A stretch of 64,000 nt of DNA from Jiangella alba. GTDB taxonomy: Bacteria > Actinomycetota > Actinomycetes > Jiangellales > Jiangellaceae. The stretch is from positions 3,199,722 to 3,263,721 of the forward strand of contig NZ_FNUC01000004.1 of NCBI RefSeq assembly GCF_900106035.1, in the 5' to 3' direction. Below the pieces are notes generated by a model, which saw nothing but the letters and a program-made list of their open reading frames with translations, ran no database searches and was not told the DNA's origin. Positions 1 to 64,000 of this stretch are shown piece by piece. A program made the translations under genes and the position numbers. Within the stretch, counting starts at the first letter, position 1, and the number at the start of each line of letters is the position of its first letter.

Positions 1-1437
1 GGTGTCGGGGGTCGCGTTCACGAAGAAGAACGCGATGGCCGCCGACACGACCAGGATGCCCACGGCCCACCAGATGGCGGTGGTGTAGCCGTTCACCATG
101 CCCTGCAGCTGCACCAGCTCGGGCGGCGTGCTGCCACCCATGTGGGCGCCGATGTAGGACGTGGTGGCGCTGGCGGCGATGGTGTTCAGCAACGCCGTGC
201 CGATGGCGCCGCCGACCTGCTGCGACGTGTTGATCATCGCCGAGGCGATGCCGGAGTCGCGCGGCTCGACGCCGAACGTCGCCAGGCTCATGGCCGGCAT
301 GAACGTGGTACCCAGGCCGAGGCCGAGCAGGATCTGCGCCGGGAGCAGCAGGGCCACGTACGAGCTGTCGACGTTCATCTGCGTCAGCAGCAGCATGCCG
401 ACCGCGGCGACCAGCAGACCCGGCGTCATCAGGTACCGCGCCGGGACGCGGGTCATCAGCCGTGCGCCCAGCTGGGTCGAGCCGATGACCATGCCGGCCA
501 CCATGGGCAGGAACGCGACGCCGGAGCGGATCGGGCTGTACCCCTTGACGATCTGCAGGTAATACGTGAGGAACAGGAACAGGCCGAACATCGCGATGAC
601 GGCCAGGCCGAGCGCGAGGTAGACCCCGCCGCGGTTGCGCTCGAGCACGACGCGCAGCGGCAGCAGCGGCTCCTTCACCTTGCGCTCCACCAGCACGAAC
701 GCGACCAGCAGGAGACCCGTCAGCACGAACATGGAGACGGTGCCGGTGTCGCTCCAGCCCTCGGTCTCGGCGCGGGTGAAGCCGTAGACCAGCGCCACCA
801 GGCCGAGCGTGCCCAGCAGGGTGCCCGGGAGGTCGAGCGGCGCGCGGTTGCGGGTGCCGTCGGGCTCGTGCACCGCGGTGACGGCGCCGACGAACGCGAT
901 GGCGGCGATCGGGATGTTCACGAAGAACACCCAGCGCCAGTCGAGGTACTCGGTGAGGATGCCGCCGAGGATCAGGCCGAGCGCCGCGCCACCACCGGCG
1001 ATGGCGCCGAAGATGCCGAACGCCTTGGCCCGCTCCTTGCCGTCGGTGAACATGACCGCCAGCAGCGACAGCGCCGCCGGGGCCAGCAGCGCGCCGAAGA
1101 CGCCCTGCAACGCGCGGGAGGCGAACATCAGGGCCTCGTTGACGGCGGCGCCGCCCAGGGCCGACGCGGCCGCGAAGCCGATGAGGCCGGTGAGGAAGGT
1201 GTTCTTGCGGCCCCACATGTCGGCGATGCGGCCGCCGAGCAGGAGCAGGCTGCCGAACGCCAGCGCGTAGGCCGTGATGACCCACTGCCGGTTGGCGTCG
1301 GAGATGCCGAGGTCGGCCTGCGCCGACGGGAGCGCGATGTTCACGATGGTGGCGTCGAGCACCACCATCAGCTGAGCGAGGGCGATGAACGCCAGCGCCC
1401 GCCACCGCCTGGGGTCAGGCAGTTGGGTTTCAGGCAT
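1..1437 (-). CDS. DHA2/EmrB-QacA family MFS drug exporter (3' end outside window)
   Basis: Multidrug exporter of the major facilitator superfamily, expected to use the proton gradient in the cytoplasmic membrane. The protein opens MPETQLPDP and its first helix carries the DHA2 signature LMVVLDATIVNIALPS. Further hydrophobic segments, including a stretch rich in FFLFLTYYLQI-type residues, continue to the window edge, giving 479 codons without a stop. Members of this family usually have 14 helices and about 500 residues, so only the last part is missing. It lies 70 bases downstream of a TetR gene on the same strand and is probably the target of that repressor. The transported compound cannot be read from the sequence. 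Confidence 0.9.
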   Translation of the reverse strand, partial: MPETQLPDPRRWRALAFIALAQLMVVLDATIVNIALPSAQADLGISDANRQWVITAYALAFGSLLLLGGRIADMWGRKNTFLTGLIGFAAASALGGAAVNEALMFASRALQGVFGALLAPAALSLLAVMFTDGKERAKAFGIFGAIAGGGAALGLILGGILTEYLDWRWVFFVNIPIAAIAFVGAVTAVHEPDGTRNRAPLDLPGTLLGTLGLVALVYGFTRAETEGWSDTGTVSMFVLTGLLLVAFVLVERKVKEPLLPLRVVLERNRGGVYLALGLAVIAMFGLFLFLTYYLQIVKGYSPIRSGVAFLPMVAGMVIGSTQLGARLMTRVPARYLMTPGLLVAAVGMLLLTQMNVDSSYVALLLPAQILLGLGLGTTFMPAMSLATFGVEPRDSGIASAMINTSQQVGGAIGTALLNTIAASATTSYIGAHMGGSTPPELVQLQGMVNGYTTAIWWAVGILVVSAAIAFFFVNATPDT

Positions 1438-1507
1438 GACGAAGTCCAATCAATGGGTCACGAGTGTTCGTAGTCAGGACGAGTGGACCGGGGCTGAGGG
1501 GACGCGA

Positions 1508-2158
1508 TCAGGTCCGGTCGGGCTCGAAGTCCTCGAAGGTGGCCGCGGTGCCGCACAGTTCCGAGCGGGCGGGCGCACGGAAGCCGTCGAGGAAGAGTTG
1601 GAGGTGGCGATGCATGAAACGTTCGACGTGAGCACACGCGGTGCCGGCGATGGGCCGGGTCAGCTGGGTGATCGCGACCATGAGATCACCGATGCCGACG
1701 TCGGGTCGTAGCTGACCGGCCTCGCGAGCGTTGTCCATCAGCTCGGTGACGACCGCTTCCAGCCGGACCCTGGCGTCGACCACGTGTGGGTCGTTCTTGT
1801 CGAAGCCTTCGTACAGCAGCGAACACAGCGCTCCGACCCGCTCGTCGGCCGCGCGGTGGACGAACCGCCGCAGCGCCTCGAACGCGTCGGTCTCCTCGGC
1901 GAGCGCCGACTCGGCCTGCTCGGTGATGCGAGCCAGCGAGTACGACGCGACGACGTGGATGAGCTCGTGCCGGTCGGCGAAGTGCCGGTACAGCGTGGCG
2001 TTGCCCACGCCCGCGCGGTGTGCGATGGCGTCGAGCGGCACGGCCGGCCCATGCTCGACGAACGCCTCGCGCGCCGCGGCGATGATGCGCTCACGGTTAC
2101 GGGTGGCGTCGACGCGTGCCGGCTGTGCCCTGCGCTCGGCTGTCGCCATGCCGCCCAT
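1508..2158 (-). CDS. TetR/AcrR family transcriptional regulator
   Basis: One-component repressor of 216 residues. The N-terminal helix-turn-helix is clear: RERIIAAAREAFVEHG, then AIAHRAGVGNATLYRHF, with the usual YRHF recognition-helix end at about residue 50. The C-terminal ligand domain is generic and similar to the SBP/TetR_C types that bind hydrophobic drugs. The start chosen is the ATG at 2158, which has an AAGGGGG Shine-Dalgarno five bases upstream; the ATG nine bases further in is less well placed. It is cotranscribed with the MFS exporter downstream and three palindromes lie immediately upstream, so autoregulation together with control of the exporter is likely. Confidence 0.9.
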   Translation of the reverse strand: MGGMATAERRAQPARVDATRNRERIIAAAREAFVEHGPAVPLDAIAHRAGVGNATLYRHFADRHELIHVVASYSLARITEQAESALAEETDAFEALRRFVHRAADERVGALCSLLYEGFDKNDPHVVDARVRLEAVVTELMDNAREAGQLRPDVGIGDLMVAITQLTRPIAGTACAHVERFMHRHLQLFLDGFRAPARSELCGTAATFEDFEPDRT

Positions 2159-2183
2159 GATTCCCCCTTCGAGTCGAACGACG

Positions 2184-2269
2184 AAACGGAGATCTTCTCC
2201 CCGTTTCCTGAACCGGGGAGTGCGTCCCCGGTTGAGCTGGACGTGAGCTAAACGGGGATGGCATCCCCG
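2184..2269. promoter_or_regulatory. Three consecutive palindromes upstream of the TetR-MFS operon
   Basis: Three dyads occur within 86 bases before the TetR start. The first (2184-2206) is imperfect, with AAACGG and CCGTTT at its ends. The second (2211-2233) is a perfect 9-bp repeat, AACCGGGGA, a 5-base spacer, then TCCCCGGTT. The third (2253-2269) is a perfect 8-bp repeat, CGGGGATG, one base, then CATCCCCG. All share a CGGGGA core, so they look like multiple binding sites for one dimeric repressor, presumably the adjacent TetR. Binding itself is inferred. Confidence 0.55.
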
Positions 2270-2618
2270 GATATTTCCCGTAGCGGATGTGACCTGCGTC
2301 ACACCGTCCGCTGGCGTCGTCGCCGAGATGGTTCCGGCGCGGACGGCAAGCGGATGTCCAGCACATTCGCACCATACGTGGCGGCACTGACAAGGTCGGG
2401 CCGCCGGCCTCCGGGGGACGGTTCGGTGGCGACGCGTGGGTTGGTGGCTGGACGGTGGCGGGCTGGAGTGGTGGTGGGCTGGAGTGGTGGTGGCGCCGGG
2501 TTGGTGGGGTCCGGCGTTGGCGGGCTGCAGGGTTGGCGGACCGTCCGCTGCGGGCCGTCGTCGAGGGCTGGCTGCGTTGGCCGCCTCGCGCTGGTTCGCC
2601 GGGGTGGCCACGTTGGCC
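2270..2618. other. Gene-free G-rich stretch
   Basis: I see no credible gene here; the open frames on both strands have composition typical of random GC-rich DNA. The stretch 2400-2540 is strongly G/T-rich on the plus strand, with many GG and GGTGG runs, and contains a 16-bp unit (GGGCTGGAGTGGTGGT) repeated twice in tandem at 2460-2491. It could form G-quadruplexes or R-loops, but nothing shows that it does. Confidence 0.5.
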
Positions 2619-2744
2619 GTCCCCCTGCTGCCCATTTCTTAGCCGCGCACGCGCGCCTCGAGCGGACTCGTGGGGCGCTTCGCGCGACGACGACCGCTTG
2701 ACCCGCACGCACGCGGTCTAAGAACTGGCAGCTATCAGGGGGAC
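2619..2744 (-). repeat. 126-bp near-palindromic element, copy A
   Basis: Bounded by GTCCCCCTG on the left and CAGGGGGAC on the right. Inside, successive blocks pair with each other (CTGCCC with GGCAG, CTTAG with CTAAG, CGCTTGACC with CCTCGAGCGG less one mismatch), so the whole element is one long imperfect hairpin around a GCGCTTCGCGCG centre. It is inverted relative to copies B (2869-2996) and C (29645-29770). The similarity to copy C continues beyond the hairpin to about 2817. No open reading frame or target duplication is evident. Confidence 0.85.
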
Positions 2745-2868
2745 GGGGGAAGTGCGGGCACAGCCCGCCCCGTCCACCGTCCGCCGTCGGCCGTCGGCCG
2801 CTGGCCCCGGGGCGACTCGGCGAAGGGGGCGCGTGCCGCGGTGGCCGGGGCGTGCCCAGACTTTCCCC
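2745..2868. repeat. Spacer between repeat copies, sharing the flank of copy C
   Basis: Bases 2745-2817 match the left flank of the distant copy C (29581-29644) in inverted orientation, for example AAGTGCGGGCACAGCCCGCC and CTGGCCCCGGGGCGACT. The repeated unit in copies A and C is therefore nearer 190 bp than 126. The part nearest copy B shares only the TTTCCCC and GTGCCC portions. I see no gene here. Confidence 0.6.
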
Positions 2869-2996
2869 GTCCCCCTGATAGGTGCCCGTTCTTAGGTCGG
2901 GAGTGCGCGGGTCAAGCGGTCACCCATCGCGCGAAGCGCCAATCCGGTCCGCTTGAGGCGCGTGCTCACGGCTAAGAGAATGGGCGCCAGGGGGAC
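2869..2996 (+). repeat. 128-bp near-palindromic element, copy B
   Basis: Same terminal GTCCCCCTG / CAGGGGGAC repeats, same inner GGTCAAGCGGT / TCCGCTTGAGG arms and GCGCGAAGCGC centre as copies A and C, with several substitutions, some of them on both arms. It lies head-to-head with copy A, 124 bases away, just upstream of the heat-shock promoter of hrcA. It may act as a transcription barrier or be a mobile relic. Confidence 0.85.
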
Positions 2997-3114
2997 GGCC
3001 AACGGCCGCACAGCAGCGGACTGGAGCGAGAGCGGCGAACCCGACCGTCAAGTGCCGGCGACTCCAACCTCCTGACCTGCGAGGAAAGACGGGAGCGACC
3101 GGGACCACGTAGAA

Positions 3115-3141
3115 TTGGCACTTGCCAGGGTCGAGTGCCAA
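3115..3141 (+). promoter_or_regulatory. CIRCE element (HrcA operator) with overlapping -10 box
   Basis: TTGGCACTT, exactly nine bases, then GAGTGCCAA: a perfect 9-bp inverted repeat matching the CIRCE consensus (TTAGCACTC-N9-GAGTGCTAA) with G/C replacing A/T in symmetrical positions. A TAGAAT -10 box at 3110-3115 overlaps its left edge, so HrcA bound here would block RNA polymerase. It lies 24 bases before hrcA, so hrcA-dnaJ is autoregulated as in other actinobacteria. No clear -35 box is visible. Confidence 0.93.
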
Positions 3142-3165
3142 TTCCGCTGCGGGAGGTGTGCCCGG

Positions 3166-4188
3166 TTGTCCGTCGATGACCGCAAGCTCGACGTCCTCAG
3201 GGCGATCGTCGAGGACTACGTCGCCACCCAGGAGCCGGTCGGGTCGAAGGCGTTGGTCGACCGGCACCATCTGGGGGTGTCGCCGGCGACCATCCGCAAC
3301 GACATGGCGGCGCTCGAGGAGGAGGGCTACATCGCCCAGCCGCACACGAGCGCCGGCCGGGTGCCCACCGACAAGGGGTACCGGCTGTTCGTCGACCGCC
3401 TGTCGAACGTGAAGCCGCTGTCGGCGCCGGAGAAGCGGGCCATCCAGACGTTCCTCGACGGCGCGGTCGACCTCGACGATGTCGTGTCGCGGACGGTGCG
3501 GCTGCTGGCGCAGCTGACCCGCCAGGCGGCGGTCGTGCAGTACCCGTCGCTGAGCCGGTCGCTGGTGCGCCACGTCGAGCTGGTCATGCTGGCGCCGGCG
3601 CGGGTGCTGGTGGTGCTCATCACCGACACCGGCCGGGTCGAGCAGCGCATCGTCGACCTCCCGTCCGACGCCGACGACGCGTTGGTGGGGGAGTTGCGGG
3701 CCCGCATCAACGCGCTCGCCGTGGGCCAGGATTTCGCGGCGGTCGAGGCGCGGGTGACGGAACTCACGGACCGGTTCGGCCCCGAGGACCGCGCGGCGGT
3801 CGCGGCGGTCACCGGCACGTTGCTCACCACGCTGATCGAGCGGCACGAGGAGCGGGTGGCGGTGGCCGGGACGGGCAACCTCGCCCGCTATGGCCAGGAG
3901 TTCGACCGCGAACTCGAGCCGCTGCTGTCGGCGCTCGAGGAGCACGTCGTGCTGCTGCGGCTGCTCGGCGAGGCCACCAGTCCCACCCCGGTCCGGGTCC
4001 GCATCGGCAGCGAGAACGCGCAGACCGGGCTCTCGGCCACGTCCGTCGTCACCTCCGGCTACGGGCCGGGCGAACTCGCCCTGGCTAGCATGGGGGTGGT
4101 CGGCCCGACCCGCATGGACTACCCCGGAACCATCGCGGCCGTCGGCGCCGTCGCTCGATACGTCAGCAAGATTCTCGCGGCTCACTAG
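3166..4188 (+). CDS. hrcA: Heat-inducible transcription repressor HrcA
   Basis: Represses class I heat-shock genes by binding CIRCE; GroEL is thought to keep it active. The N-terminal winged helix is recognisable from [20 protein letters not shown] and [10 protein letters not shown], followed by [19 protein letters not shown] and the [13 protein letters not shown] motif near residue 65. The length of 340 residues is normal. The start used is TTG at 3166, in frame and nine bases after GGGAGG; frames opening further upstream would run through the CIRCE element and are not credible. dnaJ follows after 12 bases, forming the usual hrcA-dnaJ operon. Confidence 0.95.
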
Positions 4189-4200
4189 GGAAGACACAGG

Positions 4201-5340
4201 GTGCCCACCACCGACTACTACGAAGTTCTCGGCGTGCCGAAGAACGCCTCCGGCGAGGAGATCAAGAAGGCCTACCGCCGCCTCGCCCGGCAACTGCACC
4301 CCGACGTCAACCCCGACCCCGCCACGCAGGAGCGCTTCAAAGAGGTCGTCACGGCCTACGAGGTGCTCAACGACCCCCGCAAGCGGGAGATGTACGACCT
4401 CGGCGGCGACCCGCTCAGCAGCGGCGGCGGCGCGGGCGGCAACTTCGGCGGAGCGTTCTCCTTCACCGACATCATGGACGCCTTCTTCGGCGGGACGAAC
4501 GCGCGCGGCCCGCGCAGCCGGGTCCGCCGCGGCCAGGACGCGCTGGTGCAGCTGAAGGTCGAGCTGGCCGACGCCGTGTTCGGCGCCACCCGCGAGCTGC
4601 AGGTCGACACCGCCGTGGTGTGCGAGGTGTGCCACGGCGAGGGCACCGCGAAGGGCGCCACCCGGGTCACCTGCCCCACCTGTCAGGGGCAGGGCGAGGT
4701 CAGCCAGGTGCAGCGCTCGTTCCTCGGCCAGGTCATGACGACCCGCCCGTGCCCGGCCTGCCAGGGCTTCGGCACGGTCAACCCGAACCCGTGCGTCGAG
4801 TGCTCCGGCGACGGCCGGGTGCGCACCCGCCGCACGCTCACCATCAAGATCCCGGCGGGCGTCGACAACGGCACCCGCATCCAGCTGACCGGCCAGGGCG
4901 AGGTCGGCCCCGGCGGCGGCCCGGCCGGCGACCTCTACGTCGAGCTGGCGGTCACGCCGCACCCGGTGTTCAGCCGCAACGGCGACAACCTGCACTGCAC
5001 GCTGCAACTGCCGATGACGGCGGCCGCGCTCGGCACCAGCGTCGACCTCGAGACCTTCGACGGCCCGACGACCATCGAGGTGCGGGCCGGCGCCCAGCAC
5101 GGCGAGGTGATCAAGCTCGGCGCCCGCGGTGTCCCGAAGCTGCGCGGCACCGGCCGCGGCGACCTCCTCATCCACCTCGAGGTGCAGACGCCGACGAAGC
5201 TCGACGCGCGGCAGGAAGAGCTGCTGCGCGAGCTGGCCGGGCTGCGCAACGAGGAGCGGGTCGAGGGCCCGGGCGCCGCCGGCGCCCACGGCAACTTCTT
5301 CACCCGCATCCGCGACGCCTTCAAGGAAGGGCTGAACTGA
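4201..5340 (+). CDS. dnaJ: Type I DnaJ (Hsp40) co-chaperone
   Basis: Delivers unfolded clients to DnaK and stimulates its ATPase. All class I parts are present in order in 379 residues: J domain with the HPD tripeptide (QLHPDVNPD, about residue 33), a Gly/Phe-rich linker ([14 protein letters not shown]), four zinc-finger repeats [24 protein letters not shown] and CVECSGDG, and the C-terminal substrate-binding domain. GTG start. This is the copy linked to hrcA, usually called dnaJ2 in actinobacteria, which normally have another dnaJ beside dnaK. It is followed immediately by rsmE in the same operon. Confidence 0.97.
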
Positions 5341-5348
5341 CCGCACCG

Positions 5349-6074
5349 GTGTTCCTGGCCGACGCCTCGGCGCTGCGCGGGTCGGACGTCGTCGTCCTCG
5401 ACGGCGACGAGGGCCGGCACGCGGCCGTGGTGCGCCGCATCGCGCCCGGCGAGACCGTCGAGCTGACCGACGGCGCCGGGCAATTGGCCCGGTGCGTCGT
5501 CGTCGCCGCGTCGAAGCAGGGCCTGACCTGCGAGGTCACCGAGCGTGTCGACGTGCCCGAGCCGCGGCCGCGGGTGGTCGTCGCACAGGCCATCCCGAAG
5601 GGCGACCGCGGCGAGACCGCCGTCGAGACCATGACCGAGGTCGGCGTCGACGAGATCGTGCCGTGGGCGGCACAGCGGTGCATGGTCCGCTGGACGGGCG
5701 AGCGCGGCGACAAGGCGCTGCGGCGCTGGCGGTCGACGGCGCGCGAGGCGGCCAAGCAGTCCCGCCGCGCCTGGCTGCCGGTCGTCGCCGACCCGGTTCC
5801 GACGACGGCCCTCGCGGCCCGGGCCGCGGAGGCGGCGCGCACCGTCGTCCTGCACGAGGAGGCCACGGCGCCGCTCGCCGCCGTCGAGCTGCCTGACGAC
5901 GGCGACATCCTGCTGGTCGTGGGCCCCGAGGGCGGGGTGGCGCCGGACGAGCTGGACCAGCTGGCCGCCGCCGGCGCCGTCGTCGCCCGGCTCGGGCCGA
6001 CCGTCCTGCGCACGTCCACCGCCGGCACCGTCGCCGCTGGGGTCGTCCTCGCGCGCACGGCCCGCTGGGCCTGA
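5349..6074 (+). CDS. rsmE: 16S rRNA (uracil-1498-N3)-methyltransferase RsmE
   Basis: SPOUT-class enzyme that methylates U1498 in helix 44 of 16S rRNA using S-adenosylmethionine. The C-terminal knot motifs are clear: LLVVGPEGGVAPDEL and LGPTVLRTSTAGTVA. The N-terminal PUA-like part reads FLADAS to TDGAGQ. The start is uncertain. The GTG at 5349 gives 241 residues, but a better Shine-Dalgarno (GGAAGG, 5325-5330) serves a CTG at 5337 that would overlap the dnaJ stop and restore the MTAPVF N-terminus usual in relatives. Third gene of the hrcA-dnaJ operon and convergent with the next gene, with a one-base gap. Confidence 0.93.
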   Translation: MFLADASALRGSDVVVLDGDEGRHAAVVRRIAPGETVELTDGAGQLARCVVVAASKQGLTCEVTERVDVPEPRPRVVVAQAIPKGDRGETAVETMTEVGVDEIVPWAAQRCMVRWTGERGDKALRRWRSTAREAAKQSRRAWLPVVADPVPTTALAARAAEAARTVVLHEEATAPLAAVELPDDGDILLVVGPEGGVAPDELDQLAAAGAVVARLGPTVLRTSTAGTVAAGVVLARTARWA

Positions 6075-6075
6075 C

Positions 6076-7113
6076 CTACTCGACGACGAACGTGCGCGAG
6101 TCGCTCATCGGCGCCCGCCCCTCGCCGTCGGACGGGTCGCTCTCGCTCATGACGATCTCGTAGCTGCCCGGCTCGAGGTCGAGCTCCAGCTCGAACGGCG
6201 CGAACGTGCAGCACTCCGTCGTCGACGTGTTGCCGCTGTCGACGACCTCGCCGTCGCGGCGCAGCTCCCACAGCACGGTCGCCTCGAACACCGCGGCCTC
6301 GCCGGTCACCATGACGGGGCTGGGCAGCGTCGCGCCTTCGGCGGGGTCGTTGAGCTGCACCAGCTGGCGGACCTCCAGCGGGTCGGTCCGGCCGACCGGC
6401 TCACCGGCGGGGGCGCCGTCGACGTTGACCTGGACCGGCAGCGAGCCGTCCTGGTCGCTGCTGGCCGCCGCGGCCGTCGCGGTGTAGACGAGCTGCTGCA
6501 GCGCGAGGTCCGGGTCGTCGCCGGTGGCGGCGTCGAGCGACGTCGTCCCGGTGAGGTCGACGCCGATGAAGCCGGCCCCGACCTCGGCCGCCGTCACCTC
6601 GACGCCGGCCGCCCACAGGCTCGTGTAGTCGGGGTCGGCCGGCGGGACCGTCAGCATCTCGTTCACCGCGGCGGCGATGGGCGACAGCGTGGTCTCGACG
6701 GTGCGGAACTCGCGGACCAGCCGGAGCCCGTCGCCACTGTCGGCGACGTAGTACACCGGGACCGTCAGCGACACGGCCGGCGGTTCGGTCTCGGTGGCCG
6801 GCGGCGACGCTGGCGGGGCCGTCTCGCTCGGGGTCTCGCTCGGCGAGGGCGCCGGCGACGTCGAGGTCTGCGAGGCGACGGGGGCGTCGCCGTCGTCGTT
6901 CAGGGCGATCACGCCGCCCACGATCACCGCCGCGGCCAGGGCCGTCGCCCCCGCGAGCCCGAGTACCACCGGTCGTCGCCACATCGGAACCACCGCCGTC
7001 CTCCTCCTGATCCGCGCCAGGCCGTCCGGGCCCGGCTGCACCCGCTCGGCGGCGCGGTGCAGGGCGCCGTGGAGCTTCTGCTCCTCCGGTGTCCAGTTCT
7101 CCGGCGTGCTCAC
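6076..7113 (-). CDS. Membrane-anchored GerMN/Gmad2-domain protein, probable partner of the adjacent sigma factor
   Basis: A 345-residue protein with a cytoplasmic N-terminus of about 55 residues (NWTPEEQKLHGALHRAAE...), one transmembrane helix (VVLGLAGATALAAAVIVGG), a Ser/Pro/Thr/Glu-rich linker, a GerMN domain (PVYYVADSGDGLRLVREFR to NVDG) and a C-terminal Gmad2 immunoglobulin-like domain (VRQLVQLNDPAEGATLPSPV to SRTFVVE). GerMN/Gmad2 pairs were first named from spore germination proteins but are common in non-sporulating actinobacteria. It starts 10 bases after the sigma gene, so they are cotranscribed. Topology and pairing suggest a membrane anti-sigma or signal sensor; no zinc HxxxCxxC anti-sigma motif is present, so this is inference. 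Confidence 0.75.
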   Translation of the reverse strand: MSTPENWTPEEQKLHGALHRAAERVQPGPDGLARIRRRTAVVPMWRRPVVLGLAGATALAAAVIVGGVIALNDDGDAPVASQTSTSPAPSPSETPSETAPPASPPATETEPPAVSLTVPVYYVADSGDGLRLVREFRTVETTLSPIAAAVNEMLTVPPADPDYTSLWAAGVEVTAAEVGAGFIGVDLTGTTSLDAATGDDPDLALQQLVYTATAAAASSDQDGSLPVQVNVDGAPAGEPVGRTDPLEVRQLVQLNDPAEGATLPSPVMVTGEAAVFEATVLWELRRDGEVVDSGNTSTTECCTFAPFELELDLEPGSYEIVMSESDPSDGEGRAPMSDSRTFVVE

Positions 7114-7123
7114 CGCTGCCTCC

Positions 7124-7636
7124 TCACGCCCAGTCCGCCATCGCCTCGCGCAGCCCGGCCAGCCCGCGAGAGGCGTGGCTCTTGACGGCGCCGTTGCTGA
7201 TCTTCATCGCGCTCGCGATCTCCGCTTCGGAGAGACCGCCGTAGTAGCGCAGGACGAGCGCCTCGCGCTGCCGCTGGGGCAGCCCGCGCAGCGCCTCGAC
7301 GACGGCGTCGGCGGCGGCGCCACCGACGGCGACCTGTTCGGCGCTGGGCGCATGGCCGGGCGGCTCGTCCGGATGACGTGCCGCCACACCGCGGCGGCGC
7401 TGGACCGAGCGGCTGCCGTGCACCACCGACGTGCGCAGGTACGCGACCGCGGCGGCCGGCTCGCGCAGCCGGCGCCAGCGGCGGTGCAGGGCCACGAACG
7501 CGTCCTGCACGACCTCCTCGGCCACCGCCTCGTCGCCCAGCAGCAACGTGGCGAGCCGGACGAGGCGGACATAGTGCGCCGCGTACAGGTCCGTGATGGC
7601 GTCGTCTGCCTCGGACCCGGTCCTGTCTTGCACCAC
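7124..7636 (-). CDS. SigE-family (ECF) RNA polymerase sigma factor
   Basis: Compact two-domain sigma factor of 170 residues. Region 2 covers DAITDLYAAHYVRLVRLATLLLG and AEEVVQDAFVALHRRW; region 4 covers GLPQRQREALVLRYYGGLSEAEIA followed by the helix-turn-helix MKISNGAVKSHASRGLAGLR. The SYGGLSE/SNGAVKSH wording is typical of the actinobacterial SigE-like group. It starts at one of two adjacent GTG codons (7636 or 7633) with an AGGGG four bases away. It is cotranscribed with the GerMN membrane protein, its likely regulator. The promoter should lie in the 90 bases upstream, but I could not assign -35/-10 boxes. Confidence 0.9.
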   Translation of the reverse strand: MVQDRTGSEADDAITDLYAAHYVRLVRLATLLLGDEAVAEEVVQDAFVALHRRWRRLREPAAAVAYLRTSVVHGSRSVQRRRGVAARHPDEPPGHAPSAEQVAVGGAAADAVVEALRGLPQRQREALVLRYYGGLSEAEIASAMKISNGAVKSHASRGLAGLREAMADWA

Positions 7637-7730
7637 ATACCCCTACTGACGCGTTGCCGGCGGCGCCGGTTTACCGATGCGCGCCCAACCGTAGGGGATC
7701 GTGCCGGTGATCTTCAGCCGAAACGGGCAG

Positions 7731-7884
7731 TCGGCGGACCTCGTCGCCGGTGATGAGATCGGGGTTGGCGGTGAGGAACGCCTCCATGTCGTCCCCGGGT
7801 GACTTGTGCGGTCAGAGCGGTCAGCGGACCTCGTCGCCGGTGATGAGATCGGGGTTGGCGGTGAGGAACGCCTCCATGTCGTCC
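7731..7884. repeat. 64-bp direct duplication of the LCP gene 3' end
   Basis: Bases 7821-7884, which encode the last codons and stop of the LCP gene, recur at 7731-7794 with a single mismatch, exactly 90 bases apart. The distal copy has lost the stop (TGA to CGA) and is not translated because the proximal copy ends first. It looks like a local tandem duplication followed by decay of the intervening 26 bases. The remaining DNA between 7637 and 7730 holds the upstream region of the sigma operon. Confidence 0.9.
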
Positions 7885-8891
7885 TCGGCCAGCGCAGTCC
7901 AGAGCTGGCCGGCGCGTTCCTCGTCGTAGACGACGATGCTCTGCGCCCCGGCGGTGCCGGTGCCGTCGGTGGGCACCGTCAGGAACGTCATGTCGTCGGC
8001 GCGCAGGTTGCGCATGGACAGCGCGAGGTCGACCATGCCGAACGCGCTGAGCTCCTCGTCGACCCGCGCGGCCTGGCCGATGGCGCCCGCGACGCCGTTG
8101 ACCTTGCCGGGGTCGGTCAGCGTGCCGGACGAGATCAGCTCGTTCATCAGCGCGCGGAGGAAGTTCTGCTGCCGCTTGACGCGGTCGAAGTCGCCGCCGG
8201 GGAGGTCCTTGCGGTCGCGGACGTACTGCAGCGCCTGCTCGCCGGTCAGCGTGTGGGTGCCGGCCGGGATCGGGTCGTCGCCGTCGGCCAGCGGGGTCTC
8301 CTCGTCGAACGTCATGGTGACGCCGCCCAGCTCGTCGGTGAGCGCCTGGAAGCCGTTCCAGTCGATCAGCGCGAGGTGGTCGACGCGGATGCCGGTGAGC
8401 TCCTCGATGGTCTGCACGAACAGCGACGGGCCGCCGAACGAGTAGGCCGCGTTGATCTTGTTCTCGCCGTGGCCGGGGATCTCGATGTAGGTGTCGCGCG
8501 GGATGGAGACCAGGTAGCCGCGGTCGCGGCCCTCCGGGAAGTGCGCCAGCATGATGGTGTCGGTGCGCGCGGCGCCGGGCTGGTACACGTCGACCTTGTC
8601 CTCGCCGTCGAGCCCGCCCAGCAGGAACGTGATGCTGTCGCCGGGCAGCTCGGCCGGGCGCGCGGTCTCGGGGATGTCGAACGCGTCGGGGATGCGCTCG
8701 ATGTTCGACGACAGCCGGTTCACGAAGTAGAACGCACCGCCGGCCACCGCGAGCAGCAACGCCAGCAGCGTCACCAGCACGATCACCAGGACCTTGCGGT
8801 TGCGGCGGCGCTTGCGCGGCGGCTCGGCCGGTTCGGCCGGCTCGGTCTCGAGGGACGGGTCGGGCTGCGGGTCGCCGGGCGGGTTCGACAT
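7821..8891 (-). CDS. LytR-CpsA-Psr (LCP) family cell-wall glycopolymer ligase
   Basis: Transfers lipid-linked anionic or arabinogalactan-type polymers onto peptidoglycan outside the membrane. The 356-residue protein has an acidic cytoplasmic tail, an RKRRRNRK basic patch, one transmembrane helix (VLVIVLVTLLALLLAVAGGAFYF, about residues 33-55) and an LCP domain with its key residues: TDTIMLAHF, YLVSIPRDTYIEIP, KINAAYSFGG, LTGEQALQYVRDR and DFDRVKRQQNFL. The ATG at 8891 was preferred because longer frames add sequence unrelated to the family. It is divergent from the HIT gene. Its 3' end is duplicated downstream. Confidence 0.93.
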   Translation of the reverse strand: MSNPPGDPQPDPSLETEPAEPAEPPRKRRRNRKVLVIVLVTLLALLLAVAGGAFYFVNRLSSNIERIPDAFDIPETARPAELPGDSITFLLGGLDGEDKVDVYQPGAARTDTIMLAHFPEGRDRGYLVSIPRDTYIEIPGHGENKINAAYSFGGPSLFVQTIEELTGIRVDHLALIDWNGFQALTDELGGVTMTFDEETPLADGDDPIPAGTHTLTGEQALQYVRDRKDLPGGDFDRVKRQQNFLRALMNELISSGTLTDPGKVNGVAGAIGQAARVDEELSAFGMVDLALSMRNLRADDMTFLTVPTDGTGTAGAQSIVVYDEERAGQLWTALAEDDMEAFLTANPDLITGDEVR

Positions 8892-9057
8892 GGCTCCAGA
8901 GGGTAAGGCCGGGCGGCGACGGGTCCGGCGAGGACACCCCGCCCGGCGGTGGCCTCTCGCTGTGATGACGCCCGAGGCGGCCGGCAGGTTGCACCGGGCC
9001 TCCCGCCGGTCATGTCGGTGGCCTACCATCCACCTACCCGAACCACCGGAGGCACGT

Positions 9058-9405
9058 GTGACCCGAGACGCCGACTGCCTGTTCTGCAAGATCGCCGGCG
9101 GCGACATCCCGGCCGACGTCGTCCACGAGACCGAGCGCACGCTCGCGTTCCGCGACATCGCGCCGCAGGCGCCCACGCACGTGCTGGTGGTGCCGCGCGA
9201 GCACCACCCGAACGTCGCGTCGCTCGCGGCCGCCGCTCCGGACACCCTGGCCGAACTGGTCCGGACGGCCGCCGACGTCGCCGCGGGGGCGGGAATCGAG
9301 GCCTACCGGCTGGTGTTCAACACGGGGGAGCAGGCCGGTCAGTCGGTGTTCCACGTGCACGCGCACGTGCTCGGGGGACGCACCATGACCTGGCCGCCCG
9401 GCTGA
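9058..9405 (+). CDS. HIT-family nucleotide hydrolase (HinT-like)
   Basis: Histidine-triad protein of 115 residues, probably a purine nucleoside phosphoramidase. The N-terminal CLFCKIAGGDIPADVV and the catalytic triad FHVHAHVLGG (H-x-H-x-H) are intact, and APTHVLVVPREHH is the usual central strand. The GTG at 9058 has a GGAGG five bases upstream. In actinobacteria a HIT gene commonly precedes phoH-ybeY, as here. A small hairpin separates it from phoH. Confidence 0.93.
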   Translation: MTRDADCLFCKIAGGDIPADVVHETERTLAFRDIAPQAPTHVLVVPREHHPNVASLAAAAPDTLAELVRTAADVAAGAGIEAYRLVFNTGEQAGQSVFHVHAHVLGGRTMTWPPG

Positions 9406-9420
9406 GCCGGCGAGAAATTC

Positions 9421-9438
9421 GCGCTGACTTGTCAGCGC
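9421..9438 (+). terminator. Short perfect hairpin between HIT gene and phoH
   Basis: GCGCTGAC, two Ts, then GTCAGCGC: an 8-bp perfect stem without a following T-run. It could end the HIT transcript by an intrinsic hairpin mechanism common in high-GC genomes. A TAGCAT box at 9446-9451 with CTGACT (9424-9429) upstream could be the phoH promoter, in which case the dyad is an operator. Confidence 0.4.
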
Positions 9439-9494
9439 TCGCAGGTAGCATTCAACACATCCACTGAACAGCGCCATCGAGACGGGAAGTAGGC

Positions 9495-10549
<1,055 letters not shown>

Positions 10550-10553
<4 letters not shown>

Positions 10554-11014
10554 CCATCGAGGTCAACAACGAGTCCGGGGCCGAGGTCGACGAGAAGACG
10601 CTCTCCGACCTCGCCCGGTTCGTCCTCGACCACCAGCGCATCCACCCGCTGGCCGAGCTGGCCATCCTGCTGGTCGACACCGACACCATGGAACAGCTGC
10701 ACGTGCAGTGGATGGACGAGCCCGGCCCCACCGACGTGCTGTCCTTCCCGATGGACGAGCTGCGGCCCACGCCCGACGACGCCGAGCCCGAGCCCGGCCT
10801 GCTGGGCGACGTCGTGCTCTGCCCCGACGTCGCGGCCACGCAGGCCAAGGCCGCCGGGCACAGCACCGAGGACGAGCTGCAGCTGCTGACGGCGCACGGC
10901 ATCCTCCACCTCCTCGGCTACGATCACGCCGAGCCGGAGGAGGAGAAGGAGATGTTCGGGCTGCAGAAACAGCTGCTGAGCGACTGGCGGGACGCCCGAG
11001 GGGGCGGCCGCTGA
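10550..11014 (+). CDS. ybeY: Endoribonuclease YbeY (16S rRNA 3' maturation)
   Basis: Zinc-dependent single-strand endoribonuclease needed for 16S rRNA processing and ribosome quality control. The metal-binding signature H-G-x-L-H-L-x-G-y-D-H is intact as [11 protein letters not shown] near residue 123, and NNESG to [19 protein letters not shown] is the normal N-terminal part. 154 residues, GTG start overlapping the phoH stop; the last base of its stop is the first base of the next ATG. Confidence 0.96.
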
Positions 11015-12375
11015 TGTTCGCCTCACCGCTACCCGCCGCCGTCCTGGCCGCCGGTGACGCCACCACCGCGGGTGGTGCGTCCACCGTCTGGCTGCTGGTC
11101 GCGGCGGCGGTGCTGGTGGTCGTCGCGATGCTGTTCGCGATGTCCGAGGCGGCGCTGACCAGCCTCTCGCGCACCCGCGCCGAAGAGCTGCACCGCGCGG
11201 GCCGCCGCGGCTCCGACGCGCTCGTGCGGGTCGCCTCCGACCCCGTCCCCGCGCTCAACACCGCGCTGCTGCTGCGCATGGCCTGCGAGGTCGCCGCGGT
11301 CGTCATGGTGGCGGTCGTGTGCGAAGAGTTCTTCACGCCGTGGTGGCAGACGCTGCTGGTCGCCGCCGGCAGCATGGTCGTGGTGTCGTTCGTCGTCATC
11401 GGCGTCGCGCCGCGCACGCTGGGCCGCCAGCACGCCGAGGGCATCGCGCTGGCCTTCGCCGGCCTGCTGCTCGGCGTCACCCGGGTGCTCGGCCCCATCC
11501 CGAAGCTGCTCATCATGCTCGGCAACGCGCTCACCCCGGGCAAGGGCTTCCGCGAGGGGCCGTTCGCGACGGAGGCCGAGCTGCGCGAGCTGGTCGACCT
11601 CGCCGAGGCCGGCCGCATCATCGAGTCCGGCGAGCGGCAGATGATCCACTCGGTGTTCGAACTGGGCGACACCGTGGTCCGCGAGGTCATGGTGCCGCGC
11701 ACCGACGTCGTGTTCATCGAGGCGCACAAGACGCTGCGGCAGTTCCAGTCGCTGGCGCTGCGCAGCGGGTTCAGTCGCATCCCGGCGGTCGGCCCGGGCG
11801 GGCTCGACGACATCGTCGGCATCACCTACCTCAAGGACGTCGCCCGCCGCCTCTACGACAACCGCGACGCCGAGTCCGTCGAGCGGGTCGAGTCGGTGCT
11901 GCGGCCGGCGTTCTTCGTCCCCGACTCCAAGCCGGCCGACGACCTCCTGCGCGAGATGCAGGCGCAGCGCACCCACGTCGCCGTCGTCGTCGACGAGTAC
12001 GGCGGCACCGCCGGCCTGGTCACCATCGAGGACATCCTCGAAGAGATCGTCGGCGAGATCACCGACGAGTACGACGCCGACGAGGACGGCGTCGAGACCC
12101 TCGACGACGGCGTGGTCCGGGTCAGCTCCCGGCTGCACATCGACGACCTCGGCGAGCTGTTCGGGCTGGAGCTGTCCGACGACGACGTCGACACCGTCGG
12201 CGGCCTCATGGCCAAGCAGCTGGGCCGGGTCCCGATCGCCGGCGCCGAGGTCGTCGTCGCCGGGCTGCGGCTCGTCGCCGAGGACCCGTCCGGGCGCCGC
12301 AACCGCATCGGAACCGTCCGGGTGAGCCGGCTCGTTCAGGTCACCGACAACGAGCCGCACGAGGAGCATGCGTGA
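11014..12375 (+). CDS. CNNM/CorC-type transporter with paired CBS domains (hemolysin C family)
   Basis: Integral membrane protein of 453 residues, a probable Mg2+/Co2+ transporter. N-terminal half: a DUF21/CNNM domain with four hydrophobic segments ([30 protein letters not shown] is typical). It is followed by two CBS domains ([65 protein letters not shown] is the classic signature, here cited in parts) and a C-terminal CorC_HlyC domain ([16 protein letters not shown]). Its ATG overlaps the ybeY stop and its own stop overlaps the next GTG, so phoH, ybeY, this gene and the next are translationally coupled. Confidence 0.93.
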
Positions 12376-12713
12376 GCGACGCACTCGACCCCGAGGACCA
12401 GAAGATCCTGATCCTGGCCCGGTCCGCCCGGGCCCGCACCGGGGCGCCCGCCGGCGCCGCCGTCCGCGACGCCGACGGCCGCACCTACGCGGCCGCCGAC
12501 GTCGTGCTGCCGTCGCTGCGCCTCACCGCGCTGCAGCTGGCGGTCGCGTCGGCGGTGTCCAGCGGCGCCACGGGGCTCGAGGCCGCGGCGGTCGTCACCG
12601 GTGACGCCGCCGGCGAGGTCGACACCGCGGTGGTGTCGGATCTCGGCGGACCGGGTATACCGGTGTACGTCGCCGGTCCCGACGGCACGCCGATCTCGGC
12701 GCTGCGTTCGTAG
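12372..12713 (+). CDS. Cytidine-deaminase-like protein lacking the zinc and catalytic motifs
   Basis: A 113-residue homologue of the small cytidine deaminases that sit between the CNNM gene and era in many actinobacteria. The fold is recognisable (ILILARSARARTGAPAGAAVRDADGRTY, then LTALQLAVASAVSSGA and DLGGPGIPVYV). However, where an active enzyme has C/H-A-E this one reads TALQLA, and the P-C-x-x-C zinc motif is replaced by GGPGIP. It should therefore not bind catalytic zinc. Homologues in this position are often similarly degenerate, so it may have a conserved non-enzymatic role. GTG start overlapping the previous stop by four bases. Confidence 0.85.
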   Translation: MSDALDPEDQKILILARSARARTGAPAGAAVRDADGRTYAAADVVLPSLRLTALQLAVASAVSSGATGLEAAAVVTGDAAGEVDTAVVSDLGGPGIPVYVAGPDGTPISALRS

Positions 12714-12785
12714 CCATCAGCATCCGAGTGCGCTAACGTGCGGCCGTTCGACCTCCGAGGCGACCGACCGAAGACGGAGATACGA

Positions 12786-14915
12786 ATGAACTTCTGCAGC
12801 AACTGCGGGGCGCCGGCCACGGGTTCGGCGTACTGCGGCAACTGCGGCGCGCCCATGACGGCGTCCGCGGCGGCCCAGGCGGCCGCTCCGGCGCAGGCCG
12901 GTCCGGGCGCCTCCGCGTCCGGCGGCGCCTCCGCGCCGGGTGGCGCGCCCGCATCCGGCGGTGCCCCAGCATCCGGCGGTGCCCCCGCGGGCGGTGGCGC
13001 GCCCGCGCGCAACCCGTTCGCGGACATCCCCGCGTTGGACTACGCCCGCGACATCGTCGCGCTGGTGCTCCTGCTCGTCTCGTTCGGCATGCCGTGGGAC
13101 CTCACCGACACCGTCACCGGCAAGGTCTACGTCGTCCTGGTGACGCTGCTGTCGGTGCTGTCCCTGTCGCTGCCGTACCTCAAGCGCGGCGGCGTGCTGC
13201 CGGCGTCGTGGGGCACGGCCGAGCTGCGGCTGGCCCGGCTGGCCGCCAACGCGCCGTACGTCGTGGTCGTGCTGATCACGCTGGTGCTCGGCTACGTCGG
13301 CGAGAACCGCGGCGACGGCGTGGGCGTCGGCATCACGTTCGGCCTGGCCGGCGCGCTGCTGGCCGCGCAGGGCCGCGAGGCCGAGCAGTCGCCGACCGGC
13401 GACGGCACGCTGTGGCGCTGGGCCACGCTCGGCACCGGCGGGCTGTTCGCGCTGCTGACGCTGGTCAGCATCATCACCTTCCTCACCGACGCCGCCGAGG
13501 GCGCCGACTGGGAGGTCGTCGCGGCCGTCATCGTCTCCATGCTGTTCTTCCTGGCGCTGGGCGCGCTGCCGCTGCTGGGCGTGCTGCGCGGCGACGCCGC
13601 CTGGCGCGACGTGCTGCTGCTGGTGGGCCTCGTGGCGTTGTTCGTCGGCGTGTGGCAGCTCGGCGCCGAGACGACCATGCGCGACTCCTGGAGCCTGAGC
13701 ACGTTCGGCCCGCAGCTGATCCTCGTCCCGGCCCTCGCCGTCGCGGCGGCCGCGCCGGGCCTGCGGGCGCAGTACCGGCACACGCCAGGTGCGGCCTACT
13801 GGTCCGGCGTCGGCGTCCGCATGCTCGAGCTGGTCATGGTCACGGCGGGTGCCGGGGTCGTGCTGTACGTGCTGAGCATCATCGGGGTCGAGGACGGCCG
13901 CGGCCTGGCCATCGTGGTCCTGGTGCTCATGCTGATCCTGGCGCTGGCCGCGCTGGTCGGCCGCAACGCGCTGGCCCGCGACCCGAACGCGGGCCGGGCC
14001 ATCGCCGTCGTGGCCGGCGGGGTGTTCATCCTGCTGGGCATCGTCATCGCGGCCATCCTGGGCGCCTCCGACGACGCGTCCGTCGCGGTCGTCGACGCCG
14101 CGATCATCAGCGTGCTCTGGTGGTTCGGGGTGGCGCTGTTCGTGGTGCTGACGGCGCCGCCGTCGGTGCGTGCCGAGTACGGCCCGGTCGGCGCCAGCCA
14201 GCTCAACCTGAGCAGCGTGCTGCCGGGCAACGGCAACGGCTCGTCCGCTCCCGCGGCGTCCGGCGCCGCGACCGGCGGGGCCGCGACCGGTGGTGTCGCC
14301 GCCGGTGCGGCCGCTGCCGGCGCCGGTGCCGCGGCGGCCCGCCCGGCCGAGGCGAAGGCCGACGACGCCAAGGGGAAGGCCGAGGCGAAGGCTGAGGCGA
14401 AGGCCGCGGAGGCGAAGGCGAAGGCCGACGAGGTGAAGGCCAGGGCCGACGCCAAAGCCGCCGAGAAGACCGAGGCCGCCAAGACCGAGGCCGCCAAGGC
14501 CGACGCCGCCAAGGGTGGCGAGGTGCCGGCCAGCCCGGAGGTCCCCGCCGGCGACGCGAAGCCGGCGGCCGCCGGTGAGGGTCTGCTCAGCGAGGCCAAG
14601 CCGGGCCCGATCAGTGGCCTCGCCGTCGGCCAGTCCGCCGCCGACGACACCGCCACTCGGATCGACCAGCCGCGGGTCGAGCCGGCGACGCGGGTCGACC
14701 AGCCGGCCGTCAGCGGTGCGCCCGGGTTCGACGCCCGCACGGCGCTCGACCCGAACACGCCGCTGCAGACGCTGGCCGACATCGCGGCCCAGGAGCCGGG
14801 GCTGCGCAAGTACGTCGCCGCCAACCCGTCGACCTACCCGGAGCTGCTGACCTGGCTGAGCCAGCTCGGCGACCCGGAGATCGACGAGGCGCTGCGCCGC
14901 CGCGGCGGCCGCTGA
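12786..14915 (+). CDS. Zinc-ribbon, multi-pass membrane protein with Ala/Lys-rich tail and C-terminal variant leucine-rich repeat
   Basis: A 709-residue mosaic. Residues 1-22 form a double CxxC zinc ribbon ([21 protein letters not shown]). A Gly/Ala/Pro-rich linker with ASGGAP repeats follows, then about ten hydrophobic segments between residues 80 and 460. Next comes a roughly 80-residue highly charged Ala/Lys/Glu tract (AEAKAEAKAAEAKAKADEVK) probably forming a coiled coil, and last a short domain (TPLQTLADIAAQEPGLRKYV, ANPSTYPELLTWL) matching the variant leucine-rich repeat common in actinobacteria. ATG with GGAG six bases upstream. Function unknown; it interrupts the usual order between the deaminase homologue and era. 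Confidence 0.8.
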   Translation: MNFCSNCGAPATGSAYCGNCGAPMTASAAAQAAAPAQAGPGASASGGASAPGGAPASGGAPASGGAPAGGGAPARNPFADIPALDYARDIVALVLLLVSFGMPWDLTDTVTGKVYVVLVTLLSVLSLSLPYLKRGGVLPASWGTAELRLARLAANAPYVVVVLITLVLGYVGENRGDGVGVGITFGLAGALLAAQGREAEQSPTGDGTLWRWATLGTGGLFALLTLVSIITFLTDAAEGADWEVVAAVIVSMLFFLALGALPLLGVLRGDAAWRDVLLLVGLVALFVGVWQLGAETTMRDSWSLSTFGPQLILVPALAVAAAAPGLRAQYRHTPGAAYWSGVGVRMLELVMVTAGAGVVLYVLSIIGVEDGRGLAIVVLVLMLILALAALVGRNALARDPNAGRAIAVVAGGVFILLGIVIAAILGASDDASVAVVDAAIISVLWWFGVALFVVLTAPPSVRAEYGPVGASQLNLSSVLPGNGNGSSAPAASGAATGGAATGGVAAGAAAAGAGAAAARPAEAKADDAKGKAEAKAEAKAAEAKAKADEVKARADAKAAEKTEAAKTEAAKADAAKGGEVPASPEVPAGDAKPAAAGEGLLSEAKPGPISGLAVGQSAADDTATRIDQPRVEPATRVDQPAVSGAPGFDARTALDPNTPLQTLADIAAQEPGLRKYVAANPSTYPELLTWLSQLGDPEIDEALRRRGGR

Positions 14916-14928
14916 GTCCGTCCACACC

Positions 14929-14962
14929 GACGCCGGCCGGGGTTTCGCCCCCGGCCGGCGTC
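14929..14962. terminator. Strong bidirectional hairpin terminator
   Basis: A perfect 14-bp inverted repeat (GACGCCGGCCGGGG, six-base loop, complement) lies between the stop codons of two convergent genes. No U-tract is present, as usual for high-GC actinobacterial terminators. Confidence 0.85.
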
Positions 14963-14980
14963 GTCGTGTCCGTGCCCGGT

Positions 14981-15550
14981 TCAGGCGCGCTCGAGCACGA
15001 CGGTGAGGGCGTCGGCCGCCGCGGTGCGCGCCCCCGCCAGCTCCGCGCCGTCGGCCAGCGCGCCGAGCACCGCGCCGTCGACCACCGCGAGGACCACGTG
15101 CGGCGGCACGTCAGCCGTCATCTCGGACCGCTTCAGCACGGCCGCCACGCTCTCGAGCGCCGCCGCGTTGCTGCGCCGCGCGGCGGCCGCGAACAGCGGC
15201 TCGCGGGCGGCCAGCACGTAGCGTTCGTACCAGGCGACCAGCGCGCCGTACTCGTCCGGCGTCAGCAGGGTGGCGATCAGCCGGGCCGCCGTGGCCGGGT
15301 CGCGACGCCGGGTGGGCAGCGCCTCGACGGCGGCGGCCATGCGCGCGACGTCGTCCTCGGCCAGGGCGTCGACCGCGGCCCGGCGCAGCTCCGTCAGGTC
15401 GGCGAAGTAGTACGTCGTGGCACCCAGGGGCAGCCCCGCCCGGCCCGCCACCGCGCGGTGGCTGACCGCCTCCAGTCCGCCGCCCTGCAGCAGGTCAGCG
15501 GCGGCGCGGACCAGCGCGGTGCGCCGTTGCTCGCCCTTCGCCGTGGCCAT
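14981..15550 (-). CDS. TetR/AcrR family regulator of the SMR exporter
   Basis: A 189-residue repressor. The helix-turn-helix reads RRTALVRAAADLLQGGGLEAVSHRAVAGRAGLPLGATTYYF when scanned in parts, with the TTYYF recognition helix near residue 45. It is the second gene of a two-gene operon: its ATG overlaps the stop of the SMR gene (TGATG). It probably represses that operon through the palindrome at 15903-15938. The inducer is unknown, possibly a cationic compound or guanidinium exported by its partner. Confidence 0.9.
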   Translation of the reverse strand: MATAKGEQRRTALVRAAADLLQGGGLEAVSHRAVAGRAGLPLGATTYYFADLTELRRAAVDALAEDDVARMAAAVEALPTRRRDPATAARLIATLLTPDEYGALVAWYERYVLAAREPLFAAAARRSNAAALESVAAVLKRSEMTADVPPHVVLAVVDGAVLGALADGAELAGARTAAADALTVVLERA

Positions 15551-15876
15551 CAGTGCCCCGATCCGCCGGACAGGTTCAGCAGGACGACGCCGCCCACGAT
15601 GAGGCCGATCGCCGAGAGCCGCAGCAACGTCGCCGGGTCGTTGAAGAACAGCATGCCTGCGATGGCCGTGCCGACCGCGCCGATGCCGACCCAGACCGCG
15701 TACGCCGTGCCGACCGGCAGTTCGCGCAGGCCGAGGCCGAGCAGGCCCATGCTGATCGCGACCGTGACGGCGAAGCTCACCGTCGGCCAGAGCCGGGTGA
15801 ACCCGTTGGACTCCTTGAGCGAGATCGCGAAGGCGGTCTCGAACAGCCCGCCGACGATCACGTAGAGCCACGCCAT
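15550..15876 (-). CDS. Small multidrug resistance (SMR) transporter, Gdx/SugE-like
   Basis: Four-helix exporter of 108 residues acting as a dual-topology dimer. The membrane-embedded glutamate is in WLYVIVGGLFETAFAISLK, and the signature LPVGTAYAVWVGIGAVGTAI is intact. Wording such as LKESNGFTRL and the loop lengths resemble SugE/Gdx guanidinium exporters more than EmrE-type drug pumps, though no guanidine riboswitch is evident upstream. ATG at 15876 with GGAGG five bases before it. Cotranscribed with the TetR gene downstream and divergent from era. Confidence 0.9.
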   Translation of the reverse strand: MAWLYVIVGGLFETAFAISLKESNGFTRLWPTVSFAVTVAISMGLLGLGLRELPVGTAYAVWVGIGAVGTAIAGMLFFNDPATLLRLSAIGLIVGGVVLLNLSGGSGH

Positions 15877-15902
15877 GATGTCCTCCTGTCGATCTGAATT
15901 CC

Positions 15903-15938
15903 TGTACGACTGTACCAGAAAACTGGTACGAGTGTACA
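15903..15938. promoter_or_regulatory. Long palindromic operator of the SMR-TetR operon
   Basis: The core is GTACCAG, AAAA, CTGGTAC (perfect 7-bp arms), extended outward to TGTAC on both ends. The arms are 16 bases with three or four mismatches. It lies 27-62 bases upstream of the SMR start and overlaps a possible minus-strand promoter (TTGTAC / TACAGT). It fits a TetR dimer-of-dimers site; the era start is only 43 bases away on the other side. Confidence 0.7.
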
Positions 15939-15980
15939 AGTCGGCTCCGTCGTGGCGCCGGAGATGGGAGACTCGACACC

Positions 15981-16910
15981 GTGATCGGTGACTACGAGGG
16001 CTTCCGCTCCGGCTTCGCCTGCTTCGTCGGGCGGCCCAACGCGGGCAAGTCGACCCTGACCAACGCCGTGGTCGGCGAGAAGATCGCGATCACCTCGAAC
16101 CGCCCGCAGACCACCCGGCACGCCATCCGCGGCATCGTGCACCGCAGCGACGGCCAGCTGGTCATCGTCGACACCCCCGGGCTGCACCGGCCGCGCACGC
16201 TGCTGGGCCAGCGGCTCAACGACCTCGTCCGCACCACGTGGGCCGAGGTCGACGTCATCGGGCTGTGCGTCCCGGCGAACGAGGCCGTCGGCACAGGCGA
16301 CCGGTTCATCGCCACCGAGCTGGCCGCGCTGCGGCGCACTCCGAAGCTGGCCGTCGTCACGAAGACCGACCTGGTCAGTCCTTCCCGGCTGGCCGAGCAG
16401 CTGACCGCCGTCGCCGAGCTGGGCGCCGAGACCGGCATCGAGTGGGCCGACGTCGTCCCGGTCTCGGCGACGACGGGCGACCGGGTCGGCCTCGTCACGG
16501 AGCTGCTGCTGGCCCAGCTGCCCGAGGGTCCGCCGCTCTACCCCGACGGCGAGCTGACCGACGAGCCGGAGGAGACGCTGATCGCCGAGCTGGTCCGCGA
16601 GGCCGCGCTCGAGGGCGTCCGCGACGAGCTGCCGCACTCCATCGCCGTCGTGGTCGAGGAGATGATCCCGCGCGAGGACCGTCCCGAGGACCGGCCGCTG
16701 CTGGACATCCACGCCAGCCTGTACGTCGAACGCGACAGCCAGAAGGCCATCGTCATCGGCCACAAGGGCTCCCGGCTGCGCGACGTCGGCACGAAGGCCC
16801 GCCATCAGATCGAGCGGCTGCTCGGCACCCCCGTCTACCTCGACCTGCACGTCAAGGTCGCCAAGGACTGGCAGCGCGACCCCAAGCAACTCGGCCGCTT
16901 GGGCTTCTGA
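15981..16910 (+). CDS. era: GTPase Era
   Basis: Essential GTPase that binds the 3' end of 16S rRNA in 30S assembly. G1 is GRPNAGKST, G3 is DTPGLH, G4 is TKTD (the usual N is T, as in several actinobacteria), G5 near VSATTG. The C-terminal KH domain contains YVERDSQKAIVIGHKGSRLRDVG, cited in parts, and ends LGRLGF. 309 residues, GTG start with a weak GGGAG ten bases before it. Confidence 0.96.
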   Translation: MIGDYEGFRSGFACFVGRPNAGKSTLTNAVVGEKIAITSNRPQTTRHAIRGIVHRSDGQLVIVDTPGLHRPRTLLGQRLNDLVRTTWAEVDVIGLCVPANEAVGTGDRFIATELAALRRTPKLAVVTKTDLVSPSRLAEQLTAVAELGAETGIEWADVVPVSATTGDRVGLVTELLLAQLPEGPPLYPDGELTDEPEETLIAELVREAALEGVRDELPHSIAVVVEEMIPREDRPEDRPLLDIHASLYVERDSQKAIVIGHKGSRLRDVGTKARHQIERLLGTPVYLDLHVKVAKDWQRDPKQLGRLGF

Positions 16911-16926
16911 CCGAGCACACCTGAGA

Positions 16927-17023
16927 GGGCTGGGTGTCGGGAGGCGCCGGCAGGGGTAGGCTCGGGCGTCCGAGCGAGGAACGAGCGAGGCGGGCGGGGC
17001 CGGCGCCTCCCGACACCCAGCCC
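16927..17023. terminator. Large perfect hairpin between era and the leuA leader
   Basis: Two 25-base arms (16927-16951 and 16999-17023) are exactly complementary; each contains TGGGTGTCGGGAGGCGCCGG or its complement. The 47-base loop contains CTCGGGCGTCCGAG, itself a dyad, and CGAGCGAGGAACGAGCGAGG. A 25-bp perfect stem is far longer than a usual terminator. It ends only 20 bases before the leuA leader peptide, so it may insulate era from the leu operon. It could also be a dispersed repeat. Confidence 0.75.
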
Positions 17024-17043
17024 GGCGCCGGGTGCTAGAGTCA

Positions 17044-18939
<1,896 letters not shown>

Positions 18940-18967
18940 CGTGTCGCTCCCGACCAAGGAGCACACG

Positions 18968-20530
18968 ATGGCCACCTGGACCCGCACTCTGGCCGTCACG
19001 GCCGGCGCCACCGCGCTGGTCGTGACGGGGAACGTCGCCTCACACCTGCTGGCGGCGGAGCCGGAGGCGGCTCCACCCGACGCCCTGACCGCCGACCTCG
19101 ACGCGATCCTCGACGATCCGCGGCTGGACGGCGGTCAGGCGTCGGTGGTCGTGCGCGACGCCGCGACCGGCGAGACGCTGTACGAGCACGACGCCGACGA
19201 GCGGCTGATGCCGGCGTCGAACGAGAAGCTGCTGACCTCGGCCGTCGCGCTGGACGTACTTGGGCCGGACCACACGTTCGCGACCACCGTCGCGACGACG
19301 GGGCAGCGGAGCGGGCCGATCCTGCGCGGCGACGTGTACCTGCGCGGCACCGGCGACCCGACGATGCTGGCGTCGGACTACGCGACGCTGGCGAAGGAGC
19401 TGGCGGCCGACGGGGTCCGCGTGGTGTCCGGGCGGGTGCTGGCCGACGACACCTGGTTCGACGACGTCCGGCTCGGCAACGACTGGGCCTGGGATGACGA
19501 GCCGTATTACTACGCGGCGCCGGTCTCGGCGCTCACGGTGGCGCCCGACACCGACTACGACGCCGGCACCGTCATCGTCAACGTCGACCCGGGCGCCACT
19601 GCGGGCGCGCCCGCCGTCGTCACCCTCACGCCGCACACCGACGCCGTCACGATCGTCGGCGAGGCCACCACCGGCACGGCGAACGACGTCTCGGTCGAGC
19701 GCGAGCACGGCACCGACCGCATCGTCGTGTCCGGCACCGTCGCGGCGGGCGGCAGCGGCGTGAGCGAGTGGGCCAGCGTCGCCGAGCCGACCGACTACGC
19801 CGCCGACGTGTTCGTCAAGGCACTGGCGGCCGAGGGCGTGCGGGTCACCGGCGGCATCGGCCGCGGCGTCACGCCCTCCGGCGCCTCCGTCGTCGCCGAG
19901 CACGAGTCGATGCCGCTGAGCGAGCTGATGGTGCCGTTCCTCAAGCTCAGCAACAACGGCCACGCCGAGGTGCTGATCAAGGCGATGGGCCGCGAGGTCG
20001 CGGGCGAGGGCACCTGGGCCGCCGGGCTCGCCGTCCTGCGCGACCGCCTCGCCGGCTTCGGCGTCGACACCCCCACGGTCGCGAACCGCGACGGGTCCGG
20101 GCTGTCCCGGCGCAACCTGATCCCGGCCGCCGAGCTGGCCGACCTGCTGGTCGCCGCGCAGAACCGGCCCTGGTTCGACGCCTGGTACGAGACGCTGCCG
20201 ATCGCCGGCGCGTCCGACCGGATGGTCGGCGGCACGCTGCGCTCGCGGATGCGCGACACCCCGGCCGCCGGCAACGTGCACGCGAAGACCGGCTCGCTGA
20301 CGGGCGCGTCGGCGCTCTCGGGCTACGTCGACGACGCCGACGGGCGGCGGCTGGTGTTCTCGATCGTGCTCAACGACTACCTCAGCGGCAAGCCGAGCGA
20401 CCTGGAGGACCGCATCGCCGTGCGGCTGGCCACCCACTCCGAGACCGCCGCGGCCCGCATGACCAGCCCCGACATCCCCGCCGCCGACCTCCCCGACGAC
20501 GTCGAGTGCTCCTGGGTCAAAGCCTGCTGA
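18968..20530 (+). CDS. dacB: D-alanyl-D-alanine carboxypeptidase / endopeptidase (PBP4 type)
   Basis: Peptidoglycan-trimming penicillin-binding protein of the S13 family, 520 residues. A signal peptide (TLAVTAGATALVVTGNVASHLLAA) leads to a periplasm-side domain with all three active-site motifs: S-x-x-K in MPASNEKLLTSA, S-x-N in KLSNNGHAEVL, and KTG in HAKTGSLTGAS. The long insert between the first two motifs is typical of PBP4. ATG at 18968 with AAGGAG five bases upstream. It converges with the next gene and overlaps it by 14 bases. Confidence 0.94.
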   Translation: MATWTRTLAVTAGATALVVTGNVASHLLAAEPEAAPPDALTADLDAILDDPRLDGGQASVVVRDAATGETLYEHDADERLMPASNEKLLTSAVALDVLGPDHTFATTVATTGQRSGPILRGDVYLRGTGDPTMLASDYATLAKELAADGVRVVSGRVLADDTWFDDVRLGNDWAWDDEPYYYAAPVSALTVAPDTDYDAGTVIVNVDPGATAGAPAVVTLTPHTDAVTIVGEATTGTANDVSVEREHGTDRIVVSGTVAAGGSGVSEWASVAEPTDYAADVFVKALAAEGVRVTGGIGRGVTPSGASVVAEHESMPLSELMVPFLKLSNNGHAEVLIKAMGREVAGEGTWAAGLAVLRDRLAGFGVDTPTVANRDGSGLSRRNLIPAAELADLLVAAQNRPWFDAWYETLPIAGASDRMVGGTLRSRMRDTPAAGNVHAKTGSLTGASALSGYVDDADGRRLVFSIVLNDYLSGKPSDLEDRIAVRLATHSETAAARMTSPDIPAADLPDDVECSWVKAC

Positions 20531-21020
20531 CCACCGCCGGAGCCACCGTCCCGTAGGCGCCGGCGTGGTAGACCAGCGGGGCGGTGGCCGACGCCGCCGT
20601 CACGGCCGCGTCGACCACCCGGGCCACGACGATGACGTGGTCGCCCACCGGCAGGCGGTGCGTCACCCGCGCCCGCAGGTGCGACGGCGCGTCGTCGAGG
20701 ACGGGCTCGCCCGACGCCAGCCGCGACCATGCCGTCGGGGCGGCGAAGCGGTCGATGCCGCTGGTGGCGAACCGGGTCGCGATGTGGTGCTGGCCGGCGT
20801 CGAGGAAGTTGACGACGACCGAGCCGGCGGCCGCGAACGACGGCCACGCCGACGCCGTCGCCGACACCGCGAACGACAGCAGCGGCGGGTCGAGCGAGAC
20901 CGACGCCAGCGACGTCGCGGTCAGCCCGGCGGGCCGTCCGCCGGCCGAGGCCGTGATCACCACGACCCCGGTCGCGTACCGGCGGAAGACGCTGCGGAAG
21001 GTGTCGGCGCTGACGGACAT
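20517..21020 (-). CDS. Flavin reductase (HpaC/SsuE-like flavin:NAD(P)H oxidoreductase)
   Basis: Short flavin reductase domain of 167 residues. RSVFRRYATGVVVITA, LTATSLASVSLDPPLLSFAV and VNFLDAGQ are the conserved FMN-binding segments; the C-terminal HAGAYGTV is also typical. It would supply reduced flavin to the SsuD-like monooxygenase encoded upstream in the same operon. GGAGGA precedes the ATG. Last gene of the operon; a large hairpin separates it from the hydrolase gene. Confidence 0.9.
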   Translation of the reverse strand: MSVSADTFRSVFRRYATGVVVITASAGGRPAGLTATSLASVSLDPPLLSFAVSATASAWPSFAAAGSVVVNFLDAGQHHIATRFATSGIDRFAAPTAWSRLASGEPVLDDAPSHLRARVTHRLPVGDHVIVVARVVDAAVTAASATAPLVYHAGAYGTVAPAVVSRL

Positions 21021-21032
21021 GGGTCCTCCTCG

Positions 21033-21117
21033 GTGGGGGTGTCTGACGGGTATTGGTGGATGCGGGCGGCGTCTGGGCGTCGATCCGCGCCGTCGAAGGC
21101 CCGTCAGCCACCCCCAC
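21033..21117 (-). terminator. Intercistronic hairpin in the monooxygenase operon
   Basis: Arms of 18 bases (GTGGGGGTGTCTGACGGG at 21033-21050 and its complement at 21100-21117) with one mismatch and a 49-base loop. It lies between the hydrolase stop and the flavin-reductase start, so it may reduce read-through or set the relative amount of the last gene. Confidence 0.55.
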
Positions 21118-21120
21118 GAG

Positions 21121-21825
21121 TCAGTCCAGGCGCTCGGACGTCGCCACGGCGGCGCCGGCGCGCAGGTCCTCCAGGAACAGCACGACGTGCGCCGCGGCGG
21201 TGCGGTGCGACCGGTCGTTGAACGCGTCGTGCCGGCCGCCGGCCAGCGTCACCAGCACGAGGTCGGGGACGGCGGACAGCGCGGCGCGGGCGGCCGGGTA
21301 GGGGCTGACGGTGTCGGCGGCGCCGTGCAGCGCCAGCACCGGCACCTCGACGGCGTCCAGCGGGGCGCCGCCGGGCACCGGGCCGGCCAGCGCCGCGGCG
21401 ACGAACCGCGGGTCGTCGCGCAGCCGGCCGGCGTGCACCGGGCAGGCCGTGCGCGCCTCGATCCCGGCCTCGGCCGCGCCACCGGCCACCGGATACCCGG
21501 CCAGCACCACCGCGTCGACGCCGAGCGGACCGGCCACGGCCGGCGCCAGCACCGCGCCGGTGTCCGAGCCGGCCAGCACGTACGGCCGGGGGAGACCCGG
21601 GACCGCCAGCACGGCCGCCACGGCCGCGCCCGCCGCCGATGCCGTGGCCGGGGCCTCGTCCAGCGCCCGCACCACGTACCCGTCGGCGGCCAGCCGCCGG
21701 CCGAACCGCTCGTACACCCCGCCGTGCTCACCGCGCCCGGGCAGCACGACGACGGTCCCGCGCGCCGTCACCCCGGCCGGCGGGTCGAACGCGACGACTC
21801 CGGGAGCGGCCTCGACGACGCTCAT
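21121..21825 (-). CDS. Alpha/beta-hydrolase fold protein
   Basis: A 234-residue predicted hydrolase. The oxyanion strand GTVVVLPGRGEHGGVY, the nucleophile elbow VLAGSDTGAVLAP (A-G-S-D-T, a relaxed G-x-S-x-G), an acidic residue in LHGAADTVSPY and the final histidine in GGRHDAFNDRSH complete a likely triad. Short cap region, so a small substrate or ester is expected. Its ATG overlaps the cupin stop (ATGA), fixing it in the operon. The role may be hydrolysis of a product of the monooxygenase; this is inference from position. Confidence 0.75.
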   Translation of the reverse strand: MSVVEAAPGVVAFDPPAGVTARGTVVVLPGRGEHGGVYERFGRRLAADGYVVRALDEAPATASAAGAAVAAVLAVPGLPRPYVLAGSDTGAVLAPAVAGPLGVDAVVLAGYPVAGGAAEAGIEARTACPVHAGRLRDDPRFVAAALAGPVPGGAPLDAVEVPVLALHGAADTVSPYPAARAALSAVPDLVLVTLAGGRHDAFNDRSHRTAAAHVVLFLEDLRAGAAVATSERLD

Positions 21826-22295
21826 GCGTCCGCCTCCGGTGCGCACTCGGCGTCGCCCGCGACGCCGTCCGTCGCCCAGAGGCTGGGCAGGTTGACCACG
21901 ATTCCCTCCTGCGTGCTGCGGGCGATCACCACGACCGCCTCCTCGTCCGGCGACGGGTTCTCCTCGCGGTGCGGCACGTACGGCGGCACGAACACGAAGT
22001 CGCCCGGCTCGGTCTCGATGCGGATCTCCTGGTCGCCGTCGGCGAAGACGAACACCGGGTGCCCCGCCTTCACGTAGATGGCGGTCTCGGCCTCGCCGTG
22101 GTGGTGGTCGCCGGAGTTCGTGGCGGGCGCGACGTCGGTGCGGCCCATCCAGAGCTTCGACGACCCGACGGTCCGGCCGGAGATCGCCTCGAACCGCTTC
22201 ATCCCGGACGTCTGGGCGGTGTCGCTGGACAGTCCGGCGCCGCGGACGTGTTCCAGCCGTCCGTGCCAGACGCGGTTGGCGTCGTCGACGCTCAT
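21822..22295 (-). CDS. Single-domain cupin protein
   Basis: A 157-residue protein with one conserved beta-barrel. Cupin motif 1 is DHHHGEAETAIYVKAG (three His plus Glu metal ligands) and motif 2 is PGDFVFVPPYVPHREEN. It may be a small dioxygenase, isomerase or binding protein; the substrate cannot be read. The ATG overlaps the stop of the monooxygenase gene by four bases, and the same four-base overlap joins it to the hydrolase. Confidence 0.82.
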   Translation of the reverse strand: MSVDDANRVWHGRLEHVRGAGLSSDTAQTSGMKRFEAISGRTVGSSKLWMGRTDVAPATNSGDHHHGEAETAIYVKAGHPVFVFADGDQEIRIETEPGDFVFVPPYVPHREENPSPDEEAVVVIARSTQEGIVVNLPSLWATDGVAGDAECAPEADA

Positions 22296-23404
22296 GCGGC
22301 CGCCGTCCCCGCCCGCGCCGCCGCGCCCGAGCGCAGCAGCGGCACCAGGTCCTCGCCCCAGCGCAGCACGTCGTTCACCGGGTCGAAGCCGCGGATGAGG
22401 AACCTCGTGACGCCGAGGTCGTAGTACTTCAGCAGCGCCTCGGCCACCTGCGCCGGCGTGCCGACGGGCGCGGTCGAGTTGCCGGTCGGGCCGAACAGCT
22501 TGGTGATGCCGAACCACAGCCGCTCGTCGTGCACGTCCTGGACGGCGGCGTGCTCCTGCAGCCGGTTCGACGAGACGGCGTTGCGTTCGGTCGTGCGGCG
22601 GCGCGGGCCCCACCAGCCGTCGTCCGTGCCCGCGCGCGACTTCACCTCGACGGCCTGGTCGTAGATCTCGCGGGCCCGGGCCCACGCGGCGTCCTCGGTG
22701 TCGGCGACGATCGGCCGGGTCGACAGGCTGAACTCGACCGTCCGCCCCAGCTCGGCGGCGCGGGCCCGGATCAGCGCGATCCGCTCCGCCGTCGCCGCCA
22801 GCGGCTCGCCGAACAGCATGTAGACGTCGGTGTGCCGGGCTCCGGTCTCGACGGCGGCGTCGGACTGGCCGCCGAAGTACACCGGGATGCCGTCCGGCGT
22901 CGCGGGCTTCACCGTGCTGAACGCGCCGGTGTAGCGGTAGAACTCGCCCTCGTGGTCGAACGGCTCGGCCGACGTGAGCGTGCGGCGCAGCACCTCGATG
23001 AACTCGCCGGTGCGCCGGTACCGCGCGTCCTTCTCCGCGTAGTCGCCGTCGCGCTGCTGGTCCTGTTCGCTGCCGCCGGTGATGTGGTGGATCGCGACGC
23101 GCCCGCCGCCGGTGAGGTGGTCCAGCGTGGCCAGCTTGCGGGCCACCAGCGTCGGCTGCACGAACCCGGGCCGGTGGGCGATGAGCACCTTGAGCCGCTC
23201 GGTCCGGTGCAGCACGGAGGCGGCGACGGCGAAGCCGTCCGGCGAGGACGCGCTGTAGCCGATCAGCACCCGGTCGAACCCGGCCAGCTCGTGCGCCTGC
23301 GCGAACCGGTGCAGGTAGGCGGGGTCGACGACCGGGCCGGGACGCCAGCCGAGGCTCTCCGAGCCCTCCTTGGTGCCGACCATGCCGAGGACTTCCAGTG
23401 TCAT
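22292..23404 (-). CDS. LLM-class flavin-dependent monooxygenase, SsuD/SfnG-like
   Basis: Bacterial-luciferase-fold, FMNH2-dependent monooxygenase of 370 residues. Conserved segments include LIGYSASSPDGFAVAA, HRPGFVQPTLVARKLATLD, HHITGGSEQDQQRDGD and IPVYFGGQSDAAVETGARH. These resemble alkanesulfonate and dimethylsulfone monooxygenases, which cleave C-S bonds to release sulfite. The presence in one operon of an ABC importer, a flavin reductase and a Cys-ending leader peptide supports an organosulfur substrate. Other LLM enzymes act on nitrilotriacetate or long-chain alkanes, so the substrate is not proven. Confidence 0.85.
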   Translation of the reverse strand: MTLEVLGMVGTKEGSESLGWRPGPVVDPAYLHRFAQAHELAGFDRVLIGYSASSPDGFAVAASVLHRTERLKVLIAHRPGFVQPTLVARKLATLDHLTGGGRVAIHHITGGSEQDQQRDGDYAEKDARYRRTGEFIEVLRRTLTSAEPFDHEGEFYRYTGAFSTVKPATPDGIPVYFGGQSDAAVETGARHTDVYMLFGEPLAATAERIALIRARAAELGRTVEFSLSTRPIVADTEDAAWARAREIYDQAVEVKSRAGTDDGWWGPRRRTTERNAVSSNRLQEHAAVQDVHDERLWFGITKLFGPTGNSTAPVGTPAQVAEALLKYYDLGVTRFLIRGFDPVNDVLRWGEDLVPLLRSGAAARAGTAAA

Positions 23405-24201
23405 GTCGTGCTCCTTGCGTAGATGGGACGGGGTCCGTCGATGCTCGGGACGGACGCGATCAGCCGCTGGGTGTAGGGGTCCGCGGGCTCGAGCAGCACC
23501 CGCGCGGCCGGACCCTCCTCGACGACGCGCCCGCGGTAGAGGACGACGATCCGGTCGGCGATGCCGGCCAGCGAGCCGAGGTCGTGCGTGATCAGCACGA
23601 TCGCCACCTCGCGCTCGCGCCGCAGCCGGTCCAGCAGCCGCAGCACGTGGTTGCGGTTGGCCGCGTCCAGCGCGCTGACCGGCTCGTCCAGCAGCAGCAC
23701 CCGGGGGTCGACGGCGAGCGCGCGGGCGATCGTGACGCGTTGGCGCTGGCCGCCGGAGAGCCGCCCGGGCAGCCGGTCGCCGAGCGCGGGGTCCAGCCCG
23801 ACCTGCTCCAGGGCGGCGACGGCGCGCGCCCGCCGGTCCGCGCCCTGGCCGTCGCCGCGGATCGCCGGTCCTTCGGCGACGGAGTCGAGCACCGTCACGT
23901 CCGGGTCGAGTGAGCGCAGCGGGTCCTGGAACACGTACTGGACCCGTCCGCCGCGGCGGAACCGGCGCAGCTCCGCGCCGCGCAGCCCGGACACCGGCGT
24001 GCCGTCGACCCGGACGGTTCCGGCGTGCAGCGGCGCCAGCCCGACGACCGCCCGGGCCAGCGTCGTCTTGCCGGACCCGGTCTCGCCGATCAGCCCGACG
24101 ATCTCGCCGGAGCGTGCGGTGAGGTCGACGCCGTGCAGGATCGGCGTCGTCGCGCGGCGGCCCAGCCGGACCTCGACGCCGTCCACCTCCAGCGCGCTCA
24201 T
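23401..24201 (-). CDS. ABC importer ATP-binding protein, DppF/OppF-like
   Basis: Second nucleotide-binding subunit of the peptide/nickel-type importer. Walker A GETGSGKTTLA, Q-loop YVFQDPLRSLD, signature LSGGQRQRV, Walker B VLLLDEPVSALD and the switch His in LITHDLG are all present in 266 residues. It contains the C-terminal oligopeptide-transporter extension (PADPYTQRLIASVP). ATG overlaps the previous stop by four bases. Confidence 0.93.
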   Translation of the reverse strand: MSALEVDGVEVRLGRRATTPILHGVDLTARSGEIVGLIGETGSGKTTLARAVVGLAPLHAGTVRVDGTPVSGLRGAELRRFRRGGRVQYVFQDPLRSLDPDVTVLDSVAEGPAIRGDGQGADRRARAVAALEQVGLDPALGDRLPGRLSGGQRQRVTIARALAVDPRVLLLDEPVSALDAANRNHVLRLLDRLRREREVAIVLITHDLGSLAGIADRIVVLYRGRVVEEGPAARVLLEPADPYTQRLIASVPSIDGPRPIYARSTT

Positions 24202-24989
24202 CGGGCCACCAGCCGGTGCAGGCCGTACTCGCGGTGGTCGGCGACCAGCGCGCGGGTGTACGGGTCGGCGGGGTCGTCGAGCACCTGGCGGGTCGGCCCG
24301 GACTCCACCACCCGCCCGTCGCGCAGCACGACGACGCGGTCGCACAGCTGCGCCACGACGGCGAGGTCGTGCGACACCAGCAGCAGCGACAGCCGTCGTT
24401 CGGCCCGCAGCGCCGCGATCAGGTTCAGCACCTCGGCCTGGACGGTGACGTCGAGCGCCGTCGTCGCCTCGTCGGCGATCAGCAGGTCCGGGTCGCCGGA
24501 GACGGCGATGGCGATGAGGACGCGTTGCAGCATGCCGCCGGACAGCTCGTACGGGTACTGGTCGTGCACGTGCTCGGGCCGGTGCAGCCCCATCGACGCC
24601 AGCAGCTCGACGGCGCGCGCCTTGGCGACCCGGCGGTGCAGGCCGCTCTTGACCCGCAGCACCTCGCCGAGCTGGCGGCCCACCGTCAGCGACGGGTTCA
24701 GGTACGACGCCGGGTCCTGGAAGACGGCGGCGATCCGCGGCCCGCGGGCGCGGTCCCACTGCCGCCGCGTGTAGTGGGCGACGTCGTCGCCGGCCAGCCG
24801 GATCGTGCCGCCGCTGACGGTGACCCCCGGCGGTGGGACGCCCAGGATCGCCCGGCAGGTCAGCGTCTTGCCGCTGCCGGACTCGCCGACCAGGCCGATC
24901 GCCTCGCCGGGCGCGAGGGCGAAGCTCACGCCGTGCACCAGTTCGGTGCCGCCGGTGGTGCTCAGGTGCAGGTCATCGACGAAGAGCAT
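24198..24989 (-). CDS. ABC importer ATP-binding protein, DppD/OppD-like
   Basis: First nucleotide-binding subunit, 263 residues. Walker A GESGSGKTLTCRA, Q-loop AVFQDPASYLNP, signature LSGGMLQRV, Walker B LLIADEATTALD and LLVSHDLAVV are intact, followed by the oligopeptide extension PADPYTRALV. It overlaps the permease gene upstream by 17 bases and the DppF-like gene downstream by four. Confidence 0.93.
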   Translation of the reverse strand: MLFVDDLHLSTTGGTELVHGVSFALAPGEAIGLVGESGSGKTLTCRAILGVPPPGVTVSGGTIRLAGDDVAHYTRRQWDRARGPRIAAVFQDPASYLNPSLTVGRQLGEVLRVKSGLHRRVAKARAVELLASMGLHRPEHVHDQYPYELSGGMLQRVLIAIAVSGDPDLLIADEATTALDVTVQAEVLNLIAALRAERRLSLLLVSHDLAVVAQLCDRVVVLRDGRVVESGPTRQVLDDPADPYTRALVADHREYGLHRLVAR

Positions 24990-25818
24990 CCGGGGCCTCC
25001 TGGGTGGTGGCGGGGTCGACGGTGATGGCGTCGGCCAGCGCGTTGAGCGCGGCGACGGTGACGATGATCAGCAGCGCCGGCGCGAGCGGGCCGAACGGGC
25101 GCTGGCTGAGGTAGCCGAGGTCGCTGGCCAGCATCCCGCCCCACGTCGGCGCGGGCGGCTGCACGCCGATGCCGAGGAACGTCAGCGACGACACCACCAG
25201 CAGCGCGCCGGCCATCGCGGTCGCCGTCGTCACCACGACCGTCGGCAGCACCTTCTGCCAGACGTGGGTGCGGACGATCCGCCAGCGGGTGGCGCCGAAC
25301 AGCGTCGCCGCCTCGACGTACTGCGCCTGCCGCAGCCCGATCGCCGCGGCCCGGGTGACCCGGTAGAACGACGGCGCCATCAGCACCCCGACGGCGAACA
25401 TGGCCTGGTGCAGCCCGTTGCCCAGCAGCGCCGCCACGGCGATCGCGAAGATGATGAACGGCAGCGCCATCAGCCCGTCCATCACCCGCAGCGACAGCCA
25501 CTCGAAGACCCGCCCGAGGTACACCGACGCCAGCCCGGGCAGCACGCCGAGCAGCAGCCCCAGCCCGACCGCCTCCGCGGCGGCGATCACCGACAGCCGC
25601 GACCCGGCCAGCAGCCGGCTGAGCACGTCGCGGCCCACGTAGTCGGTACCCAGCCAGTGCTCCGCGCTGGGACCGGCCAGGATCGCCGTCGTGTCCTGGT
25701 GCAGCGGGTCGTACGGTGCCAGCCACGACCCGGCGACCATCAGCAGCACGACGACGCCGAGCACCCCCAGCGCGACGCGCGCCGCAGGCTGCCGGACGGC
25801 CAGCCGCAAGGCCCTCAT
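24973..25818 (-). CDS. ABC importer permease, DppC-like
   Basis: Membrane subunit of 281 residues. The N-terminal helix VALGVLGVVVLLMVAGSWLAPYDP and the HWLGTDYVGRDVLSRLLAGSR motif define the DppC family. The EAA-loop is EAATLFGATRWRIVRTHVWQ, followed by the helix-rich C-terminus. Start ATG overlaps the DppB stop (ATGA). Confidence 0.93.
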   Translation of the reverse strand: MRALRLAVRQPAARVALGVLGVVVLLMVAGSWLAPYDPLHQDTTAILAGPSAEHWLGTDYVGRDVLSRLLAGSRLSVIAAAEAVGLGLLLGVLPGLASVYLGRVFEWLSLRVMDGLMALPFIIFAIAVAALLGNGLHQAMFAVGVLMAPSFYRVTRAAAIGLRQAQYVEAATLFGATRWRIVRTHVWQKVLPTVVVTTATAMAGALLVVSSLTFLGIGVQPPAPTWGGMLASDLGYLSQRPFGPLAPALLIIVTVAALNALADAITVDPATTQEAPDALRR

Positions 25819-26792
25819 GCCGTCCGCCCCGATGCCGGCCGCAGCCGCGCCAGCGCCACGTTGACCAGCACGCTGGAGACCAGCACCAGCGCGATCGCCA
25901 CCAGCAGGGTCCCCTGCACGACCGGCACGTCGCCCTGCAACGCGCCGGTCGTCGCCAGCTGCCCGAGGCCCGGCATCGCGAACACCGTCTCGGTGATGAC
26001 GGCGCCGCCGATCAGCCGCGGCACGTGCAGCCCGAGCACCGCGACGGCCGGGCCGGCGCCGTTGCGCAGCGCGTGCCCGAACACCACCCGGCGCGGGCCG
26101 AGGCCGCGCACGACCGCGCCGGTGACGTAGTTCTCCCGCAGCGTCGTGACCAGGCCGGTGCGCAGCTGGCGGGCGAGGTCGGCGGCGCTGTCCAGGCTGA
26201 GCGCGACCGCGGGCAGCAGCAGGTACGTCAGCCACGGCCCCACGCCCTGCGACGGCGGCACGTACCCGCCGGCCGGGAGCACCGGCACCAGCACCGCGAA
26301 CACCACGATCAGCGCGATGCCGGCCACGAACGCCGGGATCGTCGACAGCGCCGCGCAGACCGCCGTCACCGCCCGGTCGAACCAGCTGCCGGCCGTCAGC
26401 GCCGCGCCGATGCCGGCCGCCGCGCCCAGCACGACCGCCAGCAGCAGCGCCAGTGCGGCGATCGACAGGCTGACCGGCAGCCGCTGCCCGATGCTCTCCG
26501 CCACCGGGATGTGGGTGAACCAGGACCGGCCGAGGTCGCCGGTGACCGCGTCGCCGATCCAGGTCACGTACCGCTCCAGGAACGGCCGGTCCAGGCCGAA
26601 CTCGTGGTTGAGTCGGTCGATGTCGGCCTGCGTCGCCGTCTCGCCCATGGCCGCCGCGGCCGGGTTCTGGTCGCTCAGCGCGCCCAGGCCGAAGGTGATG
26701 AACGTGGCGATCAGCAGCACCGGGACCGCGATCAGTGCGGCCCGGCCGGCCGCGTGGAGTGCGCGCACACCGTCACCGCCCCACCGTGACAC
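25815..26792 (-). CDS. ABC importer permease, DppB-like
   Basis: Membrane subunit of 325 residues with an N-terminal helix, a long extracytoplasmic loop (LNHEFGLDRPFLERYVTWIGD, GDLGRSWFT) and five further helices. The family motif DLARQLRTGLVTTLRENYVTG and RNGAGPAVAVLGLHVPRLIGG are characteristic. The GTG at 26792 lies inside the 3' end of the substrate-binding gene (20-base overlap); a GTG 27 bases further in is possible. Confidence 0.92.
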   Translation of the reverse strand: MSRWGGDGVRALHAAGRAALIAVPVLLIATFITFGLGALSDQNPAAAAMGETATQADIDRLNHEFGLDRPFLERYVTWIGDAVTGDLGRSWFTHIPVAESIGQRLPVSLSIAALALLLAVVLGAAAGIGAALTAGSWFDRAVTAVCAALSTIPAFVAGIALIVVFAVLVPVLPAGGYVPPSQGVGPWLTYLLLPAVALSLDSAADLARQLRTGLVTTLRENYVTGAVVRGLGPRRVVFGHALRNGAGPAVAVLGLHVPRLIGGAVITETVFAMPGLGQLATTGALQGDVPVVQGTLLVAIALVLVSSVLVNVALARLRPASGRTA

Positions 26793-28293
26793 CCTCGAAC
26801 CGCTGGGTGCCGATGTAGTGCTCGAGGCCCTGCACGGACGGGTCGCGGGCGAAGATCCGCGGCCAGGTGAACAGGAACGTGTTCGGCATGGTGGTGACGG
26901 CGGCGGCGACGGCGTCCTGGACGGCCTGCTCGTAGCCGGGGTCGTCCAGCGGGGTGGAGCGGGCGACGTCGATGGCGGCCTGGATCTCCGGCGGCGCGTT
27001 GCGGCCCAGGTTCATCAGCCCTTCCGGCCCGAACAGCACCTCCAGCGACTGCAGCGGCGACTCGCGGCCGGAGAAGCTGTCCACGACGAACGGGTACTGC
27101 CGGGTCACGTAGTTGTTCGCGCCGGGCGTCGCGACCTCCAACGTCACGTCGATGCCGACCTCTTGGAGCTGCTGCTGCAGGAGCTCGGCCAGCGGGTCGT
27201 TCTCGGCGCTGGTGGTGAGCGTGACGGCGACGCCGTCGGGGTAGCCGGCCTCGGCCAGCAGCTCGCGGGCGCGGTCCTGGTCGAACGGGTACAGCTGGTC
27301 GAGCTCCTCGTTCCAGGCGAGGTAGTCGCGCGGGAACGGCTGCCAGTTCGGGTCGCCCTCGCCGAAGAACGCGACGTCGACGAGCGACTGCCGGTCGATC
27401 GCGTGGCTGATCGCCTGCGTGACCCGCGGGTCGTCGAACGGCTCCACGGTGTTGTTCACGTCCAGCACCCGCACCGTGAACACGTCGATGACGTCGACCT
27501 CGAGCCCGGCCGCCCGGGCCGCCTCGAGCTGCGCCGGCGGGATGACGGCGACGTCGAACTGGCCGGACTGGATGCCCGCGACCGCGACCGTCGGGTCCGG
27601 CGGCACCCGCAGCTCGAAGTCGTCGACCAGGATGGCGTCCGCGTCCCAGTAGTCCTCGTTCTTGTGCAGTGTGGCGTGCGACGCCGGGACGTACTCGTCC
27701 AGCGCGAACGGCCCGGCGCCGACGGGCTTCGTCGCGAGGCCCTCGACGTCTTCGGCCACCGCCGTGGGGCTGACGATCATGCCGGTCTTGCCCGACAGCA
27801 GCAGCGGGATCTGGTAGTCGGGCTGGTTGAGCAGCAGCGTCACCTCGGTGGGACTGTCCACCCTGACGTCGGTGACGACGCTGAGCTGGGCGCCGATCGT
27901 CGAGTCGGGAGCGTCGCGGCCGCGCAGCAAGCTGGCCCTGACCGCCTCGGCGTCGAGCGGCGTGCCGTCGGTGAACGTCAGCCCGTCGCGCAGGGTGAAG
28001 GTGACCTCGTCGCCGGTCTCGTTGTAGGTCCAGCTCTCCGCCAGCGCGGGCACCGCGTTGCCGTCGACGTCCTGCTTGGTCAGCGCCGCGTAGGCGAGCG
28101 ACAGCACGTGCACGTCCTGGCCGACGGTGGACGTCACCGGGTCCCAGGTCGACGGGAGATGCCAGCCCCAGGTGAGGCTGCCGCCGGCGGCGTTCTGGCC
28201 GGTCGCGCCCTGGCTGGTGGGCGAGGTGTCGCCCGCGCAGCCGGCCAGCAGGAGCAGGGCGGCGAGGACGGTGGTCAGCGTGCGGGTTCTCAT
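26773..28293 (-). CDS. ABC importer substrate-binding lipoprotein (SBP family 5)
   Basis: Extracytoplasmic ligand-binding protein of 506 residues, anchored through a lipobox (ALLLLAGCAG, Cys at about residue 19). The family-5 fold is recognisable from ALAESWTYNETGDEVTFTLR-type text (cited in part), LRDGLTFTDGTPLDAEAVR and FDDPRVTQAISHAIDRQSLV. Family 5 takes peptides, nickel and many other solutes. First structural gene of the operon that continues into the permeases, ATPases, monooxygenase, cupin, hydrolase and flavin reductase. Confidence 0.92.
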   Translation of the reverse strand: MRTRTLTTVLAALLLLAGCAGDTSPTSQGATGQNAAGGSLTWGWHLPSTWDPVTSTVGQDVHVLSLAYAALTKQDVDGNAVPALAESWTYNETGDEVTFTLRDGLTFTDGTPLDAEAVRASLLRGRDAPDSTIGAQLSVVTDVRVDSPTEVTLLLNQPDYQIPLLLSGKTGMIVSPTAVAEDVEGLATKPVGAGPFALDEYVPASHATLHKNEDYWDADAILVDDFELRVPPDPTVAVAGIQSGQFDVAVIPPAQLEAARAAGLEVDVIDVFTVRVLDVNNTVEPFDDPRVTQAISHAIDRQSLVDVAFFGEGDPNWQPFPRDYLAWNEELDQLYPFDQDRARELLAEAGYPDGVAVTLTTSAENDPLAELLQQQLQEVGIDVTLEVATPGANNYVTRQYPFVVDSFSGRESPLQSLEVLFGPEGLMNLGRNAPPEIQAAIDVARSTPLDDPGYEQAVQDAVAAAVTTMPNTFLFTWPRIFARDPSVQGLEHYIGTQRFEGVTVGR

Positions 28294-28317
28294 CGATGGA
28301 CGCTCCGTTGAAATACT

Positions 28318-28344
28318 TAAAGCCGATGGATTTACTAGGCTTTA
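28318..28344. promoter_or_regulatory. AT-rich inverted repeat upstream of the importer operon
   Basis: TAAAGCC and GGCTTTA, perfect 7-bp arms with a 13-base spacer, stand out as AT-rich in this very GC-rich DNA, 25-51 bases before the substrate-binding gene. It could be an operator or part of the leader attenuator region. A GC-rich dyad (GACGGC / GCCGTC) lies between it and the leader peptide. Confidence 0.5.
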
Positions 28345-28404
28345 CGGCATGGCGGCAGACGGCCGCCCGCCGTCAGGCGAGCGAGGTGGTGCCGGAGTGG
28401 GAGC

Positions 28405-28542
28405 TCAGCGACAGAGCGCGCTGGCCGTGCGCAGCAGGTCGACGCTGCGCCGGACCGTCAGGATGCGGGCCGGCTCCAGGACGTGCCGCAGCGCCGAGCG
28501 AGCGAGCCGCTCGCCGGTGGCGGTGTCCTGGAGTGGGGTCAT
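28405..28542 (-). CDS. Putative cysteine-type leader peptide of the importer/monooxygenase operon
   Basis: A 45-codon frame ending ILTVRRSVDLLRTASALCR, with stop 111 bases upstream of the substrate-binding gene. The R-R-x-V-D-L-L-R-T-A-S-A-L-C-R ending matches a family of actinobacterial leader peptides found before sulfur and sulfonate import operons, where ribosomes presumably stall at the penultimate Cys codon (TGT) when cysteinyl-tRNA is scarce. The family is usually 20-35 residues, so a shorter internal start near the Ala-Arg-Ile-Leu-Thr segment is likely, but I see no clear ribosome site. It is divergent from the lysR gene. Confidence 0.75.
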   Translation of the reverse strand: MTPLQDTATGERLARSALRHVLEPARILTVRRSVDLLRTASALCR

Positions 28543-28623
28543 GCGAACGATTCTGCGGGGATCGGCCCCGATCTGTCCAACATCGAATACTGATCGTGAT
28601 CGATCGCGAACGCTGATCGGTCC

Positions 28624-29469
28624 ATGAGCGCCGTCCTCGACATCGTGCCGCTGCGCAGCCTCGTCGCCGTCGCCGAGTGCGGCGGATTCCACCGCGCCGC
28701 GGCCGCGCTGCACATCACCCAGAGCGCGGTCAGCCAGCACGTACGCAAACTGGAGAAGGTGCTGGACCGGCCGCTCGTCGTCCGCGACGGGCGGCGTGGC
28801 CGGTTCACGCCCGCGGGCGAGGCGCTGCTGGCCGAGGCCCGGCGCATCCTCACCGCGCACGACGAGGCCCTGCGCCGGCTCGGCGTCGAGTCCTCCGACG
28901 GCGTCATCGTCGTCGGCTCCTCCGAGCACGCCGCCGACCAGCTGCTGCCCGAGATCGCGACGGCGCTGCGGGCGGCGTTCCCGCGGCGGCAGGTCCGGTT
29001 CCGGCTGGACCGCAGCGGCCGGCTCGCCCAGGCCGTCGACAACGGCAGCGTCGACGTGGCGGTCGTGCTCAGCGCCGACCGCGGCACCTTCGCCGGCCGG
29101 CTGCCGCTGCGCTGGTACGCCGCGCCCGGCTTCCGGCTGCCGCCGCCCGGCGAACCGCTGCCCCTGGTCGTGTTCGACGAGCCCTGCGCCCTGCGGCGGC
29201 GGGCGGTCGAGGCGCTCGGCGCGGCTGGGCGGGAGCCGGCGATCGCCTGCGAGGCGGCGTACCTCGCGGGCATCCTGGCGGCCGCCCGGGCCGGCCTCGG
29301 GGTGGCGGTGCTGGCGGGGGTGGGTGGGCGGCCGGAGGGACTGGCGCCGCTGGCCGGCCTGCCGCCGATCCAGCCGGCCGCGCTACGCGTCCGGGTCCGC
29401 GCCGGCGCGCCGTCGTCGCTCGCCTCGGTCGCCGCCGCGGCGGTCGAGCAGGTGGTGGCGGGTGGTTGA
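28624..29469 (+). CDS. LysR-family transcriptional regulator
   Basis: A 281-residue regulator with the N-terminal winged helix VPLRSLVAVAECGGFHRAAAALHITQSAVSQHVRKLE, cited in parts, and a periplasmic-binding-like effector domain starting GVIVVGSSEHAADQLLPEI. It is divergent from the importer/monooxygenase operon, starting 82 bases from the leader peptide ATG, which is the standard arrangement for a LysR activator of that operon. The spacer holds several GATCG repeats that could be its sites. Sulfur metabolism is often under LysR control (CysB/Cbl type), which agrees with the Cys-type leader. Confidence 0.88.
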   Translation: MSAVLDIVPLRSLVAVAECGGFHRAAAALHITQSAVSQHVRKLEKVLDRPLVVRDGRRGRFTPAGEALLAEARRILTAHDEALRRLGVESSDGVIVVGSSEHAADQLLPEIATALRAAFPRRQVRFRLDRSGRLAQAVDNGSVDVAVVLSADRGTFAGRLPLRWYAAPGFRLPPPGEPLPLVVFDEPCALRRRAVEALGAAGREPAIACEAAYLAGILAAARAGLGVAVLAGVGGRPEGLAPLAGLPPIQPAALRVRVRAGAPSSLASVAAAAVEQVVAGG

Positions 29470-29477
29470 CGCGCGGG

Positions 29478-29580
29478 GTTGCCGCTTCCGTTCGCCGGGG
29501 AGTGGCAACAACGGGCCGAGTTGATCATGGAGAAGGTCGGCCGTTTCGACGCGATCGAGCCGACTTTCTCCATGATCAAC
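29478..29580. repeat. Two hairpins downstream of lysR, one a 61-bp near-perfect dyad
   Basis: First dyad: GTTGCCGCT (29478-29486) and AGTGGCAAC (29501-29509), one mismatch, a likely lysR terminator. Second: 21-base arms (29520-29540, starting GTTGATCATGGAGAA, and 29560-29580) matching at 20 of 21 positions around a 19-base loop. The second abuts the shared flank of repeat copy C at 29581, so the two repeat families are adjacent. No gene is visible between 29470 and 29794. Confidence 0.75.
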
Positions 29581-29644
29581 AGTCGCCCCGGGGCCAGCTG
29601 GCGGCGGACGGTGGACCGGGGCGGGCTGTGCCCGCACTTCCCCC

Positions 29645-29770
29645 GTCCCCCTGATAGCTGCCCGTTCTTAGACCGCGTGCGTGCGGGTCAAGCGGTCGTC
29701 GTCGCGCGAAGCGCCCATGAGTCCGCTTGAGGCGCGCGTGCGCGGCTGAGAAAATGGGCAGCAGGGGGAC
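29645..29770 (+). repeat. 126-bp near-palindromic element, copy C
   Basis: Third copy of the element described at 2619 and 2869, 27 kb away. The ends are GTCCCCCTG and CAGGGGGAC, with inner pairs GCTGCCC/GGGCAGC and GGTCAAGCGG/CCGCTTGAGG. Bases 29581-29644 upstream also match the flank of copy A. It lies between lysR and a converging minus-strand gene and carries no open frame of its own. Confidence 0.85.
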
Positions 29771-29794
29771 GGCCAACTTGCGCAAAGCGGCGAA

Positions 29795-30289
29795 CTAGCG
29801 AACGGCCGCACGCGCCGGAGTCCAGATGCGCGACGGCCGGCCGGCGGCGAGGTCGCGGCCGAGCAGCACCTGCACGCGGTACGGCTCCAGGCGCAGTACG
29901 CCGAACGACTCGTGCTCCGCCGCCGGCCAGAACCGGCCCGGCGGGTAGCCGACGCCGCGGGGGCTGCCCTGTTCGTACAGGCGCCACACCCGCCGCTTCG
30001 TCTCGGGGTCGTCCACCCAGGTGGCGGCGGTGTCGAAGGCGACGGTGTCCTGGGCGGCGCTCCAGTAGGAGAACGTCGCGTGCGGGTTCGCGGCCAGGTG
30101 CGCCACCTTCACCGGCGTCGGGAACGTCGCCAGCCAGCCCAGCGGCGCGCCGCCGGCCACCTCCCAGACGGGGATGAGCACCCGCGAGCGGGGCCGGTGC
30201 CGCTGGTCGACCGTGGTCATGGTGGCGTAGACGATGCTGGCGAGGATCCGGTCGACGTCGGGACGGAGGTCGGAGTACGCGGTGGTCAC
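29795..30289 (-). CDS. Pyridoxamine 5'-phosphate oxidase-fold flavin/F420-binding protein
   Basis: A 164-residue split-barrel protein. YATMTTVDQRHRPRSRVLIP and KVAHLAANPHATFSYW are the typical first strands and cofactor loop; the C-terminal FGVLRLEPYRVQVLLG is also usual. Such small proteins bind FMN, F420 or heme and their substrates are rarely known. GTG start at 30289. Followed downstream by repeat copy C; no operon partner. Confidence 0.8.
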   Translation of the reverse strand: MTTAYSDLRPDVDRILASIVYATMTTVDQRHRPRSRVLIPVWEVAGGAPLGWLATFPTPVKVAHLAANPHATFSYWSAAQDTVAFDTAATWVDDPETKRRVWRLYEQGSPRGVGYPPGRFWPAAEHESFGVLRLEPYRVQVLLGRDLAAGRPSRIWTPARAAVR

Positions 30290-30324
30290 ACTGTCATCGT
30301 CGAACGCCGGGGGCTGGAGCGGAA

Positions 30325-30366
30325 GACGGCACTTCAGAGTGCGTCGGGCACTCCGAAGTGACCGTC
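30325..30366 (-). terminator. Hairpin terminator downstream of pspA
   Basis: Arms GACGGCACTTCAGAGTG (30325-30341) and its near-complement (30349-30366) pair over 16-17 bases with one bulge and one mismatch around a seven-base loop. It lies ten bases after the pspA stop on the minus strand. Confidence 0.8.
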
Positions 30367-30375
30367 CTCCGTGGG

Positions 30376-31107
30376 TCAGCTGCCGATGGCCGTCGCTCCG
30401 CGCTTGAGGTCGGCCAGACGGGCCTCGACCTCCACGGACGTCGCGCTGTCCTCGAGCTCCTCGAACTGCTGGTCGATGGACGACGCGGCGACCTCGGCGG
30501 CGCCGGCGACCTGCGCCTCCTGCCGTCGCACCTTCTCCTCGAACCGGGAGACCTCGCTGGTGGGGTCGAAGATGTCGATGGAGCGCACCGCGTCCTGCAC
30601 CTGGGCCTGCGCCTGGGCGCTCTTGGCCCGCGCGACCAGCTCGTCACGCTTGTTCTTGAGGTCGCTGAGCTTGTCCTTCATGCCGGCCAGGCCGGCCTTG
30701 AGCTTCTCGGCCACCTCGCGCTGCGACGCGATCATCGGCTCGGCCGTCTTGGCCTCGGACTCGAACCCCATCTGCTTGCCGATGGCGACCTTGGCGAGGT
30801 TGTCGAACTTGTCCGCGTCGGCGGTGTCGCCGCCGGCGCGCAGCTGGTCGGCGCGCTGCGACGCGGCGAGCGCCTTGTTGCCCCACTCGGCGGCGGCGCG
30901 GACGTCCTCGGCGTGGTCCTGCTCGGCCAGCCGCAGGTTGCCGATGGTCTGCGCGACGGCCTGCTCGGCCTCGGCGATGTTGTCGGTGTAGTCGCGGACC
31001 ATCTGGTCGAGCATGACCTCGGGGTCCTCGGCGCGGTCCAGCAGCGAGTTGATGTTGGCCTTGGCCAGCTGGGAGATGCGCCCGAGGATGGATTGCTTCT
31101 CAGCCAT
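30376..31107 (-). CDS. pspA: PspA/IM30 (ESCRT-III-like) membrane stress protein
   Basis: Peripheral membrane protein of 243 residues that oligomerises on damaged membranes. The sequence is nearly all helical coiled coil: ILGRISQLAKANINSLLDRAEDPEVMLDQM is the family N-terminus, followed by IAEAEQAVAQTIGNLRLAEQ and long A/E/K-rich helices. It lies 63 bases after a TPM-domain membrane protein gene and is probably cotranscribed. The PspA-TPM pair is common in actinobacteria, although the mycobacterial ClgR/PspM partners are absent here. Confidence 0.92.
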   Translation of the reverse strand: MAEKQSILGRISQLAKANINSLLDRAEDPEVMLDQMVRDYTDNIAEAEQAVAQTIGNLRLAEQDHAEDVRAAAEWGNKALAASQRADQLRAGGDTADADKFDNLAKVAIGKQMGFESEAKTAEPMIASQREVAEKLKAGLAGMKDKLSDLKNKRDELVARAKSAQAQAQVQDAVRSIDIFDPTSEVSRFEEKVRRQEAQVAGAAEVAASSIDQQFEELEDSATSVEVEARLADLKRGATAIGS

Positions 31108-31170
31108 GATGTCGTCCTTCGTTCCTGGCCCCCCGTGGAGCCGCGATCGGATGAAAGGCAGTGCGCAGGG

Positions 31171-33162
31171 TCAGAACCGCCCACCGCCTCCCCGGCGGCC
31201 GCGGGTGCCGCCCCCTCCGAAACTGCCCGGCGAACGGCGTCCGCCGCCGGACGGACGCCCGCCGCCGAAGCCGCCGGAGGAGCCGCCCCCGAACATCCCG
31301 CCGCCGCGGCCCATCGAGTTGATCAGGATGCCGCCGAGGATCATCGACGTGAGGTCGGTGCCGCCGCCGCGCCCCGGGTTCTGCTGCCGCTGCCATTGGC
31401 CGACGTCCTGTTCGGCCAGCTGCTGCGCCTGCCGCGACAACTGGTCGGCGCGGTTGACGGCGTCGAGCGCGGCCGCCGGGTCCGACGTCGCGAGCGACTG
31501 GCCCTGCGCGAGGTGGCGAGCCGCCTCGGACAGCCGGGTCCGGGCCTCGGTGCCGACCGCGCCGCGTCGGGTCTCGATGAAGTCGTTGACGGCCTTGACC
31601 TGCGACGTCACCCGACCCACGGTCTCGGCGAGGGCGGTGCGGGCGCGCTCGGCCTCCTCGGCCGCCGCACGCACCGGGTCGAGCAGGTCGTCCAGCGCCG
31701 TCTCGGCCTCGGCCAGCTGCCGCAGCGCGGCCAGCGGGTCGCCCTGCCCGGCAGCGCGTCCGGCGGCGACGGCCTGCTGGGCGGTCGCGCCGGCCGCCGT
31801 GATCGCGGGGTCGGACGGCGCCAGCCGCGCGGCGTCGGCGATGTCCAGCGACACCGACTCGATCGCCTTGCCGATGCGTTCGCCCGCGGTCTCCAGCTCG
31901 TCCTTGGCGCTCGCGACCGCGTCGAGCAGCGTCGCGGCCTGCGCGACGGCGTCCTCGGCGGCCCTGGCCTGGGCGACGGCGGCCGCGCGGTCGTCCGTGC
32001 GCAGCGACTCCTGGCCCGCCGCGACGGCCTCGTGCGCCGCCGTCAGCAGCCGAGCCGCCTGGTCCGGGTTGCCGCTCACCGACGCCAGTGCGGCCGGCTG
32101 GTAGCCGAGCGCCAGTTGCTCGAGCTGGGCCCGGGCGGCGGGCAGCCGCTGCTCGACCTCGGTGGCGCGCTGCTCGGTCTCGGCCAGCACCTCGGGCGCC
32201 CGCGCCTGCAGGTCGCGGAGCTGGTCGAATTCCTCGACCTGGGCGTCGAGCGCGTCGCTGACCTCGCGGCAGGTCACGATGATCTGGGTCGTCATCGCGC
32301 GCCGTTGCTGGTCGGTCTCCGGCTCGCTGTCGTCCAGCCGCTGCCGCACCGCGAACGCGTCGGCGACCCGCGTCTTCGCCGTGGTCAGCAGCTCGCTGAA
32401 CTCGGTGGTGGCCTGGATGCCGAACTGCGCCTGGGCGAACCCCAGCTCCTGCTCGGACGTCTTCAGCGCGTCGTCGATGTCGACCAGCGCGGCGCTGGCG
32501 CGCTTGTCCAGCTCGTCCAGCGACAGCCCGGCCAGCTCGTCCACCGGCTGCCCGTCCGGGCCGACCGGCGCGCCGGCCTGGTCGCGGCGGCGGCGCAGCG
32601 CCCACCAGCCCGCGGCGCCCGCGCCGACCACCACGACGCCGCCGACCACCCATGGGGTGGCCGAGCCGCCGCCGTCGCCGGTGGCGGCCTCGCGGTACCC
32701 GTCGGCACCGGCGATGGCCGCACCGGCCCAGTCCTCGTCGCTGAGCTCCGGGCGGATGTCGTCCTGACGCACCTCGGCCAGCTGGTCGTCGGTGAGGTCC
32801 AGCTCGTCGGTGACGGAGATGCCGAACGAGCGGTCCTCGATCGCGACCGCGAGCAGGATGTCGTCGGTGCCCAGCCCGGACGCCGTGGCGGTGTCGTTCG
32901 CCCACGTCTGGCCGTCGAGGCCGTCGAAACTGTCGACGTAGACGACGAACATCTGCAGCCCGGCGTCGTCGGTGAGGCGGTCGAACGCCGCCTGGATGCG
33001 CTGTTCGTCGCCGCCCGACAGCGCTCCGGCCCGGTCCGTGATGGCACCCGGGACGTTGAAGGGCGGCTCGGCCACCGCTGGGCCGGCGACGAGGAACGTG
33101 GTGAACGCGACTACGACGAGCGTTACCAGCCCCCGCCAACGCGTGGCAGTCACGAGTGTCAT
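31171..33162 (-). CDS. TPM-domain membrane protein with long coiled-coil cytoplasmic region
   Basis: A 663-residue protein. The signal-like helix LVTLVVVAFTTFLVAGPAVA leads to an extracytoplasmic TPM (TLP18.3/Psb32/MOLO-1) domain (ITDRAGALSGGDEQRIQAAFDRL, DDILLAVAIEDRSFGISV). A transmembrane helix (WVVGGVVVVGAGAAGWWAL, about residue 175) and a basic RRRR stop follow. The next 400 residues are Ala/Glu-rich coiled coil, with a Gly/Arg/Ser-rich C-terminal tail (GGGMFGGGSSGGFGGG). It sits upstream of pspA and may anchor or regulate it. The start is either the ATG at 33162 or a GTG nine bases in, which has better ribosome-site spacing. Confidence 0.85.
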   Translation of the reverse strand: MTLVTATRWRGLVTLVVVAFTTFLVAGPAVAEPPFNVPGAITDRAGALSGGDEQRIQAAFDRLTDDAGLQMFVVYVDSFDGLDGQTWANDTATASGLGTDDILLAVAIEDRSFGISVTDELDLTDDQLAEVRQDDIRPELSDEDWAGAAIAGADGYREAATGDGGGSATPWVVGGVVVVGAGAAGWWALRRRRDQAGAPVGPDGQPVDELAGLSLDELDKRASAALVDIDDALKTSEQELGFAQAQFGIQATTEFSELLTTAKTRVADAFAVRQRLDDSEPETDQQRRAMTTQIIVTCREVSDALDAQVEEFDQLRDLQARAPEVLAETEQRATEVEQRLPAARAQLEQLALGYQPAALASVSGNPDQAARLLTAAHEAVAAGQESLRTDDRAAAVAQARAAEDAVAQAATLLDAVASAKDELETAGERIGKAIESVSLDIADAARLAPSDPAITAAGATAQQAVAAGRAAGQGDPLAALRQLAEAETALDDLLDPVRAAAEEAERARTALAETVGRVTSQVKAVNDFIETRRGAVGTEARTRLSEAARHLAQGQSLATSDPAAALDAVNRADQLSRQAQQLAEQDVGQWQRQQNPGRGGGTDLTSMILGGILINSMGRGGGMFGGGSSGGFGGGRPSGGGRRSPGSFGGGGTRGRRGGGGRF

Positions 33163-33189
33163 CCTGCCTGGTGAGGGGTGGTCGCACAA

Positions 33190-34845
33190 TCAGTTCGGCC
33201 GGATTGAGGCCTCCGCCGCCGCCCGGGCCCGCGCCGCACCGGGCGCCGCGAGCGCGGCCGCGGCGGCTCGCCGGCAGTCCTCCAGGGTGTGCCCGGCGAC
33301 CATGTGGCTGACCTCCGCCGCGGCGGCCGGCGCCATCGACAGGCTGGTGACGCCGAGCCCGACGAGGACCAGCGCCATCAGCGGATCGGCCGCCGACTCG
33401 CCGCACACTCCGACCGGTGTGCCGGCCGCGGCGCCCGCGCGGGCGGTCGCCGCGACGAGGTCGAGCACCGCCGGCTGCCAGGGGTCCAGCAGGTCGGCCA
33501 GCTCGCCGCGCAGCCGGTCGGCGGCCATCGTGTACTGGGCGAGGTCGTTGGTGCCGATCGAGACGAAGTCCAGCTCGGCGAGGATCGCCTCGGCCCGCAG
33601 CGCCGCCGACGGCACCTCGATCATCGCGCCCACCCGGGTCAGCCCGTGGCCGCGGGCAAGGGCGGCGAACTCGGCCGCCTCGGCGGCGGTCGACACCATC
33701 GGGGCCATCACCCACAGCTCGGCGCCGCCGTCATGCTGCGCCCGGGCCAGCGCGGCCAGTTGGTCGTCGAGCAGGTCCGGACGGCGCCGGGCCAGCCGGT
33801 AGCCGCGGACGCCGAGTGCCGGGTTCTCCTCGCCGGGCTGCTCGGCGAAGGCCAGCGGCTTGTCGGCGCCGGAGTCGAGCGTCCGGACGACGACCTTGCC
33901 GCCGGGGAAGTGGCCGAGCACCTCGCGATAGGCCGCCGCCTGCTCGTCGACGCCGGGCGCCGTCGACCGGTCGAGGTACAGCACCTCGGTGCGCAGCAGC
34001 CCGACTCCAGTGGCACCGGCCGCGGCCGCCGCCGCGGCGTCGGCGACCGTGCCGACGTTGGCCAGCACCGCCGCCGGGTGCCCGTCGGCGGTGTGCGTGG
34101 CCGGCGCGGTGCCCCGCAGCTCGGCGCGCGCGGCGGCCGCCCGCCGCACCCGCGCGACCAGCTCGTCGTCCGGGTCCAGCGTGACGGCGCCGGTCGCGGA
34201 GTCGACGGCGGCCAGGCGGCCGGCCGGCAGCCCCGTCGCTCCGGCCACCCGGACGACGCACGGAATGCCCAGCTGCCCGGCGATGATCGCGGTGTGGCTG
34301 GTCGGGCCGCCCTCCTCGGTGACGATCGCCGCGACGTTGCCGAGGTCCAGTGCGCTGGTGTCGGCGGGGGAGAGGTCGGCCGCGACCACCACCGACGGCT
34401 CGGCCAGCCGGGCCGGTCCCGGCTCGGGCCGCCCCAGCGCCCGGCTGACGGCGCGGTCGCGGACGCTGCGCAGGTCGGTCACCCGTTCGGCGATGTAGCC
34501 GCCGAGCCCGGCGAGCGTCTCGAGGAACGGGTCGAACGCGTCCCAGATCGCCGTCGCCGGGCCGTCGCCCTGCTTCACCCGCTGCTCGATGTCGGCCGCG
34601 AGCGCGGGGTCGGCGGCCATCTGCGCCGTCACCGTCAGGACCTCCGCCAGCGTCCCGTCGGCGGCCGCGGCCCGCTCCGTCAGGTCGTCGGCGACGGCCG
34701 TCAGCGCCGCCCGGGCGGCCTCCGGCGGGCCCGCCGGCTCGCCGTCAGGACGGGTGATTGCGCTGGTCAGCTGCACGATCGGGCCGACGGCGGCACCGCG
34801 GCCGGCGCCTCGTCCGATGAGGGTCGTGGGTGGGTGGTCCGGCAT
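33190..34845 (-). CDS. ptsI: Phosphoenolpyruvate-protein phosphotransferase (PTS enzyme I)
   Basis: Starts the PTS phosphoryl relay by autophosphorylation from PEP and transfer to HPr. The 551-residue protein has the HPr-binding helical part, the swivelling His domain with the active site GGPTSHTAIIAGQ, and the PEP-binding TIM barrel (GVGLLRTEVLYLDR, RTLDSGADKPLAF, SIGTNDLAQYTMAADR, GVCGESAADP with the catalytic Cys). ATG with GAGGAG upstream. Divergent from the mannose-family PTS operon; no HPr gene lies in this window. Confidence 0.95.
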   Translation of the reverse strand: MPDHPPTTLIGRGAGRGAAVGPIVQLTSAITRPDGEPAGPPEAARAALTAVADDLTERAAAADGTLAEVLTVTAQMAADPALAADIEQRVKQGDGPATAIWDAFDPFLETLAGLGGYIAERVTDLRSVRDRAVSRALGRPEPGPARLAEPSVVVAADLSPADTSALDLGNVAAIVTEEGGPTSHTAIIAGQLGIPCVVRVAGATGLPAGRLAAVDSATGAVTLDPDDELVARVRRAAAARAELRGTAPATHTADGHPAAVLANVGTVADAAAAAAAGATGVGLLRTEVLYLDRSTAPGVDEQAAAYREVLGHFPGGKVVVRTLDSGADKPLAFAEQPGEENPALGVRGYRLARRRPDLLDDQLAALARAQHDGGAELWVMAPMVSTAAEAAEFAALARGHGLTRVGAMIEVPSAALRAEAILAELDFVSIGTNDLAQYTMAADRLRGELADLLDPWQPAVLDLVAATARAGAAAGTPVGVCGESAADPLMALVLVGLGVTSLSMAPAAAAEVSHMVAGHTLEDCRRAAAAALAAPGAARARAAAEASIRPN

Positions 34846-34866
34846 GCGTGCTCCTCGCGTCTCGGG

Positions 34867-34902
34867 TTGCAACGGTCTCGCTCCATACTGTATGCAGTAT
34901 GG
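34867..34902 (+). promoter_or_regulatory. PTS promoter and palindromic operator directly abutting the EIIA start codon
   Basis: TTGCAA (34867-34872), 18 bases, TATGCA (34891-34896) resemble a promoter whose transcript would begin about seven bases later, at the A of the EIIA start codon. The operator CCATACTG, TATG, CAGTATGG (34883-34902) has perfect 8-bp arms, covers the -10 box and touches the ATG. It also lies 38 bases upstream of ptsI on the other strand. The FCD GntR protein encoded at the end of the operon is the likely ligand. Confidence 0.72.
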
Positions 34903-35325
34903 ATGACAACAATCGTCGTGACGGGCCACGGTTCGTTCGCTACGTCGTTGGTCGAGACGGCGCAGATGATCGTCGGCTCGACTGAGCACGTGCATCCCGT
35001 CGACTTCCCGGTGGGCACCGGGGTCGAGGACCTCACCGCACGCGTGGCCGCGGTGATCGAGCAGGCGAACCCCGCAGGCGAGCCCGGGCAGGTGCTGATC
35101 CTGGCCGACGTCCTCGGCGGGTCGCCCGCCCGGGTCGCGCTCGCCGAGGCGGCGGCCGGCCGGGCCGACGCCGTCACCGGCGTCAACCTGCCCATGCTCA
35201 TCGATCTGGCGCTGACCGCGGGCACCGCGTCGGCGCCGGAGCTGGCCGCCCGCGCCGTCACGGCGGGACAGGACGGAATCCGCGACGCCGGCGCCCTCGT
35301 CCGGCCGGAAGGAGGAGTGTCGTGA
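34903..35325 (+). CDS. PTS mannose/fructose/sorbose family EIIA component
   Basis: Soluble phosphocarrier of 140 residues. The phosphorylated histidine is in VVTGHGSFATSL (His-9), and LILADVLGGSPARVA and TGVNLPMLIDLAL are the conserved family strands. No Shine-Dalgarno precedes the ATG at 34903 and a promoter-like -10 lies seven bases upstream, so the mRNA is probably leaderless. Its stop overlaps the EIIC GTG by four bases. Confidence 0.93.
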   Translation: MTTIVVTGHGSFATSLVETAQMIVGSTEHVHPVDFPVGTGVEDLTARVAAVIEQANPAGEPGQVLILADVLGGSPARVALAEAAAGRADAVTGVNLPMLIDLALTAGTASAPELAARAVTAGQDGIRDAGALVRPEGGVS

Positions 35326-36095
35326 CACTCTGGCAGGCGTTCCTCATCGCCCTGGTGGTCGCGCTGGCCTACCTGGCGCGCCGGATCCTCGGCGACCCGC
35401 AGCTGGAGCGGCCGATCATCCTCGGCCCGATCGTCGGCCTCATCGCCGGCGACCTCGAGACCGGGCTGATCGTCGGCGGCACCCTGGAGCTGATCTTCAT
35501 CGGCGCCGCGACCTTCGGCGGCACCGCGCCGCCCAACGTCGCCATCGGCGCGGCCGTCGGCACGGCGCTGGCCATCTCCGCCGGTCAGGGCGCCGAGACG
35601 GCGCTCGTGGCGGCGGTGCCGGCGGCCGTCCTCGGCACGTTCTGCGAGCTGTTCGCCAAGACCGTCTGCTCGTTCCTGGTGCACCGTGCCGACGCGGCAG
35701 CGGCCCAAGCACGAGGAAGTACGATCCTGGGCATCATCTGGATCGGCAACGCCATCCACTTCCTCGCCTACTTCGTGCCGACCTTCCTGGTCCTGCAGTT
35801 CGGCGCCAACGCGCTGGAGGGCGTGCTCAACGCGCTCAGCGACGACGTCCAGAACGCGCTGAACACGTCCGCGGCGCTGCTGCCCGCCGTCGGCTTCGGG
35901 ATCCTGCTGTCGGTGCTCTACAACAAGGCGCTCTTCCCGGTCTTCTTCGCCGGGTTCGCCGTCGCCGCGTTCACCGACTTCACGGTGATCGGCGTCGCCA
36001 TCATCGCGACCGCGCTGGTCGTCACGATCCTGCGCAGCCGCACGCCGCAGACGCCGCAGTCGCCGTCCAGCCCGCAGTCGTCGGCGCTGATCTGA
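35322..36095 (+). CDS. PTS mannose/sorbose family EIIC permease subunit
   Basis: Integral membrane protein of 257 residues (ManY family). The hallmark segment RPIILGPIVGLIAGDLETGLIVGGTLELIFIG is present in pieces, followed by GGTAPPNVAIGAAVGTALAI. About seven hydrophobic segments. It pairs with EIID to form the sugar channel. GTG start overlapping EIIA. Confidence 0.93.
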   Translation: MTLWQAFLIALVVALAYLARRILGDPQLERPIILGPIVGLIAGDLETGLIVGGTLELIFIGAATFGGTAPPNVAIGAAVGTALAISAGQGAETALVAAVPAAVLGTFCELFAKTVCSFLVHRADAAAAQARGSTILGIIWIGNAIHFLAYFVPTFLVLQFGANALEGVLNALSDDVQNALNTSAALLPAVGFGILLSVLYNKALFPVFFAGFAVAAFTDFTVIGVAIIATALVVTILRSRTPQTPQSPSSPQSSALI

Positions 36096-36106
36096 GCGGA
36101 GGAGAC

Positions 36107-36952
36107 ATGACCGAGAACGCCACCATCGCCACCGAGGCGCCGGAGCAGCTGGACGACGAGCGCGGCGAGATCCGCCGTCTGACGGTGCGCGGCCTGCTGC
36201 TGCAGGGCGGCTTCAACTACGAGCGGTTCCAGAACCTCGGGTTCTGGTGGATGATGCGCCCGACGCTGGACCGCCTCTACCCCGACCCCGTCGACCGCGC
36301 CGCCGCCTACCAGCGGCACATGGTCTACTTCAACACCAACCCGTGGGTGGTCGGCCCGATCGCCGGCGTCACCGCCTCCATGGAGCGACAGCGCGCCAAG
36401 GGCGCCACCGACCTGAACGACGAGGCGATCAACTCCGTCAAGGTCGGGCTCATGGCGCCGCTGGCCGGCATCGGCGACTCGCTGATCTTCGGCACCATCC
36501 GGCCGATCCTGGCCGCGGTCTGCGCCGGGCTGGCCATCGACGGCAACATCGCCGGGCCGATCATCTTCTTCCTGGCGCTGCTGGCCATCCAGGTGCTCAT
36601 GCGGGTCGGCGGCACCGCCACCGGCTACCGCACCGGCATGCAGTTCTTCGAGAAGCTGTCGCCCGCGCAGATCGACCAGATCAAGCAGGGCGCGACGATC
36701 GTCGGCCTCGCGGTCACCGGCGCGTTGGTGGCGACGATGCTCAAGGTCACCACGCCGTGGTCGTACACCAGCGGCGAGCAGACCATCGCGCTGCAGGACC
36801 AGCTCGACCTCGTCCTGCCGGCGCTGCTGCCGCTGATCGCGACGCTGATCGTCTACGCGCTCATCCGGCGCCGGGTGTCGCCGGTCTGGGTGCTGCTCGG
36901 CACGCTGGTCGCCGGCCTGGTGTTCGGCTACTTCGGCGTCCTGGCGGCCTGA
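36107..36952 (+). CDS. PTS mannose/sorbose family EIID permease subunit
   Basis: Membrane subunit of 281 residues (ManZ family). QGGFNYERFQNLGFWWMMRP, YFNTNPWVVGPIAGVTASME and KVGLMAPLAGIGDSLIFGTI are the conserved motifs, and the last hydrophobic region is C-terminal, as usual. An ATG with GGAGG (35-base context GAGCGGAGGAGAC) gives a good start 11 bases after EIIC. With nagA next to it the imported sugar may be N-acetylglucosamine or N-acetylgalactosamine. Confidence 0.93.
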   Translation: MTENATIATEAPEQLDDERGEIRRLTVRGLLLQGGFNYERFQNLGFWWMMRPTLDRLYPDPVDRAAAYQRHMVYFNTNPWVVGPIAGVTASMERQRAKGATDLNDEAINSVKVGLMAPLAGIGDSLIFGTIRPILAAVCAGLAIDGNIAGPIIFFLALLAIQVLMRVGGTATGYRTGMQFFEKLSPAQIDQIKQGATIVGLAVTGALVATMLKVTTPWSYTSGEQTIALQDQLDLVLPALLPLIATLIVYALIRRRVSPVWVLLGTLVAGLVFGYFGVLAA

Positions 36953-36955
36953 GCC

Positions 36956-38131
36956 GTGCCCGGGACCGACGAGTACGTGCTGACCGGCGGGCGGGTGCTG
37001 CTGCCCGGCGGCCGGCTGGAGGCGGGCGCCGTCCACGTCCGGGCCGGGCGCATCGCCGCGGCCGGACCGTCCGACGACGCCGCCCCGGGTGTCGAGCGGA
37101 TCGACGTCGACGGGCTGATCGTCGCGCCGGGCCTCGTCGACACCCACGTGCACGGCGGGCTCGGGCACAACGTGATGAGCGCCGACGCGGACGCGGTGCG
37201 GGTGATCGGACGGCGGCTGCGCGCGGCCGGCGTCACGTCGTTCGTCGCCACCACCGCGTCGGTGCCGTTCGACCGCGTGCTGCACTCTGTGCGCGGGCTG
37301 GCGGCGCTGGCCGGGCCGACCGGCCCCGGCGGCGCCGAGCTGCTCGGCGTCCACCTGGAAGGGCCGTTCCTCAGCCCGGACTTCCGCGGCGTGCACCAGG
37401 AGCAGAACCTGGTCGAGCCGTCGCCGGACCGCGTCGCCGCGTTGCTCGACGCGGCCGGCGGGGCTGGTGGCGCGCTACGGGTCTGCACCGTCGCGCCGGA
37501 ACTCCCGCACGCCGAGTCCGCCGTCCGCACCCTCGCGGCGGCCGGCGTGCGGGTCTCCGTCGGCCACACCGCCGCCACGTTCGCACAGGCCCGCGCGGCC
37601 GTCGAGTGGGGCGCGCGGCGGGCCACCCACCTGTTCAACGCCATGCCGCCGATCCACCACCGCAGCCCCGGCCCGGTGCCGGCGCTGCTCGCCGCCGAAT
37701 CCGTCCACCTGGAGGTCGTCGCCGACGGCCTGCACGTCGCGCCCGAGTTGCTCGGCGCGCTCGCCGCGCTGCCCGGCGTGCGCGACCGGCTGATGCTGGT
37801 CAGCGACGGCACCGACGTGTCCGGCCTGCCCGACGGCGACCACCACCGCTGGGACGGCACGCCGGTGCGGATCACCGGCGGCCGCGCCTTCACGCACACC
37901 GGCGGCATCGCCGGCAGCACGTCGACGCTGATCGACGGCGTCCGGGTGCTGCTCGCGGCCGGTGTGCCGCTGCCGCTGGCGCTCGACACGGCCGGGCGGC
38001 ACCCGGCGCGGTCGCTGGGGCTCACCGACCGCGGCGCCGTGGCCGCGGGCCTGCGGGCCGACCTGATCGTCGTCGACGACGAGGCGGCGATCATCCACAC
38101 CATCCTGCATGGACAATGGGAAAGGCCCTAG
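36956..38131 (+). CDS. nagA: N-acetylglucosamine-6-phosphate deacetylase
   Basis: Amidohydrolase that removes acetate from GlcNAc-6-P (or GalNAc-6-P). The 391-residue protein has the metal site DTHVHGGLGHNVM, the Glu ligand in GVHLEGPFLSPDFRG, histidines in SVGHTAATFAQA and ATHLFNAMPPIHHR, and the catalytic Asp in MLVSDGTDVSG. GTG start three bases after EIID. No deaminase (nagB) is in the operon, so glucosamine-6-P must be processed elsewhere or the substrate is another amino sugar. Confidence 0.92.
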   Translation: MPGTDEYVLTGGRVLLPGGRLEAGAVHVRAGRIAAAGPSDDAAPGVERIDVDGLIVAPGLVDTHVHGGLGHNVMSADADAVRVIGRRLRAAGVTSFVATTASVPFDRVLHSVRGLAALAGPTGPGGAELLGVHLEGPFLSPDFRGVHQEQNLVEPSPDRVAALLDAAGGAGGALRVCTVAPELPHAESAVRTLAAAGVRVSVGHTAATFAQARAAVEWGARRATHLFNAMPPIHHRSPGPVPALLAAESVHLEVVADGLHVAPELLGALAALPGVRDRLMLVSDGTDVSGLPDGDHHRWDGTPVRITGGRAFTHTGGIAGSTSTLIDGVRVLLAAGVPLPLALDTAGRHPARSLGLTDRGAVAAGLRADLIVVDDEAAIIHTILHGQWERP

Positions 38132-38142
38132 AGAGGAACGAG

Positions 38143-38622
38143 ATGGACATCGCTCTGATCCGCGTCGACGACCGGCTCATCCACGGCCAGGTCGTCATGG
38201 GATGGACGCAGGCGCTGGGAATCCAGCAGATCCTGGTGGCCGACGACCCGACCGCGGCCAACCCGACGCAGAAGAACCTGATGCTCCTCGCGGTGCCGGC
38301 CGGGGTACGCGCCGACATCCTGACGATCGCCGACTCCGCGCGCATCGTCGAGCAGTCCGCGTCCGACGTGAAGACGATCATCGTCGTCAAGGGGCCGGCC
38401 GAGCTGAAGGCGCTGCGCGACGCCGGCCTGAAGATGACCGAGGTCAACGTCGGCAACGTGCACACCGGGCCGGGCCGCAAGCGGCTGACCAAAGAGGTGC
38501 ACGCCACCGACGACGAGATCGCCATCTGGCGCGAGCTGTCCGAGCAGGGCGTCCGCCTCGAGGCGCAGTGGCTGCCCGGCACCGCCCGCACCGACCTCGG
38601 CAAGCTCGTCGCCGGACTCTGA
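38143..38622 (+). CDS. PTS mannose/fructose/sorbose family EIIB component
   Basis: Cytoplasmic phosphotransfer domain of 159 residues. The phosphorylated histidine is in RVDDRLIHGQVVMGW (His-15), and LLAVPAGVRADILTI and VNVGNVHTGPGRKRLTKEV are typical. ATG with AGAGGAACG upstream. Unusually placed after nagA instead of with EIIA or EIIC. Confidence 0.94.
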   Translation: MDIALIRVDDRLIHGQVVMGWTQALGIQQILVADDPTAANPTQKNLMLLAVPAGVRADILTIADSARIVEQSASDVKTIIVVKGPAELKALRDAGLKMTEVNVGNVHTGPGRKRLTKEVHATDDEIAIWRELSEQGVRLEAQWLPGTARTDLGKLVAGL

Positions 38623-38625
38623 GCC

Positions 38626-39333
38626 ATGGCCGCCTCCGACTCCCTCGACGTGCGACCCGGTGTCGCCGGGCAGCTGTCCCGCGGCGACGTCCCGGTCATG
38701 CGCCGGGCCAGCCTGCGCGAGCAGGTGCGCCAGGCGGTCGAGGAACTGATCGTCTTCGGCAAGCTGGCGCCCGGCGAGCACCTCGCCGAGGAGTCCATCG
38801 CCGAGCTGCTGGGCGTCAGCCGGCAACCGGTGCGCGAGGCGCTGCAGTCGCTGTCCGTCGCCGGGTTCGTCGACCTGCGGGCCGGGCGCGGCGCGTTCGT
38901 GCACGAGCCGACCGCCCGCGAAGCGCGCGAGGTGTTCCACGTCCGGGCGCTCCTCGAGTCCGACAGCTGCCGGCTGGCCGCCCAGAACGTCGACGACGAC
39001 GGGGTGCGGCGGCTGGAGGGCATCTACGCCGACGGGCTGGAGGCGTCGAGCCGGGGCGACGACCCGCGGCGGCTGCTCGAGCTGAACCGCGCCTTCCACC
39101 GGGCCATCACCGAGATCGGCGCCAACCGCGTCTCGCTGGCGCTGCTCGCCGACCTCGAGCGGCGGGCCGGCTGGTACCTCGCCACCATCATCGCCAACCG
39201 GGCGCCGTCCTCGTGGGCGGAGCACCGGGCCATCCTCGACGCCGTCGCGGCCCACGACGCCGACCTCGCCGGCGACCTCATGCTGAACCACATCGACCAC
39301 TCCAGGGACCTGCTGGAGTTCACCGGTCAGTAG
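38626..39333 (+). CDS. GntR-family regulator with FCD domain
   Basis: A 235-residue regulator. The winged helix is LREQVRQAVEELIVFGKLAP, AEESIAELLGVSRQPVREAL; the C-terminal FCD domain begins EVFHVRALLESDSCRLAA and holds the metal/ligand residues in FHRAITEIG and HRAILDAV. It ends the PTS operon and is the obvious candidate for the CATACTG-type palindrome at 34883-34902. FCD regulators usually release DNA on binding a small acid or sugar phosphate. Confidence 0.9.
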   Translation: MAASDSLDVRPGVAGQLSRGDVPVMRRASLREQVRQAVEELIVFGKLAPGEHLAEESIAELLGVSRQPVREALQSLSVAGFVDLRAGRGAFVHEPTAREAREVFHVRALLESDSCRLAAQNVDDDGVRRLEGIYADGLEASSRGDDPRRLLELNRAFHRAITEIGANRVSLALLADLERRAGWYLATIIANRAPSSWAEHRAILDAVAAHDADLAGDLMLNHIDHSRDLLEFTGQ

Positions 39334-39358
39334 CCGGAGCGCCGGCTGAAAGAGAGTC

Positions 39359-40138
39359 ATGTCCGCAATAGAGCTCTGCCTGCTGCTGCTCGCTGCCCTG
39401 GCGGCGGGGTCGATCAACGGCGCCGTCGGCTCCGGTTCCCTCGTCACCCTGCCCGTCCTGCTCGCCCTCGGCCTCGACCCCGCCGCCGCCGTCACCACCA
39501 ACACCATCGCCATGGTGACGTCCGCGCTCGGCGGCACCCTCGCGTACCGCAAGGAGCTGCGCGAGGACCGCCAGCACATCCGCGCGCTGCGCTACATCTC
39601 CGTCGTCGGCGGCGTCATCGGCTCCGTCCTGCTGCTCACCACCAGTTCCGGCGCCCTCGACGTCATCGTGCCGATCCTCATCGGGTTCGCGCTGCTGCTG
39701 GTGATCGTGCAGCCCAGGCTCGCGGCCATGGCCCGCGCCCGCGCGGCGTCGCGCGCCGGCGACAACCCGTTCGGCAGCAGGGGCCTGCGCGTCTCGATCC
39801 TCGGCTGCTCCATCTACGGCGGCTACTTCGCCGCCGCGCAGGGCATCCTGCTGCTCGGCGCGCTGAGCGCGTTCAGCGGGCGGCCGCTGAACAGCACGAA
39901 CGGGATCAAGAACCTGCTGACGCTGACGGTCAACGTCACCGCCGCGACCGGCTTCACCATCGCCTACTTCCTCGGCCACGCCGACGTCGAGTGGCTCGCC
40001 GTCGCCGTCATGGCCGTCGGGGCCACCATCGGCGGCTACAGCGGCGGCCGCCTGGCCAAGGCCCTGCCCGACTGGGTGCTGCGCGCCCTCATCATCGTGG
40101 TCGCCATCGTGGCGCTGGGGCACGAGCTGCTGGACTGA
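39359..40138 (+). CDS. TSUP-family (TauE/SafE) membrane permease
   Basis: A 259-residue integral membrane protein with seven or eight helices and the two TauE/SafE half motifs: GSINGAVGSGSLVTLPVLLALG and the second-half GGYFAAAQGILLLG. The family exports sulfite, sulfoacetate and other organic anions. It starts 25 bases after the GntR gene, possibly as the last gene of the PTS operon, or independently. Substrate unknown. Confidence 0.9.
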   Translation: MSAIELCLLLLAALAAGSINGAVGSGSLVTLPVLLALGLDPAAAVTTNTIAMVTSALGGTLAYRKELREDRQHIRALRYISVVGGVIGSVLLLTTSSGALDVIVPILIGFALLLVIVQPRLAAMARARAASRAGDNPFGSRGLRVSILGCSIYGGYFAAAQGILLLGALSAFSGRPLNSTNGIKNLLTLTVNVTAATGFTIAYFLGHADVEWLAVAVMAVGATIGGYSGGRLAKALPDWVLRALIIVVAIVALGHELLD

Positions 40139-40284
40139 CGGCGCCGGCACCCGGCGGTACGACTTCTCCGCGGAGAGCGAGCGCGCTGCCATGGGCGAAA
40201 CCCACGGCGGATCGGAGGCTCACCTTCTGGACCGGTCAGGTGAAGGCGACCTACGCGTACTACGCATAGCGGGACCCGCTCGAC

Positions 40285-40325
40285 CGCCCGGTGTCGCGGC
40301 CGGGCGTCCGCCGATCTGTCGGCGG
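40285..40325 (+). terminator. Two tandem hairpins before recO
   Basis: CGCCCGG-N8-CCGGGCG (40285-40306) is followed directly by CCGCCGA-TCTG-TCGGCGG (40308-40325), both with perfect 7-bp stems. They probably end the PTS/TSUP transcript. A TACAGT box at 40333-40338, 29 bases before recO, is a candidate -10 for recO. The preceding 140 bases (40139-40284) contain no gene that I can support, only small dyads. Confidence 0.6.
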
Positions 40326-40367
40326 CACGGACTACAGTGACGACGTGGGTGCTGGTCAGGAGGGCGC

Positions 40368-41096
40368 GTGAGTCTCTACCGCGACGAAGGGGTCGTGCTG
40401 CGCACCCAGAAGCTGGGCGAGGCCGACCGCATCGTCACGCTGCTCACCAGGGGCAACGGCCGCATCCGCACCGTCGGCAAGGGCGTGCGGCGCACCACCA
40501 GCCGGTTCGGCGCGCGGCTCGAGCCGTTCATGCACGTCGACTGCCAGTTCGCCACCGGCCGCACGCTCGACATCGTCACGCAGGCCGAGACCATCGCGCC
40601 GTACGGCATGAGCATCACCGACGACTACGGCCGCTACACCGCGGGCACCGCCATGCTCGAGACCGCGGAACGGCTCACGGCCGAGGAGCGCGAGCCGGCC
40701 GTGCAGTTGTACCTGCTGCTGGTCGGCGCGCTGCGCACGCTGGCCGGCGCCACGCACGACCCCGGGCTGGTGCTCGACGCGTTCCTGCTGCGCGGGCTGT
40801 CCATCGCCGGGTTCGCGCCCAGCTTCGAGGACTGCGCCCGCTGCGACGCCCGGGGGCCGCACCGGCTGTTCTCGGTCCAGGCCGGCGGCATGGTGTGCGG
40901 CTCGTGCCGCCCGGCCGGCACCGTCGCCCCGGCCGGCGACACCATCGCGCTGCTGGCGGCGCTGCTCACCGGCGACTGGCCGGTCGCCGACTCCAGCCAG
41001 CCGCGGGCCCGGCGCGAGGCCAGCGGCATCACGGCGGCGTTCCTGCAGTGGCACCTGGAGCGCGGGCTGCGCTCGCTCGGCCTGGTGGAGCGGTGA
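40368..41096 (+). CDS. recO: DNA repair protein RecO
   Basis: Recombination mediator loading RecA with RecR at gaps. 242 residues: N-terminal OB fold ([24 protein letters not shown]), helical middle and a C-terminal zinc finger whose four cysteines are in [11 protein letters not shown] and [13 protein letters not shown] start. It overlaps uppS by four bases, the standard actinobacterial pair. Confidence 0.96.
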
Positions 41097-41878
41097 AGCG
41101 CACCTACACCCCGCCCACGCCGCACCCGTCCGGAGCCGTCCCGCCGCCCGTCCCGCCGGACCTGGTGCCGGCCCACGTCGCCCTCGTCATGGACGGCAAC
41201 GGCCGTTGGGCGGGCGCCCGCGGGCTGCCGCGCACCAAGGGCCACGAGGCCGGTGAGGCGGTCCTGCTCGACGTCATCCACGGGGCCATCGAGATCGGCG
41301 TGCGGCACCTGTCGGTGTACGCGTTCTCGACGGAGAACTGGCGCCGCTCGCCCGAGGAGGTGCGCTTCCTCATGGGCTTCAACCGCACGGTCATCCGGCG
41401 CCGCCGCGACGAGCTCGACGCGCTCGGGGTGCGCATCCGGTGGGCGGGCCGCCGGCCGCGGCTGTGGAAGAGCGTCATCAGCGAACTGCAGGACGCCGAG
41501 CGGCGCACCCGCGACAACGACGTCATCACGCTGCAGTTCTGCGTCAACTACGGCGGCCGGGCCGAACTCGGCGACGCCGCCGCCGCGATGGCCGCCGACG
41601 TCGCCGCCGGGCGGCTGCGGCCCGACAAGGTGAACGAGCGGACCCTCGGCCGCTACCTCTACAACCCCGACCTCCCCGACGTCGACCTGTTCGTCCGGCC
41701 GTCGGGGGAGCAGCGCACGTCGAACTTCATGCTCTGGCAGTCGGCGTACGCCGAGATGGTGTTCATGGACACGCTGTGGCCCGATTTCGACCGCCGCCAA
41801 CTGTGGGCGGCCGTCGAGCAGTACGCCCGGCGCGACCGCCGCTACGGCGGCGCCGACCCCGCCGCGCCCGCCGTCTGA
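41093..41878 (+). CDS. uppS: Isoprenyl (undecaprenyl) diphosphate synthase
   Basis: Cis-prenyltransferase of 261 residues making the lipid carrier for cell-wall synthesis. Active-site [12 protein letters not shown] with the catalytic Asp, the hydrophobic-chain loop [17 protein letters not shown] and the C-terminal [21 protein letters not shown] are conserved. GTG overlaps the recO stop. Converges on a marR gene with a seven-base gap, so no terminator lies between them. Confidence 0.95.
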
Positions 41879-41885
41879 GCCGCCG

Positions 41886-42344
41886 TCAGATCGGCCCCAT
41901 GTCGCGCTCTTCGCGCCAGCCCAGGTTGGTCGCCATGCGCGCCAGCACCTCGACGGCCGCGCGGTACTCCTCGTCGGTGATGCCCTCGGTGACCCGCTGA
42001 CGGTCGGCCGCGACCCGGGACTGGATGTCGGTGAGCGCCTTGGCGCCGGTCTCGGTGAGCATGACGCGGTCGGGGCCGACGGGGGTGGCCCAGCCGCGGT
42101 TGCAAAGGTCGTCGGCCACGGGGCGGACGGTGGGCATGTGCGGCGCGAGATACAGCGCCGCTTCGTCGTCGATCTGCGCGTAGGTGGCCGGGCCGTCCTC
42201 GAGCAGGTTGAGGATCTGCCAGTGCCGCGGCGTGACGGCGGCACTGCCCAGGACGGCGTCGAAGCCCTGATCGATCAGGCGATCGACCAGCTTGAGCCAG
42301 TACCCGATCGGGTGCCGCTCCGCGGGCCCTTCCGACGCGTTCAT
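41886..42344 (-). CDS. MarR-type winged-helix regulator
   Basis: A 152-residue protein with a MarR-like winged helix: VTPRHWQILNLLEDGPATYAQID, VRPVADDLCNRGWATPVGPDRVMLTETG. The N-terminal helix PIGYWLKLVDRLIDQGF is the dimer arm. ATG at 42344 with AGAGGAG five bases upstream. Divergent dyads upstream could be its operator. No adjacent target gene is obvious. Confidence 0.85.
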   Translation of the reverse strand: MNASEGPAERHPIGYWLKLVDRLIDQGFDAVLGSAAVTPRHWQILNLLEDGPATYAQIDDEAALYLAPHMPTVRPVADDLCNRGWATPVGPDRVMLTETGAKALTDIQSRVAADRQRVTEGITDEEYRAAVEVLARMATNLGWREERDMGPI

Positions 42345-42389
42345 GACAACTCCTCTGAACACCGACGATTCACTTGTTCTCGTGCAACG

Positions 42390-42430
42390 ACCTGAAAATT
42401 AACAGGTGTGCCCGCCGTTCAGCGGGCACA
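42390..42430. promoter_or_regulatory. Operator-like dyad and hairpin upstream of marR
   Basis: ACCTG, eight AT-rich bases, CAGGT (42390-42407), then a 9-bp perfect hairpin TGTGCCCGC-N6-GCGGGCACA (42407-42430). The region 42345-42496 is distinctly AT-richer than its surroundings and contains a T-run near 42502. It holds the marR promoter and the end of the sigma-factor transcript on the same strand; I see no gene in it. Confidence 0.5.
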
Positions 42431-42516
42431 TTCGCGACCGCGGCATTCCTGCTGACCACATTATGTGCGGGAAACCACTGGCTGAAATCGGTAACCTCAT
42501 TTTTGTTTCCACCTGA

Positions 42517-43770
42517 TCATTCCGGCGCGGTGAGCCGCGCCGCCTTGTCTTCCAGATAGCGCTGTTCGGGCAGGCTCGTGGTGCGCTGCGCGGCCAGCCG
42601 GTACGCGGCCCGCGCCGCGGCGGCGTCGCCGGCCATCTCGAGCAGGTGCGCGCGGACGGCCTCGAGCCGGTGGTGCTCGGCCAGCCGGCTGTCGTCGGCC
42701 AGCGTCTCGAGCAGCGCCAGCCCGGCCTCGGGCCCGTCGACCATCGCGACCGCGACGGCGTGGTTGAGCGTGACCATCGGGTTGGGGGCGATGCGCGCCA
42801 GCACCTCGTAGAGCGCGACGATCTGCGGCCAGTCGGTGTCGTCGGCGGCCGGCGCCTCGTCGTGCACCGCCGCGATGGCCGCCTGCACCTGGTACGGGCC
42901 GAGGTCGCCGTGGCGCAGCGCGTCGGTGACCAGCAGGACGCCTTCGTCGATGGCGGCCTTGTCCCAGCTGGCGCGGTCCTGCTCGGCCAGCGGCACCAGG
43001 CTGCCGTCGGGGCGGGTGCGGGCCGTGCGCCGGGCGTCGGTGAGCAGCATGAGCGCCAGCAGCCCGGTGACCTCGCCGTCGCGCGGGAGCAGCCGGTGCA
43101 CCTGGCGGGTCAGCCGGATCGCCTCGGCGGCCAGCTCGACGTGCTGCAGGTCGGCGCCGGACGTGGCGGTGTAGCCCTCGTTGAAGACGAGGTAGAGCAC
43201 GTGCAGGACGGCGCGCAGCCGCTCGGCGCGGTCTTCCTCGGGCGGGAGGTCGAACCGGGCGCCGGCGGTCTTGATGCTCTGCTTGGCCCGGCTGATGCGC
43301 TGCCCCATGGTGGTCTCGGGCACCATGAACGCGCGCGCGATCTGCGTGGTGGTGAGGCCGCCGACGGCACGCAGCGTCAGCGCCACCTGCGACGGCGCCG
43401 ACAGCGACGGGTGGCAGCACATGAACAGCAGCGTCAGCGTGTCGTCGGTGTCGGGCGGCTGCTCGTCGGCCGGCGGGGCGGTGAACTGGCCGTCGGACGG
43501 CGTGAGCGCGGCGGCGTTCTCTTCGCGCCGCCGCCGGGCCGACTCGCTGCGCAGCTGGTCGGTCAGCCGCCGCGACGCGACGGTGATGAGCCACGCCCGC
43601 GGGTTGTCGGGCACGCCGTCGTCGGGCCACTGGACGGCGGCCGCCAGCAGCGCGTCCTGGACGGCGTCTTCGGCGGCGTCGAAGTGGCCGTAGCGGCGCA
43701 CCAACGCTCCCAGCACCTGCGGCGCCTGCTCGCGCAGCAGGTCCTCGATTCCCCCATCCATCGCCCCCAT
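42517..43770 (-). CDS. ECF42-like RNA polymerase sigma factor with C-terminal extension
   Basis: A 417-residue sigma factor. Region 2: RRYGHFDAAEDAVQDALLAA and NPRAWLITVASRRLTDQLR. Region 4: SAPSQVALTLRAVGGLTTTQIARAFMVPETTMGQRISRAK, cited in parts. The long C-terminal TPR-like/DUF6596 extension (VLYLVFNEGYTATSG, ALLEVLARIAPNPMVTLNHAVAV) defines the ECF42 group. ECF42 genes usually stand beside a YCII/DGPF-domain gene; none is seen here. Two start codons are possible (43770 or 43761). Divergent from a methyltransferase gene. Confidence 0.9.
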   Translation of the reverse strand: MGAMDGGIEDLLREQAPQVLGALVRRYGHFDAAEDAVQDALLAAAVQWPDDGVPDNPRAWLITVASRRLTDQLRSESARRRREENAAALTPSDGQFTAPPADEQPPDTDDTLTLLFMCCHPSLSAPSQVALTLRAVGGLTTTQIARAFMVPETTMGQRISRAKQSIKTAGARFDLPPEEDRAERLRAVLHVLYLVFNEGYTATSGADLQHVELAAEAIRLTRQVHRLLPRDGEVTGLLALMLLTDARRTARTRPDGSLVPLAEQDRASWDKAAIDEGVLLVTDALRHGDLGPYQVQAAIAAVHDEAPAADDTDWPQIVALYEVLARIAPNPMVTLNHAVAVAMVDGPEAGLALLETLADDSRLAEHHRLEAVRAHLLEMAGDAAAARAAYRLAAQRTTSLPEQRYLEDKAARLTAPE

Positions 43771-43819
43771 TGTGGGCCATGCCACCGACAACGTCGCGGA
43801 AGAGCGCCACACTTTCGCC

Positions 43820-44551
43820 ATGACGAGCGATGTATGGGACGAGGAGAGCGCCCGGCGCTACGACGAGACGTCGGCCGAGATGTTCACGCCCGGACGGATC
43901 GATCCCGCCGTCGATCTGCTCGCCGGCCTGGCCGCGGACACGGCCGCGCTGGAGTTCGCCATCGGCACCGGCCGCGTCGCCGTGCCGCTGCACGCGCGCG
44001 GCGTCCCCGTCACCGGGATCGACCTGTCCGGGCCGATGCTGGACCAGCTGCGCCGCAAGCCCGGCGCGGCCGGCATCCCGGTCGTCGCCGGCGACATGGC
44101 AACCACCCGCGTCGACGGCGAGTTCGGCCTGGTCTACCTGGTGTTCAACACGATCGCGAACCTGCGCACCCAGGCCGAGCAGGTGGCCTGCTTCCGCAAC
44201 GCGGCCCGGCACCTGACGGCCGGTGGACGGTTCGTGGTCGAGCTGTGGGTGCCGCCGCTGCGCCGGTTCCCGCCCGGCCAGACGGCCGTCCCCTTCGACG
44301 TCGGCCCGGACCACCTCGGCTTCGACACCATGGACCTCGTCACCCAGCAGGGCACGTCGCATCACTTCTGGCGCGAGGCGGACGGCTCGTACCGGCGCGG
44401 CGAGAGCAACTTCCGCTACGTCTGGCCGTCCGAGTGCGACCTGATGGCGCAGCTGGCCGGGCTGGAGCTGGAGGACCGCTGGGCGGACTGGGACCGCAGC
44501 CCGTTCACGTCGGGCAGCGAGAGCCACGTGTCGGTCTGGCGCAAGCCCTGA
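43820..44551 (+). CDS. Class I SAM-dependent methyltransferase
   Basis: A 243-residue methyltransferase. Motif I is ALEFAIGTGRVAVPLHARG, motif II VTGIDLSGPML, and YLVFNTIANLRTQAEQ follows the usual motif IV. The C-terminal part (FRYVWPSECDLMAQLAGLELEDRW) is common in small-molecule methyltransferases. Only 49 bases separate its ATG from the divergent sigma-factor start, so the two may share regulation. Substrate unknown. Confidence 0.85.
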   Translation: MTSDVWDEESARRYDETSAEMFTPGRIDPAVDLLAGLAADTAALEFAIGTGRVAVPLHARGVPVTGIDLSGPMLDQLRRKPGAAGIPVVAGDMATTRVDGEFGLVYLVFNTIANLRTQAEQVACFRNAARHLTAGGRFVVELWVPPLRRFPPGQTAVPFDVGPDHLGFDTMDLVTQQGTSHHFWREADGSYRRGESNFRYVWPSECDLMAQLAGLELEDRWADWDRSPFTSGSESHVSVWRKP

Positions 44552-44554
44552 GCG

Positions 44555-45544
44555 TCAGTGTTCGTCGTAGTGGCGGCCGTGCGCGGCGTGCAGGTGGCCG
44601 TCGTGGAGGTAGTCGGTGTGGTCGCCGTGCTCGACGGTGGGGTGGCCGCACTCGGGGTCGTGCTGGTGCGGGTGCCGCTCGGCGGTGACGTGCGCCCCCG
44701 TGACCCGAGGGTCCTCGCCGTTGACGGAGCGCCGGGCCCGGCGCCGGCGCAGCAGCGAACCGGCCGGCCAGGCCAGCACGAACCCGAGCAGCGACCCGAC
44801 GACGATGCTCGCGCCCGGCGCGACGTCGACGTAGTAGGAGAACACGACGCCGCCCAGCGACGGCACCACGCCGAGCACCATGGCCAGCGCGAACGTCGTC
44901 CGGAAGCTGCGGGTGAGCTGCTGCGCCGTCGCCACCGGCACCACCATCAGCGCGCTGACAAGCAGCAGCCCCACCGTCCGCATGGCCACCGTGACGGTGA
45001 CCGCGGCCATGACGGCGATCAGCATGCTGTACAGGCGCACCGGCAGGCCGCTGACCCGCGCGAACTCCTCGTCCTGGCAGATCGCGAACAGCTGCGGCGC
45101 CAGTCCCACGGCCAGCGCGATGACGACCGCCGCCAGCACGGCGACCACCCACAGGTCGTCCTGCGAGACCGTCGTGATGGAGCCGAACAGGTACGTGTTC
45201 AGCGTCGCCGCCGTGCTGCCGGCCAGCCCGGTGATCAGCACGCCGCCGGCGATGCCGCCGTAGAACAGCATGGCCAGCGCGACGTCGGCCGAGGCGCGGC
45301 CCTTGGCCCGCACGTAGTCGATCGCCAGCGCGCCGAGCACGGCCACCGCCACCGAAGTCCACACCGGCGCCCATCCGGTCAGCAGGCCGACGGCGACACC
45401 CGTCAGCGCGACGTGCCCGAGTCCGTCGCCCAGCAGCGCCAGCCGCCGCTGCACCAGGTAGGTGCCGACGGCGGGCGCGGCCAGGCCGGTGAGGACGGCC
45501 GCGATCAGCGCCCGCTGCATGAAGTCGTAGTCGAGGAAGCTCAT
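44555..45544 (-). CDS. znuB: Zinc ABC importer permease ZnuB with His-rich tail
   Basis: Membrane subunit of the high-affinity zinc importer, 329 residues. MQRALIAAVLTGLAAPAVGTYLVQRRLALLGDGLGHVAL is the family N-terminus (cited here in sections); EEFARVSGLPVRLYSMLIAV is the coupling region. The C-terminal 45 residues are an unusual His-rich tail (RHPHQHDPECGHPTVEHGD, HAAHGRHYDEH) likely to bind zinc. Its ATG overlaps the znuC stop by four bases. Confidence 0.93.
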   Translation of the reverse strand: MSFLDYDFMQRALIAAVLTGLAAPAVGTYLVQRRLALLGDGLGHVALTGVAVGLLTGWAPVWTSVAVAVLGALAIDYVRAKGRASADVALAMLFYGGIAGGVLITGLAGSTAATLNTYLFGSITTVSQDDLWVVAVLAAVVIALAVGLAPQLFAICQDEEFARVSGLPVRLYSMLIAVMAAVTVTVAMRTVGLLLVSALMVVPVATAQQLTRSFRTTFALAMVLGVVPSLGGVVFSYYVDVAPGASIVVGSLLGFVLAWPAGSLLRRRRARRSVNGEDPRVTGAHVTAERHPHQHDPECGHPTVEHGDHTDYLHDGHLHAAHGRHYDEH

Positions 45545-46314
45545 CCGAACAGGCCCGCCCCGTGGTCCTCGCGGTGGTCGTCGTGGTGGTCAGGGGGACC
45601 GGTCAGGGTCATCGACGGCGTCGGCAGCGGGCCGTCGTGGACGACGTGGCCGCCGTCGAGCACGACGCCGCGGTCGACCAGCGGCGCCAGCGGGCCCATC
45701 TCGTGCAGCACCAGCAGCACCGTGCGGCCGGACGCGACGAACGTGCGCAGCGCGCGGGCGAACGCCTCCTGGCTGCGGTGGTCGACGCCGGCGTTGGGTT
45801 CGTCGAGGACCAGCAGATCGGGCTCGGACGCGGCGGCGCGGGCGATCAGCACCCGCTGCTGCTGCCCGCCGGACAGGTTGGCGACGCTGCGTCCGGCGTG
45901 CTCGGACAGCCCGACCAGCTCGATCGCGTTGTCGACGGCGGCGCGGTCGGCCTTGCGGGCCGGGCGGAAGAGCTTGCGCCGGGCCAGCCGACCCGCCGCG
46001 ACGACCTCGCGCACCGTCGCCGGCACACCGCCCGCCGCCGTCGTGCGCTGCGGCACGTAGCCGACCCGCCACCAGTCGTGGAACGACTTCAGCGGCGCGC
46101 CGAACAGCCGCACCTCGCCGGCGACCGCCGGTACCAGGCCGACCGTCGCGCGGACCAGCGTCGACTTGCCCGAGCCGTTCGCGCCCAGCAGGGTGACGAC
46201 CTCGCCCTCGACGACCTTGAGGTCGACGCCGTGCAGCACCGGGCGGTCGTCGAGCTCGACCCGCAGCCCGCGGACGTCGACGACGGCTGATCTCATGGGG
46301 GTCACGGTACTCAC
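45541..46314 (-). CDS. znuC: Zinc ABC importer ATP-binding protein ZnuC
   Basis: ATPase subunit of 257 residues: Walker A LGANGSGKSTLVRA, Q-loop VGYVPQRTTA, signature LSGGQQQRVLIA, Walker B LLVLDEPNAGVD, switch LLVLHEMG. The C-terminus is also His-rich (DHHDDHREDHG). The GTG at 46314 overlaps the znuA stop; an ATG six codons in (46296) is the alternative. Confidence 0.92.
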   Translation of the reverse strand: MSTVTPMRSAVVDVRGLRVELDDRPVLHGVDLKVVEGEVVTLLGANGSGKSTLVRATVGLVPAVAGEVRLFGAPLKSFHDWWRVGYVPQRTTAAGGVPATVREVVAAGRLARRKLFRPARKADRAAVDNAIELVGLSEHAGRSVANLSGGQQQRVLIARAAASEPDLLVLDEPNAGVDHRSQEAFARALRTFVASGRTVLLVLHEMGPLAPLVDRGVVLDGGHVVHDGPLPTPSMTLTGPPDHHDDHREDHGAGLFG

Positions 46315-47264
46315 GTGCACCCGTTGGCGGTGCGCAGTGCCTCGAGGTCGGCCCGCATCAGGCTGAAGTAGTCCTGGTCGGCGGTGTCGTCGGTGAGGCC
46401 CTCGATCGGGTCGAGCACCGCGGCCTGCACGCCGAGGTCGCCGGCCAGCGTCTCGGCGACGTCCGGGCTGACGAGGCGCTCGTAGAAGATGGTCGTGACG
46501 CCCTGCTCCCGCACGACGTCGTGCACCTCGGCCAGCCGCTCCGGCGACGGCTCCGCCTCGGGGTCGATGCCGGAGATGCCGATCTGCTCGAGGTCGTACC
46601 GGTGCGCGAGGTAGCCGAACGCCTCGTGCGCCACGACGAACACCCGCTGCGTGCACTGCGCCAGGCCGGTCTCGAACTCCTGGTCCAGCTCCTGCAGGTC
46701 GGCGTTGAGGGCGTCGGCGTTGGCGCGGTAGTCGTCGGCGTTGTCCGGGTCGGCCTCGGCCAGCCGGTCGGCGACGGCGGACGCGATGGCCTCGAGGTTC
46801 GTGGGATCGAGCCAGACGTGCGGGTCGCCGGCGAGGTCGCCGTGGTCGTGACCCTCGTGGCCCTCCTCGTCGCCGTGCTCGTCCTCGTGCTCCGGCTCGT
46901 CGAGCAACTCGACCAGGCCCGCGACGTCGACGGCGCGGTCCTCGGCGTTCTGCTCGACCGCCTCGTCGACGGACGGCTGGAACCCGGCCAGGTAGACGAC
47001 GAGGTCGGCGTCGGAGATCTCGCCGACCTGGCGGGCGGTCAGCTCGAGGTCGTGCGGCTCGCCGCCGGCCTGGGTGAGGTTGTCGACGCTGGCGTGGTCG
47101 CCCGCGACACGTTCGGTCACGAACGCCAGTGGGTAGAACGACGCGGCGACGGTGAGGCCGTCGCCGCCGCTCGCGGTGCCGGAGTCGTCGCCACAGCCCG
47201 CGAGGACGAGCCCGGCGAGGGCGGCGGTGCTCAGCGCGGCCATCGCCGCACGACGGTTCTTCAT
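46311..47264 (-). CDS. znuA: Zinc ABC importer substrate-binding lipoprotein ZnuA
   Basis: Cluster A-I solute-binding lipoprotein of 317 residues. The lipobox is LAGLVLAGCGDD. Zinc ligands are expected in GGEPHDLELTARQ, in HVWLDPTNLEAIA and in VAHEAFGYLAHRY. A flexible His/Asp/Glu-rich loop (EPEHEDEHGDEEGHEGHDHG) lies before the second ligand, as in zinc but not manganese binders. ATG at 47264. A Zur box lies 22 bases upstream. Confidence 0.94.
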   Translation of the reverse strand: MKNRRAAMAALSTAALAGLVLAGCGDDSGTASGGDGLTVAASFYPLAFVTERVAGDHASVDNLTQAGGEPHDLELTARQVGEISDADLVVYLAGFQPSVDEAVEQNAEDRAVDVAGLVELLDEPEHEDEHGDEEGHEGHDHGDLAGDPHVWLDPTNLEAIASAVADRLAEADPDNADDYRANADALNADLQELDQEFETGLAQCTQRVFVVAHEAFGYLAHRYDLEQIGISGIDPEAEPSPERLAEVHDVVREQGVTTIFYERLVSPDVAETLAGDLGVQAAVLDPIEGLTDDTADQDYFSLMRADLEALRTANGCT

Positions 47265-47285
47265 GGGACACATTCTCATCAAGAC

Positions 47286-47300
47286 TGACAACCATTGTCA
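47286..47300 (-). promoter_or_regulatory. Zur box of the znuACB operon
   Basis: On the minus strand TGACAATGGTTGTCA, 12 of 15 positions identical to the actinobacterial Zur consensus TGAAAATGATTTTCA, with perfect TGACAA/TTGTCA arms. It sits at about the transcription start of znuA, where bound Zur-Zn would repress. Confidence 0.8.
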
Positions 47301-47388
47301 AAACGGTGGGTTCGGAACGTCCCGGCGGGGCTCGCGCGTTGGGGGAGTGGGTGCGGTCGCCGAGGGCCGCGCCCGGGGCGCGCCGGCA

Positions 47389-47504
47389 AGGTGCGCTGAC
47401 GGGTGCGCCGGGAGGCGCGCTGGCGGGTGTGCCGCGAGGTGCGTCCGGGGTGTTCCGGAAGGTGCGCTCACGGGTGTGCCGGGAGGCGCGCTCACGGGGT
47501 GCGG
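47389..47504. repeat. Degenerate 24-bp tandem repeats between znuA and zur
   Basis: About five copies of a 24-base unit, AGGTGCGCTGACGGGTGCGC and four more bases in the first copy, with one copy of 23. The copies differ at several positions. They fill the middle of the 388-base gap between the two divergent zinc-related genes (47265-47652), which otherwise holds only the two metal-regulator boxes. Confidence 0.75.
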
Positions 47505-47615
47505 TGGCTCGCGGCGCGAGGGCGCGTCCCGCGGGGGCGCTGCGGGCCACCGCCTCGCCGGCCTCGTCCGCCTGTGCGCGCACCGCTCGTCGCCGATGGG
47601 TGATCGGAGCTAGAC

Positions 47616-47632
47616 TCTCATTGGTAATGAGA
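47616..47632 (+). promoter_or_regulatory. Fur/Zur-type operator before zur
   Basis: TCTCATT, GGT, AATGAGA: perfect 7-bp arms, followed by ATC to give the AATGAGAATC wording seen in Fur-family boxes. A TAGACT -10 box at 47611-47616 overlaps its left end. It lies 20 bases before the zur GTG, so zur is likely autoregulated. Confidence 0.7.
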
Positions 47633-47652
47633 ATCGACAGGGAGCGACTCAG

Positions 47653-48066
47653 GTGACGGTACGCGAACAGCCGGCCAAGGAGCACCGCCGGACGCGGCAG
47701 CGCGCCGCTGTCGACGAGGTGCTCGACGACACCGAGGACTTCATCAGCGCCCAGGAGCTGCACGCCCTGTTGCGGGCCCGCGGCGCCGGCGTCGGGCTGG
47801 CCACCGTCTACCGCACCCTGCAGACCCTCGCCGACGACGGCCGGGTCGACGTCCTCCGGTCCGACGCCGGTGAGGCGGTCTACCGGCGCTGCGTCCGCGA
47901 AGAGCACCATCACCACCTGGTCTGCCGGTCCTGCGGCGCCACGGTCGAGATCGCTGGCCCGACGGTCGAGCGCTGGGCCAAGTCGGTCGCCGACCAGCAC
48001 GGCTACTCCGAGGTCTCGCACACGCTGGAGATCTTCGGCACCTGCCCCCGCTGCGCCGCCTCCTGA
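47653..48066 (+). CDS. zur: Zinc-uptake regulator Zur (Fur family)
   Basis: A 137-residue metalloregulator. Winged helix RTRQRAAVDEVLDD, FISAQELHALLRARGAGVGLATVYRTLQTLADDGRVD (in parts), the regulatory metal site in EEHHHHLVCRSCG and the structural zinc cysteines CRSC and CPRC at the C-terminus. Assigned as Zur and not Fur or PerR from its position divergent from znuACB. GTG start with AGGGAG eight bases upstream. Confidence 0.9.
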   Translation: MTVREQPAKEHRRTRQRAAVDEVLDDTEDFISAQELHALLRARGAGVGLATVYRTLQTLADDGRVDVLRSDAGEAVYRRCVREEHHHHLVCRSCGATVEIAGPTVERWAKSVADQHGYSEVSHTLEIFGTCPRCAAS

Positions 48067-48181
48067 TGGCGAATCCGGTCACCGCCGCTCGGTGATCGCT
48101 GCTCAGCCGCGCCGCGGCCGGTGCGCGAGCGAGCCATTGCTCCGGTCCGAAGCGTCCCGGTAACGTCGTCCGCATCCTACT

Positions 48182-48193
48182 TAATACGTATTA
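48182..48193. promoter_or_regulatory. Perfect palindrome just before the sialidase gene
   Basis: TAATACGTATTA, a perfect 12-bp AT-rich dyad, is followed immediately by the AGGAGG ribosome site of the sialidase gene. A repressor bound here would block both transcription and the ribosome site. No adjacent regulator gene is present, so the factor is unknown. Confidence 0.5.
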
Positions 48194-48202
48194 GGAGGCG
48201 GC

Positions 48203-51200
48203 GTGCGAGGGTGGACGTGGCGGTCTGCGGGCTGGCGGGATGGCTCGGTGAGCCGGGACCGGCAGGAGGCGTCGGCGGGCCAAGGTCGCTCGGCGGACGG
48301 GGGTCGCGCGGCGGACGGGCGTCGCTCGGCGGGCCAAGGCTGCGCGGCGGACGGGAACCGCTCGGCGGGCCATGGCCGCGCGGCGGGCCGGCGTGACGGG
48401 GCGCCGAGCCGGGACCGGCAGGAGGCGTCGGCGGGCCAAGGCCGCCCGGCGGGCCAAGGCCGCGGTGCGGGTCAAGGCCGGGGCCGGACGGCGCGGACGG
48501 TGGCGGCGCTGGTCGCTGTCCTGGCGCTGGGAGCGACCTCGGCGGCGGCCGCCGGTCCGGCGACGCCGGGGCTCGCGGGCAGCCTGGCCGCCGCTGAAGT
48601 CGGGCCGTCGGCGATCACCTCAGCCCCATCCGTCACTCCAGCCACGTCGGCGGCAGCGGCCACCGACCGGCCGGGCGCGTTCGACGAGACCGTGCTGTGG
48701 GACTCCGCGGCCGGCCCGCACGAGAGCTACCACGTGCAGGGCCTCGCGGTGACGCCGTCGGACACGGTCCTGGCGTTCACCGAGGGCCGGCACGAGGTCT
48801 GCGACGCCGGTCCGCGCGACATCGTCCTGCGCCGCAGCACGGACGGCGGCGACAGCTGGGAGCCGAGCCGCATCGTGGTCCCGTCGGACGACGGGCAGTC
48901 GTGGGGCAACCCGACGCCGGTCGTGGACCGGGAGACCGGCGAGATCTTCCTGTTCTTCGGCCTGTCGCTGCTGGATCCGGGCAACACCGGCTGCTCCGGC
49001 GACCGCCAGGAGATCTACCTGAGCCGCAGCACCGACGACGGCGTCACGTGGAGCGCGCCGGTCGAGCTGGACGAACTGTTCGCCGGCAACCCGTACGGCT
49101 GGACGCTGCACGGCCCCGGCCCTGGCCACGGCATCCAGCTGCAGAACGGCCGGCTGGTCATGCAGGTGCTGCACCGCCGCGAGGTCGTCGGCCACACCAC
49201 GCCGGAGCGGCTGTACGGCGTCTCGGTGATCTACAGCGACGACCGCGGCGCCAGTTGGCAGGCCGGCGAGCCGATCCCGGTGGACGTGAACTACCCGATC
49301 AACGAGAGCCGCGTCTACGAGCGCGGCGACGGCGCCGTCGTCGTCAACGGGCGGTCGGCGGCGGGCGGGCACCGGCAGCGGATCAGCGCCGTCAGCACCG
49401 ACGGCGGGCAGACCTGGTCCGACCCGGTCCTCGAGCCCGCGACCGGCCGCTACACCGCCGTCGACGCCGGGTTCCTGCGCTTCGACGGCCCCGACGGCGT
49501 CAGCCGGCTGCTGCACGCCCGCCCGGACTCCGCCCGCCGCGAGGCGCTCACCGTCTCCGTCAGCTACGACGACGGCGCGACCTACCGCTACGACACCATC
49601 GTCAACCCGGGCCCGTCGTACTACTCCGACCTCGCGGTGCTGTCCGACGGCACGATCCTGCTGTTCTACGGCCGCGACGGTGAGATCCTCGGCTCGCCCG
49701 CGCGGCTGGTCATGGCCCGGTTCGACCTCGCCTGGCTGACGAACGGCCGCGACGGCGGCGACCTCGCCGAGCACGCCGTCGAACTCGGCGACACCGCCGG
49801 CGCGAAGGTCCGCCCACCCGCCGGTCCGCCGGCCACCCGGACCGTCAGCCCGGACGTCGCGGGCGGGAACGACGCGGTCGTCACCGGCGCACCGATCCCG
49901 GCCGACGGCGGGCTCGCCCTCGACGGCGACGCCTCCCTGGAGATCCCGGCGACCGAGGCGGTCCGCGCCGCCGGCGACACGTTCACCGCGTCGGCCTGGT
50001 TCCGCACCAGCGGTGAGGACACCCAGTCGATCCTCTGGGCGTACGGCTGGGGCTCGGCCACGCCGCAGTGGTGGCTGCGCGCCGAGCCGGGCAGCAACCG
50101 GATCCAGGCGATGGTCGACACCGGCCAGGCGACGGCATCGCTCAGCGCGCCCGGCTCCTACGCCGACGGCCGCTGGCACCACGCCGCGCTGACCCGCGGC
50201 GGCGGCACGATCGAGCTGTACGTCGACGGCGTGCGGGTCGCCCAGGCGGCGTCCCCGACCGGCGACCTCGCGTTCAGCGCCCGCGAGGGCATCCACGTCG
50301 GGCAGCGGCCGGACGGCGCGAACCGGCTCACCGGCGGCGTCGACGAGGTCCGGCTGTACGACCGCGTGCTGACGGCGGAGGAGGTCGCGGCCCTGGCCGG
50401 GTCGCGGACCGCGGACGGCGCCGCCGGCGCCGTCGTCCACCTGCCGCTGGACGGCACCGGCGCCGAGCGGGTCGCGTGGCCGCGGCCGCAAGCCGTCGAC
50501 GACGAGAACGCCCGCGGCGGCGCCGCTCTGACGTACGCCGCCACCGGCCCCGGCGACTACCTGGAGCTGCCGTTCCGCCTGGCCCGCGACGAGGGCGCGT
50601 TCGAGGTCGCCGTGCGGTACGCCCGCGGGCAGGACGCGGGCCGGATCGAGGTCAGCATCGACGGGCGGCCGCTGCCGGACGGTGTGCTGGACCCGAGCGT
50701 GGACAGCGGCTCGGCGTACCAGACCTACCAGCACGGCACCGTGTCGCTCGGCCGCGGGCTGCACCGCATCCGGTTCACGCTGCTGGAGCCCGGCCGGCTC
50801 GGCGGCACGACGATCGCGCCGGACGAACTGACGCTGATCGCCGCCGAGCACCCGTCCGACGAGGCGCGCCGCGACGTCGTGGTCGACGACGAGTCGGTGG
50901 GCGCGTTCCGGCTGACCGGCACGTGGAGCCGCGCGACCGGGCAGGCCGGCCACCCGTACTACGGCGTCAGCTACCGGTCCGCGCCGGCCGGCACCGGCGG
51001 CCGCGTCGCCGGCTGGCAGGTCGACGTCCCGGTCACGGGGGAGTACCACGTGCTCGCCAGGACCGTCGTGCACGCCAACCGCGCCTCCGACGCGCCGTTC
51101 ACCGTCCGCCACGCCGACGGTGCGACGACGGTCCGGATCGACCAGCGCGGCCAGGGCCGGGTGGTCGGCGACGTCCGGCCGGCCGTCTGGGTGGACCTCG

Positions 51201-51595
51201 GCGCGTACCGCTTCGAGGCGGGCGCGGCCGGGCGGGTCGAGCTGTCCGACGACGCGGACGGGTTCGTCATCGCCGACGCGATCATGGTCACCCGCGACCC
51301 GGTGCCCGGCGCGGTGGCGGACCTGACGGCGCGGGCGTCCGGCCCGGCGTCGGCGCTGGTCTCATGGGCCGCGGTGGACGGTGCCGACGGCTACGACGTC
51401 GAGGTGCGGGCCGCCGGGACCGGGCTGTGGACGCTGGCCGGACGGGTGGGCGCGGACGCGACGTCGCTGGAGGTCAGCGGCCTCGCGCCGGCGACGTCGT
51501 ACGAGGTCCGCGCGTACGCGTTCGCCGAGCCCGACCCGGGCCGTCCGGCGCTGGCCGGCCCGGCATCCGGCCCGGTCACGGTCACGACCGGGTAG
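48203..51595 (+). CDS. Secreted multidomain exo-alpha-sialidase
   Basis: A predicted extracellular sialidase of 1130 residues. Order: a positively charged repeat-bearing N-terminus (1-98), a signal helix (TVAALVAVLALGATSAAAA, 99-117), a six-bladed sialidase domain from about 160 to 500 with five Asp-boxes (RSTDGGDSW, RSTDDGVTW, YSDDRGASW, VSTDGGQTW, SYDDGATY), a LamG-like domain (about 575-735), a carbohydrate-binding-type domain, a golvesin-type C-terminal domain (VVDDESVGAFRLTGTWSRAT) and a fibronectin III domain (1033-1130). GTG with AGGAGG four bases upstream. It probably releases sialic acid from host or environmental glycans; no nan catabolic genes are nearby. Confidence 0.88.
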   Translation: MRGWTWRSAGWRDGSVSRDRQEASAGQGRSADGGRAADGRRSAGQGCAADGNRSAGHGRAAGRRDGAPSRDRQEASAGQGRPAGQGRGAGQGRGRTARTVAALVAVLALGATSAAAAGPATPGLAGSLAAAEVGPSAITSAPSVTPATSAAAATDRPGAFDETVLWDSAAGPHESYHVQGLAVTPSDTVLAFTEGRHEVCDAGPRDIVLRRSTDGGDSWEPSRIVVPSDDGQSWGNPTPVVDRETGEIFLFFGLSLLDPGNTGCSGDRQEIYLSRSTDDGVTWSAPVELDELFAGNPYGWTLHGPGPGHGIQLQNGRLVMQVLHRREVVGHTTPERLYGVSVIYSDDRGASWQAGEPIPVDVNYPINESRVYERGDGAVVVNGRSAAGGHRQRISAVSTDGGQTWSDPVLEPATGRYTAVDAGFLRFDGPDGVSRLLHARPDSARREALTVSVSYDDGATYRYDTIVNPGPSYYSDLAVLSDGTILLFYGRDGEILGSPARLVMARFDLAWLTNGRDGGDLAEHAVELGDTAGAKVRPPAGPPATRTVSPDVAGGNDAVVTGAPIPADGGLALDGDASLEIPATEAVRAAGDTFTASAWFRTSGEDTQSILWAYGWGSATPQWWLRAEPGSNRIQAMVDTGQATASLSAPGSYADGRWHHAALTRGGGTIELYVDGVRVAQAASPTGDLAFSAREGIHVGQRPDGANRLTGGVDEVRLYDRVLTAEEVAALAGSRTADGAAGAVVHLPLDGTGAERVAWPRPQAVDDENARGGAALTYAATGPGDYLELPFRLARDEGAFEVAVRYARGQDAGRIEVSIDGRPLPDGVLDPSVDSGSAYQTYQHGTVSLGRGLHRIRFTLLEPGRLGGTTIAPDELTLIAAEHPSDEARRDVVVDDESVGAFRLTGTWSRATGQAGHPYYGVSYRSAPAGTGGRVAGWQVDVPVTGEYHVLARTVVHANRASDAPFTVRHADGATTVRIDQRGQGRVVGDVRPAVWVDLGAYRFEAGAAGRVELSDDADGFVIADAIMVTRDPVPGAVADLTARASGPASALVSWAAVDGADGYDVEVRAAGTGLWTLAGRVGADATSLEVSGLAPATSYEVRAYAFAEPDPGRPALAGPASGPVTVTTG
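48273..48380 (+). repeat. Six 18-bp tandem repeats coding hexapeptides in the sialidase N-terminus
   Basis: Six consecutive 18-base units starting CGGCGG encode SAGQGR, SADGGR, AADGRR, SAGQGC, AADGNR, SAGHGR. A 35-base segment including the preceding SRDRQEASAGQGR is repeated exactly at 48251-48285 and 48407-48441. The array precedes the signal helix by about 40 residues and would lengthen the cytoplasmic end of the signal peptide. Confidence 0.85.
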
Positions 51596-51631
51596 CCCGG
51601 ACCGGTGTTGAAATGTCCGCCTCGCTCCCCT

Positions 51632-51650
51632 TAAGGTAAGCCTCGCCTTA
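51632..51650 (+). promoter_or_regulatory. IdeR/DmdR-like iron box
   Basis: The 19-base site TAAGGTAAGCCTCGCCTTA matches 14 of 19 positions of the iron box TTAGGTTAGCCTAACCTAA, with the GCC centre and outer half-sites intact. It ends 24 bases before the start of the adenylation-carrier-acyltransferase gene, so that gene should be expressed when iron is scarce. Confidence 0.7.
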
Positions 51651-51674
51651 TCGGACGTCGCTGGGGGAGCGGTC

Positions 51675-54239
51675 ATGACGGTCGTGCTGCCGCCGCCCCG
51701 GGGATCGGTGGCGGCGGCGCACGCCGTCGTCCCGTTCGCGCGCGACCTCGCCCGCCACGGCGACCGGCTCGCGGTCGTCGACGGCGCCGAGCGCTGGACC
51801 TACCGCGAGCTGGCCCAGCGCGTCGGCGCAACGGCGGTGCGGCTCGGCTCCGGCCGGAAGCTGGTGCTCGTCGGCGCCGGGAACGACGCGACGTCGCTGG
51901 TCACGTACCTCGCCGCGCTGGCGGCCGGTCACGTCGCGCTGCTCGCGCCGCCCGCGCAGGCCGATACCGTCGCGGCCGCCTACGATCCCGACGCCGTGCT
52001 GCTGCCCGGCGGCCGCCTGGACGTGCGGCGGGACGGGTCCGCGCACGAGCTCCACCCGGACCTGGCGCTGCTGATGCCGACGTCCGGGTCGACCGGCGCG
52101 CCCAAGCTGGCCCGGCTGTCGCACGAGAACGTGCAGGCCAACGCGGAGTCCATCGTGTCGTTCCTGGGCATCCGCGACACCGACCGCGCGGTCACGACGC
52201 TGCCGATGCACTACGTGTACGGGCTGTCCGTCGTGAACACGCACCTGCTGCGCGGCGCGGCCGTCGTGCTCACCGACCTCTCCGTCGCCGACGCCTGCTT
52301 CTGGGACCTGTTCCGGGCCGAGGGCGCGACGACGCTGGCCGGGGTGCCGCTGACGTTCGACCTGCTCGACCGCGTCGGGTTCGCCGGCATGCGGCTGCCG
52401 CGGCTTCGGTACGTGACCCAGGCCGGCGGACGACTCGACCCGGCGCACGTGCGCCGGTACGCCGAACTGGGGCGGCGGGGTGGGTGGGACCTCGTCGTCA
52501 TGTACGGGCAGACCGAGGCGACCGCGCGGATGGCGTACCTGCCGCCGTCGCTGGCCGCCGACCATCCGTCGGCCGTCGGGGTGCCGATCCCGGGCGGCTC
52601 GTTCACCCTCGCGCCCGCGCCCGAGGCGACGTCGCCGGACGTTGGCGAGCTGGTCTACCACGGCCCGAACGTCATGCTCGGGTACGCGACGTCGCCGGCC
52701 GACCTCGCGCTCGGACGCACCGTCACCGCGCTGCACACCGGTGACCTCGCCCGGCGCACCGGCGGGCTGTACGAGATCGTCGGGCGGCGCAGCCGGTTCG
52801 TGAAGATCGCCGGGCTGCGGGTCGACCTCGACCACGTCGAGGCCGCGCTGACCCGTCCGGGGGTCGTGGTCCGGTGCACCGGGACGGACGGCGACCTGCT
52901 GGTCGCGGTCGACGGCGCCGAGCCCGCGGCCGTCCGGGAGGAGATCGCCGGACGCTTCGGGCTGCCCGTGCGCGCCGTCACGGCCGCCGCCGTCACCGTC
53001 GCGGAGACACCGCGGCTGGCCAGCGGGAAGGTCGACCACCCGGCGCTGGGTGCGCTGGTGCGGGCGGCGGCGTCGGCGTCCGCGCCTGCCGCGGCGCCGG
53101 ATGCCGCCGGGCCGCTGCCGGAGCGGCTGCGGTCGCTCTACGCCGACCTGCTCGGCCGCCCCGGCGCGACCCTCGACAGCACGTTCACCGGTCTCGGCGG
53201 CGACTCCCTCTCCTACGTCGAGGTGTCGATCCGGCTGGAGGACGAGCTGGGCGCCGTCCCCGCGAACTGGCACGTGACGCCGATCCGCGAGCTGGCCGCC
53301 GCGCCCGCCGTCGCCACTCGTGGTCGGTGGCGGATCCGCCGCGTCGAGACCGGCGTGGCGCTGCGGGCGCTGGCGATCGTCGGTGTCGTCGGCACGCACG
53401 CGGGGCTGTTCACGCTGCTCGGCGGGGCGCACGTGCTGGTGGCGGCGGCCGGGTTCGGTTTCGCGCGGTTCCGGCTCACCGCCGCCGACCGGGTGACGCG
53501 GCTACGGCAGCAGGCGGTCAGCGTCGCGCGGATCGTCGTCCCCAGCGTGGCCTGGATCGGCGGCGTCGTTCTGCTCACCGACCAGTACGGGCCGCTGAAC
53601 GTGCTGCTGCTCAACGGGCTGTTCGGGCCGCCGTCGTGGACGTCGGACTGGCATTTCTGGTTCGTCGAGGTGCTCGTCTACATCCTCGTCGTGCTGGCCG
53701 CCCTGCTCGCCGTCCCGTTCGTCGACCGGCTGGAGCGGCGGTTCCCGTTCGCGTTCCCCGTTGTGCTGCTGGGGGCCGGGCTGCTCGGGCGGTACGAGGT
53801 GGTCGACCTCGGCGTGCCGCACACCATGCCGGTGTTCTGGCTGTTCGCGTTCGGGTGGGCGGCGGCGCGGGCGTCGGCGTGGTGGCAGCGGGCCGGGCTG
53901 ACGGTGGTGCTGGCGGCGACGGTGCCCGGGTTCTTCGGCAACTCCCCGCGTGAGCTGGCGATCGTCGCCGGGGCGGCGCTGCTGGTGTGGGTCGCGACGG
54001 TGCCGTGCCCGGCGCCGCTGCACCGGGTGGTGGGCGCGCTGGCGGGCGGCTCGCTGTACATCTACCTCACCCACTGGCAGGTCTACCCTCGCCTCGTCGA
54101 CGTCCACCCCGCCCTCGCCGTCGTCGCCTCCCTCTCCGCCGGCGTCGCCCTCTGGTGGCTCGCCGGGGTGGTCAGCGGGCTGGGTGCCAGGTGGCGAGCC
54201 GGTCGAACGGCCGCGGGAACAGTTGCTGGTCGCGTCTGA
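51675..54239 (+). CDS. Adenylation-PCP-acyltransferase-3 fusion protein, probably iron-regulated
   Basis: An 854-residue three-part enzyme. Residues 1-460 are an acyl-adenylating domain with A3 LMPTSGSTGAPKLARL (about 133), A4-like LPMHYVYGLSV, A5 YGQTEATAR, A7 LHTGDLARR, A8 GRRSRFVKIAGLRVDLDHVE and the A10 lysine in ASGKVD. Residues 480-540 are a carrier domain with the phosphopantetheine Ser-511 in GLGGDSLS. Residues 554-854 are a multi-helix acyltransferase-3 domain whose conserved Arg-564 and His-575 lie in LRALAIVGVVGTH. The logic recalls DltA-DltC-DltB: activate an acid, hold it on the carrier, pass it through or onto a membrane acceptor. No condensation or thioesterase domain. The iron box suggests a siderophore or cell-surface modification role; substrate unknown. 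Its 3' end overlaps the next gene by 68 bases. Confidence 0.85.
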   Translation: MTVVLPPPRGSVAAAHAVVPFARDLARHGDRLAVVDGAERWTYRELAQRVGATAVRLGSGRKLVLVGAGNDATSLVTYLAALAAGHVALLAPPAQADTVAAAYDPDAVLLPGGRLDVRRDGSAHELHPDLALLMPTSGSTGAPKLARLSHENVQANAESIVSFLGIRDTDRAVTTLPMHYVYGLSVVNTHLLRGAAVVLTDLSVADACFWDLFRAEGATTLAGVPLTFDLLDRVGFAGMRLPRLRYVTQAGGRLDPAHVRRYAELGRRGGWDLVVMYGQTEATARMAYLPPSLAADHPSAVGVPIPGGSFTLAPAPEATSPDVGELVYHGPNVMLGYATSPADLALGRTVTALHTGDLARRTGGLYEIVGRRSRFVKIAGLRVDLDHVEAALTRPGVVVRCTGTDGDLLVAVDGAEPAAVREEIAGRFGLPVRAVTAAAVTVAETPRLASGKVDHPALGALVRAAASASAPAAAPDAAGPLPERLRSLYADLLGRPGATLDSTFTGLGGDSLSYVEVSIRLEDELGAVPANWHVTPIRELAAAPAVATRGRWRIRRVETGVALRALAIVGVVGTHAGLFTLLGGAHVLVAAAGFGFARFRLTAADRVTRLRQQAVSVARIVVPSVAWIGGVVLLTDQYGPLNVLLLNGLFGPPSWTSDWHFWFVEVLVYILVVLAALLAVPFVDRLERRFPFAFPVVLLGAGLLGRYEVVDLGVPHTMPVFWLFAFGWAAARASAWWQRAGLTVVLAATVPGFFGNSPRELAIVAGAALLVWVATVPCPAPLHRVVGALAGGSLYIYLTHWQVYPRLVDVHPALAVVASLSAGVALWWLAGVVSGLGARWRAGRTAAGTVAGRV

Positions 54240-54708
54240 TCAGCTCGACCTCGCGCGCGCCCCAGTGCAGGAACGGCGGCCCGTCGTGGTCGAAGCGCGT
54301 GACCAGGGTGCCGTTGGCGTTCAGCCGGAGCATGAGGCCGTACCAGGCGCCGCGGCGCGGGTCGTACATCGACCGGCGCAGCGCCGCCGCCTCCGCCGCG
54401 ACGTCGGGAAGGTAGCGCAGGTGCTCGTAGCGGGACGGTCCGACCCCGGGCTTCGTGACCATGGCCCAGGTCCGGATGTCGTCCGCCGCCGCGGCGACGT
54501 TCAGAACGGCCGTGAGCCAGCCGCCGGGCAGGAGCGGGAGCAGCGCGTACCCCACCCGCAGCAACGGATCGTCCGTCGCCGCCGGGTCGTCGAGATCGAG
54601 CCGGGGCAGCGGCCGCCCGTCGTCGTCGATGGTCTGGTCGGCCTGGCGCTGGTTCTCCTTGGCCATGATCCGCTCGATCGCGGCCATCGCCTCCGCCTCG
54701 TCGTCCAT
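54172..54708 (-). CDS. Conserved hypothetical protein, YezG-like C-terminus
   Basis: A 178-residue soluble protein, not clearly recognised. The C-terminal half, with WYGLMLRLNANGTLVTRFDHDGPP and then FPRPFDRLATWHP, resembles the wording of YezG-type or TNT-antitoxin immunity proteins, but the N-terminal half does not, so I give no function. It is convergent with the acyltransferase fusion gene and overlaps its 3' end by 68 bases. ATG at 54708, nine bases from the end of the decayed kinase gene. Confidence 0.65.
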   Translation of the reverse strand: MDDEAEAMAAIERIMAKENQRQADQTIDDDGRPLPRLDLDDPAATDDPLLRVGYALLPLLPGGWLTAVLNVAAAADDIRTWAMVTKPGVGPSRYEHLRYLPDVAAEAAALRRSMYDPRRGAWYGLMLRLNANGTLVTRFDHDGPPFLHWGAREVELIRRDQQLFPRPFDRLATWHPAR

Positions 54709-54717
54709 TGAGACAAT

Positions 54718-54953
54718 CTACCCGCTCAGCCACGCGGCGACCCCGTCGAGGTCGATCGGCCCGCTGGTGTCGACCCGCAGTGACGGGACGATGCCGAGCG
54801 GCCGCGCGGTGCGCCTCCACCGCGCCTCGCCCGCCGCCGCGCCGAGAGCCGCGTTCCAGTGTCGCGGCGGCCACCCCGGCCCGCAAGGGTCGTCTTGCCC
54901 GCCCCTGGCAGGCCGTTCACCAGGACCGCGAGCGGCCTGCCGTCGTCGTGCAC
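54718..54953 (-). pseudogene. Remnant of a P-loop kinase/AAA ATPase
   Basis: The N-terminus reads VHDDGRPLAVLVNGLPGAGKTTLA with an intact Walker A and matches small ATP-binding kinases of the chloramphenicol-phosphotransferase type. After about 20 codons the frame shifts. In the next frame the sequence becomes LGIVPSLRVDTSGPIDLDGV and ends AAWLSG-stop, which is the usual C-terminus of that family. The middle (about 130 residues expected) is deleted. It therefore encodes no working enzyme. Confidence 0.8.
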
Positions 54954-54957
54954 GGGA

Positions 54958-56007
54958 TCAGTCTGCCGGGTACAGCACCCCTCCACCCGCGACGGTGACG
55001 GAGACGGGCATGCCGGCGTGGTAGCCGGAGCCCTCGTGCGCGGGCACCCGCAGCGGGATCAGCACCGGCGCCGCCCCGGCGGTGCGCAGCAGCAGTTCGG
55101 CGTGCGACCCCCGGGGGCGGACGTCCTCGACGACGGCGTTGTGGGTGCCGTTCGCGGGGCTGAGCCCGAGTTGCGCCGGCCGCAGCAGCACCCGGCCACC
55201 GGACGCCGAGCCGCCGGTGCGGTCGTGCCGGACGGCGACCCGGCCGAGGGCGCAGTCGACGCCGCCGGGGGAGGGTGAGGCGGGGAGGACGATCGCGGCG
55301 CCGAGGAAGGCGGCGATCTCGGTGCTGACGGGGTTGTCGAACACGGCCGCCGGCGCGCCGGACTGCACCAGCCGGCCCGCGGCGATGACCGCGATCTGAC
55401 CCCCGAACGAGAGCGCCTCGTCGTGGTCGTGGGTGACGAGCACGGTGGTGACGCCGCTGGCCTCGAGCGCGTCGATGACGGCCTGCCGGGTCTGCTCGCG
55501 CAGGCCGGTGTCGAGGGCGCTGAACGGCTCGTCGAGGAGGACGACGGCGGGACGGGGCGCGAGGGCGCGGGCCAGCGCGACCCGCTGCTGCTGCCCGCCG
55601 GACAGCTGGTGCGGGTACCGCCCGGCCAGCTCGGGGTCCAGCGACGCCAGCTCCATGACCTCGCGGACCCGGACGGGGTCGCGGCGGCGCCGGGGCAGCC
55701 CGAACCGGACGTTCTGCTCGACCGTGAGGTGCGGGAACAGCGCACCGTCCTGGGCGACGTAACCGATGCCGCGGCGATGGGCGGCGACGAACCGGCCCGG
55801 CGCCGCCAGCGTCGTCGAGCCGAGGGAGATCGACCCGATGTCGGCGCGTTCGAAGCCGGCGATCAGCCGCAGCAGCGTGCTCTTCCCGCTCCCGGACGCG
55901 CCGACGACGGCGGTGCGGGTGCCGGCCGGCACGGTCAGCGACACGTCCCGCAGCACCTCGACCCGGCCGAACGACTTGGCGACGCCGGTCAGCGACAGCG
56001 TGGTCAT
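54958..56007 (-). CDS. fbpC: Ferric iron ABC importer ATP-binding protein (FbpC-like)
   Basis: ATPase subunit of 349 residues with an extended C-terminal regulatory (TOBE-like) domain. Walker A VGASGSGKSTLLRL, Q-loop YVAQDGALFPHL, signature LSGGQQQRVALA, Walker B VVLLDEPFSALD and VLVTHDHDEAL are intact; RVLLRPAQLGLSP begins the TOBE part. ATG overlaps the permease stop by four bases. Third gene of fbpA-fbpB-fbpC. Confidence 0.93.
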   Translation of the reverse strand: MTTLSLTGVAKSFGRVEVLRDVSLTVPAGTRTAVVGASGSGKSTLLRLIAGFERADIGSISLGSTTLAAPGRFVAAHRRGIGYVAQDGALFPHLTVEQNVRFGLPRRRRDPVRVREVMELASLDPELAGRYPHQLSGGQQQRVALARALAPRPAVVLLDEPFSALDTGLREQTRQAVIDALEASGVTTVLVTHDHDEALSFGGQIAVIAAGRLVQSGAPAAVFDNPVSTEIAAFLGAAIVLPASPSPGGVDCALGRVAVRHDRTGGSASGGRVLLRPAQLGLSPANGTHNAVVEDVRPRGSHAELLLRTAGAAPVLIPLRVPAHEGSGYHAGMPVSVTVAGGGVLYPAD

Positions 56008-57560
56008 CGGGTACCCCACCTCCGTGACTGGGCGAACATCAGGGCCACCGCGGGCACCGACAGCAGGATCAGCAGGACCGCGTACGGCGCGGCCGCCGGA
56101 TAGTCGATCGCCGATGCCTGCGACCAGAACTGGGTCGCCAGCGTCCGGGTGCCGTTCGGCGCGAGCAACAGCGTCGCCGTCAGCTCGTTGGCGGCGCCGA
56201 GCCCGACCAGCGCGGCCCCCGCGGCCAGCGACGGCACCAGCAGCGGCAGGGTGACGCGCAGCCGGGCGAGCAGCGGCGGGTACCCGAGCGAGCGGGCCAT
56301 CTCCTCCAGCGCCACCGGCGCCTGCGCGATGCCGGAGCGCAGCGGCACCAGCGCTCGCGGCAGGAAGATCATGACGTACGCGAGCACGACGGTGAACGCG
56401 GTCTGGTAGAGCCCCGGCAGCACCCGCAGCGTCACCGTCACCAGCGCCAGCGCGACGATGATCGCGGGCAGGCTCGCGGCGACGTAGGACGTGCCCTCGA
56501 GCAGCCGGGCCAGCGGGCCGGGGTGCCGCGCCGTCAGCCAGGCCAGCGGCAGCGCCACCAGCACGGCGGCCAGCGCTCCGCCACCGGCCAGCAGCACCGT
56601 CTGCGTCAGCGCCGACGGCAGCTCCGGCTGGGCCCAGCCGGACCCGCGCCCCAGCCACCGCACGACGCTGGCCAGCGGGACGGCGACGGCGGCGACGCCG
56701 AGGGCGGTGAGCCCGAGCAGCGCCAGCGGGGTGAAGACGCCGAGCCGTTGCGGCACCGCGGCCCGCGCCGCGCCCGACCCGATGCGCGCGTACCGGGCCC
56801 GCCCGCGCGCGCCCGCCTCCGCGATCAGCAGCGTCAGGCACAGCACGGACAGCACGACGCCCAGGGCGCCGGCCGCCGGACCGGCGAACGTCGACTGGTA
56901 CTGCACGACGATCGCCGTGGTGAAGGTGTCGAACCGGATGAACGCGAACGCGCCGTACTCCGCCAGCAGGTGCAGCGCGACGATCAGCCCGCCGCCCAGG
57001 ATCGCCAGCCGCAGCTGCGGCAGCACGACCCGCCCGAACACCGCCCACGAGCCCAGCCCGAGCGAGCGCGCCGACTCCTCCAGCGCCGGGTCCAGCCCGC
57101 GGATCGCCGCCATCGCCGGCAGGTACACGAGCGGGTAGTACGCCAGCACCGACACCAGCAGCCCGCCGCTGAGCCCGTGGATCGACGGCACCGCGCTGGC
57201 CCAGCCGTAGCTGCTCACGAACGCCGGGATCGCCAGCGGCGCCACCAGCACGACCGCCCAGAACCGCCGCGCCGGCAGCGTCGTCCGCTCCACCAGCCAC
57301 GCCCCGCCGACCCCCAACAGCACCGTCAGCGGCACCCCCAGCAGCACGAGCAGAACCGTGTTGACCAGCAGCTCACCGACCCGCGGCCGGAAGATCAGCG
57401 GCTCCAGCGTGTCCCAGCCGACGTCGAGGACGACGGACACGACGTAGCCGAGCGGCACCAGCAGGACGGTCGCCAGCGCCGTGGCGACGACGACCAGCGC
57501 GACCGGCGGGCGCGACGCCCCGCCCGCGCGGCGCGAGGTTCGGACGGAGGTGACGGTCAC
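56004..57560 (-). CDS. fbpB: Ferric iron ABC importer permease (FbpB-like)
   Basis: A 518-residue membrane protein formed of two homologous permease halves, about 12 helices. Each half has an EAA-type loop: EESARSLGLGSWAVFGRVVLPQ and LEEMARSLGYPPLLARLRVTLP are visible when read in parts. This double form is typical of Fe3+ importers. GTG at 57560, ten bases after the binding-protein gene. Confidence 0.93.
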   Translation of the reverse strand: MTVTSVRTSRRAGGASRPPVALVVVATALATVLLVPLGYVVSVVLDVGWDTLEPLIFRPRVGELLVNTVLLVLLGVPLTVLLGVGGAWLVERTTLPARRFWAVVLVAPLAIPAFVSSYGWASAVPSIHGLSGGLLVSVLAYYPLVYLPAMAAIRGLDPALEESARSLGLGSWAVFGRVVLPQLRLAILGGGLIVALHLLAEYGAFAFIRFDTFTTAIVVQYQSTFAGPAAGALGVVLSVLCLTLLIAEAGARGRARYARIGSGAARAAVPQRLGVFTPLALLGLTALGVAAVAVPLASVVRWLGRGSGWAQPELPSALTQTVLLAGGGALAAVLVALPLAWLTARHPGPLARLLEGTSYVAASLPAIIVALALVTVTLRVLPGLYQTAFTVVLAYVMIFLPRALVPLRSGIAQAPVALEEMARSLGYPPLLARLRVTLPLLVPSLAAGAALVGLGAANELTATLLLAPNGTRTLATQFWSQASAIDYPAAAPYAVLLILLSVPAVALMFAQSRRWGTR

Positions 57561-57570
57561 GGCGTGCCGC

Positions 57571-58614
57571 CTAGAGCAGCCCCGCGTCCGTCATCAGATC
57601 GGTGACCTCGACGCTGTTGAGCGTCGACGGGTCGACCTGCGGCGCCTGCAGGGTGTCCAGCAGCGGCAGCGCGGGGTTCGCCGGGGCGCCGGTGGCGACC
57701 GGGTACTCCATGCTGTAGCCGGTGCCGAGGATCTCCTGGCCTGTGCTGCCGGTGAGGAACGCCAGGAAGGCCTGCGCGTCGTCCTGGTTCTCACTGGAGG
57801 CGAGCACGCCGCCGCCGGAGACGCTGACGAACGCGCCAGGGTCCTGGTTGCGGAAGTAGTGCAGCTGGGTGTTGCCGCTGTTCTCCTTGGTGCCGTCCTG
57901 GTCGCGGTACCAGTAGTAGTGGTAGATGACGCCGCCCGGGATCTCGCCGGCGTTGACGGCCTTCATCGTCGCGATGTTGTTCTGGTAGACGGTGGCGTTG
58001 TCCTTCATGCCGTCCAGCCAGGCGCTGGTCGCGTCGGCGCCCTCGAGCTCGAGGATCGCCGAGACGATGGCCTGGAAGTCGGCCCCGCCCGGTGCCGCGC
58101 CCCAGCGGCCCTTCCACGCGGGGTCGGCGAGGTCCATGATCGACGCGGGCAGCTCGGCCTCGGTCAGCTCGTCGGGGTCGTAGACGAAGACGGTCGAGCG
58201 GGCGGCGATGCCGGTCCACAGCCCCGACGACGGCCGGTACTGCGCGGGCACCTGGTCCAGTGTGGTCTGGTCGACGGGCGCCAGCAGGCCGGCGTTCTCG
58301 ACCAACGAGATGGCGGGGGAGTTCTCGGTGAGGAACACGTCCGCCCGCGACTGGTCGCCCTCCTGCACCAGCTGGTTGCCCAGCTCGGAATCGGACCCGT
58401 TGCGCAGGACGACCTCGATGCCGGTCTCGTCGGTGAACGCGTCGGCCCACTCCTGGGTGAGCTGCTCGTGCTGGGCGTTGTAGACGACCAGGGCGTCGTC
58501 GGAGGCGCCGGCGACGGCGTCGGGCTCAGCGCCGTCATCGGAACAGGCGGTGAGGCCGAGCGCGACGGCGACGAGGCCGGCGGTGAGCACGGTGTGGGAT
58601 CGGCGGCGGGTCAT
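57571..58614 (-). CDS. fbpA: Ferric iron ABC importer substrate-binding lipoprotein (FbpA-like)
   Basis: A 347-residue lipoprotein with lipobox VALGLTACSDD. The class-C Fe3+ fold is shown by VYNAQHEQLTQEWADAFTDETGIEV and the paired tyrosine iron ligands in GVIYHYYWYRDQDG. It would bind free or anion-coordinated ferric iron outside the cell. First gene of the operon, 37 bases after an iron box. Confidence 0.94.
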   Translation of the reverse strand: MTRRRSHTVLTAGLVAVALGLTACSDDGAEPDAVAGASDDALVVYNAQHEQLTQEWADAFTDETGIEVVLRNGSDSELGNQLVQEGDQSRADVFLTENSPAISLVENAGLLAPVDQTTLDQVPAQYRPSSGLWTGIAARSTVFVYDPDELTEAELPASIMDLADPAWKGRWGAAPGGADFQAIVSAILELEGADATSAWLDGMKDNATVYQNNIATMKAVNAGEIPGGVIYHYYWYRDQDGTKENSGNTQLHYFRNQDPGAFVSVSGGGVLASSENQDDAQAFLAFLTGSTGQEILGTGYSMEYPVATGAPANPALPLLDTLQAPQVDPSTLNSVEVTDLMTDAGLL

Positions 58615-58650
58615 GGTGTCCTCGATGGGTGCGATCCGGCGGGGCGGAGG

Positions 58651-58669
58651 CGAGAATAGCCTAACCTAA
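58651..58669 (-). promoter_or_regulatory. IdeR/DmdR-like iron box of fbpABC
   Basis: On the plus strand CGAGAATAGCCTAACCTAA matches the iron box TTAGGTTAGCCTAACCTAA at 15 of 19 positions, with the right half perfect and an extra CCTAACC direct repeat beside it. It explains iron repression of fbpA and supports the reading of the weaker box at 51632. Confidence 0.8.
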
Positions 58670-58714
58670 CCTACGCAGACCGGCACCAATCGGATGGCGC
58701 GACGAGCGATGGAG

Positions 58715-59125
58715 TCAGGCCAGCCAGCCGCCGGACCGGGCGATGACCAGCGTGCCGAGCGCCACCACGATGAAACCCCTGCTCAGCCGCTGCCCGACGG
58801 AGAGCCGCGGCCACGCCAGCACCAGCAGCCAGGCCAGGAACAGCACCACCAGACCGAGCAGCGCCGGGCCGACGGGCGACGGCGACAGCAGGCCGCCGAG
58901 CAGGATGCCCGCCGTGACGATGCCGAGCAGCCACTTGGGCGCGGCCGTGAGCTTGACCAGGATGGGATAGCTGACCGCCTCGATGCGGGCCCGCGCGCTC
59001 GACTTGGGCGGCGGGCCGGCCGGACCGGGACGGCGGCTGCCGCCGGACCGCGGCGCGCGCGACCCGGCGCCCGGCGCGGCGGGCCGGCGGTTCGGGTTGC
59101 GGCGTGGCTGGCGGTTCTGCGGCAC
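58715..59125 (-). CDS. DUF6703-like small membrane protein
   Basis: A 136-residue protein with a basic, proline-rich N-terminus (QPRRNPNRRPAAPGAGSRAP) and three hydrophobic segments (WLLGIVTAGILLGGLLSP, ALLGLVVLFLAWLLVLAWP, GFIVVALGTLVIARSGG). The pattern ARIEAVSYPILVKLTAAPKW matches the actinobacterial DUF6703 family, function unknown. GTG with AAGGA seven bases upstream. Divergent from the next gene. Confidence 0.75.
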   Translation of the reverse strand: MPQNRQPRRNPNRRPAAPGAGSRAPRSGGSRRPGPAGPPPKSSARARIEAVSYPILVKLTAAPKWLLGIVTAGILLGGLLSPSPVGPALLGLVVLFLAWLLVLAWPRLSVGQRLSRGFIVVALGTLVIARSGGWLA

Positions 59126-59235
59126 GGGAGATCCTTCGGGTGAGGTGACCACCGCGCATCGTACGGTGGTTGGTCGACATACTGCTGCATGGCTCTGACA
59201 GAGTCGAGCCGGCACTTGGCCTCGAAAGGATCACG

Positions 59236-59613
59236 ATGCTCGTCGTCACCCGCTACCGGGTCCCGCCCGCGGACGCGGTGCCGTTCCGCGACCGCGCCCG
59301 GCGTGCGCTCGAGGTGCTCGCGGCCCGGCCCGGCTGGCGCGGCGGCCACGTCGGCCGCGCCGCCGACGATCCCGAGCTGTGGGTAGTCAGCAGCGAGTGG
59401 GAGAACGTCGGCTCCTATCGCCGCGCGCTGTCGTCGTACGAGGCCAAGCTCGAGGCGGTGCCGCTGCTGTCGCTGGCCATCGACGAGCCGACGGCGTTCG
59501 AGATCGTCGCGACGGTCGACGACACGGGCGCGAGCGTGCGGGCCGCCGACGCCGACGAGGTGGGGCTCGGCGAGGCCGCCGCTCCCGTCGTCCCCACGGA
59601 TTTCGACCGGTGA
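59236..59613 (+). CDS. Antibiotic biosynthesis monooxygenase (ABM) domain protein
   Basis: A 125-residue ferredoxin-like fold protein. VVTRYRVPPADAVPFRDRARRAL, RPGWRGGHVGRAADDPELWVVSSEWENVGSYRRAL (in sections) fit the ABM family of small cofactor-free oxygenases or heme-degrading-like proteins. ATG with AAAGGA. Its stop overlaps the GTG of the next gene, so the two are cotranscribed. Confidence 0.85.
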   Translation: MLVVTRYRVPPADAVPFRDRARRALEVLAARPGWRGGHVGRAADDPELWVVSSEWENVGSYRRALSSYEAKLEAVPLLSLAIDEPTAFEIVATVDDTGASVRAADADEVGLGEAAAPVVPTDFDR

Positions 59614-60836
59614 GCGCCGTCCACCTGCACAGTTCCGAGCCCGCGCCGCCGGCCGGGCCGCACGTGCGCCGGCTGGTGCTGGCCGTGCTGATCCCGCTGG
59701 TCCTGGCCACCATCGCCGGGCTGATCGTGCTGTGGCCCGACGGTGACCCGCCGAGCATCCAGGCCGGCGTCCGCACCGACGGCACCATCCTGTCCGTCGA
59801 GCCGTGCCAGGACGTCGTCGACACCCCGCCGACGCCGGAGGGCGAGGACACCGCCGCCGAGTGCCTGCAGGCGCGGGTCCGCGTCGACGCCGGGCCGGAC
59901 GAGGGCGCCGAGACCGTCGTGCCGCTGCCGTTCGGGGTCGGCGCGCCGGAGTTCCACGACGGCGACGCGGTCGTGCTCAGCGCGCTGCCAGACGCGCCGC
60001 TGGAGACCCGCTACGAGGTGCTCGACTTCCAGCGCGACGTCCCGCTGCTCTGGCTGGCCGGGCTGTTCGCCGTCGCCGTCGTGGTGCTGTCCGGCTGGAA
60101 GGGGCTGGCCGCGCTCGGCGGGCTGGGCGTCTCGATGGTCGTGCTGCTGGTGTTCGTGCTGCCGGCGCTGCTGACGGGGGAGTCACCGCTGCCGGTGGCC
60201 GTCGTCGGGGCGTCGCTGATCATGATCGTGACGCTGTACCTCGCGCACGGGCTGTCCATCCGCACGTCGGTCGCGCTGATCGGCACGCTGGTCAGCCTCG
60301 CGCTCACCGGGGTGCTCGGCTCGCTGTTCACGTCGCTGGCGAGCTTCACCGGGCTGGCCGGCGAGGCGTCGTCGTACCTCGGCACCGTCAACGCCGACAT
60401 CGACCTGCGCGGACTGCTGCTGGCCGGGCTGGTCATCGGCGCGCTGGGCGTGCTCGACGACGTCACCGTCACCCAGAGCGCCGCGGTGTGGGAGCTGGCC
60501 GCCGCGGACCCGTCGTCGTCGCGGCGGTCGCTGCTCGGTGCGGGGCTGCGCATCGGCCGCGAGCACGTCGCGGCCACGGTGAACACGCTGGTCCTGGCCT
60601 ACGTCGGCGCCGCGCTGCCGCTGCTGATGCTGTTCAGCGTCGCCGGCCAGAGTGTGACCGACGTCATCACGACCGAGGCGGTGGCGCAGGAGATCGTCCG
60701 TGCGCTGGTCGGCGGCCTGGGCATCATCGCCGCGGTGCCGGTCACGACGCTGCTGGCGGTCCTGGCCGTCCGGGGACGATCGGCCCGCCCGGCTGGACGG
60801 CGCCGCAAGCCCATGTCGTCTACCCTCGAAGCTTGA
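59610..60836 (+). CDS. YibE/F-like membrane protein
   Basis: A 408-residue protein with an N-terminal helix, an extracytoplasmic domain with paired Cys ([19 protein letters not shown]) and eight further helices. The family motif [36 protein letters not shown] (in parts) and [17 protein letters not shown] identify the YibE/F superfamily of unknown function. GTG start overlaps the previous stop by four bases. Followed by glyS after 34 bases. Confidence 0.88.
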
Positions 60837-60870
60837 CCAGGACGCCGAGACCCCGATTGGAGTGACCACC

Positions 60871-62250
60871 GTGCCTGCGCCCGTCGACGCCATCGTCTCC
60901 CTCGCCAAGCGCCGTGGTTTCGTCTATCCGACGGGTGAGATCTACGGCGGTACACGTTCGGCCTGGGACTACGGGCCGCTCGGCGTGGAGCTGAAAGAGA
61001 ACGTCCGCCGGCAGTGGTGGCGTTCCATGGTGCAGCAGCGCGACGACGTCGTCGGCCTCGACTCCGCGGTCATCCTGCCGCGCGACGTGTGGGTCGCGTC
61101 CGGGCACGTCGAGGAGTTCGTCGACCCCCTGGTCGAGTGCCAGTCCTGCCACCGCCGCCACCGCGCCGACCAGCTGGAGGAAGAGCACGCCGCCCGCACC
61201 GGCCTGCCCGTCGCCGGCGGGCTGGCCGAGGTGCCGTGCCCCACCTGCGGCGCGAAGGACTCCTGGACCGAGCCGCGCATGTTCAACGGCCTGCTCAAGA
61301 CGTTCCTCGGCCCGGTCGAGTCCGACGAAGGGCTGCACTACCTGCGGCCCGAGACCGCGCAGGGCATCTTCGCCAACGTCGTCAACGTCATGAACTCCTC
61401 GCGCAAGAAGCCGCCGTTCGGCATCGCGCAGGTGGGCAAGTCGTTCCGCAACGAGATCACGCCGGGCAACTTCATCTTCCGCACGCGCGAGTTCGAGCAG
61501 ATGGAGATGGAGTTCTTCGTCGCGCCGGGCACCGACGAGCAGTGGCACGAGTACTGGCTGCAGGAGCGGTGGGACTGGTACATCGGGCTGGGGTTGTCCG
61601 AGCACAACCTGCGCCGGTACGAGCACCCGAAGGAGAAGCTCTCGCACTACTCGAAGCGCACGGTCGACATCGAGTACCGCTTCGGCTTCGGCGCCAGCGA
61701 GTTCGCCGAGCTCGAGGGTGTCGCCAACCGCACCGACTTCGACCTCACGACACACGCCAAGCACTCCGGTCAGGAGCTCAGCTTCTTCGACCAGGAGAAG
61801 GGCGAGCGCTGGACGCCGTACGTCATCGAGCCGGCCGCCGGGCTGACCCGCTCGGTGCTCGCGTTCCTGCTCGACGCCTACGACGTCGACGAGGCGCCCA
61901 ACGCCAAGGGCGGCGTCGACACCCGGCACGTCCTGCGCCTCGACCCACGGCTGGCGCCGGTGAAGGTGGCCGTGCTGCCGCTGTCGCGCAACGCCGACCT
62001 GTCGCCGAAGGCGCGCGACCTCGCCACCCGGCTGCGCTCGCGCTGGAACGTCGAGTTCGACGACGCCGGCGCCATCGGCCGCCGCTATCGCCGTCAGGAC
62101 GAGATCGGCACCCCGTTCTGCGTCACCGTCGACTTCGCCACCCTCGAGGACGACGCCGTCACCGTCCGCGACCGCGACACCATGCACCAGGAGCGCATCG
62201 GCCTCGACCGCGTCGAGGCGTATCTCGGGGAGCGGCTGCCCACATGCTGA
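60871..62250 (+). CDS. glyS: Glycyl-tRNA synthetase (alpha2 type)
   Basis: Class II synthetase of 459 residues. Motif 1 region [22 protein letters not shown], the zinc finger [12 protein letters not shown] and CPTCGAKD, motif 2 [29 protein letters not shown] (in parts), motif 3 [18 protein letters not shown], and the anticodon-binding domain. GTG at 60871 was chosen because GGAG lies eight bases upstream. No T-box is visible. A 19-base duplication covers its end. Confidence 0.96.
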
Positions 62251-62270
62251 TGCGGCTGCCCACATGCTGA
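62232..62270. repeat. 19-bp direct duplication at the glyS/dusB junction
   Basis: GCGGCTGCCCACATGCTGA occurs at 62232-62250 and 62252-62270, one base apart. The first copy holds the glyS stop, the second the dusB start. Each copy contains an ATG overlapping a TGA, so in the ancestor the two genes probably overlapped by seven bases. The duplication separated them and shifted the frames by 20 bases. Confidence 0.85.
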
Positions 62271-63409
62271 CCACGCTCCCGTCCGTCGCCCCGCTGCAGC
62301 TGGGATCGCTGCGGGTCGGCCCGCCGGTCGTGCTCGCGCCGATGGCCGGCGTCACCAACGCCGCGTTCCGCCGGCTCTGCGCCGAACAGGGCGCCGGGCT
62401 GTACGTGTGCGAGATGATCACCTCGCGCGGCGTCGTCGAACGCGACGAGAAGACGCTGAACATGCTGGTCTTCGCCGACGTCGAGGACGTCCGCTCGGTC
62501 CAGCTCTACGGCGTCGACCCCTACTACGTCGGCGAGGCCGTCAAGGTCCTGGCCGGCGACTTCGGCGTCGCCCACGTCGACCTCAACTTCGGCTGTCCCG
62601 TGCCCAAGGTGACGCGCAAGGGCGGCGGCGCGGCGCTGCCGTACAAGCGCGGGCTGCTCGAGGCCATCCTGCGCTCCGCAGTCGCCGCCGCCGCGCCGTA
62701 CGGCATCCCCGTCACCATGAAGACCCGCAAGGGCATCGACGACGACCACCTCACCTACCTCGACGCCGGACGCATCGCCGAGGACGCCGGCTGCGCCGCC
62801 ATCGCGCTGCACGGGCGCACCGCCGTCCAGCACTACTCCGGCTCGGCCGACTGGACGTCCATCGCTTCGCTGAAGGAGCACGTCGGCATTCCGGTGCTCG
62901 GCAACGGCGACATCTGGGAGGCCGCCGACGCCGTCCGCATGCTCGACGCCACCGGCGCCGACGGCGTCGTCGTCGGACGCGGCTGCCTCGGCCGCCCGTG
63001 GCTCTTCCGCGACCTTGCGGCGGTGCTGTCCGGTGCGCCCGCGCCGGCGCTGCCGACCTTGGGCGAGGTGGCCGCGATGATGCGCCGGCACGCCGAGCTG
63101 CTCGCCGACCTCATGGGCGAGGACCGCGGGCTGCGCGACATGCGCAAGCACATGGCCTGGTACCTCAAGGGCTTCATCGCCGGCTCCCAGATCCGCGCGT
63201 CGCTCGGCATGGTGTCGACCCTCGCCGACCTCGACGCGCTGCTCGCCGAGCTGGACCCGTCCCAGCCGTACCCGTCCGCCGAGCTCGGTCAGCCGCGCGG
63301 GCGGCAGGGGAGCCCGCGCAAGGTCGCCCTCCCCGCGGGCTGGCTCGACGACACCGACGGCGTCACCGGCGATCTCGCCGACGCCGAGCTCGACATCTCC
63401 GGCGGCTAG
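62264..63409 (+). CDS. dusB: tRNA-dihydrouridine synthase (DusB type)
   Basis: FMN-dependent enzyme of 381 residues reducing uridine in the tRNA D-loop. VLAPMAGVTNAAFRRLC is the flavin-binding N-terminus, HVDLNFGCPVPKVTRKGGGAALP contains the catalytic Cys, AIALHGRTAVQHYSG and VLGNGDIWEA complete the barrel, and GVVVGRGCLGRPWLF precedes the helical tRNA-binding domain. ATG at 62264 lies in the second copy of the junction repeat. Confidence 0.95.
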   Translation: MLTTLPSVAPLQLGSLRVGPPVVLAPMAGVTNAAFRRLCAEQGAGLYVCEMITSRGVVERDEKTLNMLVFADVEDVRSVQLYGVDPYYVGEAVKVLAGDFGVAHVDLNFGCPVPKVTRKGGGAALPYKRGLLEAILRSAVAAAAPYGIPVTMKTRKGIDDDHLTYLDAGRIAEDAGCAAIALHGRTAVQHYSGSADWTSIASLKEHVGIPVLGNGDIWEAADAVRMLDATGADGVVVGRGCLGRPWLFRDLAAVLSGAPAPALPTLGEVAAMMRRHAELLADLMGEDRGLRDMRKHMAWYLKGFIAGSQIRASLGMVSTLADLDALLAELDPSQPYPSAELGQPRGRQGSPRKVALPAGWLDDTDGVTGDLADAELDISGG

Positions 63410-63426
63410 CGCGGGCGTGCCGGCCG

Positions 63427-63478
63427 CGATGGCGGGTGGATCGCTGGTGCCAGAGCGCCAGTAAACCGCCCGCCATCG
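63427..63478 (+). terminator. Hairpin terminator after dusB
   Basis: CGATGGCGGGTGG (63427-63439) and CCGCCCGCCATCG (63466-63478) form a 13-bp stem with one G-U pair; a shorter inner stem CTGG/CCAG lies in the loop. It starts 18 bases after the dusB stop. Bases 63479-63577 hold only the promoter-like TTGACA. Confidence 0.75.
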
Positions 63479-63577
63479 CTCGCGACGGCCGGGCCCGCGC
63501 CCGGAGTCCGTGCCGACTGCCGACGAAAGGCGTCGTCGCACCTCTTGACACCGGACATTCGGTACGGAAGCCTCACC

Positions 63578-63602
63578 GTAACCGGTTACTGATACCGGTT
63601 AC
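63578..63602 (+). promoter_or_regulatory. Tandem operator upstream of the ThuA-domain gene
   Basis: A perfect dodecamer GTAACCGGTTAC (63578-63589) is followed five bases later by a second half-site CCGGTTAC (63595-63602). The sequence is typical of LacI-family sites in actinobacteria. A consensus -35 TTGACA lies at 63545-63550, but the -10 is weak. It stands 87 bases before the gene, so regulation by a sugar-responsive LacI protein encoded elsewhere is likely. Confidence 0.6.
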
Positions 63603-63688
63603 ATTCGGCGGGCGCCCCGACGAAACGACGGGCTGCGGCCGGGCACATCGGGGGAGCAGCAGGGGGACTCGACGGAGAGGAACCGCTC

Positions 63689-64000
63689 ATGGCTCAGCCC
63701 GGACCACGTCGGCGTCACAGACTCCTGGCCGCGTTGCGCAGGCGCCTGCTCGGCCTGCGCCTGCCGCGCCCCCGCCCCCGGCGCGGCGGGCAGTCCCAGC
63801 GCCGCAGGTCGGCCGTCCTCGTCACGACCCTCGGGCTGCTGGCCGGCCTGCTGACGGTCGTCGGCGGGCAGGCGGCGCAGGCGCCGGAAGCGGCCGCCCA
63901 CCCGGGCCACGGCGGCTACTCGATCCTGGTGTTCAGCAAGACCGCCGCGTTCCGGCACGACTCCATCCCGGCCGGCATCGCCGCGATCCAGCAGTTGGCC
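63689..64000 (+). CDS. Secreted ThuA-domain protein (3' end outside window)
   Basis: The first 104 codons of a secreted protein. The N-terminus is highly basic (RRRHRLLAALRRRLLGLRL), then a signal helix AVLVTTLGLLAGLLTVVGGQAAQA, and the mature start GYSILVFSKTAAFRHDSIPAGIAAIQQLA, read in sections, matches the ThuA (trehalose-utilisation-like) domain. In actinobacteria ThuA is often the first domain of large secreted glucose/sorbosone dehydrogenase or carbohydrate-binding proteins. ATG with GGAGAGG eight bases upstream. Confidence 0.85.
   Translation, partial: MAQPGPRRRHRLLAALRRRLLGLRLPRPRPRRGGQSQRRRSAVLVTTLGLLAGLLTVVGGQAAQAPEAAAHPGHGGYSILVFSKTAAFRHDSIPAGIAAIQQLA

Follow-up and report, generated by a model that had tools for sequence, protein, structure and literature searches.

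Three copies of a near-palindromic element, which we call E, lie in the 64,000-nucleotide window analyzed here (Table 1), which belongs to a Jiangella genome of 7.68 Mb in four contigs. By our own gene calls, which throughout are codon-usage predictions, all three are intergenic, as a sequence-only reading of the window had claimed; that reading had also placed them correctly. Copy C lies between a convergent gene pair, and 24 bp separate its outer end from the stop codon of a gene on the minus strand (29795-30289). By the same gene calls the A-B pair lies between divergent genes, an exception to the usual placement of E; on reading their sequence, these are probably a TetR-like gene and hrcA.

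Table 1. Copies of E and associated features in the window.
Feature	Position	Strand	Remarks
Copy A of E, type 1	2619-2744	minus	left member of the head-to-head pair; outer end 2619; covariance model E-value 5e-27
A-B pair spacer, 124 bp	2745-2868		inner flanks with GGGGGAAGTGCGGGCACAGCCCGC or its diverged counterpart
Copy B of E, type 1	2869-2996	plus	right member of the pair; outer end 2996; covariance model E-value 2e-28
Different dispersed palindrome GTTGATCATGGAGAA..TTCTCCATGATCAAC	29517-29581		intergenic space; in G010, the nearest relative, a pair has its second E copy there
Conserved inner flank of C, GGCGGGCTGTGCCCGCACTTCCCCC region	29617-29644	plus	itself a small hairpin; common to A
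Copy C of E, type 1	29645-29770	plus	single copy; covariance model match

The length of 126 bp given by the sequence-only reading is right for A and C, B being 128 nt long. Pairing along almost the whole length was borne out by RNA minimum free energies of -82.7 (A), -78.3 (B, folded as 2871-2996) and -89.4 kcal/mol (C), with z-scores of -7.4, -6.7 and -10.1 and none of 200 shuffles folding as low. The 60-70 bp of flank said to be common to A and C is roughly right: the two agree at 99% over 100 bp, of which about 28 bp are inner flank, and their outer flanks match at only 81% over 58 bp. Differences falling on both arms do exist, mainly at alignment columns 14/126 and 31-38/101-108, but the example first offered for them (CTAAG against CTGAG) is a one-sided change from A-U to G-U. 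Elsewhere in the window, at 7727-7888, two copies of a 72-bp stretch lie 90 bp apart with 96% identity, the second of them overlapping the 3' end of a predicted minus-strand gene at 7821-8891.

E is not confined to these three copies, its paired positions covary, and the flanks of its copies are not random, as detailed below. BLAST returned 51 matches in the genome and a covariance model about 41 loci, far above chance; the first such model, built from 14 copies, gave 56 matches, of which two were marginal and 13 were repeat hits to a locus on its other strand. Of the 41 loci used for context, 25 are of a second type and the other 16, among them a half copy and a miniature, are related to type 1. 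Type 2, with ends GGCCCCCTGACGCTGC/GCAGCAGGGGGC, differs from type 1 in its arms but has an identical core, GGGTCAAGCGG...CCGCTTGAGGC, and carries a degenerate tandem array on its inner side. In four inner flanks that we read (L100, L101, L108, L119) this is a 60-75-bp tandem array, AGCGGAGCCGGTAGCC..GGCCAGTGAGCGGCCAGCGGA, and its length apparently varies between close relatives. At least four other families of dispersed palindromes occupy Jiangella intergenic spaces, written GTTGATCATGGAGAA.., CCATGATCATCAACCTTTTG.., CTTCGATAGC..GCTATCGAAG and GTTGATCTTGGAGTAA..; we met them in the window (Table 1) and at L327, L328, L335, L094 and L097, sometimes at a gene 3' end that holds E in another species.

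Nine other Jiangella genomes gave at least 40-111 matches with the first model and at least 50-150 with the second, second-strand readings included, and in the closest relative 19 of 27 E loci are common to the window genome. Two further Jiangella genomes, G003 and G005, were empty by the first model, yet carry diverged copies. Outside the genus, a Jiangella-only model found one match (G015, E-value 1.7e-4); adding this sequence brought weak matches in further genomes, and a third model, run on ten genomes of Jiangella and three other genera, matched 1-7 loci each in nine of them. Two genomes left out of that third model, G012 and G016, score 76.7 and 64 bits, and homology with the low-copy relatives is visible by eye in ATAGCTGCC, AATGG and GGGTCAAG...CTTGA. 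The ends are GTCCCCC...GGGGGAC in Jiangella, and some relatives have GTTCCCC...GGGGAAC instead. Judged by these sequence matches, E is a family-wide dispersed repeat of Jiangella and three other genera of its family. Rfam 15 gave no match at the gathering threshold in the window and none at the element in eleven selected loci, and we found no earlier description of the family in Rfam or in an open-access text search.

Pairing in E is maintained by compensatory change, both within Jiangella and across genera. Standard pairs make up 98.5% of pair cells in 40 type 1 copies from Jiangella; 90 cells carry a double change, against 23.3 in shuffles and 10-19 when slid, and the covariation score was reached by none of 500 shuffles. 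An alignment of 24 sequences from four genera, mostly from low-copy genomes, shows two-sided change in 27 of 44 pairs against 13.3 in shuffles, a result slightly weakened because the sequences were fitted to the model and one Jiangella locus was included on both strands. Conservation extends to unpaired bases: almost every Jiangella type 1 copy keeps an ATAG bulge in the left arm, AAT in the right arm and a GG/GG internal loop, and many relatives retain ATAGCTGCC and AATGG.

Such compensatory changes could also arise by template switching between the arms (quasipalindrome correction) acting without selection on an inert and decaying repeat. Arm differences between copies do come in blocks, and miniatures of 44-67 nt (L097:6013-6079, L275:642-686, L276:662-705, L224:2565-2616), which have lost the hairpin tip, kept the base and are still palindromic, indicate slippage at the palindrome. 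Template switching would nevertheless erase asymmetries, yet the ATAG bulge, the AAT, the GG/GG loop, ATAGCTGCC and AATGG all persist, and it predicts neither the strand bias nor the GNA loops described below; we consider it very improbable.

In the loci that we read, adjacent full copies are always arranged head to head (the reverse complement of E, a spacer, then E), and we saw no short-range tandem or tail-to-tail pairs. Spacers are mostly 124-560 bp long, and several species have recurring ones of about 260 bp in either orientation. J. rhizosphaerae carries 16 pair units of about 515 bp, in both orientations, with a common spacer of about 260 bp whose mean identity is 82%. The two ends of these units are side-specific: same-side ends agree at 0.861 and opposite-side ends at 0.817, a difference that none of 2000 permutations matched, which implies that the pair spread as one unit. 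In this one species, then, the data show past spread of an E pair as a single unit. Since pair units within the species differ by about 18%, the dispersal is old.

E avoids genes and favors their 3' ends. All 157 copies lie outside genes, with 82% of the sequence read being coding. The outer end points toward a stop rather than a start in 28 cases against 13 in the window genome and 66 against 26 in relatives. Among outer ends no more than 100 bp from a stop or start, 68 are close to a stop and six to a start. Of 30 pairs, convergent genes flank 18 and divergent genes one. Pair members and orthologous copies are not independent in any of these counts, so p-values for the outer-end placement come out too small. 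In relatives of lower GC we have only an impression that copies stand at gene 3' ends. In related genera (L369-L382) the few copies lie near accessory genes, often with lower GC at third codon positions. A Pfam scan of 30 genes near copies in the low-copy relatives returned a mixed accessory set (Abi_2, AbiEii, PIN, GmrSD, a TrwC relaxase and two transposases), with no recombinase shared near the copies and no consistent partner.

Orthologous sites show the same positions in several states. In four species that lack E the space upstream of hrcA measures about 300-450 bp; three relatives and the window genome, all with E, have about 930-1120 bp there. At site C the convergent stops of G008 are 16 bp apart by our gene calls. 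Across four loci (upstream of hrcA, C and two more), some species have a pair of E, others a lone copy or a miniature, and others a different palindrome family or no element at all; internal-deletion copies occur among the orthologous sites. We saw no target-site duplication or clean empty-site junction at these four loci, where the flanks are too diverged. From sequence comparison, the differences would fit gain, loss and replacement at tolerated sites.

The placement raises the question of whether E works as an RNA hairpin at gene 3' ends, terminating or blocking the transcription of one or both convergent genes, and was once mobile and then retained for this function. The predominance of nearby stops and of convergent gaps would be expected, and other species have different palindromes at the same 3' ends, as if any hairpin sufficed. 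However, selection against insertion into genes or promoters predicts identical placement, A and B lie between divergent genes, the window's convergent gaps are mostly tiny and without an element of this kind, and G001 and G005 have no palindrome at one such 3' end. The gene whose stop faces E, moreover, transcribes the complement of the better-pairing strand, which speaks against a terminator role having shaped the fold. We regard this explanation as unlikely, although a terminator or barrier role may exist alongside mobility.

The two strands of E are not equivalent. On the E strand of type 1, G-U exceed A-C cells by 166 to 30 when pairs are picked from both strands, an excess that comes mostly from four neighboring pairs; symmetric arm alignments gave 301:160 and 75:35. 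Type 2 is ambiguous, with 9:6 in a structure-based count and 20:57, in the opposite direction, in a symmetric one. DNA folding predicts the E strand of three copies to be more stable than its complement (-47.7 against -39.0, -41.0 against -35.7 and -37.4 against -29.4 kcal/mol). C(GNA)G is the best apical hairpin with a three-base loop in 129 of 157 Jiangella copies, on the G-U-rich strand. Low-copy sequences offer a fairer test of the loop, because 80 groups of Jiangella loci were fetched with a pattern requiring CGCGAAGCG; in low-copy genomes, C(GNA)G accounts for 35 of 38 hairpins with a three-base loop (32 of 35 without a doubly counted locus), with all four bases seen at N, against 15 of 728 background hairpins. 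One low-copy Jiangella locus (L361) is predicted to fold into a trefoil with three C(GNA)G hairpins. GNA loops are exceptionally stable in DNA, according to passages of one source (PMC4686876).

These features bear on whether E is instead a family of structured non-coding RNA made from the E strand and amplified in Jiangella. Covariation and conserved unpaired bases in four genera, a strand preference that includes G-U pairs, and few copies in relatives are what such a family would show. Weighing on the other side are at least 40-150 diverged copies per genome with no consistent neighboring gene seen, the absence of an Rfam match, and the arrangement of the pair unit, which sets the two E strands divergently. 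GNA triloops are, besides, far less stabilizing in RNA than in DNA. We think an RNA family improbable. The strand bias and GNA loops point more to a folded single strand of DNA than to RNA or a transcription barrier. Since GNA triloops occur in RNA too, we infer rather than take as proven that the folded form is DNA; its service as the substrate of an enzyme is likewise inferred.

The sequence-only reading had offered four descriptions: a non-autonomous mobile element, a REP-like repeat, a structured RNA or a protein-binding barrier. As descriptions, the first two gain support from the spread of E as a unit, its position between genes and its conserved pairing; membership in the REP/REPIN/RAYT system does not hold, as taken up below. 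We propose that the unit is one quasi-palindrome of about 126 nt, or two head to head around a spacer; that the strand GTCCCCCTGATAG...CAGGGGGAC would form, as single-stranded DNA, a long hairpin whose tip is a C(GNA)G mini-hairpin and whose asymmetric bulges are conserved; and that a putative enzyme supplied in trans would recognize this fold and copy or move the unit, insertions surviving mostly just past stop codons, especially between convergent genes. To the whole reading, a non-autonomous mobile element recognized as a folded single DNA strand and kept at gene 3' ends, we give about an even chance. More tentatively, and with some doubt, we suggest that E represents a new class of mobile or recombination element folding as single-stranded DNA, with C(GNA)G tips, ancestral to Jiangella and at least three sister genera and served by an enzyme outside the Y1/RAYT group.

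If the mobile-element reading is correct, large single-strand hairpins would have spread in a REPIN-like manner in an actinomycete without RAYT, and the implied enzyme could be traced by co-occurrence. The many copies, the graded copy number and the strand and loop signatures would make DNA-level and RNA-level selection on a bacterial repeat separable, and gene 3' ends in soil bacteria of the Jiangella type would be places of rapid hairpin turnover.

Several known systems resemble E in part. REPINs and REPs (PMC3116915, PMC8266576, PMC3733652) are likewise intergenic palindromes of high copy number whose head-to-head pairs spread as a unit, and single-strand processing has been proposed for them, as we do for E. 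Two inverted palindromes spreading as a unit, the mark of a REPIN, are indeed what the 16 J. rhizosphaerae units show. REPs, however, are palindromes 20-40 bp long, tagged at one end by GTAG or CGTC (PMC3733652), whereas E has a hairpin of about 126 nt, symmetric untagged ends (GTCCCCCTG/CAGGGGGAC) and spacers mostly of 124-560 bp. A search for the RAYT Y1 transposase (Y1_Tnp, PF01797) found it in none of 12 Jiangella genomes, the window genome included, and in five of 14 named control genomes; E has no associated transposase. With no Y1 transposase, no GTAG/CGTC tag and far longer hairpins, we reject REPIN/RAYT membership.

MITEs share with E a short, non-coding, multi-copy form with inverted-repeat ends, but each end of an E unit is itself a near-palindrome; we saw no target-site duplication and found no parent transposon, no pair enclosing a gene-sized interval among the loci inspected. 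Intrinsic terminators and BIMEs are, like E, 3'-end hairpins that prefer convergent genes. E differs in having no U-tract (by eye, no T-tract follows either end), in its conserved loop and bulge sequence, and in its absence from most convergent ends in the window. Integron attC sites (PMC3053210, PMC6393395) differ in their RYYYAAC/GTTRRRY ends, which E lacks by eye, and in their cassette arrays, of which we saw none; they too are long imperfect palindromes just after a gene, and they act as folded single-stranded DNA with extrahelical bases and a strong strand preference, the behavior to which we liken that proposed for E.
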